The position numbers were made by a program, and so were the translations under genes. The notes beneath the pieces were generated by a model. It had not been told where the DNA came from. It worked only from the letters and a program-made list of their open reading frames with translations, and ran no database searches. 64,000 bases of DNA from Candidatus Hydrogenedentota bacterium (GTDB lineage: Bacteria; Hydrogenedentota; Hydrogenedentia; Hydrogenedentales; JAJRTN01): NCBI GenBank assembly GCA_024278275.1, contig JAJRTN010000042.1, positions 46,261 to 110,260 of the forward strand, written 5' to 3'. Shown here piece after piece: positions 1 through 64,000 of the stretch. Numbering within the stretch: the stretch's first letter is position 1; the number at the start of each line of letters is the position of its first letter.

Positions 1-217
1 CGCGCCCACCATGGACACACTGCGCTCAAATCTTTTTGTCCGCTTCAACGGAGACGACCGCCACGGATGAAATGGCCTCATCTGCCGCTCCCCTTTCAGG
101 AGATGGCGGGGAACAACGGTCCTTTGCGAACGTGCGCATGGTAACACTATAATTAGGTCTTGGGAGCACCAAATTCGCCGGGCTCCACAACCGGCCCCTT
201 CAGGAGTATGAATCCCC

Positions 218-1729
218 ATGCCCGACCGCATTGAAATCTTCGATACCACTCTCCGCGACGGCGAACAATCGCCCGGCGCGAGCATGGATGAACGCGAGAA
301 ACTGCAAATGGCGCTGCAATTGGAGCGCCTTGGCGTGGACATCATGGAAGCGGGCTTCCCCATCGCCTCGAACCAGGAGTTCGAGGGGGTGAGGAAAATC
401 GCCCGGACTATCAAGAACGTCCGTGTGGCCGCATTGGCCCGCGCCCTCCCCAAGGATATCGAGCGCGCGGCGGCGGCCCTCGAACCGGCCGTCAGTCCCG
501 TGCTGCACACCTTTATCGCCACCTCCGACATCCACCTGGAACACAAACTCCGCATGAGCCGCGCCCAGGTAATCGATGCCGCCGCCAAGGCCGTGCGGTT
601 GGCCAAGAGCCTCGTTTCCCGCGTCGAGTTTTCCGCCGAGGATGCCACGCGCTCCAACTGGGACTACCTGGCCGAAATCACCCAAGTGGTCATCGAGGCC
701 GGCGCGGATGTGATCAACCTGCCCGACACGGTGGGCTACACCACGCCTACCGAAATCGAAGGCATGTTCAAGCACGTTATCGCCAACGCGGCGGGAGCGG
801 ACAAGGTCGTTTTCTCCACCCACAATCACAACGACCTGGGACTCGCCGTCGCCAATGCCCTGGCCGCCGTGCGGGGCGGGGCACGTCAGATTGAATGCAC
901 CGTCAGCGGTATCGGCGAGCGCGCGGGCAACACCTCCCTCGAAGAGGCCGTCATGGCCATGCACGTTCGCAGAGATGTTTATCCCTACGAGTGCGGGATA
1001 AACACCACCGAGATCGTCCCCTCCAGCGTCCTGCTCAGTAAACTGACGGGGCTTACGGTACCCTTCAACAAGCCCGTCGTCGGCCGCAACGCCTTCGCCC
1101 ACGAATCGGGCATCCACCAGCACGGCATGATCTCGAACGCCCTCACTTACGAGATTATGACCCCCGAATCCGTCGGACGCAGCCGTAGCGAGCTTGTCCT
1201 TGGTAAGCACTCCGGCCGCGCCGGGCTCGACAAGCGCAGCAGGGAACTGGGCTACGACCTTACGGACGAAGAACTCAAAACCCTTTACACCAAGTTCATT
1301 GCCCTGGCGGACAAAAAGAAGGAGGTTTACGACGACGACCTGCGCATGCTCATTGTGTCGCTCCACCACGAAAGCTTTGCCGTGTACCACCTGGAACAGG
1401 TGCGCGCCTCCGGCGACGATCCCACCATGGCCTTCGTCAAGCTTTCCCGCGGCGAAAACGAGTACATGGATACCGCCACCGGCGACGGCCCCGTCGATGC
1501 CGCCTGCAAGGCCATCGAGCGTATCGTCGGCGTTAGCGGCCGCCTGGAGCAATTCAACATACGCGCCACCACGCCCGGCAAAGACGCCCTCGGCGAAGCC
1601 TACGTAACCGTCAATTTCGATGGCAAGGACTACAAGGGCAACGGCGCCAGCACGGATATCATCGAAGCCGCCGTTCATGCTTACCTCAACGCCATGAACA
1701 AGTACATCGCCCTGAAAGAAGGGATGTAG
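218..1729 (+). CDS. leuA: 2-isopropylmalate synthase
   Basis: Starts MPDRIEIFDTTLRDGEQSPGASM; contains THNHNDLGLAVANALAAVRGGARQIECTVSGIGERAGN and HESGIHQHG; C-terminal regulatory domain present; 503 aa. Confidence 0.97.
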   Translation: MPDRIEIFDTTLRDGEQSPGASMDEREKLQMALQLERLGVDIMEAGFPIASNQEFEGVRKIARTIKNVRVAALARALPKDIERAAAALEPAVSPVLHTFIATSDIHLEHKLRMSRAQVIDAAAKAVRLAKSLVSRVEFSAEDATRSNWDYLAEITQVVIEAGADVINLPDTVGYTTPTEIEGMFKHVIANAAGADKVVFSTHNHNDLGLAVANALAAVRGGARQIECTVSGIGERAGNTSLEEAVMAMHVRRDVYPYECGINTTEIVPSSVLLSKLTGLTVPFNKPVVGRNAFAHESGIHQHGMISNALTYEIMTPESVGRSRSELVLGKHSGRAGLDKRSRELGYDLTDEELKTLYTKFIALADKKKEVYDDDLRMLIVSLHHESFAVYHLEQVRASGDDPTMAFVKLSRGENEYMDTATGDGPVDAACKAIERIVGVSGRLEQFNIRATTPGKDALGEAYVTVNFDGKDYKGNGASTDIIEAAVHAYLNAMNKYIALKEGM

Positions 1730-1815
1730 GCAGGACTTCATTGCCAGGTCATTCCGTCGTTCCGGGAAAAATACGCAATAGCTTCGTCGGGTTTGAACAC
1801 GGAAAAGGGCATTCC

Positions 1816-2868
1816 ATGGGCCGATGGTTACGCATCGTTGTGATCACCTTCGCGGTCCTTGCCGTGCTTGGCGGATGCGTGGCCGGATGGTTTCTCCTGA
1901 TCAACGGGCGCGCCCCGGCACGACGGCCCGACCTGCTTCGCCTGCCGGAAGGAATGGCCAAACCGCCCCGAGGCTACCCGACACCCAACGCGCTTTATTT
2001 GAGCTACTTCCTGGGGCGGCTGAAGCTGGTGGATTACAAGAATGGTGTTCCCCTTCCTGCCGGTGTGGTGGAGAAAAAGGATATCGAATATGGCCGCGTG
2101 GACGACCGCTCCCTGAAACTGGATCTTTACCGTCCCGTCGCCCCCCACGACCCGGTTCCGGGCCTCATTTTTATCCACGGCGGCGCGTGGAAAAAAGGCG
2201 ACCGGAGCGATTACAAGTATTACACGGTGCGCTTCGCCGAACGGGGCTACGTGGTGGCCACGGTGAGCTACCGCTTCTCTCGGGAAGCGCCTTTTCCCGC
2301 GGCCGTGGAGGATGTGAAATGCGCCGTGCGCTGGATGCGGGCCAACGCCGCCGCGTTGGGCGTGGACCCCGGTCGAATTGCCGCCATAGGGGGCTCTGCG
2401 GGCGGCCATCTGGCCATGATGGCGGCCTATTCCCCGGATCTCCCCGAGCTTGAGGGCCGGGGCGGGCACCAGGGGATCAGCAGCGCGGTGCAGGCAGTGG
2501 TCAACCTCTATGGCCCCTCGGACCTGACGACGCCCGAAGCGCGTGTCACTCCCTCCGTCGTCGCCTTCATGGGGGTTGCCCATAGCGCAGCGGCCGACCG
2601 GTACAAGCTGGCTTCGCCTCTCTACCACCTTGATGTTAAAGACCCGCCCACACTCATTATTCATGGCACCATCGACCAGCTTGTGCCGGTCGAGCAATCC
2701 GACCGCCTGGCCGAGAAACTCCAGCGCCTCGGGGTGCCCTACTGGTACGACCGTCTCGACGGCTGGCCCCACACCCTGGATGCAGCCCAGGCCACGAACG
2801 AACGGACGCAATTCCTGGTAAATGCTTTCCTTGACCGTTTCCTAAAAGACCATCCCCGCAATGGATAA
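1816..2868 (+). CDS. alpha/beta hydrolase (esterase/lipase, BD-FAE-like)
   Basis: N-terminal TM/signal; oxyanion FIHGGAWKKGD, nucleophile elbow GGSAGG, late Asp/His (IIHGTIDQLVPVEQS, GWPHTLD). Confidence 0.85.
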   Translation: MGRWLRIVVITFAVLAVLGGCVAGWFLLINGRAPARRPDLLRLPEGMAKPPRGYPTPNALYLSYFLGRLKLVDYKNGVPLPAGVVEKKDIEYGRVDDRSLKLDLYRPVAPHDPVPGLIFIHGGAWKKGDRSDYKYYTVRFAERGYVVATVSYRFSREAPFPAAVEDVKCAVRWMRANAAALGVDPGRIAAIGGSAGGHLAMMAAYSPDLPELEGRGGHQGISSAVQAVVNLYGPSDLTTPEARVTPSVVAFMGVAHSAAADRYKLASPLYHLDVKDPPTLIIHGTIDQLVPVEQSDRLAEKLQRLGVPYWYDRLDGWPHTLDAAQATNERTQFLVNAFLDRFLKDHPRNG

Positions 2869-2960
2869 GGAACAACGGGCGGCTCAGCATGGGGATTTAC
2901 AGGGACCTGTGCGGGTGGACAACTGCCCATAACGGACCGAACAGGGAAAAGGGTAGTGAC

Positions 2961-4562
2961 ATGATGAACAGGAGAACCTTCATGGGAACAACGGCCGCAG
3001 GGCTGGGAGCCGTGGCATCGGGGTGGGGAATGCCCACCGGCGACGGGTCCAAGGCGCGACGGTACCACGTGTGCCTGGCACGAACGGTCTGTGAGGCGGA
3101 CCCCGACTTGTTGAACGTGGTGCGTGCCGCGGGCATCACCGATATCTGGCAGGCGGGTTTCCTTTACGGTCATTGGTTCGACACCCCCGAAAAGCTGCGG
3201 GAGGGGCGCAGGCAGGTCGAGGCGGCCGGGATGCGATGGCATACCCTCACGGTACCCCTGGGCCATCCGGGTGACGCCCTGGGCGACCAGTCGGGCGAAA
3301 CGCCCACGAGTCCTCCTCGGCACTGGCGAATGGCCGCCGGCGTGGATGGTACGCGCCATTCGGGAACTTCCCTCCATCCGCCGGCGACAAGGGAGAACGT
3401 GGCGGCGGTGAAACGGCTCGCGGCACTCGACCCGGACATCATCTTTCTCGATGACGATTTTCGCCTGGCGCGGAGTCCCGGCATGATTGGCGGGTGTTTC
3501 TGCGATTGGCACCGGGATCGCTTCCTGGAAAAAACCGGCTTCGCACCAGGCCGGTGGGCGACGTTGAAGGAGGATGTAAAACAGCGACGCCTTTCCCGCA
3601 CGCTGCGTGCCTGGGTGGCATTTACGTGTGATGAACTCACCGCGTGTTTTCGCGCCCAGCAAAACGCCGTACCCGGCGTGCAAATGGGGAACATGATCAT
3701 GTTTTTCGGCTCGGAAAAGGCGGGGATTCGCCTGACGGACTATCGCGGGGTCCCGGTGCGTGTGGGCGAGTTGATGTTCAATGATCGGAGCTTCGGACCG
3801 GTCAAGGGAAAGACGGACGAATTATTCAGCGTACTCTTCCACCGACGCTTTTTTCCCGCCGATCAAAGCTACAGCGAAACGATGGCCTTCCCCGCCGATC
3901 AACTTTCCGCGCCCAACATGGCGGCAAAACTGGTGATTTCAACGATCTGCGACGTACGAAACACCATGTACATGTCCGGCCTGACGCCATTCCCCAAGAC
4001 GCACTGGGCCACCTTGGGGCCCGCCATGGCCGAGCAGGCAAGGCTGCACGCACGATTGGCCGGTCATACGCCGCGCGGTCCCTTCCGCCACTATTGGGGT
4101 GAAGCCCAACGCTGCGTGGGCGATGACCGGCCCTTCAGCCTCTTCCTGGCCTCGGGCATGCCCTTCGAGGTGACGGAATCACTCCCGGAAGATGGCTGGA
4201 CTTTCCTGTCGGATTTTGACGCGCGGGATATGGCCGAGGGCCGTCTCAAGCCGGGGGGCGGACACCTCGTGGCACGCGATTCCGCGCCGAGGGCCAAGGC
4301 GCTAACCCCGGTCGCGGAAAACCTGGCCGCCCTGTATGCGCTCAAGCACGAGGCCGTGACGGCGGGATACAAGGGTCCTTACGTGGTGGATGACAAACCC
4401 GTGGTCTGCGCATGGTATCCCACGGCGGGGGCGGTGTTGCTGTGGAACCTGTCGGAGCAACGCGAAACTTTCGGATTGCGCGTGGATCAGGAACGGACGG
4501 TCCCCGTGGAGGCGGAAGCGCTGGGTACCGTTCTGGTGGACTTACCTTCCCGAAAGGGGTGA
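2961..4562 (+). CDS. Tat-signal secreted protein of unknown function, possibly TIM-barrel glycoside-hydrolase-like
   Basis: MMNRRTFMGTTAAGLGAVASG Tat-like leader; no motif recognised with certainty. Confidence 0.6.
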   Translation: MMNRRTFMGTTAAGLGAVASGWGMPTGDGSKARRYHVCLARTVCEADPDLLNVVRAAGITDIWQAGFLYGHWFDTPEKLREGRRQVEAAGMRWHTLTVPLGHPGDALGDQSGETPTSPPRHWRMAAGVDGTRHSGTSLHPPATRENVAAVKRLAALDPDIIFLDDDFRLARSPGMIGGCFCDWHRDRFLEKTGFAPGRWATLKEDVKQRRLSRTLRAWVAFTCDELTACFRAQQNAVPGVQMGNMIMFFGSEKAGIRLTDYRGVPVRVGELMFNDRSFGPVKGKTDELFSVLFHRRFFPADQSYSETMAFPADQLSAPNMAAKLVISTICDVRNTMYMSGLTPFPKTHWATLGPAMAEQARLHARLAGHTPRGPFRHYWGEAQRCVGDDRPFSLFLASGMPFEVTESLPEDGWTFLSDFDARDMAEGRLKPGGGHLVARDSAPRAKALTPVAENLAALYALKHEAVTAGYKGPYVVDDKPVVCAWYPTAGAVLLWNLSEQRETFGLRVDQERTVPVEAEALGTVLVDLPSRKG

Positions 4563-4755
4563 TGCTTCCAAGAGGGTAAGCGCTTCCTCGTTTCCCTCTC
4601 ATGCAGACACATGCGTCGCTTCTGATCACGCCTGGCAGGAAACAATGGCCTGTTTTGATTGAGCCGTGACAATAGGCTAGAATCCCGTTGCCGCGGGTGT
4701 GCGTGTTTTACACAAAACGCGGACAGTTGTTTTTTCCGAAAAAGGAAGCGGGTGA

Positions 4756-5967
4756 ATGGCACGTGACAAGTCACTGGTGACGCGGATGGCCCGCATCATT
4801 CTCCAGGACTATGTGGAAAGCGGCGTATTGGATGGGGGCGATCAGTTTCCCAGTATTCGGCAACTGCACGCGCGTTACGGGGCTTCCCGCACCACTATCG
4901 CCGAGGCCCTCGGCCAACTTGCGGCCCGGGGGATGCTGCGGAAGCAGCATGGCCGGGGGTGTTTTCTCGCGGAGACTTCAGCACAACGGACCGTGGAGGC
5001 CGCACCGTCTTCCGTGCGCACCCTCGGCCTGGTGACTCCCGCGTCGGAGGCGAACGACATCATCGGGCGGCTACAGCGGGGCGCAGAGGCGGGGGCCAAG
5101 CGCCACGGTTTCCAGATCGTTTCCGCCTCGCAAAGCGCGCCCATGGGGGAGGCCTACGAGGAAGAAAGTGTCCAGGTGGAGCGGCTGATCAAGATGGGTT
5201 GCCAGGCTATTCTGCTCGACCCCGTGGCGCGCTCCATCGATCAGATGGAAAGGGACTATCTGAACAACCGTTTTCTGGATACGCCCATTATACTGTTGGG
5301 ACAGACCTTGCCCTACATGAAACGCACCCAGATCACCTTTGATCATCGCCGCGCGGGTTACGATATGACTCGACTTCTTCACGCCGAGGGACACACACAC
5401 ATTGCGTGGCTTCGGGTGAGTCCCCGCGGCAAGGAGCGAATCCGTCCTGCGCTGAAAGCGCGACACCGAGGCTACCTGGATGCGTTGAAAGAGGCCGGGA
5501 TCACGCCGAGACCGCAGGATTTCTGGGAGGTTCCGAGTGACCAGGTTGTCGATGCCCTGTCAGGCATGGAAAACCTGATCCGCTTCCTGGAGGAATCCTG
5601 GCAGCCCGTGACGGAACACGCCACGGCGGTCATCTGTCCCATGGACACCGAGGCGGTTTATCTCATCAACGCCGCCCGGCAACTGGGCGTGAACGTGGGG
5701 GAGGAATTGCGCGTGGTGGGCTTCGACGACCTGGCCATCGGGCAGGGCGTATGGCCCCCTTTTCCCACCACCCTCTCGCCTCATGAGAGAGCGGGTGAAA
5801 TGGCCGTCGATTGTGCAACCCAGATGCTTGAGTCCGGCACGGATGAGTGCCGGATTTTCGTGTTGCCCATCAAGATCCTGCGACGCGACGGCGCGGTGCG
5901 CCAGGCCTCCACGCGCGAGGATATCGCCGCGCGGGGCGTGGTCGCCAGCGCCACGGAAAGCAGTTGA
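4756..5967 (+). CDS. GntR-family transcriptional regulator with LacI-type sugar-sensor domain
   Basis: N-terminal wHTH (QFPSIRQLHARYGASRTTIAEALGQLAARGMLRKQHGRGCFL) followed by periplasmic-binding-like domain ending VVGFDDLAIGQGVWPPFPTTLSPHERAGEMAV. Confidence 0.9.
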   Translation: MARDKSLVTRMARIILQDYVESGVLDGGDQFPSIRQLHARYGASRTTIAEALGQLAARGMLRKQHGRGCFLAETSAQRTVEAAPSSVRTLGLVTPASEANDIIGRLQRGAEAGAKRHGFQIVSASQSAPMGEAYEEESVQVERLIKMGCQAILLDPVARSIDQMERDYLNNRFLDTPIILLGQTLPYMKRTQITFDHRRAGYDMTRLLHAEGHTHIAWLRVSPRGKERIRPALKARHRGYLDALKEAGITPRPQDFWEVPSDQVVDALSGMENLIRFLEESWQPVTEHATAVICPMDTEAVYLINAARQLGVNVGEELRVVGFDDLAIGQGVWPPFPTTLSPHERAGEMAVDCATQMLESGTDECRIFVLPIKILRRDGAVRQASTREDIAARGVVASATESS

Positions 5968-6012
5968 CCCGGCGTGTGTCTGTTGCGCTGTCACACGATA
6001 AGGAGCAGCCCC

Positions 6013-7521
6013 ATGTGGAAACAGGTATTGGTGATGATGGCTCTTGCCACGGCGGTGACCCAAGGCATGTGGGCCGTGCCGCTGCCCCAAGCGAGCGCGG
6101 ATAAACTGCCGCGGTGGCGTGGGTTCAACCTCCTGGAGAAGTTCGTGAAAGAATGGTCCAATGGGCCGTTTCTGGAGGAGGACTTCCGGCTCATCAGCGA
6201 ACTAGGCTTCAACTTCGTCCGTTTACCCATGGACTACCGCACCTGGATTGTGGACGGAGACTGGACGCAGTTCGACGAGTCCGTGCTGAGGGAAATCGAC
6301 CAGGCCGTGGCATGGGGCGGGCAGTACGGTCTCCACGTGTCTATCTATTTCCATCGGGCGCCGGGGTATACGGTGGCGACACCAGGGGAACCCACCAACC
6401 TGTGGACCGATGAAGCCACCCAGGCGGTGTGCGCCGACCATTGGGCGCACTTCGCGCGGCGCTACAAGGGCATTCCCAACGAACGATTAAGCTTCAACCT
6501 GGTAAACGAACCACCGAATATCGACGGGAAAACCTATGCGCGCGTCGCGGGAAAAATGGTGGCGGCCATTCGCGCGGAAGACCCGGACCGACTTATCATC
6601 GCGGACGGACTCGCCTGGGGACGCAAGCCTTGTGAAGAACTCCTCCCCCTGAAGGTGGCCCGGGCGACACGGGGCTATGAACCCATGGCGATTACCCACT
6701 ACAAAGCGCCGTGGGTGGCCGGGACGGAGAACATGCCCGTTCCCACCTGGCCCCTGCCGGAAGTACCCTCTTACCTCTACGGCCCCGCTAAAGCGGACCT
6801 CCATTCCCCGCTTCGGTTTGAGGGAAAGCTCACCAACCCCTGCCGTCTCCGTCTGCGGGTGGGCACGGTTTCCGACCATGGCAAACTCACGGTTACCGCC
6901 GATGGAAAAGCGGTCTGGGACAAAACTTTCGACTGTGGCCCGGGGGAGGGCGAATGGGACGAGGCGCATTATGTCCGAAAATGGGATCTCTATCAGAACC
7001 GCTACGACCGGGACTATGTCATGGAGATTCCGGCCGGCACACGGGTGGTGGAAGTGGCCAACACCGAAGGCGACTGGCTTACGCTTACGGAGGTGGGCCT
7101 GCTGCCCGGGGGCGAGAACGCCACGGAGGGAGTGCTCGGAACAAATGGCCATTGGGGTAAGCGGCAAGTCCCGGTAAAAATCATGGAGGAAAAAGGAACC
7201 ATTCGTTTCTCCGCGGCGCTCACCATGGACCGTGCCTGGCTGGAAGAGCAGGCCATCAAGCCGTGGAAAGCCCTTCAGCGCCAGGGGGTGGGCGTAATGG
7301 TGGGGGAGTGGGGCGCCTTCAACAAGACGCCCCACGATGTGGTGATACGTTGGATGGAGGACTGCCTCAAGAATTGGAAAGAGGTCGGTTGGGGGTGGGC
7401 GTTGTGGAACTTCCGCGGCCCCTTTGGCATCCTCGACAGCGGACGAGCCGATGTGGAATACGAGGATTGGCACGGCCACAAGCTGGACCGGGAAATGCTG
7501 AATCTCTTGTTGCGGTACTGA
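6013..7521 (+). CDS. secreted GH5-like glycoside hydrolase with an internal beta-domain insertion
   Basis: Signal peptide; RGFNLLEKF, NFVRLPMDYR, acid/base NLVNEPP, nucleophile GEWGAF; about 120-residue non-GH5 segment between ITHYKAPW and the nucleophile strand. Confidence 0.85.
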   Translation: MWKQVLVMMALATAVTQGMWAVPLPQASADKLPRWRGFNLLEKFVKEWSNGPFLEEDFRLISELGFNFVRLPMDYRTWIVDGDWTQFDESVLREIDQAVAWGGQYGLHVSIYFHRAPGYTVATPGEPTNLWTDEATQAVCADHWAHFARRYKGIPNERLSFNLVNEPPNIDGKTYARVAGKMVAAIRAEDPDRLIIADGLAWGRKPCEELLPLKVARATRGYEPMAITHYKAPWVAGTENMPVPTWPLPEVPSYLYGPAKADLHSPLRFEGKLTNPCRLRLRVGTVSDHGKLTVTADGKAVWDKTFDCGPGEGEWDEAHYVRKWDLYQNRYDRDYVMEIPAGTRVVEVANTEGDWLTLTEVGLLPGGENATEGVLGTNGHWGKRQVPVKIMEEKGTIRFSAALTMDRAWLEEQAIKPWKALQRQGVGVMVGEWGAFNKTPHDVVIRWMEDCLKNWKEVGWGWALWNFRGPFGILDSGRADVEYEDWHGHKLDREMLNLLLRY

Positions 7522-7620
7522 TGCGGTACTTGGCGTGCGGTGTTTCCTGTTGCGCAACGACGTGGCGGGACGCCCGCAACATGCATTCCCGCGGAGGACC
7601 GTGGGGATGAGAAACGCCCA

Positions 7621-7876
7621 TATTTCAAGGGTGTTATGTCGTTACCATAAGAACACCAATACGCTCTTATGTGGCACAGCCGCCCTCGGCTGTGGGGCCG
7701 ACAGGTCTCAATTAGGCTTAAACGTTTACGCGGGCTTAAGGTCTGTAGCCTGGAGAAGGCACAATAGCCGCAGGAACAGAGACGGAACCCTGCGGGTTCC
7801 ACAACCGAGGGCGGCTGTGCCACATAAGAAATGGTCCATCGAAACGCACCTCAGAAACACCTGTGAACGGTTACAG
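7621..7876. repeat. Family A palindromic repeat, copy 1 (core 7667-7827 plus flanks)
   Basis: TTATGTGGCACAGCCGCCCTCGGCTGTGG at left and inverted CACAACCGAGGGCGGCTGTGCCACATAA at right; flanks match the copy at 44091-44340. Confidence 0.85.
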
Positions 7877-8014
7877 AAATAATGCACCGGTGGTGAGGTT
7901 CTTTTTGCCGGGTTCGCGAACGGGAGAATCTGCGTTCATCTGCGCAATCTGCGGATACATTATCATGGAGTCCCGCCTTCGTGGGGCTCCATGGGGATTC
8001 TTCGGATTTCGCCG

Positions 8015-9748
8015 CTATTTTGCCAGGTCGAGGGTTACCCGGTCGAAGAAGCGGGCGCTTGCCTCGCACTCGGGCATGGAATCCAACCAGTCGTAGGAGT
8101 ATTCGAGGCCGAACATGGCGGGCTTGATGCCTTCGCGGTGCATGGTGCGCAGCAGGGTTTCCATCCTGGCGGCGCCGGTGCCCCAGGGAACGTCATGACC
8201 TTCAGGGCCTTGCACATCGAGGTCGTGAGTCTGAATGACCAGCGCCCGGTCGCCGAGCTTCACGATGCCCGCAATGGGATCGATGCCGCCACGCATCCAG
8301 TAGCCCATGTCTACGCACGCGCCGATGCGCGGTCCCCGTCCCCTGCAGACCTCAAGGATCTTTTCGGGACTGTAGTAGTTGGGGGATGCTTTCCGGTCGT
8401 GGTTATGGATGGCCAGGTTGATGCCGTACTCGTCGCAGAAACCCTCGATCATGTCGAGGGACTCCAGGGGCGGCTCGGAGATGAGGTTTTCAATCCCCAT
8501 TTTCCGGGCAAATTCAAAGACCTTTCGACAGCCCGCCTCGTCTGATGGAATGACCGAGTAGAAGCAGGTCACCAGGCGGACGCCGTGGGTGTCCAGTTTC
8601 ATGCGGATGGCCGCCAGTTCCTCGTCGCTCAGATTCGCGTTGAAGTTCTTGTTGATGTCCTTGCTTACTTTCTGAAAATCCAGGCCGCCCAGGTAGGCCA
8701 AGCCCAGTTGGGCCGTTTTCTCAATGGTCTCGAAGAGGGTGTAACGGTGGAAGGTATAGGCTGTGACGCCAAGCTTCCAGCCGATCTTCTCCTGGGCCCG
8801 GATGGCCGGCGTCAAACGCGCGCTGGGAATGGTCGATGCGGGCAGGTCGCCGAGTGCGAACTGGGTCGCGCCAAGATAGAACTCCAGCATCTTGGTATCC
8901 CAGAAAATGTAGGGATTGTGCCCGATGGTACAGTAAAACACGCGGCCCTTGCCGTAATGCTTCACCCACGCCAAGGCGTAGTCGCCGTCGGCGCGTTCGG
9001 GCTTACGCTTCGGGTCGGCGTTGAGATCGGTCTTCTCCGTGTCAATGCCCAGGAGAACGCGCAGACTGTCGCGCGAATAGGGCGCTCCCACGCGAAAGAA
9101 CTCGCTGCGGTATTCAAAACCCTTGCCACCGAAGGGAGCGTTCAGGGGGTGGGTGGGGTCGTCCAGTTTGATGTAGACGTGCTCGTCGGGTGCCCGGTGA
9201 TTGGCTCCCCGCGCACCGATCATGTGGCCGAACTCCGGCCAGTCATCCGCGGCACCTTCATTCCAGCGCAGAAAGGCCACCGTCGTTCCATGGTCTCCCA
9301 TGAGCCCGCCGCCGTTGTAAACGAACTCCACGAGGTTCTTTCGCAGTTGGGGGTCCGTGAAGAGATTGCCCACCGTGTTGTTGAGGAAAACTGCGTCAAA
9401 TTGACGCAGACTTTCCTTCTTGAACACCGCCGGATCGCGGCTGATGACCGTCTCGAAGGCCCCTGTTTTTTCGCCCATCTTTTGAAAGGCATAGTTGGCG
9501 TAAAAGCGTGATGGGTGCCCCCCATAGACCACGTTCACGTCGAAGATGAGCAGCCTGCGCGGCTTGAGGGGCTTCACCGGCGCCTCGGCGGGCAAGGCGG
9601 CCTCGATGCGCGCCCGGTCCGCGTCCGTAACAACGGCCTCCGTGGCGGGCGCGGCGAATACGTTGGCCTGAGACAGAAAAATACAGAGGGCCAGGCAGAA
9701 CAGGCCAAGGGGACGGGGCATCGGAGAAATTGCTGGGTATCGCATCAT
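8015..9748 (-). CDS. secreted ThuA-like domain fused to sugar phosphate isomerase/epimerase (AP endonuclease 2-like TIM barrel)
   Basis: Signal peptide; ThuA-like LLIFDVNVVYGGHPS...FNNTVGN...GGGLMGDHG...GKGRVFYCTIGH, then KLGVTAYTFHRYTLFETIEKTAQLG...LAIHNHD...GACVDMGYW. Confidence 0.85.
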   Translation of the reverse strand: MMRYPAISPMPRPLGLFCLALCIFLSQANVFAAPATEAVVTDADRARIEAALPAEAPVKPLKPRRLLIFDVNVVYGGHPSRFYANYAFQKMGEKTGAFETVISRDPAVFKKESLRQFDAVFLNNTVGNLFTDPQLRKNLVEFVYNGGGLMGDHGTTVAFLRWNEGAADDWPEFGHMIGARGANHRAPDEHVYIKLDDPTHPLNAPFGGKGFEYRSEFFRVGAPYSRDSLRVLLGIDTEKTDLNADPKRKPERADGDYALAWVKHYGKGRVFYCTIGHNPYIFWDTKMLEFYLGATQFALGDLPASTIPSARLTPAIRAQEKIGWKLGVTAYTFHRYTLFETIEKTAQLGLAYLGGLDFQKVSKDINKNFNANLSDEELAAIRMKLDTHGVRLVTCFYSVIPSDEAGCRKVFEFARKMGIENLISEPPLESLDMIEGFCDEYGINLAIHNHDRKASPNYYSPEKILEVCRGRGPRIGACVDMGYWMRGGIDPIAGIVKLGDRALVIQTHDLDVQGPEGHDVPWGTGAARMETLLRTMHREGIKPAMFGLEYSYDWLDSMPECEASARFFDRVTLDLAK

Positions 9749-9837
9749 GCTTCCTCTGGTTTCAGAACCGGCGTTCCTGGAGGTGCCAATGGTGGTTGAG
9801 TAGTATGGCGTGTGGCGGGTAGGCCGGCTGTTTCACC

Positions 9838-9990
9838 GGCTTCCTGTTGCACACGCCTATCTCGGACCCTCTCAGGGACTTGTCTCATTCGGTGAACTCG
9901 ACCGTATCTATACGCCCTTGTCCACCTCGCTTCGCCAACCCTTGACCTGCCCCAATCGGCACATGGTCACGGTGAAGTGGGGAAAATGTC
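9838..9990 (+). pseudogene. degenerate fragment homologous to 45370-45510 (opposite strand)
   Basis: CCTGTTGCaCACGCcTATCtcGGaCCCTCTCAgGGaCTTGT aligns with the reverse complement of 45370-45510; contains in-frame stops in the matching frame. Confidence 0.55.
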
Positions 9991-10056
9991 CTCGCTAAGT
10001 ATCCCTTTGCAGGTGGCGGGATTCAAGTTCTCTCCTGAAACCGGGAAAAGAATGGG

Positions 10057-11361
10057 TTACAGGCTCCACGGCGCACGCATTTTGCGCGAGATCATGGCGT
10101 TGGCCTCCGGGTCGTCGATGAAGCGTTCCGTCTCGGGGTTCCATCGTACCTTGCGGCCCAGCCGCAGGGCGATGTTCATCAGGTGACAGGCGGTCGCGGT
10201 ACGGTGGCCAATCTCGGCGGGAGTCACAGTGGTCTCCCGCGACCGCACGCAATCGAGGAAATCCTGCCGATGGTTTCGACTCGTGTGGACGTGGTATTCA
10301 TCGGGACCGATGACGGAATCGAGTATGTTCGCGGGGTCCGAGGTAAACTCGGTCCGGGTGACGAAGATGGAGCCTTCGTCACCGATGAACTTGATATACG
10401 GCGGCGGGGCGTGATTCACCATGTGAACCGTAATACCGTTGGAATAGCGCAGTTCGGCGTCCCAGGTTATGGCCTGATCCACGATACCCCATTCAGGATA
10501 GGTGGCCGTGCCTTCAATTTCCACCGGGCCCGAATGGTCGGCATCGAGAGCCCACTGGGCGATATCGAGATGGTGGCTGCCCCAACTGGCGATACGTCCG
10601 CCGCCATAGGCGCCAATGGACAGCCATGCGCGGCGGCCGATACACCGCTCCGGACAGTAGGGTGCCAGCGGGGCCTGGCCCAGCCACAGGTCGTAGTCCA
10701 TCCAGTCCGGCACCGGTGTCTCATTGCATCCACGCGGCCCATCACCGGGGTGAATACCGATCTCCACGTGTTTAAGCGTGCCGATGCGCCCGTTGCGAAC
10801 CAGTTCCACCGCGCGGGGAAACCCGTAGGCCGACCGCTGCAAGGTGCCGTGCTGGAAGATCGCGCCCGACCGTTTCTGTTCGTCCGCCAGCGCCCGTCCC
10901 TCCTCGATGGTGAGGGTCATGGGCTTTTCGCAATAGACATCCTTGCCCGCGCGCATGGCGGCGAGCGAGGGGAGGGTGTGCCAGTGATCCGGCGTCGCCA
11001 CGAACAGGGCATCCACATCCTTGTTGGCGATGAGGTCGCGGAAATCATTGTAACCCGCGCAACCGGTGTAGCTGCCCTGGTCCGACTGAGACGTGTAGCC
11101 TTCGTCGACTTGCTTACGAAGTGTTTCACGTTTCAGCCCGTTCACATCGCATACCGCCACCACCTGAACGCCCCGGTTCCCGACGAGCTGCCTGGCATGC
11201 CCCGTGTTCATTGAACCGCAGCCCACGATACCGATGCCGATGCGTTCGGAGGGTGCCATGGCCCCATTGAGGCCCAGCGCCTGTCCCGGCACAATAAGCG
11301 GCGCGACCGCCGCTGTTGTCGCCGTGGCGAGAAAATGTCTGCGCGTGAACTTGTATCCCAT
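10057..11361 (-). CDS. Gfo/Idh/MocA family oxidoreductase, Tat-exported
   Basis: MGYKFTRRHFLATATTAAVAPLIVPG; GIGIVGCGSMNTGHARQL; DALFVATPDHWH; CEKPMT. Confidence 0.92.
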   Translation of the reverse strand: MGYKFTRRHFLATATTAAVAPLIVPGQALGLNGAMAPSERIGIGIVGCGSMNTGHARQLVGNRGVQVVAVCDVNGLKRETLRKQVDEGYTSQSDQGSYTGCAGYNDFRDLIANKDVDALFVATPDHWHTLPSLAAMRAGKDVYCEKPMTLTIEEGRALADEQKRSGAIFQHGTLQRSAYGFPRAVELVRNGRIGTLKHVEIGIHPGDGPRGCNETPVPDWMDYDLWLGQAPLAPYCPERCIGRRAWLSIGAYGGGRIASWGSHHLDIAQWALDADHSGPVEIEGTATYPEWGIVDQAITWDAELRYSNGITVHMVNHAPPPYIKFIGDEGSIFVTRTEFTSDPANILDSVIGPDEYHVHTSRNHRQDFLDCVRSRETTVTPAEIGHRTATACHLMNIALRLGRKVRWNPETERFIDDPEANAMISRKMRAPWSL

Positions 11362-11688
11362 GGGGCCGTCTCCCTTGGTGCAGGTTGGTACTACTTATCA
11401 CTCGTGTCATTGTACACGGTTTGGACGCTTTCTCGGTCAGTTGTTTCGCTCCACACAGGTCGGCACTTCATTGAACGGCACCTTCTCCAATTCTCCGAAG
11501 GGGGACTGCCTGCGGAGCCTGGCCTGCGTGGCGGCGGGCGGGCTGAGGCCCCAGAGGTAGCGGGTAACCTGGTGTGGCCGGTCGGGGGAACCCTTGGCTT
11601 CCGGGCGGAGCGTTTCATGGATGTCCGGCATGGGTACCCCTCTTTGGCTGGGATTGTGCCATCAGTGTGCCACGGGACGGACCTGTAT

Positions 11689-13917
11689 TCAACCGCGGCC
11701 GCTGATGACAATCATGGGCGTTCCCGACCGGCGGGCCACCTGCAAAACGAGCGGTCCCATGAGCTTGTGACTCCTGCGGATGCGCTGGACCCCCAAAATC
11801 ACCAAATCGTGCTCCGCGGCTCGGTTCACAATGGCCTCCACCGGGTCGGCATGGGCCATGACCTCCACCGCGGCCTCGCCGGGACCGTGGTCCCGGGCTA
11901 TCTCCTCCAGGTGCCGCCGAACCGACTTCAGACGGCGCTTGCCGCAATTGGGACGAACGACGCGCAGGAAGGTCACGTCCCGGTAGTTGGTGCGGAAGAA
12001 ACTGCCCAGGAGGCGCGCCAACAGCCGCGCATGGGTGCCACGCCCTCCCAGGGGAATGAGAATACGCTTCGCTTCATCGGGATGCCAACCGGCCCGGGCG
12101 CGCAACACGACCACGTCGGAATCGGCCGAACCCAAAATGGTGTCCAGGGGCGAACCGGAGGCGCTCTCGTCGATGGAGGTCAATCCAAGCAGGAGGCTCT
12201 CACACTGGTGATTCCGTGCCACGCGGGCAATTTCGCGCAGGGGTTGTTCCGCCAGGGTGATCAGCGTGTCGGGCCGCATGCCCGAATCCAGGGCGGCGGT
12301 CAGGGATTCGCGGAACATGGATTGGGCGTTATCCAGGGAACCGTGGCGGACGGACGGCGTTTCACCCGCCTTGGGATTGATAACATTGAGCAGCAGCACG
12401 CGGCCCACCTTCGGCTGGGCGAGGGCGTTGGCCAGGGACACTAACCCGTGCGCGTTCCGCGGATTGGCAATGGGAACCAGGACGAGCGGGCTTCTTCCCC
12501 GGAGCTGGGCAACCTCGGGGTCGATGGCCGCGCTCGAAGCGTCCACCACGCGCGCACGCCGGGCGAAGACCAGCAGGAAAAGCAGGGTGCCTATTCCCAT
12601 CCACACGATGGCGACCAGGCCCGCACTGCGCACCACGTAGCCCTGGTAGAGGGCGAGACTGAGACAGGAGAAACCGCCCAAAACGGGAACCGCCGGATAC
12701 CAGGGCGTGCGGAAGGGCATGGATTGCGTGTCGCTCCGCTGGCGAAGAAGGATACAAATCCAGTGAACAAGCGCAAAGGTGACCAGGAAAATGAGGCTGG
12801 CGGCGGCTCCGGCCGTCTCCACATCGGACACGCACAGGACCACGGCGACGACGATCCCCGCGGTCAGCAGCAGCGCCGGGACGGGCGTGCGGCTTCGCCG
12901 TCCAAGCCGTTGCAGCGCGTGGGGGAGGGAGCGGTCCCGGGCCATGGCCCGCGCCATGTGCGACGCGGCCAGCAGGTTGGCGTGAAGGGCGGAAAGCATG
13001 GACAAAACACCAGCCACCACCACCAGCCAATAGCCGAAGGGCCCCATGAAGTTTTCCGCGGCAATGGCAACCATGGCTGCGGGGGATTCAGCGCCCAGTT
13101 CCGTCAGGGACAGTCCCTCGGGAACGCCCACGACGGCCACCAGGAGTAACAGGGGCAGGTAGATGGCGAGGGCGATACCGAGGGACAGGAACATGGCGCG
13201 GGGGATGTTGCGCGCCGGCTCCCGCACTTCGCCCGCCACGGCGGAAATGAGATCAAAACCCTGCAGGGCGATAAAGGAGAAGCCCATGGCCTGAAGCAAT
13301 CCCATCCCGCCAAAGGCTAGAAAAGGACGTAACTGGCCGGTCATGGCCGAAAAGGATTGACCCCGCGCATAGATCAGACCCCCCAGGATAATGACGCCAA
13401 AAACCGAAACCTTCGCCACGTTAATCCACTGGCCGGCGGCGCCGCTCTTGCGAAGCAGGATGACGGTGTAGATAGCGATGGAAGCAACGGCAAGGTACAT
13501 GGAAAGGGAGGACGTGTTCCAGGCCGTGGCCCGCTCCCCAAGGGCGTAGGTCAGGACACCATCGAGGAGAAGCCGGGCGAAGGACGCGAAGCCGACAGCG
13601 TACAGGGCCGAGGCGGCAATCGAGGCGAACCAGACCACCCACCCCACGATAAAGGCGGCCTCCAGCGAAAGCACCCGCTTGGCGAAAACATAGGTGCCCC
13701 CCGAAAAGGGAAAACGCGCCGAGATCTCCGCGAAACTGAGCGCGGTCATGAAGGCGATGATCCCATTCAGCGCGAAAGCCAGCACCGCGCCGGGACCGGT
13801 CGCAGCAAAGGCCACGCCCGCCAGGGCGAGAATCCCTCCACCGACAATGGCGCCCACGCCGATGCCCGTGGCGCCCCACAGGCCCATGTGGCGTTCGACT
13901 GGTTTATGATCCGTCAT
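11689..13917 (-). CDS. APC-superfamily amino acid permease with C-terminal universal-stress-like domains
   Basis: GATGIGVGAIVGGGILALAGVAFAATGPGAVLAF, 12-TM-like N-terminal half; C-terminal half has VLVPIANPRNAHGL and RILIPLGGRGTHARLLARLLGS USP-like segments. Confidence 0.88.
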   Translation of the reverse strand: MTDHKPVERHMGLWGATGIGVGAIVGGGILALAGVAFAATGPGAVLAFALNGIIAFMTALSFAEISARFPFSGGTYVFAKRVLSLEAAFIVGWVVWFASIAASALYAVGFASFARLLLDGVLTYALGERATAWNTSSLSMYLAVASIAIYTVILLRKSGAAGQWINVAKVSVFGVIILGGLIYARGQSFSAMTGQLRPFLAFGGMGLLQAMGFSFIALQGFDLISAVAGEVREPARNIPRAMFLSLGIALAIYLPLLLLVAVVGVPEGLSLTELGAESPAAMVAIAAENFMGPFGYWLVVVAGVLSMLSALHANLLAASHMARAMARDRSLPHALQRLGRRSRTPVPALLLTAGIVVAVVLCVSDVETAGAAASLIFLVTFALVHWICILLRQRSDTQSMPFRTPWYPAVPVLGGFSCLSLALYQGYVVRSAGLVAIVWMGIGTLLFLLVFARRARVVDASSAAIDPEVAQLRGRSPLVLVPIANPRNAHGLVSLANALAQPKVGRVLLLNVINPKAGETPSVRHGSLDNAQSMFRESLTAALDSGMRPDTLITLAEQPLREIARVARNHQCESLLLGLTSIDESASGSPLDTILGSADSDVVVLRARAGWHPDEAKRILIPLGGRGTHARLLARLLGSFFRTNYRDVTFLRVVRPNCGKRRLKSVRRHLEEIARDHGPGEAAVEVMAHADPVEAIVNRAAEHDLVILGVQRIRRSHKLMGPLVLQVARRSGTPMIVISGRG

Positions 13918-14104
13918 GATGATTCCCGGTCAGGGCAAGCGGGACGGGGCTGTTCAACGGATACATCCGCCAAGCCGCCACCCGGCCCGTTAAACTTGGG
14001 TGCTCTCTCTTCATTCCGCCTGGTATCACAACAGGCGCATGGCGCGACCGTCCGGCCGCAACCAAAGGAAGCGAAAAACATTCACTGCACAGTGGTTTAA
14101 TTGA

Positions 14105-14340
14105 ATGTAGCACAGCCGCCCCCGGCGGTGGAACCCGCAAGGGTTCCATCCCTGCTTTCGCGCAATATCGTAGCCGTTCACGCCTTTCATAAACCGTCAT
14201 TGCGAGGGAACCCAAGCCACCGTGGGGCTTGCCAACCCCACAGCCCCCGGTTCGGGCCGAGTACGGCCCCCAGGCGACTGTGCTCCATATAGAGACAATC
14301 CATCGAAAAACACCTCAAAGGGGCCCGTGAATGGGTACAG
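14105..14340. repeat. Family A palindromic repeat, copy 2 (mosaic, contains a half family B element)
   Basis: GCACAGCCGCCCCCGGCGGTGGAACCCGCAAGGGTTCCA...GTCATTGCGAGGGAACC...CCACAGCCCCCGGTTCGGGCCGAGTACGGCCCCCAGGCGACTGTGC; right flank AATCCATCGAAAAACACCTCAAAGGGGCCCGTGAATGGGTACA. Confidence 0.75.
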
Positions 14341-14409
14341 GTACTCCGATCTCATTGGGATGCGGCCAGGATGCCGCATCCACGGTAAAGGGTCAAGGAG
14401 CGTGCGACC

Positions 14410-16017
14410 TTAGCGACGCTCTTGCGAGGATGCTTTCCTGGCATTTCCCGCAGGGACGTTTTTCCCGAACCATTTCAGCAGGAGTTCCTTGCGGTCGGTC
14501 GGTGTCGCGGTGGGTTGGTGCTCCTTCGGGTCACTGCCGTGCTCGACGCTCCAGCCGTCCCACTCGCGGTAAGCGTGGTAGGTCCAGTCCCAACCGTACT
14601 CCTCGAACAAGTCGATACAATCGCCCAGGTAGCGGGCCGCGCCGGGCGCCCAGCGGATGGCACTGAACTCCCCCACGTAGATGTGTATGTTGTAGGCAAG
14701 CTGAAACTCGCGCACTGGTTCCAGCACCTTGCGGAGTTGCGCCTTGTCCCACATTTTGCCGCCAATCTCGCCGGGATAGGTCACGGGCTTCCATTCACCA
14801 CGGACGCCCTGGTGGGTGAACGGATGGGGCACGTACATGTGGACCTGGTAAATCACGTTCGAGACGGCAACGGGTTCGAGTTCCCTGTAACCGCCCGGGG
14901 AGTCTCCCTGCCCCGCCGCGATAAAGATGGGGACTTCCGGATCAATCTTGCGAATGGCTTCCGCTGTCCGTACCTGCGCGCCGAGGTAATCCGCCACGCC
15001 GGGCGGCGGCGGCCGGAACTGCACGGGTTCATTGATAAGATCGTAGCCCCAGATCGCGGGATTCCCCTGGTACCGGCGCGCGATCTTTTCCCACAGCGCC
15101 ACGAAATAGTCCTGGTATTTTGCTTCGTGGAAGATGGCGAGATCCATGTTGGCATAGCGCCCGCCCGGCGGCGAGTGCATATCCACGACCACCTTGATCC
15201 CGTACCGGTGACAGGCTTCGAGTACGCGATCCAACTCGGCCAGCTTACCCTCCAGCCAGTGCTCGTACTCGGCCAGGTCCCGTTCGGTGCCGCTTTTTCC
15301 CCAGTTGCGCGTGAGTTGCCATCGAATGACATTCGCCTTCCACTCCGTGCCGAGCACCCGCAGATCCTCATCGCGAAACGTGTTCGGCGACATAACGCCG
15401 CGCAAACGTGGCAGGTCGTGGCCGCGAAATGGGGGCGACAGATTGAGTGGTGGCGCGGGGCGCGTTACCGGTTTCCTCATGACCGTGATGTTGATATCAT
15501 CGAAGTACGCGGTACCGGAACTGGCTTGCAGCCCCAATGCGATCTCACCACCCACGGCATCGGGCGCGATACGGACCGTGAACCACGATTTCCGCCAGTC
15601 GAAGGTGCCATGGACATTTTGCTCGTTGCGAAACAGGGGGCCTTCCGTCCTGGACATGTAGTGCAACATGAACTTCACGCCGAGATAGGGCTTCGGTGGC
15701 TTGTCAACCCGGTCGCCTTTGACCATGCGCTCGAACAGCAATCGACAGCCTCGATACGGCGCCAGGTCGAGGGGCACCTTGATCAGGTGTCCCCTATCGG
15801 CCTCACCCGGGGCCGCCGTAATGCAAAGGGAGGTGCTTCCCTGATAGCCCGTCACCCAGGTCGCGAAGTCGGCCTTCGGCCAGGCTTCCCGTTCGGCCTG
15901 CGTGTCGAAACCCGTTTGAAAAACCAGGGCACCCGGTTGAATCGAAGCATTTTCGTCCGCGTACAGACACGCCGTCGCCAGGAGGACCACCACCGAGGTC
16001 GCTATCCATGCTTGCAT
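14410..16017 (-). CDS. secreted GH5 (cellulase-superfamily) protein with N-terminal carbohydrate-binding-like beta domain
   Basis: Signal MQAWIATSVVVLLATACLYA; VVVDMHSPPGG, GYDLINEPVQF, YVGEFSAIRWAPG; N-terminal beta-rich domain. Confidence 0.88.
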   Translation of the reverse strand: MQAWIATSVVVLLATACLYADENASIQPGALVFQTGFDTQAEREAWPKADFATWVTGYQGSTSLCITAAPGEADRGHLIKVPLDLAPYRGCRLLFERMVKGDRVDKPPKPYLGVKFMLHYMSRTEGPLFRNEQNVHGTFDWRKSWFTVRIAPDAVGGEIALGLQASSGTAYFDDINITVMRKPVTRPAPPLNLSPPFRGHDLPRLRGVMSPNTFRDEDLRVLGTEWKANVIRWQLTRNWGKSGTERDLAEYEHWLEGKLAELDRVLEACHRYGIKVVVDMHSPPGGRYANMDLAIFHEAKYQDYFVALWEKIARRYQGNPAIWGYDLINEPVQFRPPPPGVADYLGAQVRTAEAIRKIDPEVPIFIAAGQGDSPGGYRELEPVAVSNVIYQVHMYVPHPFTHQGVRGEWKPVTYPGEIGGKMWDKAQLRKVLEPVREFQLAYNIHIYVGEFSAIRWAPGAARYLGDCIDLFEEYGWDWTYHAYREWDGWSVEHGSDPKEHQPTATPTDRKELLLKWFGKNVPAGNARKASSQERR

Positions 16018-16308
16018 CGCTTTGGATCCTTTCGTGGAGCGGGAGCAGCCCGCGCGAACCGTTGTGAGCCCCGCCTTTTCCAGCCGGACCACCCGTTTCG
16101 CGCGCGCATGTGCATTCGCGTTTTTTCCCCTTTGCCTGCATCATATCCTGTCACGGTCCATGGCGTACACTTTCCCTTGGGCCCCATGGGAACGGAAGGG
16201 GATGGGGGCAGCGAAGCGGTACTCGCCGGGAAAGGCCACGAAAGACGGGGCTCTACTTGACTCGTTCCGCGCCCGTGCGTAGCATGACCGGATGAAAGGA
16301 ACATACCC

Positions 16309-16923
16309 GTGAAAATCCATGTCCATCAGGTTACGCCCTTTATGACAAACTGCTATGTCGTGGAGGATCATGGCGAGGCCCTGATCATCGATCCCGGCGA
16401 GGCAACGCCGCCCCTGTTGGCGGCGTTGGAAGGCCTTGACGTGGTCATGATTGTAAATACCCATGGCCATTTGGACCATTGTGGCGGTAATGCGGACGTG
16501 TTCGAGGCCACGGGCGCGCCGTTGGCCTGCCATGAGGCGGATTTGCCTCTTTTGCGGTCGCTGGAACAGCAGGCGGCCCTGTTTGGCGTGGCGGGAGGCG
16601 CTTCTCCCGAACCGGATCAATTCCTAGCCGATGGCGACAACATTACCGTGGGCCGGCAAACGTTCCGTGTTTGCCATGCACCGGGCCATTCTCCCGGCCA
16701 TGTCGTGTTGGTGGGCGACGGTATGGTCTTCGCCGGAGATGTCCTCTTCCGGGATTCCATCGGACGCACCGACCTGCCGGGCGGTGACCAGGAACAACTG
16801 ATGGATTCGATTCGCGGGTGTTTGCTTGGCCTGCAGGACGAGACCGTTGTCTATTCCGGCCATGGACCGGGTACGACCATTGGCCGGGAACGCACGGACA
16901 ATCCCTTTCTGGTGGGCCTATGA
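16309..16923 (+). CDS. MBL-fold metallohydrolase (glyoxalase II-like)
   Basis: GTG start; NTHGHLDHCGG, CHAPGHSPGHVVL, FAGDVLF, YSGHGPGTTIGRE. Confidence 0.93.
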   Translation: MKIHVHQVTPFMTNCYVVEDHGEALIIDPGEATPPLLAALEGLDVVMIVNTHGHLDHCGGNADVFEATGAPLACHEADLPLLRSLEQQAALFGVAGGASPEPDQFLADGDNITVGRQTFRVCHAPGHSPGHVVLVGDGMVFAGDVLFRDSIGRTDLPGGDQEQLMDSIRGCLLGLQDETVVYSGHGPGTTIGRERTDNPFLVGL

Positions 16924-19052
16924 GCGCTATCGCCCTGTTGGGATTCCTGTTCTTTGCGGGCGTGGATATCGCTATCGCCCCGGATCAGCCGCTTCCTTAT
17001 GTCTACATGGATGACCCGGTTATCCTCGAACTGCGCTCGGACCGGGACATGACGGCCGACGTCGATATCCGCGTGCAGGCAAGGCACCATGACGACCCCA
17101 TGGACATTCGGCTTGAAGGGCTTGTCCTGCCCGCCGGGGGGAGCTATTGGGCCACCCTCGACACGTTTCCCGAGGAACGGGGCTTTTATGCCGCGCATGT
17201 AACCGTGACGGGTTCCGAAGCGTCCGCCGAAAAGGATCTCCTGTTCTGTCGAATCGACCGCCCGTCGGGCCGCGATACCCTCCCGGTATACGCCCGAAGC
17301 GACGCCTGGAACAGGGAATCCTTACTGGCACTGCGCAACGCGGGCGTACGCGACATCCGGATAAACCTGGCTCTCCCCGACCACGCCTCGCAAATGGCGT
17401 TGGCCGAGGCCCTGCACTTTCGCGTGATTCCCCGTGTGCAGGCGACTGACCCGGGCGGGGTAGAGGAGGCCATCAGTCTGATGACCACCGTTCATCAGGC
17501 CTATGGAAACAGTATTGCCTGGTGGAAACTGGCGTGCGACGACGCGCCCGAACGGGTACCCAAGGTTGCCGAAGCGCTTCGCCGGCTGGGTTGCACCACC
17601 CCCTTGACACTGGTCGTGCGGGATGTTGCGCATGTCCCCGAATTGCTGGCTTCCAACCAAATCAAATACCTGGATGCTCTGGTCCTGCTCCCGAATGAAG
17701 CGATTGTCTCCGGGATGAAGGAGATTCGCCGCGCCCTGGCAACCGCCGGGTATGAACGAATCCCCGTGTATCTCGATGGTGCCGAAACGCCCGGCGACAT
17801 GCGCCATGAGGGCCCCGCCCTGGTCCGGAACCTGTTCGCATGTATGGCGGCGGGAGCGGACAACATGGCCTTCGATTCCGATCTGGTTTATAACGGCGCG
17901 GTGCGCGAGGCCTTGCCGTACCTTGCCGGACTGTCCCGCCGGATCAACGCCACGCGCTACGTAGGCCGTTTGCCCGCCGGAAAAGGAGTCACGGCCAATG
18001 TGTTCCGGGAGGGGGCCCGCTGGCTGGTGGCGGCGTGGACGGAAAACGGTCGGGGAACCGTGTCCGTGCCGGCGGAAGGAACGGACGATTTGCTGCTCAC
18101 GGACGCGCTGAATAATCCGCTTCCTTTGCCCGCGCCGGCGGAGGGGCAACTCGTATTGGAGGTCGGCCCGTCGCCAACGTTGCTCACGGGAGCGGGGGGG
18201 AGGATAGCCGGTTGCGCCGCCCGGATGACGGCCCTTACCCTGGCGCGGGACCTGGCCGGTGACGCCACACTGGCGGAGGCACGTCCGGCGTACCTCACCA
18301 GTCTTATTGTTCGAACGGCGGACCTTCTTGAGAAAGAAGACCTCTTTCAGAACGGGAAACAGAAGGCGGGAAGTGACCTTCGGCCCCTGTTGCTCGACAT
18401 GCTGCGCGTCTTTCCCGCCCTCGAATACCGGTGGCAATCAGGCGAAACGCCCAAAATCGCCACCCTTACGCTCGTGGCCGGACTCGCCCGCTTGACCCGG
18501 GTGCTGTGCATCGTCGAGGAGGCGCGCGGGGAGCCCTTCATCGAGCCTCTCGGCGACCGCTTGGCCAGTTGCGAGGAGCATCAATCGCTCTACCTGACCA
18601 GTCAGACGGGCGATTCGCCCTTCGCGGCACGGGGCGAGCAGTTGCTGGCCGAAGTGCGTCGCCTCATGGAGGATGCCCGTGCTCTCGCCAAGGCGGGCCG
18701 CGCCATCGAAGCCCATGGCGTGGCGGCCCTGGCGGAGTGGCGCGCCCGCTCCTTGAACGCCCTCCAGGAAGGGGCGCCCCTCGCGCCCCCGCCTCCCGAA
18801 CCGGTGGTGGAAGAAACACCCGCCGCCGAACCCGTCCCACCGCCCAAACCGGTGGAAGTGCTGGAGCCGGGCCAGCCGGCGGGAACACGCAAGGTCATTC
18901 ACACCGTTTCGCGGGGCGACAACCCGAGCGCCATTGCGAAGAAGTACGGCGTTGAGTTGACTGCTTTCATGAAGTGGAACAAACTGAGCCGCCGATCCAT
19001 CCTGTCCATCGGCCAGCAACTGAAAGTGTACGTTAAACGCGAAAACGAATGA
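16920..19052 (+). CDS. secreted protein with C-terminal LysM domain
   Basis: ATGA overlap with the upstream MBL gene; signal MSAIALLGFLFFAGVDIAIA; C-terminal KVIHTVSRGDNPSAIAKKYGVELTAFMKWNKLSRRSILSIGQQLKVYV. Confidence 0.82.
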   Translation: MSAIALLGFLFFAGVDIAIAPDQPLPYVYMDDPVILELRSDRDMTADVDIRVQARHHDDPMDIRLEGLVLPAGGSYWATLDTFPEERGFYAAHVTVTGSEASAEKDLLFCRIDRPSGRDTLPVYARSDAWNRESLLALRNAGVRDIRINLALPDHASQMALAEALHFRVIPRVQATDPGGVEEAISLMTTVHQAYGNSIAWWKLACDDAPERVPKVAEALRRLGCTTPLTLVVRDVAHVPELLASNQIKYLDALVLLPNEAIVSGMKEIRRALATAGYERIPVYLDGAETPGDMRHEGPALVRNLFACMAAGADNMAFDSDLVYNGAVREALPYLAGLSRRINATRYVGRLPAGKGVTANVFREGARWLVAAWTENGRGTVSVPAEGTDDLLLTDALNNPLPLPAPAEGQLVLEVGPSPTLLTGAGGRIAGCAARMTALTLARDLAGDATLAEARPAYLTSLIVRTADLLEKEDLFQNGKQKAGSDLRPLLLDMLRVFPALEYRWQSGETPKIATLTLVAGLARLTRVLCIVEEARGEPFIEPLGDRLASCEEHQSLYLTSQTGDSPFAARGEQLLAEVRRLMEDARALAKAGRAIEAHGVAALAEWRARSLNALQEGAPLAPPPPEPVVEETPAAEPVPPPKPVEVLEPGQPAGTRKVIHTVSRGDNPSAIAKKYGVELTAFMKWNKLSRRSILSIGQQLKVYVKRENE

Positions 19053-19101
19053 TGTGGCGGCCCCCGCGACTCGTGGGGTAGTGATAACGGAGACTTTTCT
19101 T

Positions 19102-20073
19102 ATGAAACGAATCGCTGTATTGACCAGTGGCGGGGATTCGCCGGGGATGAACGCCGGCCTGCGCGCGGTCGTGCGCACGGCCATCTATAACGGATTGGAG
19201 GTCTTCGGCGTCAAACGCGGCTACCAGGGGATGATTGACGACAAGATCATCCCCATGGACGCACGGTCCGTGAGCGGCATCATCAACCGGGGCGGCACCA
19301 TCCTCCATTCCGCCCGCTGCAAAGCCTTCCGGGAGCCCGAAGGCCGGGCCCAAGCGGCGGAGAACCTGCGCAAACACGGCATCGAGGGGGTGGTGGTCAT
19401 CGGCGGAGACGGTTCATACCATGGCGCCCAGGCGCTCTTTGAGGAACACCAGATTGCCGTTATCGGCATGCCCGGCACCATCGACAACGACATTGGCGGC
19501 ACGGAATACACCATCGGCTTCGATACCGCCATGAACACCGCCATGGAAGCCATCGACCGCATCCGCGACACGGCGGCCTCCCACGACCGCATCTTCTTCG
19601 TCGAGGTGATGGGGCGCACAAGCGGATACATCGCGGTGATTGCCGGTATCGCGGGCGGCGCCGAAGAGATTCTCGTACCCGAACGCAAAACCGATTTGCC
19701 CGCCCTGATCGAATCACTGCGTGAAGCGCGCGAGAAGGGCAAGAGCTCCATGATCGTGGTCGTCGCCGAAGGAGACGACGCCGGCCATGCCATCGACATT
19801 GCGGCGAAGCTGGAGGAACTTTCCGAGTTCCGGGGCGCCAAGGTCACCGTGCTGGGCCACCTGCAGCGCGGGGGTAGCCCCACCGCCTTCGACCGTGTCC
19901 TGGCCAGTCGCATGGGCGTGGCGGCGGTGGAGGGATTGATCCAGGGGCACAGTGGTAAAATGGTGGGAATCACCAACCAGCACATGATGTTGCGTCCCCT
20001 TTCCGAGGCCTGGGAGTGCCCGCAGCACTTCGACTTCAACCTGCTCCGCGTCGCCCGCGTGCTGAGCGTGTAG
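19102..20073 (+). CDS. pfkA: 6-phosphofructokinase (ATP-type by GGDGS)
   Basis: MKRIAVLTSGGDSPGMNAGLRAVVR; VVIGGDGSYHGA; GMPGTIDNDIGGTEYTIGFDTA; EVMGRTSGYIA. Confidence 0.97.
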   Translation: MKRIAVLTSGGDSPGMNAGLRAVVRTAIYNGLEVFGVKRGYQGMIDDKIIPMDARSVSGIINRGGTILHSARCKAFREPEGRAQAAENLRKHGIEGVVVIGGDGSYHGAQALFEEHQIAVIGMPGTIDNDIGGTEYTIGFDTAMNTAMEAIDRIRDTAASHDRIFFVEVMGRTSGYIAVIAGIAGGAEEILVPERKTDLPALIESLREAREKGKSSMIVVVAEGDDAGHAIDIAAKLEELSEFRGAKVTVLGHLQRGGSPTAFDRVLASRMGVAAVEGLIQGHSGKMVGITNQHMMLRPLSEAWECPQHFDFNLLRVARVLSV

Positions 20074-20156
20074 TGAATGATCCTGAGAAGCTAAGCTGTA
20101 TTGGCTGTGATGCCGGTCGCGTGGGGGGACAGCGGGGCATAAGAAGGGCAAAGCCA

Positions 20157-20624
20157 ATGTTGGTATATGTGGATACTTCCGTATTTGGTGGAGCTTTTGA
20201 CACAAAGTTCCAAGAGGACTCCTTGGCGTTTTTCGACCAGGTCCAAAACGGCACATTGGAGGTAGCTATTTCCGCGCTCGTGCTGGACGAACTTGAGCGA
20301 GCGCCAATGTCGGTGAGGGAATTGTTCGAGGAATTGGAGCCGCTTCTCGTACGCGTGGCGACTGATGAAGCCGTGTATAGGCTTCGACGGGCCTATCTGA
20401 AGGCGCGAGTGGTTAGTACCAGGTGGAGTGCGGATGCACTGCATGTTGCCCTGGCCACCGTAGGTGGCTGCCGGTCCATTGTTAGTTGGAACTTCAAGCA
20501 CATTGTCAATTTTCGGCGCATTCCGTTGTATAATGGGGTTAACCTGATGCAGGGCTACGGGCCGATTGCGATTCACACCCCCTCGGAGGTGATACTCGAT
20601 GAAGAAGACAAAGAGAAACTTTGA
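20157..20624 (+). CDS. PIN-domain protein (putative toxin)
   Basis: MLVYVDTSVFGGAFD ... SALVLDELE ... DALHVALATVGGCRSIVSWNFKHIVN. Confidence 0.85.
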   Translation: MLVYVDTSVFGGAFDTKFQEDSLAFFDQVQNGTLEVAISALVLDELERAPMSVRELFEELEPLLVRVATDEAVYRLRRAYLKARVVSTRWSADALHVALATVGGCRSIVSWNFKHIVNFRRIPLYNGVNLMQGYGPIAIHTPSEVILDEEDKEKL

Positions 20625-20787
20625 TTGCGTCGAGATGATGCATGAGGGTGCCTTGCGTATATACCGAGAGACAAAGGACATGACGCAAGAAGAGGAACTG
20701 GCCTATTGGCGGAGAAGGGACGAAGCGGCTCGCCGGAACCATCCGCGACTTCGCGCGTTGGATCGCACGGCTCGCGTGCCCCGATGA
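20599..20787 (+). CDS. small hydrophilic protein, putative antitoxin partner of the PIN protein
   Basis: 62 aa; overlaps the 3' end of the PIN ORF by 26 nt; MKKTKRNFDCVEMMHEGALRIYRETKDMTQEEELAYWRRR. Confidence 0.65.
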   Translation: MKKTKRNFDCVEMMHEGALRIYRETKDMTQEEELAYWRRRDEAARRNHPRLRALDRTARVPR

Positions 20788-20900
20788 AGTCGGCCATGAT
20801 TTCCCATGGACATCTTGTTCCTGGATGAAGCAACGGCGAACGGTGCTTGTCCACGCGACGCGCACCCATCCCCAGGTCAGCCAACCCATAGGAGTAGACC

Positions 20901-22193
20901 ATGCGACCCTTCTCCCGGCGTGATTTCATGGCGGCTTCCGCCCTGGCCATGGCGGCCATGCCCGCAATGGCCCAAAAGACGACCGTGGCCCCCAGCGAAA
21001 AAGTGCGCGTGGGCCTCATCGGTTGCGGCGGCATGGGCATCGGCGACCTCGATTGTTTCTTCCGCAACCCCGAGGTGGATTGCCCGGTTGTTTGCGACAT
21101 CGACGACGCGCACCTGGCCAAGGGTGTCGAACTCGTTGAAGCGCGCCGGGGCCATCGTCCCGACACGGTGAAGGACTTCCGCCGTGTCATTGACCGGGAC
21201 GACGTGGACGTGGTGCTCGTGGCGACGCCGGACCACTGGCACGCCCTGCCCACCATCCAGGCCTGCGACGCGGGCAAGGATGTCTACGTGGAAAAGCCCC
21301 TGGCCAAGAGCATCGGCGAGGGACGCGCCATGCTCAATGCCGTCCAGCGGAACGGCAGCGTGGTGCAGATGGGAACCCAGTGGCGCAGCGGCGATCATTA
21401 CCGGGAGGCCATCGAGTTCGTCCACTCGGGGCGGCTTGGCCGGATTCGCCAGGTGCGCGCCTGGGCCTATCTCGACTGGGTGGGCGGCATCGGCAGTCCG
21501 CCCGACGGTCCGCCCCCCGCCGGGGTGGACTACGACATGTGGCTCGGTCCCGCGCCCAAACGCCCCTTCAATCCCAACCGCTTTCATTTTAATTTCCGGT
21601 GGTTCTGGGACTATGCCGGGGGGCTGATGACCGACTGGGGCGTTCACCTGCTCAACATCTGCCTGTGGGGCATGGGGCCGGAATGGCCTGATCGCGTGGT
21701 CAGCTACGGCGGCAAACTCGTTATTGATGACAACACGGAAACCCCCGACACACAAACCACGCTCTACAAGTTTCCCGGCTACAACCTTATCTTCGAGCAC
21801 CAGTTGAAGAGTGGACTTGGCCCGAACGGCCGCCCTCACGGCATGCAATTCACGGGAATGAACGGCACCCTGACCATCGACCAGGGGGGATGGGAGGTGG
21901 TCCCCGAGCCGAAAAAGAAAGATCTCATGCCCCCCATCAAGAAACCCGCCGGACGTGACGCACGCCCCGCCCACGTCCGCAACTTCCTCGACTGCGTGAA
22001 GTCGCGCGAGGCCCCCGTGGAGAACCTGGAGTTGGGCCACTTCGTGTCCGCCGTGGCTCACCTGGGCAACATCGCCTTCCGGTCAGGCAGCGAAATAACA
22101 TGGGACGCGGGAAAAGAGACCATACAGGGCCCCCCTGAGGCCAAGACCCTCATCACCACGCCCTATCGCGCACCGTGGAAGCTGCCGGTATAA
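20901..22193 (+). CDS. Gfo/Idh/MocA family oxidoreductase, Tat-exported
   Basis: MRPFSRRDFMAASALAMAAMPAMAQ; VRVGLIGCGGMGIGDL; DVVLVATPDHWHALPTIQACDAGKDVYVEKPLAKSIGEG. Confidence 0.93.
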   Translation: MRPFSRRDFMAASALAMAAMPAMAQKTTVAPSEKVRVGLIGCGGMGIGDLDCFFRNPEVDCPVVCDIDDAHLAKGVELVEARRGHRPDTVKDFRRVIDRDDVDVVLVATPDHWHALPTIQACDAGKDVYVEKPLAKSIGEGRAMLNAVQRNGSVVQMGTQWRSGDHYREAIEFVHSGRLGRIRQVRAWAYLDWVGGIGSPPDGPPPAGVDYDMWLGPAPKRPFNPNRFHFNFRWFWDYAGGLMTDWGVHLLNICLWGMGPEWPDRVVSYGGKLVIDDNTETPDTQTTLYKFPGYNLIFEHQLKSGLGPNGRPHGMQFTGMNGTLTIDQGGWEVVPEPKKKDLMPPIKKPAGRDARPAHVRNFLDCVKSREAPVENLELGHFVSAVAHLGNIAFRSGSEITWDAGKETIQGPPEAKTLITTPYRAPWKLPV

Positions 22194-22414
22194 GTCAATT
22201 GCGTTACCCGTCGCGGGGATGACCGTCGGGATGATACGGAAATAGGCCCTGGATGGCGCCAAGGCCGTTTCCGGAAAACCATGCCGATATCCGGCCGGGA
22301 TCCGGAGGTCTGGTTCACAGGAACCAGGAAGCGGGGGCTATCCAACCCTTCCCGCGGTTGTTTCAACCTAACCCGGCGTAGCCGGATTAGGTTCAAGAGA
22401 GTCGCACAAAGAAG

Positions 22415-22447
22415 CCCGTCCCGGCGCTCAGGGCTCGCCGGGACGGG
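22415..22447 (-). terminator. stem-loop downstream of the rnf locus (putative terminator)
   Basis: CCCGTCCCGGCG-ctcagggct-CGCCGGGACGGG, 12-bp perfect stem just after the last minus-strand gene; only a modest T-run follows. Confidence 0.6.
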
Positions 22448-22479
22448 TTAAAAGGTTTCCGCCAAGGGCCGGAAAAAAA

Positions 22480-23343
22480 CTATCGGTAATACAGCTCGGA
22501 CCAGCGATGCTCGGCCACGAGAGCACTCTTGACCTTTTCCCAGGCTTCGGGCGACCCAGCCATCTTGACCAAGACCTTTTCCAAGTCGTCACGCACCCGC
22601 TCCAGGCCACTCACGTAGACGTAGGTGTTGGGATCCTGAACCATTTCCCACACTTCCTGCCGTTGCGCATCGATGGCCTTTTCGAGATCTTCGTTGACAT
22701 CCTGGATGTGCCCGCGCGGACTGATCGCCTCGAAAGCCTTGAAGGTGTCGTCGTCGTAATAATTCGTGAAGTCGTCCTTCACGTCGTTCATGTAGAGCAA
22801 TTCCATGCCGGTCTGCGCGCCATAGAAAAGGCGAACCTTCCCTTTCCATCCGCCCCGCTCGCCATAGATATGCTTGACAAAGGCACGGAAGGGGGCGATG
22901 CCCGTCCCGTTACCGATCATGAGGAGGTTGGCGTTGTCATCGCGGGGCACCACGAAATGGCGGCCATACGGCCCGGTGAGGGTGACGGTGTCTCCTACCC
23001 GCCGATCACACAGGAAATTGGAGGCCACGCCGGGATACTGCTCGCCGCTCACCTCGTCGATGTAGAAGCATCGGCGCACACAAAGGGAGAAACACGCGGC
23101 GTCACCCTCGCCCTGGCGACCGCTTGCGATGGAGTAAAGGCGCATGTGGTACTCATTGCCGAACTCATGCGGTCCGGGGACAAGTACGCCAACACTCTGT
23201 CCTTCAATAAAGTGAAAGGTCCGATCCGGAACCTCCAGGAGCAGGTGCCGCACCTCGACATCCGAGTCTTCCGGCGTAATACGTTCGGTCTCTTTTACGA
23301 CGGCCTCGTAGGTACGGCTTGTATCATAATCGCGCAGGTTCAT
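22480..23343 (-). CDS. ferredoxin-NADP+ reductase-like FAD/NAD(P)-binding oxidoreductase
   Basis: HMRLYSIAS FAD motif, GPYGRHF, LLMIGNGTGIAPFRAFVKHIY NAD(P) motif, TYVYVSGLERV, C-terminal Tyr-rich RWSELYYR. Confidence 0.9.
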   Translation of the reverse strand: MNLRDYDTSRTYEAVVKETERITPEDSDVEVRHLLLEVPDRTFHFIEGQSVGVLVPGPHEFGNEYHMRLYSIASGRQGEGDAACFSLCVRRCFYIDEVSGEQYPGVASNFLCDRRVGDTVTLTGPYGRHFVVPRDDNANLLMIGNGTGIAPFRAFVKHIYGERGGWKGKVRLFYGAQTGMELLYMNDVKDDFTNYYDDDTFKAFEAISPRGHIQDVNEDLEKAIDAQRQEVWEMVQDPNTYVYVSGLERVRDDLEKVLVKMAGSPEAWEKVKSALVAEHRWSELYYR

Positions 23344-23561
23344 TTCGTTTCTCCACTGCCATTTCTTGTTTCGGCGCCGGCATCCGGCGCCTCCTGGTGG
23401 CTGCACAATTCGGCCAGAGCACAGCGATGACACTCATGCAGTTCCGGCGTGGGGCAATCCTGGGGATGGCGCAGGGCAAAGCGCCGCGACCATTGTTGTA
23501 CGGCCCCCCATCCCGTCAGGACGCCGAATATGACTGCCACCGCTACCAAATACTTGAGCAA
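23340..23561 (-). CDS. small single-TM Cys-rich protein in the rnf operon (NqrM-like architecture)
   Basis: TTG start 11 nt after the rnfA stop; ATGA overlap with the reductase start; LLKYLVAVAVIFGVLTGWGAV TM followed by DCPTPELHECHRCALAELC. Confidence 0.65.
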   Translation of the reverse strand: MLKYLVAVAVIFGVLTGWGAVQQWSRRFALRHPQDCPTPELHECHRCALAELCSHQEAPDAGAETRNGSGETK

Positions 23562-23572
23562 AAAGACCTTCC

Positions 23573-24157
23573 TCAACTCCCGCCCAGTCCGGCAAAGCCC
23601 ATGAACGCCATGGACAGAATGCCGGCAAGGATGAGGGTCAGGGCCGCGCCGCGCACCACGCCGGGCACGTCGGCCAGTTCGAGTTTCTCCCGAAGCCCGG
23701 ACATAATCACCAGCGCCAGGGTAAAGCCCAAGCCCGCGCCCACGGCGTAGACCAGGCACTGGACAAAATTATATTCCTTCGCGGTATGAAAGAGGGCCAG
23801 ACCGAGAATGGCACAGTTGGTGGTGATGAGCGGAAGAAATATGCCCAGGGATCGAAAGAGGGCCGGACTGAACTTCTTGATGAACATTTCCACGAGCTGC
23901 ACGGAAGAGGCAATAACCGCGATGTAGCAGATGAGGCGCAGAAACTCGAGATCATATTTTGCGAGCAGGAGATTGAGCCCGTAAGCGGAGGACGAACTGA
24001 CGAGCATGACAAAAATGACCGCCAGGCCCATGCGGGAGGCCGTCTCAAACTTGCCCGACACGCCAAGAAAAGGGCATATACCCAGGAACATGCTCAACAC
24101 AAAATTGTTGATGATACAGGCGTTCAGAAAGATAAAGCTGAGGGATTCGCTATGCAT
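23573..24157 (-). CDS. rnfA: electron transport complex subunit RnfA
   Basis: NNFVLSMFLGICPFLGVSGKFETASRMGLAVIFVML; LPLITTNCAILGLALF. Confidence 0.95.
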   Translation of the reverse strand: MHSESLSFIFLNACIINNFVLSMFLGICPFLGVSGKFETASRMGLAVIFVMLVSSSSAYGLNLLLAKYDLEFLRLICYIAVIASSVQLVEMFIKKFSPALFRSLGIFLPLITTNCAILGLALFHTAKEYNFVQCLVYAVGAGLGFTLALVIMSGLREKLELADVPGVVRGAALTLILAGILSMAFMGFAGLGGS

Positions 24158-24797
24158 TGGCCCCGTCTCCTTCCGCGTTGCCGCGTTGCCGGCGTTCTTC
24201 CAGCCAGGCGAAAAGCAGCAGCCAGAACCCCAGGACGATAAAGCCGCCCGGCGGCAGGATCATGATGCCCCAGGGCTGAAAACTGTCGGGCAGTATCTGA
24301 ACACCGAACAGGGATCCACTGCCCAGCACTTCGCGAACCACGCCCAGACAAAGCAAGGCGAAGGTAAATCCCAACCCCATGCCGAAGGCATCGAGAACAG
24401 ACTTATAGAGCGTGTTCTTCGAGGCGAAAGCCTCGGCACGGCCAAGGATAATGCAATTCACCACGATGAGCGAGATGAACGCACCGAGCGCCTTGTAAAG
24501 GTCGATACTGATAGCCTGGATCGTGTAGTCCACAATGGTTACGAAGGTGGCGATAATGACAATATAGGTCGCGATGCGCACTTGTTTGGGGATGAAGTTG
24601 CGCAACATGGAAACCAGGGCACTGGAGCAAACCAGCACGAAAGTGGTCGCCAGCCCCATGGCGATGGCGTTGATGACGGAGTTACTCACCGCCAGGGTGG
24701 GACACATGCCCAGGAGCATGACAAAAACCGGGTTTTCTTTCCAGATTCCCCGAACAAATACATCCCAGTTTGCCGGCGTTTTACTGTTTGCTGCCAT
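24150..24797 (-). CDS. rnfE: electron transport complex subunit RnfE
   Basis: ENPVFVMLLGMCPTLAVSNSVINAIAMGLATTFVLVCSSALVS; FISLIVVNCIILGRAEAFAS. Confidence 0.95.
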   Translation of the reverse strand: MAANSKTPANWDVFVRGIWKENPVFVMLLGMCPTLAVSNSVINAIAMGLATTFVLVCSSALVSMLRNFIPKQVRIATYIVIIATFVTIVDYTIQAISIDLYKALGAFISLIVVNCIILGRAEAFASKNTLYKSVLDAFGMGLGFTFALLCLGVVREVLGSGSLFGVQILPDSFQPWGIMILPPGGFIVLGFWLLLFAWLEERRQRGNAEGDGANA

Positions 24798-25486
24798 TAT
24801 TGATTCGCCTTCAACACGTCGAGGTTCTTCCTGATCACCGGGAGCAACTCCGCGGCACTCGCGTTCAATGCACGGCCAACGGTTTTCGATGAGATGGTCG
24901 CCCCGGCGATACCGTCGATTTCCCAGGGATTCTCCTTTGCGCCATGCTTCACCGTGACAATGTCGTGGGCCAAGCCGTCACCCGTGTCCGCAAGCCGGGC
25001 GTCAAGGGCGGTAAAGTTTTCCAGGAACACGGGATCCTTGGTGACCCGGTCACCGAGGCCCGGCGTCTCCTTGCTCTCCAACACGGTCATTCCGATGATG
25101 ATTTCCTTTTCGGGGGAGTACCCGTAAAGCACTTTCACAATGTCGGCATAACCCTGCGAGGAGCCCGGAAGGGCGACACCGCGGAAGGCGCCCGAGGCGT
25201 CGTAGCCGCAGTAGAAAACGGTTCCGGCGGGATTCTCTCCCTCGGCGAGCGGTTGAACCACTCCATTGACAATCTGGAAGGTGCGGCGTTCTTCGGCGCC
25301 GGGAAGGACCTGGAAAACGGCCCGCTCGATAGCGGCCTTCTTGTTGGCCGCAATGGGGCCTTTCGTCACATTAAAGACCAACACCAGCAGAAACCCGGAC
25401 AGCATGGCGACACCGCCCAAGGTGTAGATCATCTTGAAACTGCTGACTTCCGGCTCGGCGGCCTGTACGTTTTCGACCGTGCTCAT
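24797..25486 (-). CDS. rnfG: electron transport complex subunit RnfG (FMN-binding)
   Basis: ESKETPGLGDRV; DGIAGATISSKTVGRALN (covalent FMN site context). Confidence 0.95.
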   Translation of the reverse strand: MSTVENVQAAEPEVSSFKMIYTLGGVAMLSGFLLVLVFNVTKGPIAANKKAAIERAVFQVLPGAEERRTFQIVNGVVQPLAEGENPAGTVFYCGYDASGAFRGVALPGSSQGYADIVKVLYGYSPEKEIIIGMTVLESKETPGLGDRVTKDPVFLENFTALDARLADTGDGLAHDIVTVKHGAKENPWEIDGIAGATISSKTVGRALNASAAELLPVIRKNLDVLKANQ

Positions 25487-26541
25487 TTCGCCACTTTCTT
25501 TTGCCTGATGGCACCATAAATTCGAGGCTGGGTCATGTTGTCAATAATGGGGGACACGGCGTTACCCAGCAGAATAGCGTACATGACCCCCTCTGGAAGG
25601 CCGCCCTTGAGGCGGATGATAATGGTAAGAAAACCCATCAGTCCCGAGTAAATCCACACCCCGAGAGGCGTCACCGGCGAGGCCACCATGTCCGAGGCCA
25701 TGAACCAGGCACCCAACATGAGTCCACCGGTAAAAAGCATGAACACCGGGGAAGGGTATTGCTCCATATCCATCAGCCAGAAAATGCCACTGGTGATGAA
25801 GGCCGCGCCCAGCATCCCGGCGGGCAGACGCCAGTCGAGGAACTTGCGTGCCGCCAGGTACAGGCCGCAGATCAGGATAATAATGGACGAGGTTTCCCCG
25901 AGGGAACCGGCGGTCATGCCGGTGAAGGTATCCAGGATGGGGGGCATTTCGCCACCAAACTTGAACGCGGCCAAGGGCGTGGCACCGGACCAGCCATCGA
26001 CATGCAAGGCGGCCACCCAGTCATCCACCGCGGCGGGCGTGGTGAAGGGGAAAGCCAGGGTCGAGGGGATGAACTCGAAAAAACGCCCCGGAGCGTTGGC
26101 GGGGGTCCAGGTGGTTATGGCCACCGTGAAGGAGGCCTGCAGGAAGGCGCGGCCCACCAAGGCGGGATTGAAGCAGTTGAAGCCGATGCCGCCGAAAATC
26201 GCCTTGCCCATAACGATGCCGACCACGCCGCCCACGGCGGCCATCCACAGCGGGAACCCCGGGGGAAGGGTCAAGCCCAGCAGCATGCCGGAAATGACCA
26301 CGCTGTAATCGGTAACGCTGGTCTCCTTCTTGGTGAAAACACAAATGAGATGCTCGGTAAGGACGGAGGCCGCAGTCGTGGTAAGCAGCAGGGCCAGCGC
26401 ACTGACGCCGAACTGAAAAACGGACCAGGCACACACGGGCAGCATGGCATAGACCACATTGAGCATGATGGTCTGGACGGTCACCGCCTTATGAAAGTGG
26501 GGCGAGGTCCGAAGCTGAATGACTTGAGGCTGTACCGCCAC
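25483..26541 (-). CDS. rnfD: electron transport complex subunit RnfD
   Basis: GTG start overlapping the rnfC stop; GLTLPPGFPLWMAAVGGVVGIVMGKAIFGGIGFNCFNPALVGRAFL; DGWSGATPLA flavinylation-like motif. Confidence 0.94.
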   Translation of the reverse strand: MAVQPQVIQLRTSPHFHKAVTVQTIMLNVVYAMLPVCAWSVFQFGVSALALLLTTTAASVLTEHLICVFTKKETSVTDYSVVISGMLLGLTLPPGFPLWMAAVGGVVGIVMGKAIFGGIGFNCFNPALVGRAFLQASFTVAITTWTPANAPGRFFEFIPSTLAFPFTTPAAVDDWVAALHVDGWSGATPLAAFKFGGEMPPILDTFTGMTAGSLGETSSIIILICGLYLAARKFLDWRLPAGMLGAAFITSGIFWLMDMEQYPSPVFMLFTGGLMLGAWFMASDMVASPVTPLGVWIYSGLMGFLTIIIRLKGGLPEGVMYAILLGNAVSPIIDNMTQPRIYGAIRQKKVAK

Positions 26542-27878
26542 TATTTCACACTCCTCTTCCGATTCTGGGCCTTGGCGATGCGGAAATGCTGCACCAGCGG
26601 GATATTGGCCGGGCAGACGTAGCTGCAACAGCCGCATTCAAAGCAATCCCGCAGATGGAAGCGCTCGTCCATTTCCTGAAACATCCCCTTGCGGGCCAGG
26701 ACGCCGAGTCTTGAAGGGTTCAGCCGCATGGGGCAGGCTTCCAGGCAGGCGCCGCATTTTATACAGGGATAGATCTTCTTTGGCGGAAGCACATCCTCCG
26801 GCCGCATGACCACGATCCCCGTAATGCCCTTCGTCAGCGGCAGGTCCAATGACGCCGCCGTGGCGCCCATCATGGGACCGCCAAGAATGACCTGGGAGAC
26901 ATGGCCGTCGAAACCCGCCTGCTCCAGGGCGAAACGCAAGGGCGTTCCCAGGGCAATAAGGTAATTGCCGGGCCTGGCCAGTCCCGGCCCCGTAAGGGTG
27001 ACGACACGCTCGATGAGGCCCTGGTGCTTGGGCAGCAAATCGCCTACCTGGGCCAGGGTGGCCACATTGAAGACCGCCACGCCCGCGTCCGCCGGCAAAC
27101 CGCCGGAGGGGATCTCACGACCCAACAACGCCTTGGCAAGCATCTTCTCGGCGCCTTGCGGGTACTTCACCCGCAACGGCTCAACCGTCACGGGGAGCCC
27201 CGCGGGAACGCTTTCCCTGAGTTTCTCCACCGCGTCAAGCTTGTTTTCTTCCACGCCAATAATGGCCCGTTCCGCGCCAACGGCCCTCATTACAATGCGA
27301 AGGCCGTCCATGATATGGCCCGGCTGCTCAAGCATCACCCGGTGATCCGTCGTGAGATAGGGCTCGCATTCGCAACCATTGGCGATCACCGTATCGACAT
27401 GCTTGCCTTCCGGCACGGCCAGTTTCACATGGGTGGGGAAGGCGGCCCCGCCCAGGCCCACCACCCCCGTGGCCTGTACCGCCGATACCAGTTCTTTCGG
27501 GGAAAGACCGTCTATATCCTGGGGCGCGCCATAGAGGATTTCCTGACTGGCACTGGGGTAAAGACGCAGGAAAATACTGGGAGACATCCCCCCGCGATGG
27601 TCGGGTGCCAAGGCAATTCGCTCGACGACCCCCGTGGCGGGAGCATGCATGGGAACGCTCACGAATCCCCCGGGCTCGGCGATGGGCTCGCCCCGCACCA
27701 CTTCCTGCCCCTCGCGAACAATGGGCTTCGCCGGCGCGCCCAAATGCTGGGACAGGGGAATCCGCATCTCGTCCGCGAAAGGAAGGCGCCGCGTGGCCTT
27801 TGCTTCGGTCGACTCCTTGCATTCCCGCGGATGCACCCCGTGGGGGAAGGTTTTCAATGCTGCGCTGTTCGCTGACAT
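26541..27878 (-). CDS. rnfC: electron transport complex subunit RnfC
   Basis: GVHP; GLGGAAFPTHVKL; NGCECEPYLTTDHRVM; CIKCGACLEACPMRLNPSRL and CFECGCCSYVCPANIPLVQHF 4Fe-4S motifs. Confidence 0.96.
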   Translation of the reverse strand: MSANSAALKTFPHGVHPRECKESTEAKATRRLPFADEMRIPLSQHLGAPAKPIVREGQEVVRGEPIAEPGGFVSVPMHAPATGVVERIALAPDHRGGMSPSIFLRLYPSASQEILYGAPQDIDGLSPKELVSAVQATGVVGLGGAAFPTHVKLAVPEGKHVDTVIANGCECEPYLTTDHRVMLEQPGHIMDGLRIVMRAVGAERAIIGVEENKLDAVEKLRESVPAGLPVTVEPLRVKYPQGAEKMLAKALLGREIPSGGLPADAGVAVFNVATLAQVGDLLPKHQGLIERVVTLTGPGLARPGNYLIALGTPLRFALEQAGFDGHVSQVILGGPMMGATAASLDLPLTKGITGIVVMRPEDVLPPKKIYPCIKCGACLEACPMRLNPSRLGVLARKGMFQEMDERFHLRDCFECGCCSYVCPANIPLVQHFRIAKAQNRKRSVK

Positions 27879-27927
27879 CCGATTCGCCCTATTCCGCTCT
27901 CGCACGCTCCAAATAGTTCAAGCGTCC

Positions 27928-27961
27928 GGCGGCATGGCGGGGAAATACCCGCCACGCCGCC
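27928..27961. promoter_or_regulatory. intercistronic stem-loop between the oxidoreductase stop and rnfC start
   Basis: GGCGGCATGGCGGG-gaaata-CCCGCCACGCCGCC, 14-bp stem with one A/C mismatch, in the ~90-nt gap. Confidence 0.6.
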
Positions 27962-27971
27962 AAAGATGTGA

Positions 27972-30900
27972 CTAGTTGAACTTTTCCGCCCGCTTCATGA
28001 GCTTTTCGATGCCCTTTTCGTTGGGATTCGCCGGGGTTCCAGGATGAATGATCCCGGCGCTGCACTTCTCGGCGGCCTTCACCAGATCCTTGAAGGAACC
28101 TCCCTTGGGATCCTTCACATAGGCCTGTTTCTTGTCGCTGTAGGCAAAGATCTTGGCATTCACATTGATGCACTCATCGCAGGCCGTGCATTCGCTGGAA
28201 TCAATATACGCGGGGGTGAAACCGTTGTCGCTCGTGCCGGCGGCCGCAGCCGGTTCGGCCGCGGGAGCAGGCGTGGAATCAGGCACGGACGGCGCCTCGG
28301 TATGGGGCGCTTCCTCCGTGAGACTGGCCACCAGGTTCCCACCTTCGCCACTGGCGGCCAATTCGAGCAGGCCCGCGGCCAGCTTATGCGCCATCTCCGC
28401 CCGTACCTGTCCCGCCACTTCCTCGGGATCAATCTTGCCCAGGAGACCGGCGATGCCACGAAGAAGATTCCAGAAACCCAAACGTTCCTGGCAAGACAGC
28501 ACGACCGGTTTTGCCGGGATGACGCGGGTAAGCTGGTTTTTCTTGTTCAGCGTCCAGATGTACGGGAAGAGATCCTCGCGGTCCTCTTCCTCCATGGCGA
28601 TAAATTCGGCCAGGGGCACCATGTTATCGTTCCACGTGTCCCGTGGCGCGGTACGGAACTGTTTGCGGAACCGGGCCTCGGTAACCGCAAAATCGGCAAA
28701 GGTCATGGGCAGTTCCATGGAACCCTCTTTGCCGTCCTCATCCACGTAGTTGAGGGTGTAGGTGGGCCAATCCTCGTCAATGGCCGGATTGCCCTCGAGG
28801 TCCAGGCACTCTTCAACCGTCACCCCGTTGTCCGGGTTGTAACGATAAAGGGGATACGCCCGGGATTCAACCGCCAACTTGCTCTGCTGGTCGGCCACAT
28901 CGTCGGCAATGCCGTGCTCGGGCATGCAGGACGCGTAGATATTGAAGATGGCGGGACGCCGCGCGTTGAGTCCCTCGATGAAACCCTCCATGAGGTGACT
29001 CATGTTGGACATGGCGCCCTGAAGCACATAGGTCGTGCGGTGCGCCATGGCAATCAGGCCCATCTCTTTTCGGATCTCCTCCTTGCCCTGGTAGGCCTTG
29101 CCGTACTGGGCCATGTCGGAGATCTGCCCGATAAAGCCCGAGGTACAGGCCTGGCCACCCGTGTTGGAGTACACCTGCGTATCCAGGATAATGGCCTTGA
29201 TCGGCTTGCCCGACATCATCATGCGCGACAGGTTCTGGAAGCCGATGTCGTACATGGCGCCATCGCCGCCCACCGCGACCACGGGCGGACTGAGCAGCAT
29301 TTCCTCGTCACTGAAGTGGCGCCAGTTGAAATAGGTGAAGAAGTCCTTGTGCTCGGCCGGGTTGTACTTGCCTTCCAATTCCAGTTCCGCCATGCGGATG
29401 ACCTTGAAGCCTTCCGCCATCTTGGCCATGTGCCCTTCGAAGACGCCCATGGCGATAGACGGAGAATCCTGGAAGAGGTGGTTCGTCCAGGGGAAGGGAT
29501 AGGGATTGTAGGGATAGGTGGAACCCCACACCGAGGTGCAACCGGTGGCATTGATGAAACCGGCCCGCGAACGGCCCCGTTTCGTCGTACCCTCGGTGTA
29601 GCGCCACTTGAGGTCCCGGATCTTCTCCAACATCTGGGTGACCCAGCGCAACCACTCGGGATCGAGGGGGGTGCTGACTTTCTGCTTATCCAGGGCGCCC
29701 GTGAGGGCGGACAGTGTCAAATCGCCACGCGAAGCGGTATCGATGGCCTTCTCGATGGCGCTCGCGTCGCTGATGTCCATGGTGGACGCCAGCTTCATGC
29801 GAATGTGTTTTTCCACGCGGTCGGCCAAATCGTCCAGATAGGCAACATGCTGCCTGATACGTCCCTGCATAAGCGCTTCCATGGTCGCCACGAAGACATG
29901 CATGGTGGTCTTTTCGCCACACCCCAGGCAAGCGCCGTCCCCGCCGATCATGGCGAGGTAATTATCCTTGTTCAACAGAAGGGGGTGGAGGGCGCCGATC
30001 CGCTCATCAAGGTCATCGATACGGTTGAAATCATCGGGCGTGTTAGGCAAAGCGAGCCAGAAATCCCAATCCTTGCGCAGCCTGGCGATGGTCTCGGGCG
30101 TCTGGAGAACTGGACGCAAGGCGTCATCGTTACAGACCTTTACGCATTCCATGCAGCCCTTGCAGGTGAAGGGATTGAGGGTAATGGAAAAGAGGCCGCC
30201 ACTGCCTTTCGCCTTTTTTTCCTTCAGGCCATAGTAGGGCGCAGTGACGGAGAACTTGAAACCGCCCAGGGCGTCCTTGAAAGCGGAAAACTCCTCTTCC
30301 AACTCCGCCTGCTGCGCCTCGCCCACCTTGCACTCGATCATGGTGTCAGCGATGGCCGGCTCCATAAGGGCCGCCACGTTCGCCTTGTCGCCTTCCACGT
30401 CCAGCATGGCCCGCAGTTTGCGCTGGAGGATACTGCCGGCCTTGCGCAGGTGCCTGACGGGCGTGCCGCCGGCCTCGACGACCTTGATGGCCGTTTCAAT
30501 GACATCGCCCACGCTGGACACCAGGCCCGGAAGCGCGGTATCGGGACACACCGCGTAGCACGCGCCACAGGCCGTGCAATTCTCGGGAATCCAATCGGGG
30601 TGATCGAAGCGAATCTGGGTCATGTCGCGAAACACACCGGTGACCGCGGGAATCATGCTGATAGCGATAAAGGGATCGGTGAGGTTGTCGCTGCCCTTGC
30701 CGGACGCGTAAAAGTTACCCGTCTGGTCCCAGAAACGGTGGATATCGGTACACTTGCTGTCGCTGCTGGGCTGCCGCTTGAGCATGACCGGCAGGGCGGC
30801 TTCCTTGCGAAGCTGCTGCGTCCCGGTCTCGGTCACGTGTTTATCCGTGACCTCCTTCACCTCGTCAAAACCACGCCGGACCACACGCAGGTTATCCTGA

Positions 30901-32936
30901 ACCACCCGTGCGCCTTTGCCGCCGAACTTGTGTTGAAGCTGCGCCTCGATGGCCTCGAAAAGCGACTTCTCGGTAAGATTCGATTTCTCCATGAGGGGCG
31001 AACAGGCGAAAAAAGCGCCCTGGAAAGCGATGCCCTGCATGCGGAACTGAAGCTCGGGGTCGGACGCCTCCTCGCGGGCGATCTTGAAACCGTCCACGAA
31101 GAAAAGGCGAATCTCGTTATCGATGATGATCTTCTGGTAAACAGGAGGAATGGCGGACCACATCTCCGCGGGATCCTCGCACTCGCTTTGAATAATAAAA
31201 ACACCGCCCTTCTTCAGGCCCGCCAGCGCGTTCGAATGGCCAAACACGTTGGGATCGGGCGAGAGCACCACGTCCACGTAGAAATACTCGCTGTTCACGC
31301 GGATAGGCTCGGGCGCGGCGGAAAGATAGTAGGTGGTAGGTTGGCCCTTCTTCTCCGAACCATATTTCGGGTTGGCCTTGATATGGTAATTCAACAGGTC
31401 AAAGAGCGTCATCGCCAGGTTCTTGCCGGTGGTGATGGCGCCCCAGCCGCCGACGGAGTGGAAACGGACCGTAATACTGCCTTCGGGCATGAGGTTCGGG
31501 TTCTCGCTGCCGTGAACCGCCAGTTCCTTTATATCGGGATAGCCGTCCAGGATTTCCTGCTGATAGATTTCCTGCTTGGGCGTGAACGGCTCGTCGCGAA
31601 TAAAGTCGATGGAAAGATAGAAAAACTTCTTCTTGGCGCCGTCCGGAAGCATGTTCTCCACCGCGCCGATAATACCCTCGGGCTGCAAGTCGCGGCTGCC
31701 GAGACCAAAGGCACAGGAGTAAAGCGGCGAGGCATCGTTGAGCGACGTGTAGGTCGTGTACTCGGGGTAGGGAAGCGCGCCACCGCCGGCACGGCCGTTC
31801 TCCAGGCACTTGCCCATGACCGCGCGCACTTCGCGGATCAGCGGCAAATCCTCGGCCAGGGGCTGGTCGGTGCGTTCCATCACCACCACCCCTTTTCGGC
31901 CTTTCAACAACGTGCCCACGAGGTCGCCCGGGAAGGGGCGGAACATGGTCATGTTCAGCACGCCCACCTTCAGGCCGCGCGATTCACGGAGGTAATCGGA
32001 CACCACCTCGGCGGAGGGAACCGAACTGCCCATGGTCACGATGACGTACTCGGCATCCTCCATGCGATAGGTGAGCACGCGCTTGTACTCGCGTCCGGTA
32101 AGCTCGGAAAACTCGGCCATGCACTGATCGGCAATCTTCTGAACATGGTCAAAGAAGAAGGGACGCTGACCGGCGACGCTCTGCATGTAGGCGTCCTGGT
32201 TCTGCACGGTACCGGACATGACGGGATTGTCCACGTCCCAAAGTTCAGGAATGCGGCGGCGCTTCGGCCCAAACATCAGCCGCTGCGCGGGCGTGGGCGT
32301 GTCGATAATGTCGTCGGGACGGCCAAGAAACTCGGCGATCAGTTCCCGCTCAGGCACCATGAGCGATTCAATCAGGTGGGTGGTCAGAAAACCGTCTTGC
32401 GCCACGATGCCGGGTGTCAGGCTCAGCTCGGCAATCTTGTGGGCGATAATGTTGAGATCACAGACTTCCTGGGCGCTCTTGCCAAAAACCTGGAAAAAGC
32501 CCGTGTCATCCACCGCGTGATAGTCGTCATGGCCGGCGTGTACGTTGAGGCTCGACTTCGTCATGGCGCGGCAGCCCATATTCAGGACATAGGTGAGGCG
32601 CTTGCCCACAGCCGCATAGAGCGACTCGTGCATGTAGGCGATGCCCTGCCCCGAGGAAAAGTTCGTGGCGCGCAGGCCGGTCATGGAAAGACCGGCGGTA
32701 ACGGCCGCGGCCGCGTGCTCGCCCTCGGGCTCGACGAAGATCAGGGGACGCTCGGAAACATTGATGTGTCCGCGCGCGGTCTCCTCCGCCCAATACTCGC
32801 CCATCTGCGTGGAAGGAGTAATAGGGTACGCGCCGGCGGCATCACTGGATTCACGTTCGCACATGATAACGGCGCTGTTGCCGTCCAAGGCCTGGCGGAT
32901 GCCCGGGTACTTTGGCTGTTTCTTGTCGTCTTTCAT
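27972..32936 (-). CDS. nifJ: pyruvate:ferredoxin (2-oxoacid:acceptor) oxidoreductase, giant single-chain form with C-terminal ferredoxin domain
   Basis: YPITPSTQMGEYWAEE; two [4Fe-4S] motifs (CTACGACYAVCPDTALPG, CKGCMECVKVCNDDALRP); TPP domain GDGACLGCGEKT...AVGGDGAMYDIGFQNLSR; extra Ala/Pro linker then CTACDECINVNAKIF...AEKCSAGIIHPG; 1654 aa. Confidence 0.93.
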   Translation of the reverse strand: MKDDKKQPKYPGIRQALDGNSAVIMCERESSDAAGAYPITPSTQMGEYWAEETARGHINVSERPLIFVEPEGEHAAAAVTAGLSMTGLRATNFSSGQGIAYMHESLYAAVGKRLTYVLNMGCRAMTKSSLNVHAGHDDYHAVDDTGFFQVFGKSAQEVCDLNIIAHKIAELSLTPGIVAQDGFLTTHLIESLMVPERELIAEFLGRPDDIIDTPTPAQRLMFGPKRRRIPELWDVDNPVMSGTVQNQDAYMQSVAGQRPFFFDHVQKIADQCMAEFSELTGREYKRVLTYRMEDAEYVIVTMGSSVPSAEVVSDYLRESRGLKVGVLNMTMFRPFPGDLVGTLLKGRKGVVVMERTDQPLAEDLPLIREVRAVMGKCLENGRAGGGALPYPEYTTYTSLNDASPLYSCAFGLGSRDLQPEGIIGAVENMLPDGAKKKFFYLSIDFIRDEPFTPKQEIYQQEILDGYPDIKELAVHGSENPNLMPEGSITVRFHSVGGWGAITTGKNLAMTLFDLLNYHIKANPKYGSEKKGQPTTYYLSAAPEPIRVNSEYFYVDVVLSPDPNVFGHSNALAGLKKGGVFIIQSECEDPAEMWSAIPPVYQKIIIDNEIRLFFVDGFKIAREEASDPELQFRMQGIAFQGAFFACSPLMEKSNLTEKSLFEAIEAQLQHKFGGKGARVVQDNLRVVRRGFDEVKEVTDKHVTETGTQQLRKEAALPVMLKRQPSSDSKCTDIHRFWDQTGNFYASGKGSDNLTDPFIAISMIPAVTGVFRDMTQIRFDHPDWIPENCTACGACYAVCPDTALPGLVSSVGDVIETAIKVVEAGGTPVRHLRKAGSILQRKLRAMLDVEGDKANVAALMEPAIADTMIECKVGEAQQAELEEEFSAFKDALGGFKFSVTAPYYGLKEKKAKGSGGLFSITLNPFTCKGCMECVKVCNDDALRPVLQTPETIARLRKDWDFWLALPNTPDDFNRIDDLDERIGALHPLLLNKDNYLAMIGGDGACLGCGEKTTMHVFVATMEALMQGRIRQHVAYLDDLADRVEKHIRMKLASTMDISDASAIEKAIDTASRGDLTLSALTGALDKQKVSTPLDPEWLRWVTQMLEKIRDLKWRYTEGTTKRGRSRAGFINATGCTSVWGSTYPYNPYPFPWTNHLFQDSPSIAMGVFEGHMAKMAEGFKVIRMAELELEGKYNPAEHKDFFTYFNWRHFSDEEMLLSPPVVAVGGDGAMYDIGFQNLSRMMMSGKPIKAIILDTQVYSNTGGQACTSGFIGQISDMAQYGKAYQGKEEIRKEMGLIAMAHRTTYVLQGAMSNMSHLMEGFIEGLNARRPAIFNIYASCMPEHGIADDVADQQSKLAVESRAYPLYRYNPDNGVTVEECLDLEGNPAIDEDWPTYTLNYVDEDGKEGSMELPMTFADFAVTEARFRKQFRTAPRDTWNDNMVPLAEFIAMEEEDREDLFPYIWTLNKKNQLTRVIPAKPVVLSCQERLGFWNLLRGIAGLLGKIDPEEVAGQVRAEMAHKLAAGLLELAASGEGGNLVASLTEEAPHTEAPSVPDSTPAPAAEPAAAAGTSDNGFTPAYIDSSECTACDECINVNAKIFAYSDKKQAYVKDPKGGSFKDLVKAAEKCSAGIIHPGTPANPNEKGIEKLMKRAEKFN

Positions 32937-33104
32937 GATGTAATCCCCGTCCTTCTCTACTTGCGCCGGCGCGGCCGTGGGGTGTCCCCGGCTCGGGGCC
33001 GTAGCGTCTGATTTTGCCTACGCGGGTTCAAATTTCCTGTGCAACCATGCCGCCGGCAACCTGGCGTTGCCCATACGCGGTCTGTTCTACCGGCCTGACC
33101 GGCC

Positions 33105-33980
33105 TCAGACTCCCTTACCCAAGGGAAGTGGCGACTTCCGCGTGATTCGTTTTGCCTGTCCCCCTTTCACCACCCCCCGCTGATCGTCGATCCACACAAT
33201 GGCTCCCGTGGGGCAGCGCTGAATAACCTTTTGCGAAGCCAGCCGATTCTTGGAATAGTCCACCACCGCCAGTCCGTTTTCAATGGAAACAAGATCGCCC
33301 GGTGCGTCCGCGGCACAACGGCCACAGCCCGTACAGGCCACCTCGCATTCCGCGAGGGCCTCGTCTCCCTGCGCAAGGCTCTTGCAGGCCACCCAAAGCC
33401 GATGGCTTACGGGGTGGATGGAAAAAAGATCCTTGGGACAAGCGACCACACAGGCATTACAGGCGGTACAGAGGGCTTCATCCACAACAGGAAGCCCTGC
33501 GTCGCTCATGGTGATGGCGCCAAACTCACAAACCGTCTGGCAGTCACCCAGGCCAAGGCAGCCCCAAACACATCCTTTCCCGCCGCCCGATATCAGCGCG
33601 GCACCCTGGCAACTCCGGATACCCTCATATTGTGCGCGGGTCCACGCCACGTGACGGCCGCCCGCGCACGCCAGGCGGGCCACGCGCTTCTCACCGGCAC
33701 CGGCGTCAACCCCCAGCAGGGAGGCAATGGATTCATTGTTGGCCGGATCATTGACCGTACACTTACCGGGTGCAATACTGCCCGCCACGCATCCCTCCGC
33801 GAAGGCGCGGCAGCCGGGCGTACCGCAGGCACCGCAGTTGGCACCGGGAAGCATCGCCTCCACCTGGTCAATACGGGGGTCTTCATAAACATGCAACTTG
33901 CGGTTGGCAACCGCCAAAGTGACCGCGAGGATCACCCCGAGGCCCAGCATGGCAAGTCCGGCCATTAAAATACTGGTCAA
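33105..33980 (-). CDS. rnfB: electron transport complex subunit RnfB
   Basis: Probable TTG start after AGGA; N-terminal TM; MLPGANCGACGTPGCRAFAEGC; CVWGCLGLGDCQTVCEFGAITM; CTACNACVVACPKDLF; CTGCGRCAADAPGDLVSI. Confidence 0.93.
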   Translation of the reverse strand: MTSILMAGLAMLGLGVILAVTLAVANRKLHVYEDPRIDQVEAMLPGANCGACGTPGCRAFAEGCVAGSIAPGKCTVNDPANNESIASLLGVDAGAGEKRVARLACAGGRHVAWTRAQYEGIRSCQGAALISGGGKGCVWGCLGLGDCQTVCEFGAITMSDAGLPVVDEALCTACNACVVACPKDLFSIHPVSHRLWVACKSLAQGDEALAECEVACTGCGRCAADAPGDLVSIENGLAVVDYSKNRLASQKVIQRCPTGAIVWIDDQRGVVKGGQAKRITRKSPLPLGKGV

Positions 33981-34421
33981 CGTTTTCCTAAGCTCCTGAA
34001 GAAGCGTTGCCACGCGCACGTCTGGCCCGCACATGTTGCGGTGCTTGGCTGGAGGACACCCGGTCTTGAGGAAAAAACAAACCGGCCATCTCACCCGACG
34101 GGCCACAAATCAACACGGTTCACGCAGGTCGCCTGAACCAACCCGGCCGCCGCCAGGTACTCGGGCACATTGCAGGCGTCACCCGTACTATAATGCAATC
34201 CTCGTTCCAAGATCAATGATCTCCCGACAAAATGCGATAGCCCCGGATTTCGGGCATGATCCGGCGCGAACCCTCCTGGGAAAAACACATGCGCCCCGAG
34301 AATCGAACACAACTGCTCAGGACAATGGTGTCCTTCCGACCAGGGAATTCGCCCCGGATTCCACGACTACCAACGATTCCAACGCACCTTATTCAGTCTT
34401 AAAGTATTATTCTTATCTTTC

Positions 34422-35036
34422 TCAGGGTGCGGCCGGGGCGGCCATTCCCAGCGCACCGGTCAAGGGGACCGTGTCGGCGGCAGGGGGCTCCCAAGTCTCG
34501 AAAAAGTCGTCCAGGACACCCGTGGCGCCCATGGAAACATGACCATAGCGCAACGAGAGCTGGGCCTTGGCCTCTTCCTTGGTGGCGCCATCCACCACCA
34601 CCTTCCAAATGGCCGCGGCAATTCCCGACCGGTCCGCGCCGGCACGGCAGTGGATAAGCACGGGCCGGGGCAGCGTTTCGAAAAGGTTGATGAGCTTCTT
34701 CACCTGTTCGGCCGTTGGCGCGGCGTAGGCGGTCAGGGGAAGATTGCGGTGCTCGACCCCAAGACGCGCACAGGCACGAACTTCTTTCCCGTACCAGTCC
34801 GCCGAATCATTGGCCGTACGCAGGTTGATCACCGAACGAATGCCATAATCACGAATGTACCTGGTAAGAAGCGCCTCATCCAACTGGGCCGAACGGTACG
34901 CCTCGCCCGGCGTGATCGGGTGGAAGTTCCCGTGGCTGCTCAGATATCCCCAGTACCCGGTCGGGACAAGGAGTGCCATGGCCAAGGGGAGGCCCCAACG
35001 AATGAGACGGGTCCGGCGCGTGCGTTTCGTACTCAA
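34422..35036 (-). CDS. membrane-anchored tyrosine/dual-specificity-type phosphatase
   Basis: N-terminal TM; VLIHCRAGADRSGIAAAIW (CX5R). Confidence 0.87.
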   Translation of the reverse strand: MSTKRTRRTRLIRWGLPLAMALLVPTGYWGYLSSHGNFHPITPGEAYRSAQLDEALLTRYIRDYGIRSVINLRTANDSADWYGKEVRACARLGVEHRNLPLTAYAAPTAEQVKKLINLFETLPRPVLIHCRAGADRSGIAAAIWKVVVDGATKEEAKAQLSLRYGHVSMGATGVLDDFFETWEPPAADTVPLTGALGMAAPAAP

Positions 35037-35215
35037 TGGAACAATCTCCCAGGGCCCAGCGGCTTCAGCCTTCCGTACCTCGCCGAAAACCGGCTTGGCA
35101 CCATCCGCCCACCTGCCGTCATACCCGCGAAGGGGGGTGACAATCTATGTGTGAATTCACGATAAACAGCTGCCATCCGCTACGGCTCCCGCACAGCCCC
35201 GAAGGAAGTCCGGGG

Positions 35216-35872
35216 CTATCCCACCAACACAAAGGCGCCCCGTATTCCCTCAATCGCCATCTGCGTTCCAATCACGGCAAGAATCAGGCCCATCAGACGC
35301 GTGATCGCTCCCAACGCGTCGGGACCGATGAAGGTCACCAGCTTTTCGCCGAAACGGAAAAACACGTAGGTAACAACACAAAGGACCGCGAAAGCGCCGA
35401 TAGTCATCATCATTTCCATGAGTCCCCCGTGCGCGGAAAAGTTCATGGCGGTTGCAATAGTCCCCGGCCCCGCCAAAATGGGCATCGCCAAGGGAGAGAC
35501 AGCCACACTGAGCGCCACCTCCCGGCTCTTTTTCTTGTCCTCGTTACTTGGATTATGAACGCTGGACAGGTTCCCCTGCAGCATGTGGAAGCCGATGAGG
35601 AAAACCAGCAATCCCCCGGTAATGCGAAAGGCGGGCAGGGTGATACCGAACAACTCGAAAATAACCTTCCCGGCAATGGAAAAAACCGTCACAATCAGAA
35701 ACGCCAGCATGAGCGCTCTGAACGCCACCGCCGCAGTCGTTCGTTCATCATCATCCGAGGTAAGACTGAGAAAGATGGGAACAGTGGCAATGGGATTCAT
35801 TATGGCGAAAAACCCCATGAACACCGTCCCCGCGTGGAGCAAAATACTTCCCATTTCCTGGCCGACTTCCAA
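35216..35872 (-). CDS. MarC-family membrane protein
   Basis: FAIMNPIATVPIFLSLT; GITLPAFRITGGLLVFLIGFHML; AVSPLAMPILAGPGTIATAM. Confidence 0.93.
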   Translation of the reverse strand: MEVGQEMGSILLHAGTVFMGFFAIMNPIATVPIFLSLTSDDDERTTAAVAFRALMLAFLIVTVFSIAGKVIFELFGITLPAFRITGGLLVFLIGFHMLQGNLSSVHNPSNEDKKKSREVALSVAVSPLAMPILAGPGTIATAMNFSAHGGLMEMMMTIGAFAVLCVVTYVFFRFGEKLVTFIGPDALGAITRLMGLILAVIGTQMAIEGIRGAFVLVG

Positions 35873-35932
35873 GGGAACACGCTCGCTTCCACCGGAAAAT
35901 CCCTCTTGAGGTGTTCCGGAAAGGGGGGATCT

Positions 35933-36104
35933 TTACGCGGAAATATCGAGGTTGGCGCCAATGTCCCCGGCCGCCTGAATCAGCTTAAGGGCTTCTTGCC
36001 CCTGCTGTTACCACGGCATCCTTCTGGATCGCCATGATACGAGCGCCATACGCGGCCTGAAACTCAAGGGTGCTCAATCCACCCACGGGTGCTATCCCTG
36101 CCAT
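35933..36104 (-). pseudogene. frameshifted YjfB-like small protein
   Basis: MAGIAPVGGLSTLEFQAAYGARIMAIQKDAVV then, after a 1-nt frame change, QQGQEALKLIQAAGDIGANLDISA-stop. Confidence 0.6.
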
Positions 36105-36250
36105 ACGCGTACCCTCCGTAGTTGACAAGACAACGTGATTATACCATGGAAAAACAGGCAACGTCATGCGGCGCCGACCCCACGGCAGGCATCCCCCCGG
36201 GCACCGCGAAGCGGTGCGGTGACGCACGGCATCACGAAGGGCAATGGCTG

Positions 36251-36580
36251 TCAGGGGGAGATACCCGCTTCAATCGGCTCGGAATCCAGGTAAACGTCGT
36301 CCCCTTCGACGGATACGCGAAACCGGCTCACGCCGTCTTTTTCCATACCCGGCACGGCTTCGAGGTCGAAGGTCCATCCGTGCCACGGGCAGATCACGCG
36401 TTTCTGACTGATGAAACCTTGATGCAATGGGGCGCCCGCGTGGGGACACACGTCACTGCAAGCATACAATTGACCATCCAGGTTAAAAACCGCCACGCGC
36501 CGACCCGCCAGCATGAAGGGCTTGGCCTGGCCCTCCGGGATGTCGGTCACCTTGGCGATGGGAACCCGTTCACTCATCAT
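36251..36580 (-). CDS. Rieske [2Fe-2S] ferredoxin-like protein
   Basis: ACSDVCPHAGAPL ... VICPWHGWTFDLE (C-x-H / C-x2-H variants). Confidence 0.88.
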   Translation of the reverse strand: MMSERVPIAKVTDIPEGQAKPFMLAGRRVAVFNLDGQLYACSDVCPHAGAPLHQGFISQKRVICPWHGWTFDLEAVPGMEKDGVSRFRVSVEGDDVYLDSEPIEAGISP

Positions 36581-36726
36581 TTTTCTCCCCGTTGGTGCGG
36601 TTGCTTTACCTTGGCGTGAATGGGGAACTGAACGAACATTCACCGGGACTTTATTCCTTCGTGCGACTGTTTAACCACGTAATATCTCTTCAACGGGTCT
36701 GGAAAATCGAAAGGAACGAATAGAAA

Positions 36727-37083
36727 ATGGTGCGGGAAGTCACCCTTTATCACAATCCGCGCTGCTCGAACAGCCGGGGCGCGCTCGCCATCCTGCGGGA
36801 ACGAAACATCCCCCATCGTGTGGTCGAATACCTCAAAAACCCTTTGGACAGCCTGCGGCTGTTGGAACTGACGGCCATGCTCGACATACCGCCCGGGGCC
36901 CTGGTGCGAAGCAAGGAGGCCGAGTACAAGGAAGCAGGCCTGTCGGGTGACAGCACGCCCGATGAAATTATCGCGGCCATCGCGGCCCATCCCAAACTGA
37001 TGCAGCGCCCCGTCGTCGTTCAAGGAAAGCGGGCGATTATCGCCCGTCCCCCCGAAGTATTACAGGCGTGGCTCGAAGAGTGA
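36727..37083 (+). CDS. arsC: ArsC-family arsenate reductase
   Basis: VTLYHNPRCSNSRGALAILRER; QRPVVVQGKRAIIARPPEVL. Confidence 0.92.
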   Translation: MVREVTLYHNPRCSNSRGALAILRERNIPHRVVEYLKNPLDSLRLLELTAMLDIPPGALVRSKEAEYKEAGLSGDSTPDEIIAAIAAHPKLMQRPVVVQGKRAIIARPPEVLQAWLEE

Positions 37084-37089
37084 CCCTGC

Positions 37090-39360
37090 TCAAACTTTCA
37101 GGACTCGGGCCACCGCCCGGTTGCGCCCCGCCTCCTTGGCGGCATAGAGGGCACTGTCCGCCTCCGCCACCAGTTGACGCGGCGCGATCCGGGGAACCGC
37201 GTTCGGCGGCAGGGAACGCAGGCGTCTGCGAGCGGGGGTTGGCGTGGCCGTAACCCCCATGCTTACGGTCAGGTGGGAGTCCACCCGCGAAGCCTCGTGT
37301 TCGATCTTCAGGGCCTTGACCGCCCGGCTCACATACCGGGCCACCTGTTCGGCGCCCTTCAACGTGGTCTCCGGCAAAACGATGACAAACTCCTCGCCCC
37401 CATAACGGGCGACCATGTCCGTGGGGCGCCGAAGGGCTTCCTGCAGCGCGCCCGCCACCGCGCGCAGGGCATCATCCCCCGCCTGGTGCCCATAGTGGTC
37501 GTTAAAATCCTTGAAGTGATCAATGTCGATCATAATCAGGGCGAGAGGCGTCTGGTTACGGTAGGCCCGCTGGCATTCCTGGGCCACGATCTCGTCAAAA
37601 AAACGCCGGTTGGGTATCCGGGTGAGTCCGTCCCGATGCGACAGGGCACGGAGTTCCTCTTCCAGTTGGACCCGGCGGGTGATGTCATTGCCCACGGACA
37701 TAACGCCCGCGGGACGCCCCTCGGCGTCGAAGAGCGCCGTGTTGGTCCAGGCCACCCACACGCGGCGTCCATCACCGGTCAGGTTCTCCCCCTCCATATT
37801 GCGGTATAACTCCGGCACCTGGTGGATATGGGCCAGCATGGAGGCCACGCGGTCCCGGTCTGTGTCGGAGGCCAATACATCAATCACCGGCCGTCCCACC
37901 AATTCATCCTCCGTGACACGAAGGAAGTCAAGCGCATAGGGGTTGGCAAAACGAATTATCCCCGACGGGTCCACTTGCAGGATAATGCTGCTCGCGTTCT
38001 CCACCAGCCTCCGGTATTTTGTCTCGCTCTCCTCCAACGCCAATTCGGCGCGCCGCTGATCCGTAATGTCGCTCAACAGTCCGTCATAGGAAATCAACCG
38101 CCCCTCACTGTCGTAATGAGGCACGGGCGTGTTGCGCACCCACCGCAACTCGCCATCCTTCCGCACGATTCGATGCACCAAAGGCTCAACCCCCCGGCTG
38201 CCCGCCTCGGGCATGGGCAGGGCCAACACCCGCTCCGCGTGCTCCTGGACCTTGCGAAAGTCGTCGGGATGCACCATTTTGACCCACAGGTAGGGATCGG
38301 CCTCGAACTCTTCCAGGCTGTAGCCCGTCACCGCCTCGCACGCCGCGGAATGAACGGTTCGGACGGCCCGGCCCCCTTCCACGTAAACCGTGTAAATGTA
38401 ATCACTCACGCTCTGGGTGATGCGTTTGTAGCGGTTCTCGCTCTCCTCACGCGCCAGCGATGCCCGTTTCTGCTCCGTAATATCTTTTACCACCCCGTCA
38501 TAGGAGGTTACCGTCCCGTCATGGGCGAGGTTGGCCACGGACGTATTGCGCACCCAGCGTACCGCCCCGTCCTTGCGAACGATGCGGTGTTCAATGGGTT
38601 CGGCATGTTTGCCCTGCAACACGGTTTCCGCCTGGGACCGCACCAGGGCACGGTCTTCTTCGGGCACCATCTTGAGCCACAGATACGGATCGCGCGCGAA
38701 TTCCCCGGAACTGTATCCCGTCACGGCAACGCAGGTCGGGCCGTGGACGGTGCGAATCGGTTTCCCGTCCCGCACCTCCACCGTGTAGATATAATCGCTT
38801 ACCTGCTGCACAATGCGCCGGAAACGCTGCTCACTTTGTCGAAGCGCTTCTTCCACCCGCTGTTGATCCGCGATGCGAAGCTCAAGACTGCGGTTCAATT
38901 CCCGAAGTTCCGCGGTTCGCTCCGACACCAGCTCCTCCAGGGCCTCGCGATGACGGAGCAAGGATGCCTCCGACAACTTGTGCGCCGTCACGTCCTGGGC
39001 CAACCCTAATTCCAACGGGACCGCACCTTCCCCGTCCGGCAACGGTGTTCGGGTCAAGCGGAAATAACGCCGGTCCCGCCCCTCGGGCGCGAAAGCCACC
39101 TCCTCCGTGGTGACGGTCCCGCCCCCGTCAAGAATCCGTCGTTCCTCGGGCTGGAGAGGCGGCGCCAACATGGCGACGAGCATTTCCACCGCCACGTGGC
39201 GGTCAAGGGCGCGTAATGCGCCATTGGCGAACAACACCTCGCCCGATACACGCCGAATGAAAATGGGGAGGGGGAGAAGGTCCGCTATGTTTCGCAGCCC
39301 GCCGGTGGAACCGGTGGCGATACCTCCGGCGCCCGTTTTTTTCCCGCTATCATCGGACAT
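37090..39360 (-). CDS. multi-PAS GGDEF diguanylate cyclase
   Basis: About four PAS domains, two of them near-duplicates (QVSDYIYTVEVRDGKPIRTVHGPTC / SVSDYIYTVYVEGGRAVRTVHSAAC); ARYGGEEFVIVLPET catalytic loop. Confidence 0.93.
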   Translation of the reverse strand: MSDDSGKKTGAGGIATGSTGGLRNIADLLPLPIFIRRVSGEVLFANGALRALDRHVAVEMLVAMLAPPLQPEERRILDGGGTVTTEEVAFAPEGRDRRYFRLTRTPLPDGEGAVPLELGLAQDVTAHKLSEASLLRHREALEELVSERTAELRELNRSLELRIADQQRVEEALRQSEQRFRRIVQQVSDYIYTVEVRDGKPIRTVHGPTCVAVTGYSSGEFARDPYLWLKMVPEEDRALVRSQAETVLQGKHAEPIEHRIVRKDGAVRWVRNTSVANLAHDGTVTSYDGVVKDITEQKRASLAREESENRYKRITQSVSDYIYTVYVEGGRAVRTVHSAACEAVTGYSLEEFEADPYLWVKMVHPDDFRKVQEHAERVLALPMPEAGSRGVEPLVHRIVRKDGELRWVRNTPVPHYDSEGRLISYDGLLSDITDQRRAELALEESETKYRRLVENASSIILQVDPSGIIRFANPYALDFLRVTEDELVGRPVIDVLASDTDRDRVASMLAHIHQVPELYRNMEGENLTGDGRRVWVAWTNTALFDAEGRPAGVMSVGNDITRRVQLEEELRALSHRDGLTRIPNRRFFDEIVAQECQRAYRNQTPLALIMIDIDHFKDFNDHYGHQAGDDALRAVAGALQEALRRPTDMVARYGGEEFVIVLPETTLKGAEQVARYVSRAVKALKIEHEASRVDSHLTVSMGVTATPTPARRRLRSLPPNAVPRIAPRQLVAEADSALYAAKEAGRNRAVARVLKV

Positions 39361-39422
39361 TAAGTCGCCTCTCCCTGTCAAAGCCCGATCCCACCTGTAT
39401 CTTACCGCGACCTGTTCGTCAA

Positions 39423-39512
39423 ATGGTAACCCTAACCCGGCTTGGCCGGAACCAGGCAGCGTCTCCACGGAAAACCGTGGTTCCGAAAAAAGTAGAAGAG
39501 GCTTCCATTTTT
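39423..39512. repeat. Family E repeat, second copy
   Basis: CTAACCCGGCTTGGCCGGAACCAGGCAGCGTCTCCACGGAAAACCGTGG...AAGTAGAAGAGGCTTCCA; shorter relatives at 22366-22394 and 55727-55750. Confidence 0.75.
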
Positions 39513-39612
39513 CCCGCGAACGCGGGGAAGAGGGGTTATAAGGGTGGGCCTTGGCCCACCATGGCCCCTTTTCGAGGGGAGACTGTTTCGTCGTCAGGGT
39601 TTCCGTCTTTTC

Positions 39613-39772
39613 TTATGTGGCACAACCGCCCTCGGCTGTGGCCGACAGGCCCCATTCCACCGGGAATAGAATACGTCTTGGCCTGGTGAAACGCTTGTAA
39701 TTGGAGACCTTACGGTCTCCACAGCCCCCGGTCCGGGCCGAGTACGGCCCACAGGGGGCGGCTGTGCCACAT
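39613..39772. repeat. Family A palindromic repeat, copy 3
   Basis: TTATGTGGCACAACCGCCCTCGGCTGTGGCCGACAGG ... GGAGACCTTACGGTCTCCACAGCCCCCGG ... GGGGGCGGCTGTGCCACAT. Confidence 0.8.
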
Positions 39773-39858
39773 CCATGACCCTGGAAAAGGCCGTTGCGCC
39801 CTTATCGCGGAGGATTCCACTCGTTCTATCCCGGTAACCGTTCACGCCATTTATGAAC

Positions 39859-39962
39859 CGTCATTGCGAGGGAGCCTCCGGCGACCGTGGCAATCTCGTT
39901 TATGGGAGGGTGCCACGATTACACCAGATTGCCACGGTCGCTGGGGCTCCCTCGCAATGACG
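39859..39962. repeat. Family B inverted repeat (CGTCATTGCGAGGGAGCC...)
   Basis: CGTCATTGCGAGGGAGCCTCCGGCGACCGTGGCAATCT and inverted AGATTGCCACGGTCGCTGGGGCTCCCTCGCAATGACG. Confidence 0.85.
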
Positions 39963-40091
39963 ATCTTTTGGCTCAGCCGGGTTGGGTTGAGAGTACCCAC
40001 ATGGCTGCGGTCGCTCAGACCTTCCCCCCTGGAAAGCCGCGAACACTGACTTACGGCCCCTTGCAGGAAGGTCGCGATGGGCATGGCCACA

Positions 40092-41615
40092 CTAGCCCAT
40101 GCGCCGCTTCACGCGCCGCCGGGCCTTTCTGACGGTCGCCGGAAAAGCGTCGGAAAGAACGGTATCCGCGTCCATCATATCCAGCAGCTCGCGGAGGAGC
40201 CTGGCGCCGTGGCTCTTCGGATAGGCCTCCACCAGTTTCAGGGCGGTGCCGGCTGTTTCCCGGATCTCGGGGTACACCTCGATAACCCGGTCGGCCAGGG
40301 GAAGCGCCTGGGCGGGGTCTTCCATGTCATCCACGACGGCAAACCAATCTTTATAGGCGCGCACGTCGTGCATGAGGTAGATCAGGCGGCTTATGGTGTG
40401 GTTGAACTGGTGGGTGAGGGTCTTGTCGGCGCGCCTGGGGAACAAGCCATGCCGCACGTCGGGCCGGGGCTGGGCGTCATGATCATCGCGCCAGGCGTCA
40501 CGGTCTTTTTTCTTGCGGAAATCGGGCACGTCGTAAGCCCGTCCGTTTTCCAGGGAAGAGCGCCGGGCCAGGATACCGGGGAGGGTCACGTCGGCCGCGC
40601 CATGGATATCAAAGGGCGCGGGGTCGCCGAAAAGGATCTGCCGCGCGAAGTAGTAGAGCACGAAGAAGTCGCCGCCGCCGTGGCCCATGCCTTCGACCAG
40701 GGGGGTGAATTCGCCCCAATCGGCCTTTACCCGGTGCATGGGACACGAGCCGCCGCCGCCCAGGCGCAGGCTGAGGCCGCCGTCCACGACCGCCGCGCCC
40801 TTGTTCCCCCAATAACGGAAGAGGTGGGTGTCGTTCGTGGTGCCCCCCATGAGGTTTTTCACCAGCGCGCCATTGTCCATGGTGATGAGGGACGGTGTCA
40901 CCGTGCCCAGCCCATCGGTCTTGAAAGCGGGAAACCCCGCGAGCCGTCCCGTGCTGGGCAGGGAAACCACCCGCACGGGCCGGGTGCCGGTGATGTGCAT
41001 GATGGGGCCCAGGGAGTGGGTGCAGTAGTAGTGGAAGCTGAGCCAGCTTCGCCACGAATGAAGCGCGTCACCCGGCTCGACGGGCATGCCGTCGATGTAG
41101 GTATAGGCCAGCGAACGGATTTCGTGGACGTACTCCCCCTCGGCGTAGATGAGATCACCGAAGAGTCCCTCTCGCCAGCGCCGGGCGAGGTAGACGTGGG
41201 GCGCGGTGAAGGGATAGTTCTCGGCGAGGTTGTACACGAGTCCGCTTTTTTTCACGGCCTCCACCAGCCGCACGCCCTCGGCCATGGTGTGAAACGCCGT
41301 CACCTCGGAGAGCACGTGCTTTCCCGCCTCAAGACATTGGATGGCGTCGTCGGCGTGGTTCGGACAGAAGGTGGCGAGCAGCACCGCGTCGAAGTCCCGT
41401 GCGAGGAACTCTTCCGCATTATCCGTCACAAAGGCACCGGGGTTGACCTTCTGAAAGTTGTCCCGCATGTGCTGGTTAAAGTCGCATCCCGCCACCACGT
41501 CGAGGTGGAGCTTCGCGCAGGCATCGTAGAAATTCATTCCGCGCCCCAGCCCCCACACGCCCAGGCGAATGCGTTTATCCGTGTCGAAAACCCGTTTCGT
41601 CCTGCTTCGTGCCAT
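40092..41615 (-). CDS. Gfo/Idh/MocA family oxidoreductase
   Basis: RIRLGVWGLGRGMNFYDACAKL; DAVLLATFCPNHADDAIQCLEAGKHVLSEVTAFHTMAEG. Confidence 0.9.
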   Translation of the reverse strand: MARSRTKRVFDTDKRIRLGVWGLGRGMNFYDACAKLHLDVVAGCDFNQHMRDNFQKVNPGAFVTDNAEEFLARDFDAVLLATFCPNHADDAIQCLEAGKHVLSEVTAFHTMAEGVRLVEAVKKSGLVYNLAENYPFTAPHVYLARRWREGLFGDLIYAEGEYVHEIRSLAYTYIDGMPVEPGDALHSWRSWLSFHYYCTHSLGPIMHITGTRPVRVVSLPSTGRLAGFPAFKTDGLGTVTPSLITMDNGALVKNLMGGTTNDTHLFRYWGNKGAAVVDGGLSLRLGGGGSCPMHRVKADWGEFTPLVEGMGHGGGDFFVLYYFARQILFGDPAPFDIHGAADVTLPGILARRSSLENGRAYDVPDFRKKKDRDAWRDDHDAQPRPDVRHGLFPRRADKTLTHQFNHTISRLIYLMHDVRAYKDWFAVVDDMEDPAQALPLADRVIEVYPEIRETAGTALKLVEAYPKSHGARLLRELLDMMDADTVLSDAFPATVRKARRRVKRRMG

Positions 41616-43896
41616 GATTTGTCCTTCCCCTCTGTTCTTTCACGCAATAAATGCGATCCACGAAGACGGCATCCTTTCGGGTCAGGGCCTCACAGGGCGC
41701 CACCCAGAAGTACCTGTCCAGGGTCAGTTTCCGCAAACCCAAGTCAATCGTGGTATAGCCTTCCCCCGTCAATTCACCGGGGAAGACCGTCCGATCCACC
41801 ACGTTTCGCTTTTCCGCCCTGTCCCACAGGCCAAGCCGGAAGGCGGGGTGTTCCTTCTCCCATCCTTCACAACGCACCACGACCCGGCACCGCGCCTTGC
41901 CCAGCTCGACCATGTCGTCCGTCACGGGAAGCTGCACGGCCCATTGGGTGTGTCCTCCGCGTATTCGCGCGGCCATGCCGTCCGAGGCCTTTTCATCTTT
42001 GACCAGCGTAACCCAATCCCCCAGGTTATGGAGTGCAAAGTGATTGTCCTGGATATCGACGTAGGTATCGGGGGCGGCATCACGGAGTTCCGCGGGAGGC
42101 GGTCCCTGCGCACGAAAACGGCCCAGCAAAGTCGGCACGTACTTGGAGAAAGGCTGGCCTTCCCGGTACCAGCCCTCCCCCGTGGCCTTGACCCGTTCCA
42201 CGAAGGCCTCGGCAAATGCGGCCGGATCCTCCGGTCCGAGAAAGGGCTCACCCGCCCGTTTCGCCTCGCCTTTGAGTTCGCGGTAGCGATTGAGCCACAC
42301 ATGGTCCAGGGGAAGACGGGCCCGTCGCACGCGCTTCAGCAACGGCGGTTCATCCGCCACGGCCGCCTCGGCTTCATCGAAAAGGCGCGTCGCCCGGTTC
42401 ACGGTTTTGATATGAAACCAATCTCCCGTATCCTGCTCGAAGCAACGGAGTTTCGCACCGCTCGCCTCCATGGCATCCGCCAGGATCGTAATATATTGTA
42501 GAAGCGGCCGGGCGGCCTTGCCGTAATAACCTTCCATGAAGGTCTTCATGAGCGCATTCTCGTCCCGCGACGGATCCCACATGAGGTGGGCAAGGAGCCA
42601 CGCCCGCATCTCCGGGAAATCGCTGCACCACGATCCCGCGTCGCCCTGCTCGAAGAGACCAATGGCCTTGTGTTCGGCGAAAAAGCGCAGGTTTGGCGCC
42701 AGCACCCGGTAATTGGGATGGGGCAGGATGAGATTTTGAAAATTGGTCACGTAGTTCCAGATATAGATCTTGCCGGCAATGGCGCTCCATGCTTCGATAT
42801 CACGCTTGAAATCCGCATTACGTTTTCCCGTGGCCAGGGGTTGGGAAAAATCGCACTCGATGGAACACAGGCGGATCACCACGTTCTTTCGGGGGCGCAC
42901 GTGCTTCGGCGCCTCACGGGTGTATTGATAGGCCAGGGTGGACACCAGCACGTGGGGAAACTCCCGCTCAATGTCCGCGGCCACGGCGTTCACGAAGTAA
43001 AGCAAGGGCCCCGATGGCGAACCTTCCTTTTTTTCCAGGGCGCGGCACTTCGCGCACCGGCACCGATTGTGCCAGTCATTCTGGCTGATGGAAATCATGC
43101 CCGCATCGGGGTCGTTTCGAATCCATTCGAGGGCCTTCTCCGTCAGCGCTTTCCGCGCTTCATCGTTCGTGAGACAAAGCTGGCTGCGTTCCTTCACGCG
43201 CTTGCCGTCGATTTCGCTGTACCACTCCGGGTGGGCATCGAAGTACGTGTCCGCCGGAAGCAACTGCTCAAAGGTGTGGCACCAGCCGAGAATCCGGTAG
43301 TGCCCGCCATATTCCGGGGTTATCTGCATGGAGTGACCGTTCAGTTTCTGCCGTGCGGCGAAAACTCCGTCGGTCGTGCCCTTGTAGTAGGCCTCCCGGC
43401 AGATGATGGTCGGCGCGTAGACCAAGTCAAGGGCCGGCACTTCGACCGTGGGTCGCCGGGGAATGAACTGAGCGTCGGCCGTCCACCAGCGGCATCCCAC
43501 CGTATCCTCCAGGAAGGTATACACGGCGTAGAGCGTGCCGCGCGGACGATCCCCGGCCAGGTAGAGCGTGTCCCCTTTCGTCTTGACGACCGTGGCGTCA
43601 CGTCCCATGGCATCCACATTCAAACCGGGGAAGACCGCCGCCAACTCCGGCCCCACGCCCAGCATGATGCGCTTGGCCTGATGGTCCATGTCGCCGTGGC
43701 CCACGATGGGCAGCGTGGCCCCCGTCACTTCCGCCAGAAAGTGCTGTAACTCCGCGGCGGCCGTCTGCTCCGGCGGAATAGGCTCGGGCGGCAACACGAT
43801 GACGTAGTCGGAACGTCCCTCGTGGATCAGGTTGAAGGTCCACCCGAAGTGCATCGGAACCACACTCATGAACAAGAGAAGCAACACGATACGCAT
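41575..43896 (-). CDS. secreted DUF4838-type protein (alpha-glucuronidase-like N-terminal domain)
   Basis: Signal peptide; PPEQTAAAELQHFLAEVTGATLPIVG; SQNDWHNRCRCAKCRALEKKEGSPSGPLLYFVNAVA; LCSIECDFSQPL. Confidence 0.85.
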   Translation of the reverse strand: MRIVLLLLFMSVVPMHFGWTFNLIHEGRSDYVIVLPPEPIPPEQTAAAELQHFLAEVTGATLPIVGHGDMDHQAKRIMLGVGPELAAVFPGLNVDAMGRDATVVKTKGDTLYLAGDRPRGTLYAVYTFLEDTVGCRWWTADAQFIPRRPTVEVPALDLVYAPTIICREAYYKGTTDGVFAARQKLNGHSMQITPEYGGHYRILGWCHTFEQLLPADTYFDAHPEWYSEIDGKRVKERSQLCLTNDEARKALTEKALEWIRNDPDAGMISISQNDWHNRCRCAKCRALEKKEGSPSGPLLYFVNAVAADIEREFPHVLVSTLAYQYTREAPKHVRPRKNVVIRLCSIECDFSQPLATGKRNADFKRDIEAWSAIAGKIYIWNYVTNFQNLILPHPNYRVLAPNLRFFAEHKAIGLFEQGDAGSWCSDFPEMRAWLLAHLMWDPSRDENALMKTFMEGYYGKAARPLLQYITILADAMEASGAKLRCFEQDTGDWFHIKTVNRATRLFDEAEAAVADEPPLLKRVRRARLPLDHVWLNRYRELKGEAKRAGEPFLGPEDPAAFAEAFVERVKATGEGWYREGQPFSKYVPTLLGRFRAQGPPPAELRDAAPDTYVDIQDNHFALHNLGDWVTLVKDEKASDGMAARIRGGHTQWAVQLPVTDDMVELGKARCRVVVRCEGWEKEHPAFRLGLWDRAEKRNVVDRTVFPGELTGEGYTTIDLGLRKLTLDRYFWVAPCEALTRKDAVFVDRIYCVKEQRGRTNHGTKQDETGFRHG

Positions 43897-44090
43897 GACA
43901 TCTTTCCTCGGTGGATTTGTACGTTGCCGGATTATACCTGTTTGAGGGGGTGAGCAACACTGGCGCGCTCATCCCCATCTTCCCCCCTGTATTTTCCCTG
44001 CGGCGTTCCCTATCGTCGCCCGGCCGGGTACGGGAAAGCTTCCGGTCAACGTTCGAAATAACGTAACCGTTTACGAGGAGGAATACCTAT

Positions 44091-44340
44091 TTTCAGGGGT
44101 GTCGCCTCGTTACCGCAAGAACACCAACACGATCTTATGTGGCACAGCCGCCCTCGGCTGTGGAACCCGCAGGGTTCCAGCTTCGTTTCCGCGGGTATCG
44201 GCCCTCTCCAAGCAACAAACCCTTGATTCGCGTAATCGTTCGAGCCCAATTGGGGCCTATCGGCCCCACAGCCGAGGGCGGCTGTGCCACATAGGAAATA
44301 GTGCATCGAAACACACTTTACAGGGGGCCGTGAATGGTTT
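44091..44340. repeat. Family A palindromic repeat, copy 4 (core 44135-44293, core inverted relative to copy 1)
   Basis: Left/right flanks in the same orientation as copy 1; core reads GGAACCCGCAGGGTTCC first, the reverse of copy 1. Confidence 0.85.
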
Positions 44341-44342
44341 CA

Positions 44343-44412
44343 ATCTGCGTTTACCTGCGCCATCTGCGGATGTACCAGGAGGTATCCGCAGATGACGCCG
44401 ATGCACGCAGAT
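44343..44412. repeat. Family D inverted repeat (ATCTGCG...ATCTGCGGAT)
   Basis: ATCTGCGTTTACCTGCGCCATCTGCGGAT and inverted ATCCGCAGATGACGCCGATGCACGCAGAT; half copy at 7928-7957. Confidence 0.8.
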
Positions 44413-44463
44413 AGAGTTGTGCGCGACATAAACCCTGGAGAACCTTTCACGGCCCTCCCGGGC

Positions 44464-44573
44464 CGTCATTGTGAGGAGTGTAGCCTGGAACGAGCAAAGC
44501 GACACGGCAATCCGAGTATCCGTAGAGACCGTGATTGCTCCAGGTTGCTTCGTCGTCCCTCCTCGCAATGATG
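44464..44573. repeat. Family B inverted repeat, second copy
   Basis: CGTCATTGTGAGGAG ... CTCCTCGCAATGATGG arms. Confidence 0.75.
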
Positions 44574-44647
44574 GTGTATGAAAGGTGTAAACGGTTACAA
44601 AATAACAAGGGATAATGAGCGGCGGCCGGCTTCCTGCGACGGCCGTG

Positions 44648-45202
44648 TCAGGGGAGCGAAGAGGCGTCGAGGGCTTCCTGAACAGCGTCCCGCAGCCAAC
44701 GTTCAAAGCCGCCCACGCCGACGTGTACGGCACGAACCGTACCATCCATCCCGATAACGACGGTATGGGGGATTCCCTGGACCCCGTAGAGATCCGCCAG
44801 GTCCCCGAAGGCATCCACACCGATGGGAAGCTCAACGCCGGTTTCCCTCAGAAACGCGCGGATGTGGTCCGGGGGATCCATAATGCTGATCCCGTAGGCC
44901 ACCACCGGCCTGCCGGAAAATGCCCGAACCACGCGAGCCACCAAGGGAAGTCCCTTTCGGCATGGTGGGCAATTGGTGCTCCAGAAATCGAGCACCACAA
45001 CCTCCTTGCCACGGTGCTGGAACGGCTCGATGAATCCGCCCTTCAATCGTTCCACCCTGAAATCTGGCGCCTTATGACCCACCAGGGGATGGGTACCCTG
45101 AAGCAAAGCTGTTTGACTCAAGACGCCGTAGGCCAGGGCCAACGCCGCCACCCCGATTAGAAAACGGTATTCACGCCAGCGTCTACGATGTTTGAGAACC
45201 AT
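44648..45202 (-). CDS. TlpA/ResA-like thioredoxin-fold protein
   Basis: N-terminal TM; VVVLDFWSTNCPPCRKGLPLVARV; GVQGIPHTVVIGMDGTVRAVHVG. Confidence 0.9.
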   Translation of the reverse strand: MVLKHRRRWREYRFLIGVAALALAYGVLSQTALLQGTHPLVGHKAPDFRVERLKGGFIEPFQHRGKEVVVLDFWSTNCPPCRKGLPLVARVVRAFSGRPVVAYGISIMDPPDHIRAFLRETGVELPIGVDAFGDLADLYGVQGIPHTVVIGMDGTVRAVHVGVGGFERWLRDAVQEALDASSLP

Positions 45203-45628
45203 GATTAGCCTTTCAAAGCGACAGCTTTCTTTTCGTGGAGGCGTTTCCGACCTGCGCTGCCCGGTTCTTCTTGAACACCGCCACACCCCATTCGATTTCC
45301 CTGCCGCTCTTATTATGGCGACGCGACCAGGCACCGGGCCACCCCATGATGATCCGGACCTCGCCCGAACATTTCGCCAACTTTGTCATGAGCATGTGCA
45401 GGTGAGGCCAGGGGCTTAGCGAAGCGGGGTGGACGACAGCGTGCAGATACACATCGGGCGCCGAACGGAACAAGCCCTTGAGATGGCCCAGGATACACAT
45501 GCGCAACAGGAGGATGGTGAAATACCCGGGGCTGACAACAGGTGTTATTTCACTTTCCTGGAACGGACGTGTTGGGCTATTATCAAAGCGCCATGAAACA
45601 TTTGGGATTGGCCGTAATGGGCCATCGC

Positions 45629-45709
45629 CGTGTTGTGGGCGACGCCCACAACACGTTACGCTGTTAAAAACCGGTCGTGGTGGGCCAAAGCCCACCCAAC
45701 GGGTGGGAG
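45629..45709 (+). promoter_or_regulatory. three consecutive stem-loops in the leader of the 45717 gene, the last covering the SD
   Basis: CGTGTTGTGGGC-gac-GCCCACAACACG; GGTGGGC-caaa-GCCCACC; overlapping CCCACCC-aac-GGGTGGG, SD GGGAG at 45705-45709. Confidence 0.55.
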
Positions 45710-45716
45710 TTTCAAA

Positions 45717-46976
45717 ATGCGAATAGGTTGGTTGGGTGGGATCGTGGCATCGTTGCTGACCTTGGCCGCAACGGCGGAGAGGAATGACGTGAAGGATGAC
45801 GCCCGTTTCAAGCAGGACCGTTTTGCCCTTATTGTCTACAACGACATGCCCGCGGAGGGTACCATCGAAGAACGTTACCGGGAGATCGCGGACGCGAACT
45901 TCACGGTGGTGCTGGTGAGTGGCGACGAGGCGACCATGCGGAAAAAGATGGACGTCTGTCAGAAGCTCGGTATGGCGGCCATTACCTTGCAACTGGACGA
46001 GACACCCGCCAATTACATGGAGCATCCGGCATGCTGGGGCTATGGCGTGCGCGATGAACCAGGCGTGAAGGATTTCCCGGACCTGGCGCCCATCATCGAC
46101 GAGATCCACGCCAAGCGACCCGGTCGATTGGGATTGATCAACCTCTTTCCCAGCTATGCCGCGCCATGGGCGCAACTGGGCGCGGAAACCTACGAGGAGT
46201 ACGTGCGCCTGTTCATGGAGCAGGTGGACGTGGACGTGCTCAGCATGGATCACTACCCCCGCTTCCGCCCCGGCGAGCCGGATACGCGCGACGCCTATTG
46301 CGCGGACCTCGACGTGATGCGGCGTCATTCCCTGAAAAAGGGCATCCCCTTCTGGAATTGCTTCAACGTCATGCCCTATGGTCCACACACGGACCCGACG
46401 GAAGCCCAGATGCGGTGGCAAATGCACGCCTCCGTGGCCTATGGCGCCCGGGGGCTGATTTACTTCTGCTACGTCACCCCCAACGGGCGCGGGCCGGGGG
46501 GCATCTTCGAGTTTCCCAAGGGCGGCGCGGTCATCACCGCGGAAGGCCTGCGCACCCGCCACTACGAGCAGGGCAAGCGGCTGAACCGGGCGCTCAAGAA
46601 CCTCGGCCCCACCTTGATGAAGCTGACGAGCACGAAGGTCATCCGTATCACGCCGGACGACGAGCCGAAGGAAAAACTGGCGGGCACCCCCCTGGTGGAC
46701 CTGTTGCGGGAAGGCTACGACCCTCGATACGATGTCCTCGTGGGCGTCTTCAAGCACGAAGACGACCGCCGCGCCGTGTTCCTCATGAACTACCACTTCG
46801 CCTACACCCAATGGCCCACGGTGGTCTTCGACGTGCCGGCGGGGGAGGTGGTGGAGGTGAGCCAGGAAACGGGCGGGGAAGTGCCCCTGCTCGATGACAG
46901 CCCGGAACTGGACGGCATGCAACTCAGCCTCGACGCGGGCCAAGGGCGGCTTTTCCTGCTGCCCGCGAAGGAGTAA
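45717..46976 (+). CDS. secreted glycoside-hydrolase-like (TIM-barrel) protein of unknown specificity
   Basis: Signal MRIGWLGGIVASLLTLAATAE; barrel-like YGVRDEPG, DVLSMDHYPRF, YGARGLIYFCYVTP; SD GGGAG 7 nt upstream. Confidence 0.75.
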   Translation: MRIGWLGGIVASLLTLAATAERNDVKDDARFKQDRFALIVYNDMPAEGTIEERYREIADANFTVVLVSGDEATMRKKMDVCQKLGMAAITLQLDETPANYMEHPACWGYGVRDEPGVKDFPDLAPIIDEIHAKRPGRLGLINLFPSYAAPWAQLGAETYEEYVRLFMEQVDVDVLSMDHYPRFRPGEPDTRDAYCADLDVMRRHSLKKGIPFWNCFNVMPYGPHTDPTEAQMRWQMHASVAYGARGLIYFCYVTPNGRGPGGIFEFPKGGAVITAEGLRTRHYEQGKRLNRALKNLGPTLMKLTSTKVIRITPDDEPKEKLAGTPLVDLLREGYDPRYDVLVGVFKHEDDRRAVFLMNYHFAYTQWPTVVFDVPAGEVVEVSQETGGEVPLLDDSPELDGMQLSLDAGQGRLFLLPAKE

Positions 46977-46982
46977 ACCATT

Positions 46983-47858
46983 TTGCCCAAGCATATTCTT
47001 GCCCTGTACTCACTTGCCCTGTGTCTATTGCTGTGCGGTTCCGGCCTGGCCGAAGAAACGCTCCCCGTGGAGAACCCGCCTCCGGAAAAGACCATCGCCG
47101 CAGGGGTAAAGGTGGCGTGGACACCGACGGACTACGCGGGCGTGGAAACCTTCTCCCTTCGCCTCCTGGAGCCCTATCCCATCGCCCTGTCCGCCGTGCG
47201 GCTGGATTTGAAGGCAAAGCTTCGTTTCTTCGTGACACCCCAAAACGGTGATGCGCCCAAGGATACCAACAGCGAGACGGCGGCAACCTTCATGAAGCGC
47301 CACGGTTGCCAGGTCGTGATCAACGGCTCGCCTTACGGACCCGTGGTCTCCACGGAAGGCGAAGCGCAGGACGTGCTCGGCATCTCCGCCTCTAACGGTG
47401 ACCTTTATTCCAGGGAGAAAGTCGATTACGACGCCGTGTTCATCGGTCCCGACAACGTGGTGCGTTTTGCGAAACGACCCCCCAGGGGAATGGTGGTCCA
47501 CAACGCCCTGAGCGGCTTCCACATGCTGTTACGCGACGGCAAGAATGTCGGCACCGGCGGCGCACGCCATCCCCGGTCCGCCATCGGCCTGTCGAAAGAC
47601 GGGCGCTACCTCTACCTCGCCGTGCGCGACGGCCGCCAGCCGGGTTACAGCATCGGCGCGACCACCGCGGAAATGGCGGACTGGATGGCACGCCTCGGCG
47701 CGGATACGGCCCTCAACCTCGACGGCGGCGGCTCTTCGGTCCTGCTTATCGCCGGGAAAGACGGCGACCCCCTCGTGCTCAACCGCCCCTGCAACCTCGG
47801 CATCCCCGGCATCCAGCGGCCCAACGCCAACCACCTGGGCGTCTTCGCCGGGAAGTGA
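46983..47858 (+). CDS. phosphodiester glycosidase family (NAGPA-like) protein
   Basis: TTG start 6 nt after the upstream stop; VVINGSPY; RSAIGLSKDGRYLYLAVRDGRQ; LGADTALNLDGGGSSVLLI. Confidence 0.9.
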   Translation: MPKHILALYSLALCLLLCGSGLAEETLPVENPPPEKTIAAGVKVAWTPTDYAGVETFSLRLLEPYPIALSAVRLDLKAKLRFFVTPQNGDAPKDTNSETAATFMKRHGCQVVINGSPYGPVVSTEGEAQDVLGISASNGDLYSREKVDYDAVFIGPDNVVRFAKRPPRGMVVHNALSGFHMLLRDGKNVGTGGARHPRSAIGLSKDGRYLYLAVRDGRQPGYSIGATTAEMADWMARLGADTALNLDGGGSSVLLIAGKDGDPLVLNRPCNLGIPGIQRPNANHLGVFAGK

Positions 47859-47881
47859 AAACGCGGGGGCCACCCGGGGTT

Positions 47882-48208
47882 TCAGTCCTCCCGTATGGGG
47901 CCGCGCAGCCGTTTGATTCCCCCCCGTTGCCGTTTGGCTTCAAGGCGCCTGATTTTTGCACGGCGGGAGACTCGGGTGGCAATTCTGGGTCGTTTTCGTT
48001 GGTTTTCAGCCTCAAGGCGATGACGTAAGGTTTCAAGCGCAATCGCCTTATTGCGCCATTGGGACCGCTCTTTTTGTGCGATAATAACGGTATTTGTCGG
48101 TATATGTCGAAGCCGGACCGCCGAATCCGTAGTGTTCTTCTTCTGGCCCCCGGGACCTGAACTTCGGAAGAAGGTGTATTCAAGGTCCTCCTCGCGTATT
48201 TCAATCAT
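47882..48208 (-). CDS. class-I release-factor-like GGQ protein (ArfB/peptidyl-tRNA hydrolase-like)
   Basis: FFRSSGPGGQKKNTTDSAVRLRHIPT; basic C-terminus. Confidence 0.88.
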   Translation of the reverse strand: MIEIREEDLEYTFFRSSGPGGQKKNTTDSAVRLRHIPTNTVIIAQKERSQWRNKAIALETLRHRLEAENQRKRPRIATRVSRRAKIRRLEAKRQRGGIKRLRGPIRED

Positions 48209-48330
48209 GGTTTGTCACCTCCTTCCAACTCCGGACTAAAGTATTCCGAAGTTTCCGCCGATAATAACGATTGCGACGGATCGAAAACCATAATCCCCAC
48301 GAATTGAGTACACGCACGAAGGACGGAACC

Positions 48331-48879
48331 ATGGTGAACCAAGTCAATCCCGCCAGTGAAGGCCCCCAAGTGGAACGTCTTCTGAACAAGCCTCGCATTA
48401 TTCCCCGCGACATACGGACGGGTCCACGCTCCGACGTGGTGGAACTCGGGCAGGGCCGTCCGCTGAACAGCGCGGAAATCCAGAACATCGTGGTGGAGCG
48501 GGCGCTCGCGAAGCTGGGGGACGTGGTGCGTCAAGCCCGGGAGGAATTGGGCATCCCCACCGACGCCATGCTGGACACCAGCCCGGAAGCCACGGCGAAT
48601 CGCATCGCCGATTTCGCCTTGGGTTTCTTCAGCAAGTACGCCGAGAACAATGGTCTACAGGACGACGAGGCGGGGCGTGCGCAATATGCCGACTTCATCG
48701 GCAAGGCCATCAGTCAGGGCATCGAGGAAGCCCGTGGCATCCTGGGTGCCCTCCAGGCGCTGAATCCCGACGTGGCCGACGGTATCGACCAGACCGCCCA
48801 GCTCATTCAGACACGCCTCGATGACTTTGTGGCCAACGGCTTGTCCAGGCAAGACAACCCGCCCACGCCCGGTTTGTGA
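48331..48879 (+). CDS. DUF5610-like domain protein
   Basis: SPEATANRIADFALGFFSKYAENNGLQDDEAGRAQYADFIGKAISQGIEEARGILGAL. Confidence 0.65.
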   Translation: MVNQVNPASEGPQVERLLNKPRIIPRDIRTGPRSDVVELGQGRPLNSAEIQNIVVERALAKLGDVVRQAREELGIPTDAMLDTSPEATANRIADFALGFFSKYAENNGLQDDEAGRAQYADFIGKAISQGIEEARGILGALQALNPDVADGIDQTAQLIQTRLDDFVANGLSRQDNPPTPGL

Positions 48880-48932
48880 TACGATAGAAGCGATTGGCTG
48901 AAGCCGGCCACCATTACTATCCGAGGGCAAGG

Positions 48933-49937
48933 TCAATCGAAGGGGTGGGGGCAACGGACTTGACAGCCCTCGCCCATGGGTCTCAAAACAGGGGCTTCCT
49001 GGCGGCAGACGTCGGTAGCATGGGGACAGCGGGGGTGAAAGCTGCATCCGGCGGGCAGGTTGCCCGGATCGGCCACTTCTCCGTGAATGACCTCGGGCAT
49101 CGCTACGTCCGGGTCGGGATTGGGCACGGAGGCGAGAAGCGCCCGCGTATAGGGGTGACAGGGCCGGTTGAAGAGTTTCTCCGTGGGCGCTATTTCGACG
49201 ATTTTTCCCGCGTACATGACGGCGATGCGGTCGCAGATGTGGCGGACCACGCTGAGATCGTGGGCGATAAACAGGTAGGTCAGGCCAAGTTCACGCTGAA
49301 GCTTCTGGAGAAGGTTGACCACCTGGGCCTGCACGGAAACATCGAGGGCGGATACCGGCTCGTCGGCCACGAGGAAGGCGGGGTTCATGATGAGGGCGCG
49401 GGCGATGCCGATACGCTGGCGTTGGCCACCGCTGAAGGCGTGGGGGTAGCGGCTCCGATGCTCGGGTTTAAGGCCCACCTTCTCTAACATGGCGCCCACC
49501 CGGTCCCGCAACACGCGCCCCTTGGCCAGGCGGTGAATCACCAGGGGCTCGCCCACAATGTCCTCCACGGTCATCCTGGGATTCAGGGAGGAGAAAGGAT
49601 CCTGAAAAATCATCTGCATGCGCGTACGCAGACCTTTGAGTTCCTTTCTCCCCAGGGTCGCGACATCCAGCCTTTCCCCGCCATGCGCCAGGAGTACGGT
49701 CCCCCGCGTTGGTTCGATGGCACGCAGGATCGCCCGGCCTGTCGTGGTCTTTCCCGATCCGCTCTCGCCCACCAGGCCGAGGGTCTCGCCAGGGGCCACG
49801 TCGAAGCTCACGTCGTCCACGGCACGGACATAGCGTGTTTTCCGGCGCAGCAGGCCCTGCCGATGAACGGGAAAATACTTGCACAGCCCCCGTACCGACA
49901 GGAGCGGTTCGGTCACGGACTGCCTGGGCGTGATCAT
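48933..49937 (-). CDS. oppF: oligopeptide ABC transporter ATP-binding protein
   Basis: [44 protein letters not shown]. Confidence 0.95.
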
Positions 49938-50968
49938 GGCGCCGCCTCCAGGCCTTCGAGGCGAAGACAGGCGGCCTCGTGCCCGGCGGGGGAAGGCCGC
50001 AGGTCGGGCGGTCCGCCGCGGTCACACGTATCCGCCTGATAATGGGGGCAGCGCGGGTGAAAGGGACAGCCCGAAGGGATCTCGGAGAGGGAGGGCACGG
50101 AACCTTCGATGGAAGGCAACTCGCTCCGGCCGCGGCTGAGGCTTGGCAGCGAGGCCAGCAGCCCACGGGTGTAGGGGTGCTGCGGGGTCTTGAGGATTTG
50201 CCGCACCGTGCCGCGTTCCACGATGCGCCCGAGGTACATGACCGCCACGTCGTCGCACATCTGGGCCACCACGCCGAGATCGTGGGTGATGAGCAGGATC
50301 GCCGTGTTCATTTCCCGCTGCAAGCCGCGCATAAGGTCCATGATCTGCGCCTGGATCGTCACATCCAGGGCGGTGGTCGGCTCGTCGGCGATGAGGAGTT
50401 CCGGTCGCCCTACGAGGGCCATGGCGATGACCACGCGCTGACGCATGCCGCCGCTCATCTCGAAAGGATACTGCCTGAGCCGTCCCGCCGCGCCGGGAAT
50501 GCCGACCCGTTCGAGCATCTCCACCGCCAGCCGTTCCGCCGCCGCCCTGGTGACTTCCTGGTGAAGCCGGATCGCCTCGCAAATCTGGTTGCCCACCGTG
50601 TGTACCGGGCTCAACGCGGTCATGGGCTCCTGGAAGATCATGCTTACCCGGCCGCCCCGAAGCCGGTAAAGGGCATCGTCCTTTTCGCCCAGGGCGGTCA
50701 CGTCCATGGCATCACCATGGAGCGGATGGAGACGGATGCGCCCCCGGCGAATGCGCCCCGGCTTCTGGATGAGACGGAGAATGGAATAGGCGGTCACGCT
50801 CTTTCCACACCCGCTTTCTCCCACCAGGCCCACGATACGGCCCCGTGGGATGGTCAGGCTCACCCCGTCCACCGCCGCGACCGTTCCGTCCTCGGTGTCG
50901 AAACAGACCTGGAGATCCTCGATCTCCAGGAGCGGAGTCTCTTTCACCTGCTGTGTCATGCCTGCCAT
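49934..50968 (-). CDS. oppD: oligopeptide ABC transporter ATP-binding protein
   Basis: [56 protein letters not shown] overlap with oppF. Confidence 0.95.
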
Positions 50969-51159
50969 GAAACCAATGCCTTTGTGATCAAAAAAGTGCA
51001 ATACGAAATAACGAATTACCTGTGGGCAAAACCACATTCATCTTGTAGGGCGCGCTTCAGCGCACCATCACCTCCGTTCCAAGGGCTTTCTGATTCGTCT
51101 GAAGGTTCTATTTTGGTATTCCAAGGCCCACCCTGCCTGCTTGATGAGCTGTCCGCGCG

Positions 51160-52302
51160 TCAGTGTCCTCCGTAGGGGTCGGCGGCATCGCGCAGGCCGT
51201 CGCCCAGGAAGTTGAAGGAAAGCACCACGGCCACGATGAACACCACGGGCAACAGGAGCCAGGGGTAGTTCACCACGGCGGTGATGTTCATGCAGTCCTG
51301 GAGCAGCACGCCCCAACTGATCACCGGCGGCCGCAGGCCGACACCGAGAAAACTGAGGGAGGTCTCGCCGAGAATGATCGCCGGGATGCTGAGCGTGAGG
51401 GCGACGATAATGTGGCTGGTGAAGCCGGGCACCAGGTGGCGGAAGATGATGCGACCGTGGCCGGCGCCCAAAAGGCGGGCGGCCATGGTGTAGTCCTCTT
51501 CGCGCAGGGACAGGAGCTTACCCCGAACCACGCGGGCCAAACCGGTCCAGCCGAGCAGACTCAGTACGATGGTGATGGCGAAGTAGACCTTGAGGGGGGA
51601 CCAGTCCTGCGGCATGGCGGCCGCCAGGGCGAGCCACAGGGGAAGCTGGGGCATGGCGTTGATCACCTCGATGCCGCGCTGGATAAGATTGTCGAGGCTT
51701 CCGCCCACGTAACCGGAAATGCCGCCCAGAATAATTCCCAGGAGAAAGGTGACCGCCAGCGCCACGAGACCGACGGAAAGGGAGATGCGGGCGCCGATGA
51801 GAATCCGGCTGAGCAGGTCGCGGCCATAATGATCGGCACCAAGCATGTAGAAGGTCGGCGTAATCTCCGTCTTCGCCCCGTCCTTCTCCCGGCGCTCGCG
51901 CCAGGCCTCCCGGTCAACCCCCAGGAAGTGCCGCTCCATGGGGATCAGGCCCCACAGGCGGTAGGGTTCACCTTTCACGAACAGCCCGAGCGGCACGGTC
52001 AATGCCTTATCGGCGGTGTAGGTCTTCCGGAAGGTGACGGGATCGACATGCCGGACCAGCGCGGGCGTGTACAGTCCCTCGGCAAGGCTGAAGCGCAGCA
52101 TCTGGGGCGGACAATAGGCATGATCGAGATCGCGCCACTCGGCGGTGTAAGGCGCGAAAAAACCGGCGAAGAGGGCGAGAAAGTAGAGGGCTACCAGGAC
52201 GTAGAGCGAAGCCACGGCGAGGCGGTGACGACTAAACCGACGCGCGATAAGCGCCCATTGCGTATCGGAGCGCGGCGTGTCCCTGGCAGGGCGTCCCCTC
52301 AT
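51160..52302 (-). CDS. oppC: oligopeptide ABC transporter permease (OppC-type)
   Basis: LGADHYGRDLLSRILIGARISLSVGLVAL; GEEDYTMAARLLGAGHGRIIFRHLVPG-type EAA loop; ATGA overlap with the upstream gene. Confidence 0.93.
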   Translation of the reverse strand: MRGRPARDTPRSDTQWALIARRFSRHRLAVASLYVLVALYFLALFAGFFAPYTAEWRDLDHAYCPPQMLRFSLAEGLYTPALVRHVDPVTFRKTYTADKALTVPLGLFVKGEPYRLWGLIPMERHFLGVDREAWRERREKDGAKTEITPTFYMLGADHYGRDLLSRILIGARISLSVGLVALAVTFLLGIILGGISGYVGGSLDNLIQRGIEVINAMPQLPLWLALAAAMPQDWSPLKVYFAITIVLSLLGWTGLARVVRGKLLSLREEDYTMAARLLGAGHGRIIFRHLVPGFTSHIIVALTLSIPAIILGETSLSFLGVGLRPPVISWGVLLQDCMNITAVVNYPWLLLPVVFIVAVVLSFNFLGDGLRDAADPYGGH

Positions 52303-55300
52303 CGCGCGCCCCCCTGGAACCGTATTCGCGGGTCGAGCCATAGAAGCAGCAAATCGCTTACCAGGGTCCCCGCCACGCCGAGCAAACTCAAGACCATGAG
52401 CATGCTTCCCGCGAGAAACATGTCTTCGTTCATGAGGGCCGAGAGCATCATGGGCCCCACGGTGGGCAGGCTCAGCACCACGGCCACGATGGCACCACCG
52501 GAGACAAGCTGGGGGAAAAGGGCGCCGATGCCGGAGATGAAGGGATTCAGTGCGATCCGGACAGGATACTTCAGCAGCAGCTTGAGGGGACGCACGCCCC
52601 GGGCGCGCGCGGCGACCACATAGGGTTTTTCAAGCTCGTCGAGCAGGTTGCCGCGCATGACACGAATCATGCCCGCCGTGCCGCCCACACCGAGCACCAC
52701 CACGGGCACCCAGATATGCCGCATGAGGTCCATGATCTTCCCCCAGGACCATTCGGGCTGCACGGCGTATTCGCTGGAGAAAAGGCCGGAGACCCCGCCG
52801 ATAGCAGTGAGCACGAGAGCAAGCAGGAAAGAGGGGATACACATGCCCAGGAAGCCCACAAAGGTGATGGTGTAGTCCATGGCCGAGTACCGTTTGACGG
52901 CGGAAAGCATGCCGATGGGCAGGGCGACGGCCCAGGTGAAAAGGATGGTGAAGAGGGAAATGCAGAAGGTCAGGGTGATCCGGTCGCCCACCAGGTCGTT
53001 CGCCGGTTGGCCGGACTGCATGGATCGCCCCATGTTCCCCTGGAGCAAGCCCGTGTCTTTTTCGTCATAGGTGAGAAACCAGTGGACTCCCAGCCAGCGG
53101 AGATACCGCAAATAAACCGGTTCTTCGAGGTGGAAGGTGTCCCGGATACGCTCAATGGCCGCCAGATCGGCGCTCCGACCGGATTCCTGGAGTTGCATGA
53201 TCCGCATGGACACGAAATCGCCGGGAGGAAGCTGTATGGTGGTAAAGACCACGACGGAGATGACAAGCAAGGTGGGCGCCATGATAAGCAACCGGCGCCC
53301 CACGTAGGGATGCCGGACCGCCAGAAGCACCGCCGCCAGAATGAGGATAACCACGACGAGCGCACGGAGCACCCCGCTGGTTGAACCCGGATCCGCCGTC
53401 CCGTCCTCCCGGGTCTCGGCCTCCGCGTAGCGGGGCGTCACCTTCAGCAGTTCCCGCCGCATCTGCGCCACGGCACCCGGAGAATCCGAGGGTTCGTCGA
53501 AGAAATAGGTCTCCATGCCCGCGTTCCCGGGCGTCTGGAACTCCCAGGTGAACACGGCGTGGCGGGGTACGTTGCGGAAACCGTTCTTCACCAGGGTGAG
53601 GGAGGGCGGGGGAGTGCATATGTTGATGGTCCACACGTTTTCCGCCGCGATCAACAGGGCTTCCCGGAAAACGTTCGCCTCTTGTTCCGCGGTGCGGTAG
53701 GCCTGGGCCGCCTCGAAGACCTCCATGGCCCGGCGGATGGGGTGTCCCACCGGCGGTTCAATCGCCCCCGGACTGTCGGCGCGGGGATCGCCGTAAAGAC
53801 CGCCGCGCAGGTACCAGCGGGCGTAGGCCTGGGCGAAGCCGCCGTAGGGCCACGCGGGAACGAAGCAGGTGGGCAACATGAGCGGAAGATACTCCATGTT
53901 GCCGGACCAGACATAGAAATCCATGCGGCGCGTGTTCTGTTCCGTGCTCCAGTACACCCGCGACCGTTCGCGGACGATGGCGCGTATACCCACCCGCGCC
54001 CAGTCCGTGACCACGAATTGGGCCACGCCCGTCGCGGGCCAGGCGTCGCAGGTGTTGATGAAGAACACCATGCGCGACCCGTCGGGGAAGGTCCGAAAGC
54101 CTTCCCGGTCCCGTTGGATCAACCCCATTTCATCAAGCAGCCGGTTGGCCTCGTCTGGGGCGAAGGCCGTGTGGCTCGTGTAGGCCTCTTCCACGTAGAA
54201 GGGCGACACGGGGCCGGGCGCGCATTGAGCGGGCCTGGCCTGCCCGTTCAACTCCGCGTCGATAATGTCCCGGCGGTTGATGGCAAGGGAAAGGGCCTGC
54301 CGGAAACGCTTGTCGTTCATCAGGGCATGCTTGTACCGGCTGCCCGGGTCCCTGGGATCCACGCGCCGGTTCAGGTTCGGAAAGATGACGTAATCGCCCC
54401 GCGTGGCGGGATACCAGTGATAGATCTCATAGCCGTTCTTTTCGCGCTGGCTCATGAGATGGGTGTATTGGTCGTAGCGCAGGAGCCAGGACTGCATGGT
54501 GCAATCGCCGTTGGCCGCCGTGGCCTCCAGCATGTCCGGCGACTTCACGTCGTAGAGGATGCGGTCCACGTAGGGAAGCTGATTGCCTTCCGTATCCACG
54601 GCGAAGTAGTATGGATTGCGCACGATGGCGTAGGGCGGCGACGAGGTGTAGGTGCGATAGATCCACGGCCACAGGCGGGGATACTCCGGATTTTCGAAGT
54701 ACGACCCCACCAGGTTCCAGTAGAGACTGAGCTTGTCGTCGATCTTGCGGCGTTTCATTTCCGCTTCGATCTTGGCGGGGTCGCCCAGCCTCGGGTGGAA
54801 CTGCCGTAAATAGTGCGCGGGCCGACTGCACACGTCGACCCCCCGGGAAGACGCCAGATGAATCAGGAACGCGCCGAAGGGCTTCTCGAAGGTGAAACGG
54901 ATTTTGTAGGGACCGAGCTTTTCCACCTTGGCCGGCTTGCCCTCCCGCTGCATGAACGGGGTCACATCCCCCTCGAACACGGGATCCATCACCTCGTCTT
55001 CCCACCAGTAGAGGATGTCGTCCGCCGTAAAGGGATAGCCGTCGGACCAGCGCATGCCCCGGCGCAGGGTGAAGGTGAAGACCCGGTTGTCGTCGGACAC
55101 CTCGAAACTCTTGGCGATGTGCGGAACAATGGGATAGCCCTGGGGCGACCAGCGTACGAGGTTGGCATAGGAGTGGCAACTGCGCATCATCACTTCCGCC
55201 TCGAAACTGGTGCCCGCCAACCGCACCCACGTGCCGCCGTATTTCCCGATTCCCTCCACGCCCTCCATCACCACCGGCTCCGGTCCAACCCGTTCGGCCA

Positions 55301-55584
55301 CGGGCGGCAGGTCGCCTGAAGCCACCAGCGGCGCCAGCAGGGGAGACTCCCCCTTCGGATACCAGGCCGCCGACTTGCCTTCCGAGTAATCCACATCCCG
55401 CTGGATGACGGGCGGGTGGTCGGGGTTCAGCACGGGTTCCCGGGCAACCGCCGCCGCCCGGATTTCCTCGGCGGAATAAATTGGCGGCTTCTCCGACAAG
55501 GGTGGACACAAAAGCCAACCGGTTAACCACAGGGCGGCAAAGAGTCCCGCCAGGGCCAGCGCGGTCCGGAAAACATGGATGTGC
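52299..55584 (-). CDS. fused substrate-binding protein (family 5) and OppB-type permease
   Basis: N-terminal TM, SBP_bac_5-like RWSDGYPFTADDILYWWEDEV...NDKRFRQALSLAINRRDI, then TM linker and RRLLIMAPTLLVISVVVFTTIQLPPGDF...RARGVRPLKLLLKYPVRIALNPFIS. Confidence 0.9.
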
Positions 55585-55783
55585 ATGCGCCTCAACATGG
55601 GCGGCCTTGAACCCGTGATGGGGCCGGGGGCATGATTGGCAGGGCGGGTCTTGGCCCACCAAGGCCGGACCTTGACGGTGAAACGAACCCGCCCTTGAAC
55701 GAAGCGGATGGTGTGCTGAAGTACACCCTAACCCGGCCAATCCGGAACCAAGAATCGCTACAGCCGTCCATGCCACGACCAAC

Positions 55784-55867
55784 CGTCATCCCCGCGAAAG
55801 CGGGGATCCATGATGGGGGGCAGCACTTTGACCTTTTCCGTGGATTCCCGCGTTCGCGGGAATGACG
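55784..55867. repeat. Family C inverted repeat (CGTCATCCCCGCGAAAGCGGGGATCCA)
   Basis: CGTCATCCCCGCGAAAGCGGGGATCCA and inverted TGGATTCCCGCGTTCGCGGGAATGACG. Confidence 0.85.
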
Positions 55868-55960
55868 AAAGGGAGGGAGAAACACGTTTTCGTGGCCATT
55901 TGTACAGAAATTCACGGGTAAGGGACTACGGGACGGAACCGGCCAAGAAGGACAAGCGAC

Positions 55961-56992
55961 ATGATGACCGAACGGGAAAACTACCTCCGCGCGCTGGAGA
56001 ACCGGCGTCCGGAATGGATCCCCTGCCATGTAATGCTCAACTCCCGGAACTGGAAAGAACACCGGGAACGGCTCGAAGAAATAGTGCTCGCCCATCCGAG
56101 GGTATTCCCCGGTCATACGCGGGGAGCGGTGGATTACGACGCGGTGTGGTTCCGTTGCGCCGTGGGAGAATTGCACGATCAGTGGGGCTGCCTGTGGCGC
56201 AACGTGGAGGAAGGCCATATCGGTATCGTGGTGGATCATCCCCTGGCCGACTGGGACGCCCTCGACCGTTACGAAGCGCCCGACCCGCTTCTCCAGGACG
56301 ACTTCGGGCAGGTACGAAACTGGGAGGCGGAGGCGCAACGCATTCGGGAGGAGAAAGCCCGGGGGGCCGTGGTCCGGGGTTCGGCGGGAAGCCTCTTTGA
56401 CCTCATGTACGCCCTGCGGGGCTATGACCAACTGATGGTGGACATCGCCACGGGCGATCCCCGTCTCTACGATCTCATCGCACTGGTGGAGAACCACGCC
56501 GGCGCCCTGGCCCGGAAGTGGGTCGAGTTGGGGGTGGACGAGGTCTACTTTCACACCGACATCGGCACGCAGCAGGGCCTGATGATTTCTCCCGCCCAGT
56601 TCCGGGAATACATCAAGCCCATGTTTGCCCGCCTTTTCCAACCCGTACGCGCGGCAGGGGTGCATGTGCGGCTTTCGTCCGATGGCCGCCTCCTCGACAT
56701 CGTGGACGACCTGGCCGAGTGCGGCGTGTCGGTCCATGACCCCCAGTTGCGGGCCAACACGGCGGAGGGCATCGCCCGAAGCTACCGGGGACGGCTCTGC
56801 ATCGACGCCGACCTGGATCGACAGTTGTTTCCCTTCTGCACGCCCGCCGAAGCGAAGGCTCACGTGGGACGAACCATCGAAACGCTCCATGACCCGGCGG
56901 GCGGGCTGATGGTCTTCGCCGTCATGGCGCCGGGCGTGCCCCTGGCAAACATCAAGGCCGTCTGCGAGGCCTTCGAGCAGTATTGTTTCTGA
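55961..56992 (+). CDS. uroporphyrinogen decarboxylase (URO-D) family protein
   Basis: LRALENRRPEWIPCHV; VDEVYFHTDIGTQQGLMISPAQFREYIKPMFARLFQPVRAAGVHVRLSSDGRLLDIVDDL. Confidence 0.88.
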   Translation: MMTERENYLRALENRRPEWIPCHVMLNSRNWKEHRERLEEIVLAHPRVFPGHTRGAVDYDAVWFRCAVGELHDQWGCLWRNVEEGHIGIVVDHPLADWDALDRYEAPDPLLQDDFGQVRNWEAEAQRIREEKARGAVVRGSAGSLFDLMYALRGYDQLMVDIATGDPRLYDLIALVENHAGALARKWVELGVDEVYFHTDIGTQQGLMISPAQFREYIKPMFARLFQPVRAAGVHVRLSSDGRLLDIVDDLAECGVSVHDPQLRANTAEGIARSYRGRLCIDADLDRQLFPFCTPAEAKAHVGRTIETLHDPAGGLMVFAVMAPGVPLANIKAVCEAFEQYCF

Positions 56993-57155
56993 TATGGGGC
57001 CATGCCCCCTTGTCATTGCGAACATTCCCGTGATCGATCTTGAGTAACCCCAGGGGCGGCGTTGCAGGGTGTGCTTCAGCGTACCATCCCCAAGCCCTGG
57101 TGGTGAGGCGCTTTCTTTTTCCCCATGGCACCGCCGATTCATTCCGGGCACAACC

Positions 57156-58673
57156 TCAACCAAAACGCTCTCCCCGCGCCTTGATCTTTTCCAGCAGGGC
57201 ATCCATTCGCCTGACCAAACGAGGATGTTTTCGATACAGGTTGGTGGACTCGGCCGGATCTTTTTCCAGGTTGTACAACTGTCCGGGTGGCGCGTCTTCC
57301 CTGAGTTTCCCGTCGCCATCGTAATCACTGTTCTTATGCCCGGTTTCCGCGAAATTCATCCACCCTTCGCCCGGTGGGTTGTTCGGGTCCGTGGTGACGC
57401 CCCCCGAACCCTGGTGCGGAATGTAGAGCCATTTCCCATGGCGCAACGCCCAGCCGGGCCAACCCATGACCAGCGTGGTCCGGGGCGGCTTATGTCCCGG
57501 TTCATCCAGCAGCGCGGGCAGAATGTTGAAGCTGTCGGGGCCCGCCTTAGGGGGGAGTTCCTTACCGAGCAGGGCCGCGCTCATGGCGAGCACATCGGCC
57601 AGCGACACCAGTTCATCCGAAGTGCGGCCCGCCGGAACATGCTGAGGCCAGCGGGCAATGAAAGGCACTCGTTGTCCTCCTTCCCAGATATCGGTCTTCT
57701 GGCCGATGAAACCGTCGTTGGACCGGTGACCCGTGGCGAAAACATCACGGTAGTTCACCGCGCCGTTGTCGCTGGAGAAAAGCACCAGCGTGTTGTCCGC
57801 CAGGCCCAGGCGGTCGAGGGTTCCCAGCACCTCGCCCACCGACCAGTCCAGTTCCTGGATGAAATCCCCGTAAAGACCGCAATCGCTGGTGCCCCGGAAT
57901 CGCGGGTTGGGCACGACGGGCGTGTGAACGTTGCAGGGCGCGAAATAGAGGAAGAAAGGCTTATCCTTGTGTCCCTCGATGTAGTTGACGGCTTTCTTCG
58001 TCTGCACGAGGGCAATATCTTCCTGGACCCATCGCGCCGCCTTGCCGCCGGTCATCTGGTGGTAATTCCCCACGCTTTCCCCGGGAATGGAGATGGGATC
58101 CTTCGGGTCCAGTCCCACGATACGCCGGTTTTCCACGAAGGCAAAGGGGGCTTCGCTGTTGGCGTTGGGCACGCCGAAATAGTAATCGAAGCCCGCGTCG
58201 AGGGGACCGGGCGAAAGCTCCCCGTTCCAGTCCGGCGTCTTTTCCCCGAAGCCCAAGTGCCATTTCCCGACACACGCCGTATCGTAACCGGCGTCCTGAA
58301 AGAGTTCCCCCACGGTCAACCGATCATCCTGAACAAGGAACTGACGATGACGGTTCCATTGCCGTCCAACGGTGGTACCGACACGGAAATAGTACTCGCC
58401 CGTCAACATGGTGTAACGCGTGGGCGTGCAGATGGGGCTGGGCGCATGAGCGTCCGTAAATCGCGTTCCCCCGGCGGCAAGGCGGTCGATGTTGGGGGTT
58501 CGTACCTTGGTGGCCCCATAGCAACCCACATCGCCATAGCCCAGATCATCGGCCAAAATGATCACCACATTGGGCGTGGCCATGGCGAAGGAAGGCTTCG
58601 GCCGCTTCATTCCGAGGAACATGGCCGTGGTGGCCATGGCGCTGGTGCGAAGAAATGCCCGCCGGTTCAACAT
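57156..58673 (-). CDS. secreted sulfatase (arylsulfatase family)
   Basis: MLNRRAFLRTSAMATTAMF; VVIILADDLGYGDVGCYG; formylglycine motif SPICTPTRYTMLTG; KWHLG; FSSDNGA. Confidence 0.95.
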   Translation of the reverse strand: MLNRRAFLRTSAMATTAMFLGMKRPKPSFAMATPNVVIILADDLGYGDVGCYGATKVRTPNIDRLAAGGTRFTDAHAPSPICTPTRYTMLTGEYYFRVGTTVGRQWNRHRQFLVQDDRLTVGELFQDAGYDTACVGKWHLGFGEKTPDWNGELSPGPLDAGFDYYFGVPNANSEAPFAFVENRRIVGLDPKDPISIPGESVGNYHQMTGGKAARWVQEDIALVQTKKAVNYIEGHKDKPFFLYFAPCNVHTPVVPNPRFRGTSDCGLYGDFIQELDWSVGEVLGTLDRLGLADNTLVLFSSDNGAVNYRDVFATGHRSNDGFIGQKTDIWEGGQRVPFIARWPQHVPAGRTSDELVSLADVLAMSAALLGKELPPKAGPDSFNILPALLDEPGHKPPRTTLVMGWPGWALRHGKWLYIPHQGSGGVTTDPNNPPGEGWMNFAETGHKNSDYDGDGKLREDAPPGQLYNLEKDPAESTNLYRKHPRLVRRMDALLEKIKARGERFG

Positions 58674-58763
58674 GGTAAATCCTTTCCTGTGCTCCAGGCA
58701 CAACGAATCGCGGGGTGACCTGTCTGCCTGGTCCCAACGATTCCCGTGAACGGCTATGAATAC

Positions 58764-61631
58764 CTACTCTCCCTCGTCTTCACCCTTGCTCCGGGCCACC
58801 CACACCGGGCTGGACCATGCAATATGGCCGTCCTCCTGGATGGCGCGAAGGTAATACCAGTCGATGGGCTTCTCCGCCTCGTGGTCGGTGAAGGCGGTCT
58901 CGAAGGTGCCGGAAACCATCTCGCTTCGCTCCAGGATTTTCCGCCGATTCTTGAACACCACGACCTCGCGCAAGGGTTGGGCGGCCCGGACACGCAGAAC
59001 GATTTCCCGCGCGCCTTCCCGCTCCCGCGTCACGCCCCCCATGAGTTCACCGTTTATCCGAAAATCGAGGAACATGCGGGCGTTGCTGGTGCCAAAAGTG
59101 CGACGATTCTTCAGGGCGTCGAAGATGGATTGGCGGCCGGGACCTCCCGCGAAGACGGCCACCTTGCCATGGCCGCCGCCATGATCGGAACTGGCGAGCA
59201 CGCCCACCTGACGTCCCCTGCTCAACACATCCTGGTAAAACGAACCCGGTTGTTTCAGCGCCTGTGGCGACATCCACGGGGCGCCCGGATACTCATAACT
59301 TCCGCGAATCTGAAACACCTCGACCAGGGGTTCCCACGCGGGATCGCTGTGCGACCAATCGGTCCAGGCACCGCCGGCGCCATCGGCGATCTGATGGGGG
59401 ATGATGATGGCGGGCATCCCCTGGCGCGACAGATTCTTATACAGTTCCGCGGGCATCATGCCAAAGTGCGGATGAAACCAAAGGGACACCTCGGCGCCGG
59501 GGTAAATGATATTCCGGTGCCCTACGCCGTCGGGCCGGTATGCCCGGGCGGAACTCCATTCCTGTGCCAGGAAGGCGGTGAAATGCCCCGGTGCGTTCAA
59601 GAGAGACGCCAGCTTCATGGTGTTGAACCAATCCGCGTGGTTTGTGTGCGCCCCGTGGTCGGTAAGCGCCATAAAGTCGATGTTCTCGTAATCACGGGTA
59701 TACACATAGACATCGAATGGATCGAGGTCCCGGTCCCGCGCGCAAAGAGACAGCCGGGAGTGGATGTGCAGGTCGCCCCAGAACACCCGGCGCGTCCGGC
59801 CCGCGAATTCGATGGTGTCCGGCGGTGCCGCGACCGATCCGTGCGCATCGCCGGCCACTTTCGCCCGGACATCGTCACCTTTCGCGTTCCGTGCCCCCTC
59901 TGCACCCGGCAGGTACTGCGCGACGAGCCAGGACGTGGCCTCATCGTCACGTTCGGTCACCCGCTCGGCACGACGCTGATCCGTCTGCCACACGGCAAGG
60001 ATGCCCCCCTGAAGCGACGCCGCGGCCGCAGGCAGCCACGTGCCGGGGCCGCCCCCGGAAAGGAAAAAGGACTCCGTCCAGACGCCCGACGCCCCGGTAT
60101 GTCGTACCCGCAGGTTCCAATGACCGGCCTTGGACCCCATGGCACGCTCGAAAAGCCACAGTCCGCCACCGGGCGGTGCCACGATGACCGGCCGTTCACC
60201 CCGGTCACATTCGGAAGACTCATAGGGCACGGGCAACGCACGGACACGGGTCCCGGCAATCCGGCGTATCTCCACGCGGAGTTTGGCCCGTTGCCCGGTC
60301 GAACGGCCCCACCTGGGTTGCCCGCCCTTCGGAATCACGCCCACGTCATAGGCCAACCAAACCGTATCCGGGGCGTCGGGATCGGCAATCAACACCGGGT
60401 GCCCCTCGTCATCCGGCCCGTCCGCCAGCACCAGCGTATTCGACCACGCCCCGCCGGGATCAGCATAGCGACCGGCAATGCGGTAGTCCGTCCCGCTGAA
60501 TTCCTGCCAGGCCACCCAGCGCCGGCCCGAAACCGTCACCGCAACCGTGGGACGATACCCGCTGCGCCCCGCTTCCGAGAGCGGTACGGCGCTACCCGCG
60601 GCGGTGCCCATGTCCGTCAGGGTTCCTGCCTGGATGGACCAGGTTCCTTCGAACATCACGCACGACGCGACCAGGAACCCGCCGCCCGGCATGGGCGCCA
60701 GGGCCGGGAAGCAGGGGTTTCGTCCCGTTCCCGGGATGGCCTGCACGTCGTCCCAGATCCCGTCGCGGCGAACACGCGCCATGAGCGTCCAACGGTCGTC
60801 ATCGACGCTCCGCTGGCTCCATACCACGCATGTCCGGCCCTGGCCGTCCGAGCTCACCGCCGGGTGCAGGAGCCATCCCGCCGCCAGGGATTCGGGTTCG
60901 GTCCAAACACCGTCCCGGTACTCACGGGACAAGAGCCGTTCCTGGCAGGGCGCGACATGCAGCCCCATGACCCCCTTCGCCGCCCGTTCGGCGTCCTTCC
61001 CTTCAAGCGCATGGATCTCGGGCGTGTGATCGAGCCAGGCAACGAGGGCGGTCCGGGGACCGGTGGCCGTTAGCACCACATCCTCGGCATAGCCGTTACG
61101 GGGACTGATGTCTTCGCCGGCGAAGCGTCCGATTTCCGTGACGCGAATGTCATCGACCCAAACCGTACCGGGATTCGCCAGAAAAGTATGGGGTAAATAA
61201 AGCCAAAGGGCCTTGCAGCCGTTCTTCATGGGAACCAGCGTGGTCTCATACCGTGTCCAAGTCTTGGGAATGGGGTAGAAGCGCGTGATATCCCGGCGAT
61301 CCGCCCAGGTATTCATGACCCCCACGCCCATTCCGCAACCGTTGTCGGACCGTGCCCACAGGGAGAGCTTGTAAACGGCCCTGGGATCCATGTCGAAAGA
61401 AAAGATAACCGGAATCCCGCCCTTTTTCTCAGCGAAAGAGGCGCGCAGGCACCCTTTTCCCCGCCGGGCTTCACCGGTGGCGATCACCTGTTCGGCCTGG
61501 GCGAAAGCTACGCTTGGAGCCGCGCCCTCGAAGTCCTGCTGATAAACCACTTCCCGTGCGGCCGCCCATGGGACCAGAAGCGACAGGCCCGCCAGGGCGA
61601 TAACACACACGCGACCGACAGGATCAAACAT
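58764..61631 (-). CDS. secreted multidomain protein with C-terminal PHP/DUF3604-like domain
   Basis: Signal; N-terminal carbohydrate-binding-like segment; beta-propeller-like middle; RVFWGDLHIHSRLSLCARDRDLDPFDVYVYTRDYENIDFMALTDHGAHTN. Confidence 0.82.
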   Translation of the reverse strand: MFDPVGRVCVIALAGLSLLVPWAAAREVVYQQDFEGAAPSVAFAQAEQVIATGEARRGKGCLRASFAEKKGGIPVIFSFDMDPRAVYKLSLWARSDNGCGMGVGVMNTWADRRDITRFYPIPKTWTRYETTLVPMKNGCKALWLYLPHTFLANPGTVWVDDIRVTEIGRFAGEDISPRNGYAEDVVLTATGPRTALVAWLDHTPEIHALEGKDAERAAKGVMGLHVAPCQERLLSREYRDGVWTEPESLAAGWLLHPAVSSDGQGRTCVVWSQRSVDDDRWTLMARVRRDGIWDDVQAIPGTGRNPCFPALAPMPGGGFLVASCVMFEGTWSIQAGTLTDMGTAAGSAVPLSEAGRSGYRPTVAVTVSGRRWVAWQEFSGTDYRIAGRYADPGGAWSNTLVLADGPDDEGHPVLIADPDAPDTVWLAYDVGVIPKGGQPRWGRSTGQRAKLRVEIRRIAGTRVRALPVPYESSECDRGERPVIVAPPGGGLWLFERAMGSKAGHWNLRVRHTGASGVWTESFFLSGGGPGTWLPAAAASLQGGILAVWQTDQRRAERVTERDDEATSWLVAQYLPGAEGARNAKGDDVRAKVAGDAHGSVAAPPDTIEFAGRTRRVFWGDLHIHSRLSLCARDRDLDPFDVYVYTRDYENIDFMALTDHGAHTNHADWFNTMKLASLLNAPGHFTAFLAQEWSSARAYRPDGVGHRNIIYPGAEVSLWFHPHFGMMPAELYKNLSRQGMPAIIIPHQIADGAGGAWTDWSHSDPAWEPLVEVFQIRGSYEYPGAPWMSPQALKQPGSFYQDVLSRGRQVGVLASSDHGGGHGKVAVFAGGPGRQSIFDALKNRRTFGTSNARMFLDFRINGELMGGVTREREGAREIVLRVRAAQPLREVVVFKNRRKILERSEMVSGTFETAFTDHEAEKPIDWYYLRAIQEDGHIAWSSPVWVARSKGEDEGE

Positions 61632-61792
61632 GATCAAGGCTCCCGGAAGGCCCTGCCTTCCCGTATTCCCCGTGCCCCTGAAAGCACAACGATGATTGGA
61701 ACAGATTGGGGGGGGCAACGTCAACCGCCGGACAGTGCGTGATATACTGTGCTCCACAAGAGTACAGGATTCCCATAAAGGGAGCGTGAACG

Positions 61793-62611
61793 GTGGACAG
61801 TATCCAAATTGGCGATGTAAAGGTCAGCCGCTTTATCGTGGGCAGCAATCCTTTTAGCGGCTTCTCTCACCAGGGCGTCGAGCGGGATCAGGAAATGCGC
61901 CGTTATTTCACCACCAGGGCGATCAAAGACACCTTGCGCGACGCGGAAGACCTCGGGGTGACGGCCATGATTGCGCGAACCGATCACCATATCATGCGCG
62001 TGCTTCTGGAGTATTGGGATCAGGGGGGCGCCATTACCTGGTTCGCCCAAACCTGCCCCGAGGTGGGCGATCACTCGACGTGTGTGTCGAGAGCGGCGGA
62101 CGGCGGCGCGAAGGCTTGTCACGTTCACGGCGGGGTCATGGATTTTCTTTACGCCCAGGGCAAGCTGGACGAGATTCCGCCGGTGATCCGGATGATTCGG
62201 GACCGGGGGATGCAGGCCGGTATCGCCGCCCACAACCCCGACGTCATTCGCTGGGCCGAGGAGCATCTCGACGTGGACTACTACATGTGCTCCTATTACA
62301 ACGCCGCCCATCGCGATGACCGGGCGGAGCATGTACCCGGCATGACGGAATGGTTCCTTGAAGAAGACCGCCACATTATGACGGAACTCATCGCGGGACT
62401 ATCCCGTCCGGCCATCCACTACAAAGTCATGGCGGCGGGACGAAACGATCCCCGGAAAGCCCTTGATTTCGTGGCCGGAAAAATGCGGCCCATCGACGCG
62501 GTTTGCGTGGGAATATACCCCGGAGACAAGCCGGACATGCTTCGGGAAGACATCCGTCTGCTCGACGAGGCACGCAAGGCCGGAAGCGCGGGAACACTTC
62601 TCAAAAAGTAG
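61793..62611 (+). CDS. conserved TIM-barrel-like protein of unknown function
   Basis: VSRFIVGSNPFSGFSHQG; AMIARTDHHIMRVL; GIAAHNPDVIRWAEEHLDVDYYMCSYYN. Confidence 0.75.
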   Translation: MDSIQIGDVKVSRFIVGSNPFSGFSHQGVERDQEMRRYFTTRAIKDTLRDAEDLGVTAMIARTDHHIMRVLLEYWDQGGAITWFAQTCPEVGDHSTCVSRAADGGAKACHVHGGVMDFLYAQGKLDEIPPVIRMIRDRGMQAGIAAHNPDVIRWAEEHLDVDYYMCSYYNAAHRDDRAEHVPGMTEWFLEEDRHIMTELIAGLSRPAIHYKVMAAGRNDPRKALDFVAGKMRPIDAVCVGIYPGDKPDMLREDIRLLDEARKAGSAGTLLKK

Positions 62612-63662
62612 CGGCCGGGATTGCACCAGGAACCGTTTTCCCGCGAAGGGTCCTTTCCCGGAACGCCCGTGCAATTCAGACGGGTCGCCGGAGGTGGCAA
62701 AGGTCATCAATGCGGACACGTAAGCAACGTAAAGAAAGAGAAGCGCAAGGCCCTTCCAGCGCGTCAGCCGGTACTTGTGCCGCAAAAGCGCCAGCATGCA
62801 GAGTACGATGATCAGGCAACCGGGGAACATGACCAGCACCTCATGGCGCGTGGCCGACAGGGGGTGGGCCATGGAGGAGACACCGGCCACCCAGCAGATG
62901 TTGAGAATGTCAGCGCCTATGATGTTCCCCACGCCTATACCGCTTTGCCGTTTGAGCGCGGAGGCCACGCAGGTCGCAATCTCGGGTGTGGAGGTGCCCA
63001 CGGCCACCACGATCATGCCCACGACCACATCCGAAAGTCCCATGCCCTCGGCAATACCCACGGCACCGCGAACCAGTAACATACTTCCCAGCAAGACCCC
63101 CGCAAATCCGCCGAAAAAAAACAATACGATACGGAAAACGGTCATCTGCCCGATGAGGGCCTCGATTTCCTCCAGGGCCTCATCATGAATTCTTTCCGTC
63201 TGCTGGCGACGGCGCATCTGCCGGTATGAAACGACGACATAGCCCACATAGATCGCGAAAAGCACCCCGCCCTCCCAACCGCTCAGCGTGCCGTCCAAGG
63301 TCATGAGGAAGCAGAGTACAAGCACCGTGACGAGGACAATGGCACTCGTCCGGAAGATTTGACGGTCCGCGACGAGCGGGACGGCCGCCACGGCGGCCCC
63401 CAGCCCCAAGGCCACCGAGGCATCAATGGCGACGGATCCGACGGCGTTGCCCAAGGCCATGGCGGGCTTCCCCTGCAACGCCGCCAGGAGGGAAGCCATG
63501 AGTTCCGGGGAGGTCGTGGCAATGCTGACGAGCACCAGCCCCACGAACATGTGCGGAACGTGCAACCGCTCGGCTATGCCCACGGCGCCTTCGACAAACC
63601 AATCGGCGCATTTCCAGAGGATTACGACCGCAACCAGGGTCTGCACAAAATCCAGAAACAAA
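62399..63662 (-). CDS. sodium/calcium exchanger family protein with atypical C-terminal extension
   Basis: Two repeats: VLVSIATTSPELMASLLAALQGKPAMALGNAVGSVAIDASVALG and MIVVAVGTSTPEIATCVASALKRQSGIGVGNIIGADILNICWVAG. Start is approximate. Confidence 0.85.
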
Positions 63663-63761
63663 GCAAATCCTTTGAAGCATGTAGGGGGGCTGCCATGGGT
63701 GGAATGCCCCCAGTATATACCTTGGAAGAGGCTGCGTGCGCTCACCCCTTTTTCCACCGGA

Positions 63762-63865
63762 ACCCAACCCGGCTTGGCCGGGACCAAGCATCGTCTCCAC
63801 GAAGAACCGTGAAAAGTAGAAGAGGCTTCCAGCCTCTTCAAAGCGGCTGGAAGCCGCTTCTACGT
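63762..63865. repeat. Family E repeat plus GTAGAAGAGGCTTCCAGCC hairpin
   Basis: AACCCGGCTTGGCCGGGACCAAGCATCGTCTCCACG matches 39432-39470; followed by GAAGAGGCTTCCAGCC (63819-63834) / GGCTGGAAGCCGCTTC (63845-63860), 16-bp stem. Confidence 0.75.
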
Positions 63866-64000
63866 TACCGTCATCCCCGCTTCGTCAGAGATTTTTTGAA
63901 GGGGTTTAATTTTCTTTCATTTTAGCAAGGGTGGCAATCCCAAGGGCACCCAAGAGGGATTAGTATACTTAATTATGGCGGTATTTTATTCGAGTAATAA

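Follow-up and report, generated by a model that had tools for sequence, protein, structure and literature searches.

Composite repeats in the window

The stretch of DNA analyzed here (the window; 64,000 nucleotides from a Hydrogenedentota bacterium) carries four copies of a composite repeat, all of which lie between predicted genes, copy 1 between the ends of two convergent ones (Table 1). An earlier note had placed two of them at 7621-7876 and 44091-44340 and had claimed that their outer flanks share one orientation while the core between the flanks is reversed. Comparison of the repeats within the window bore out both points and, to within a few bases, the coordinates. Thus, the left flanks (7623-7705 and 44091-44173) and the right flanks (7799-7875 and 44266-44342) form direct repeats (84% and 79%, respectively), and the interiors form two inverted repeats (7665-7760 with 44201-44296, 81%; 7757-7829 with 44133-44205, 85%). 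With copy 1 as a query against the genome, the minus-strand match was to the core of copy 4 (about 165 bp; E = 4e-42), which aligns with that of copy 1 only in reverse, whereas both flanks of copy 4 gave plus-strand matches (left, E = 2e-19; right, E = 8e-13). Judged by these alignments, the similarity of the two copies is far above chance. They carry the same type of arm pair, designated L and R; the L arm of copy 4 reaches a GTAACCGTTCACG-like end at 44063, slightly beyond the bounds first noted, and the R arm of copy 1 reaches 7874.

Two other repeats were seen in the window. One, at 7583-7612 and also at L042, is a third hairpin repeat (of the CATTCCCACGGAGGACCGTGGGAACGAG type) that abuts L arms and recurs across the genome. 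The other is a 158-nt inverted repeat pair (10892-11049 and 21171-21328) with 71% complementarity, probably representing related coding sequences.

Table 1. Parts of the four composite repeat copies, in window positions
Feature	Positions	Strand	Remarks
Copy 1 L arm	7623..7670	+	distal GTAACCGTTCACG end replaced by another repeat
Copy 1 left REP hairpin	7671..7694	+	5' GTGG tag and CACAGCCG-CCCT-CGGCTGTG
Copy 1 subterminal hairpin alpha (GGGGCCGACAGGTCTC)	7694..7709	+	adjoins L arm
Copy 1 directional spacer	7710..7783	+	reads alpha to beta
Copy 1 subterminal hairpin beta (GGAACCCTGCGGGTTCC)	7784..7800	+	adjoins R arm
Copy 1 right REP hairpin	7800..7823	-	inverted
Copy 1 R arm	7824..7874	+	ends TGTGAACGGTTAC
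Copy 2	14038..14337	.	Y arm, REP, and beta end; another repeat within the interior; then module-C REP and R arm
Copy 3	39540..39772	+	P arm, REP, alpha-to-beta core, module-C REP
Copy 4 L arm	44063..44138	+	starts GTAACCGTTTACG
Copy 4 left REP hairpin	44139..44162	+
Copy 4 hairpin beta	44162..44178	-	flipped, adjoins L arm
Copy 4 spacer	44179..44251	-	inverted relative to copy 1
Copy 4 hairpin alpha	44252..44267	-	flipped, adjoins R arm
Copy 4 right REP hairpin	44267..44290	-	inverted
Copy 4 R arm	44291..44341	+

The core and the composites that carry it

The census of the genome, a 5.35-Mb draft in 200 contigs that is 96% complete, was drawn from searches plus fetched stretches of the contigs, with loci numbered L001 onward. 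Each end of the core is a 24-nt unit, in which GTGG is followed by CACAGCCG-CCCT-CGGCTGTG; the unit at the far end is inverted. A strict, strand-specific pattern for this unit had 51 matches in the genome versus none for a reversed-pattern control, and about 30 distinct inverted pairs were readable. In an intact pair, two inverted 24-nt hairpins enclose a directional spacer of about 105 nt, the exact inverted repeat around it being about 29 nt. Within the pair lie two unlike hairpins, alpha (GGGGCCGACAGGCCCC) and beta (GGAACCCTGCGGGTTCC), and the spacer between them has a clear direction. As single strands, the cores of copies 1 and 4 fold far better than shuffled sequences (z = -9.1 and -9.6). 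The unit is thus a short, tagged, GC-rich palindrome in many copies, as REPs are, with GTGG as a variant of the GTAG-type tetranucleotide, and two such REPs stand inverted around a spacer; by this anatomy we recognize the core as a REPIN-like element, laid out as REPINs are. Flanks of unrelated sequence carry cores as well.

Two variants of the unit were noted alongside. Module C (GGCCGTACTCGGCCCGAACCGGGGG) is an extended REP variant that lengthens one REP of many elements, forms its own hairpin, and can occupy either end (L003, L004, L007, L009, L010, L014-L016, L038, and window 39700-39772). A solo 28-bp palindrome (GTGGCACAGCCG-CCCT-CGGCTGTGCCAC) without a core is found at L008 (C163:3370-3530), where it sits between intact L and R arms, and at L059 (C178:2906-2933); it could be the product of a deletion between two hairpins or an empty state.

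Besides the L/R composite, two more composites were recovered, one with arms X and Y and one with arms P and Q. Several L/R or R/R copies have GTAACCGTTCACG and its complement as termini and lie between 8-bp target duplications, which match at 8/8 positions in L005, at 7/8 in L002 and L003, and at 6/8 in L008 (= L077); about 1 in 10,000 shuffles gave as high a total over all pairs scanned (p about 1e-4). Copy 4 (L006) matches at only 2/8 and so has no target duplication. Terminal inverted repeats and a target duplication of fixed length are the marks of a MITE, and their presence on the outer L/R composite implies that its arms and core transpose together; it moves as a unit, in MITE-like fashion. 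The ends start with GTAA, a feature of IS66 ends, and the 8-bp target duplications are likewise like those of IS66-family MITE ends. Two IS66 elements make 8-bp repeats (PMC3281130). By analogy, the L/R composite may be given an IS66-family label, which is tentative because no IS66 transposase (PF03050) was matched in the genome.

The P arm is also found in many copies without a core, as a separate hairpin-pair element. This second hairpin-pair family, in which GGTGGGCC hairpins surround a directional spacer ending in GTCTT, has dozens of copies (e.g., L230, L240-L245, L249, L251, L256, and window 39540-39616); the P composites carry the GTGG REP core where this family has its right hairpin. 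Arms are shuffled across families, with P joined to X in L230, Y to R in L236, and R to R in L005. We also observed that in L221 (C82:11785-11932) GTGCCAC alone joins X and Y arms, with no REP pair, and that L267:1393-1481 holds an element of 89 nt, possibly a separate small MITE, whose ends are of the GTAACC type and whose target duplication matches at 7/8 positions.

Orientation of cores within arms

The earlier note had proposed tabulating core against flank orientation throughout the genome. In our automatic scoring each REP was classed by its outer arm and its inner end, and unambiguous cases were counted. The L arm adjoined alpha four times and beta once (direct reading of L002, whose L side fell outside the position filter, adds one alpha), and the R arm adjoined beta six times and alpha twice (the R arm of L014 had a weak score and was accepted by eye). 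For the X arm there were four loci with alpha and two with beta, L012 being listed twice in this scoring for its two REPs; the Y arm gave five beta and one alpha, and the P arm four alpha and one beta. Hence all of the scored arms (L, R, X, Y, and P) occur with both core ends.

Where both arms are retained, the two orientations stand at 5:1 for L/R, 3:1 for X/Y, and 1:1 for P/Q. The flip in L/R separates L006 (44063-44341) from L001-L004 and L014, and that in X/Y separates L010 from L007, L015, and L038. In P/Q, the order is P-alpha-beta-Q in L035 but P-beta-alpha-Q in L052; the two loci share the P arm and, across the core from it, CTCAATTGCTAAGCGACTAA (the Q match being read by eye), and their cores are 92% identical. 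L009 (X arm) and L039 (R arm) are single-armed flips. Flipped copies are few in number, and both orientations occur within the same arms in three families. We read the elements as a mosaic whose interior turned around several times between arms that stayed in place, the flips being differences of history among dispersed copies within a single assembled genome. Assembly error is an unlikely cause of all of them, given that the exact inverted repeat is only about 29 nt and that the flip is seen in three families.

We then consider how cores came to face both ways. If REPIN cores had entered pre-existing arms separately, in either orientation and mobilized in trans by a REP-associated tyrosine transposase (RAYT) or a similar enzyme, then core kinship would not be expected to track the arms, and it does track them. 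The X/Y cores are 82 to 95% identical to each other (mean, 90%), whereas their identity to L/R cores averages 75% and does not exceed 83%, and X/Y pairs of opposite orientation are 86 to 95% identical versus 82 to 93% for pairs of the same orientation, so that the grouping of cores follows arm family and not orientation. Within L/R, the L arm and the core diverge together (r = 0.86 between their distances, a value that ranked first among 720 permutations; the flipped copy is part of this set). Several observations fit such insertions: the cores in unrelated flanks, the arms without an intact core (L008 and L221), the many REP-less copies of the P element, and six Y1_Tnp matches in the genome; a RAYT acting in trans is possible. 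The solo palindromes are equally explicable as deletions, however, and the fetched flanks of all six Y1_Tnp loci yielded no good match to the GTGG hairpin, and linkage of a RAYT to the repeats was rejected. We consider independent insertion unlikely. Near one of the Y1_Tnp genes (L063) is an open frame in which, on inspection by eye, we saw a likeness to group II intron reverse transcriptases, a candidate assignment.

The correlation between arm and core is not uniform: it is weaker for the R arm (r = 0.45, p = 0.06) and absent for the X arm of X/Y (r = -0.33), and the L006 core is not resolved inside the L/R clade. These facts, together with the missing target duplication of L006, leave room for exchange between copies, in which gene conversion or crossover with a dispersed copy swapped in an inverted core, the hairpins serving as homology. 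Exchange of this kind, to judge from the mixed arms of L230 and L236, certainly shuffles arms elsewhere, and R with R in L005 adds to the same picture; moreover, the X arm of L010 is about 79% like the others while its Y arm and core are about 90 to 95% like those of L007. Yet keeping both arms requires two exchanges, and the correlation of L arm and core in L/R speaks against frequent replacement. Exchange as the cause of the flips seems to us distinctly improbable.

Possible routes of inversion and known repeats

The earlier note had read the arrangement as an inversion between inverted repeats, whether site specific or driven by recombination. Inversion is still the best reading and recurs in two further composite families, but the site-specific part is not supported. 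Known invertons have a similar layout, with inverted repeats flanking a short segment, and the roughly 29-nt inverted repeats around about 105 bp resemble them; the genome also has five tyrosine recombinase matches, none known to be linked to the repeats. Several results speak against a phase-variable inverton with its own site-specific recombinase. No serine recombinase was matched in the 96%-complete genome; a search of the copy 1 region gave no promoter-like or terminator site that could act as a switch, and the genes on either side of copy 1 are convergent; and the breakpoints vary among flipped copies, module C traveling with beta in L010 but remaining at the end opposite X in L009. A dedicated invertase is thus unsupported, and a switched inverton is very improbable. 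The difference in module C between the two flips is harder to reconcile with a fixed crossover site than with recombination, or template switching, between hairpins.

The reading that we favor, and think probable, is that the core inverted in place, by recombination or replication template switching between its inverted hairpins, after the composites had formed and multiplied. The REPIN-like core sits in larger composites, one of which, L/R, moves as a MITE with GTAACCGTTCACG ends and 8-bp target duplications; the core of individual copies would later have flipped in place. As the hairpins are symmetric, such a flip would leave the arms intact. In-place flipping is consistent with the similarity of opposite-facing pairs, which equals that of same-facing ones, with the co-divergence of L arm and core, and with the strong single-strand folding. 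As for the route, which is most likely one of the two just named, the two REPs within elements are not homogenized (22.8 within versus 22.8 shuffled, p = 0.48), which counts against template switching because that process would tend to homogenize the arms.

Template switching between short inverted repeats inverts spacers in yeast (PMC8604942), and the likeness is that the spacer is reversed, recurrently, with unchanged flanks. The yeast cases, in contrast, concern coding DNA and spacers of a few bases, versus about 105 bp and no homogenized arms here.

Among known repeats, REPINs were described as REP doublets forming hairpins in Pseudomonas fluorescens SBW25 (PMC3116915). Like these, the present elements are multicopy inverted REP pairs with a spacer, are extragenic in the window, and fold into a long hairpin; unlike them, they have a longer directional spacer, two subterminal hairpins, both orientations inside larger repeats, and no linked transposase that we could find. 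A 5' tag followed by a palindrome is shared with the GTAG-tagged REP families, in which, according to the available part of their account (PMC3733652), units in opposite orientation are common and most GTAG-20 repeats of Opitutus terrae have a GTGG tag. The stem and loop found here (CACAGCCG-CCCT-CGGCTGTG) matched no family listed in that part, nor does it describe interior orientation flips. The BIMEs of Escherichia coli combine inversely oriented REPs with linker motifs in a mosaic (PMC8266576), as do our elements; in the latter, however, the pair stands between recognizable arms and its interior faces opposite ways in different copies. We class the elements as a REPIN/BIME mosaic. The exact 24-mer was present, among the matches listed, in Planctomycetota, Acidobacteria, Verrucomicrobia, and Hydrogenedentota assemblies; the other searched genomes of the order (none of the same family among them) shared only the 24- to 27-nt hairpin and did not yield the full core.

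The maintenance and rearrangement of REPs and REPINs are matters of continuing debate. Symmetric REPIN hairpins usually hide flips, which the directional spacer and recognizable arms make countable here, and the genome offers a natural setting for testing how short inverted repeats about 100 bp apart recombine. DNA between the inverted hairpins probably flips now and then. A bolder proposal, which we offer as speculation and think rather unlikely, is that REPIN interiors flip repeatedly in living populations, driven by their hairpins and free of any recombinase, with arm shuffling as a further outcome. If that were true, dispersed REPINs would be a standing source of local inversions in these bacteria.
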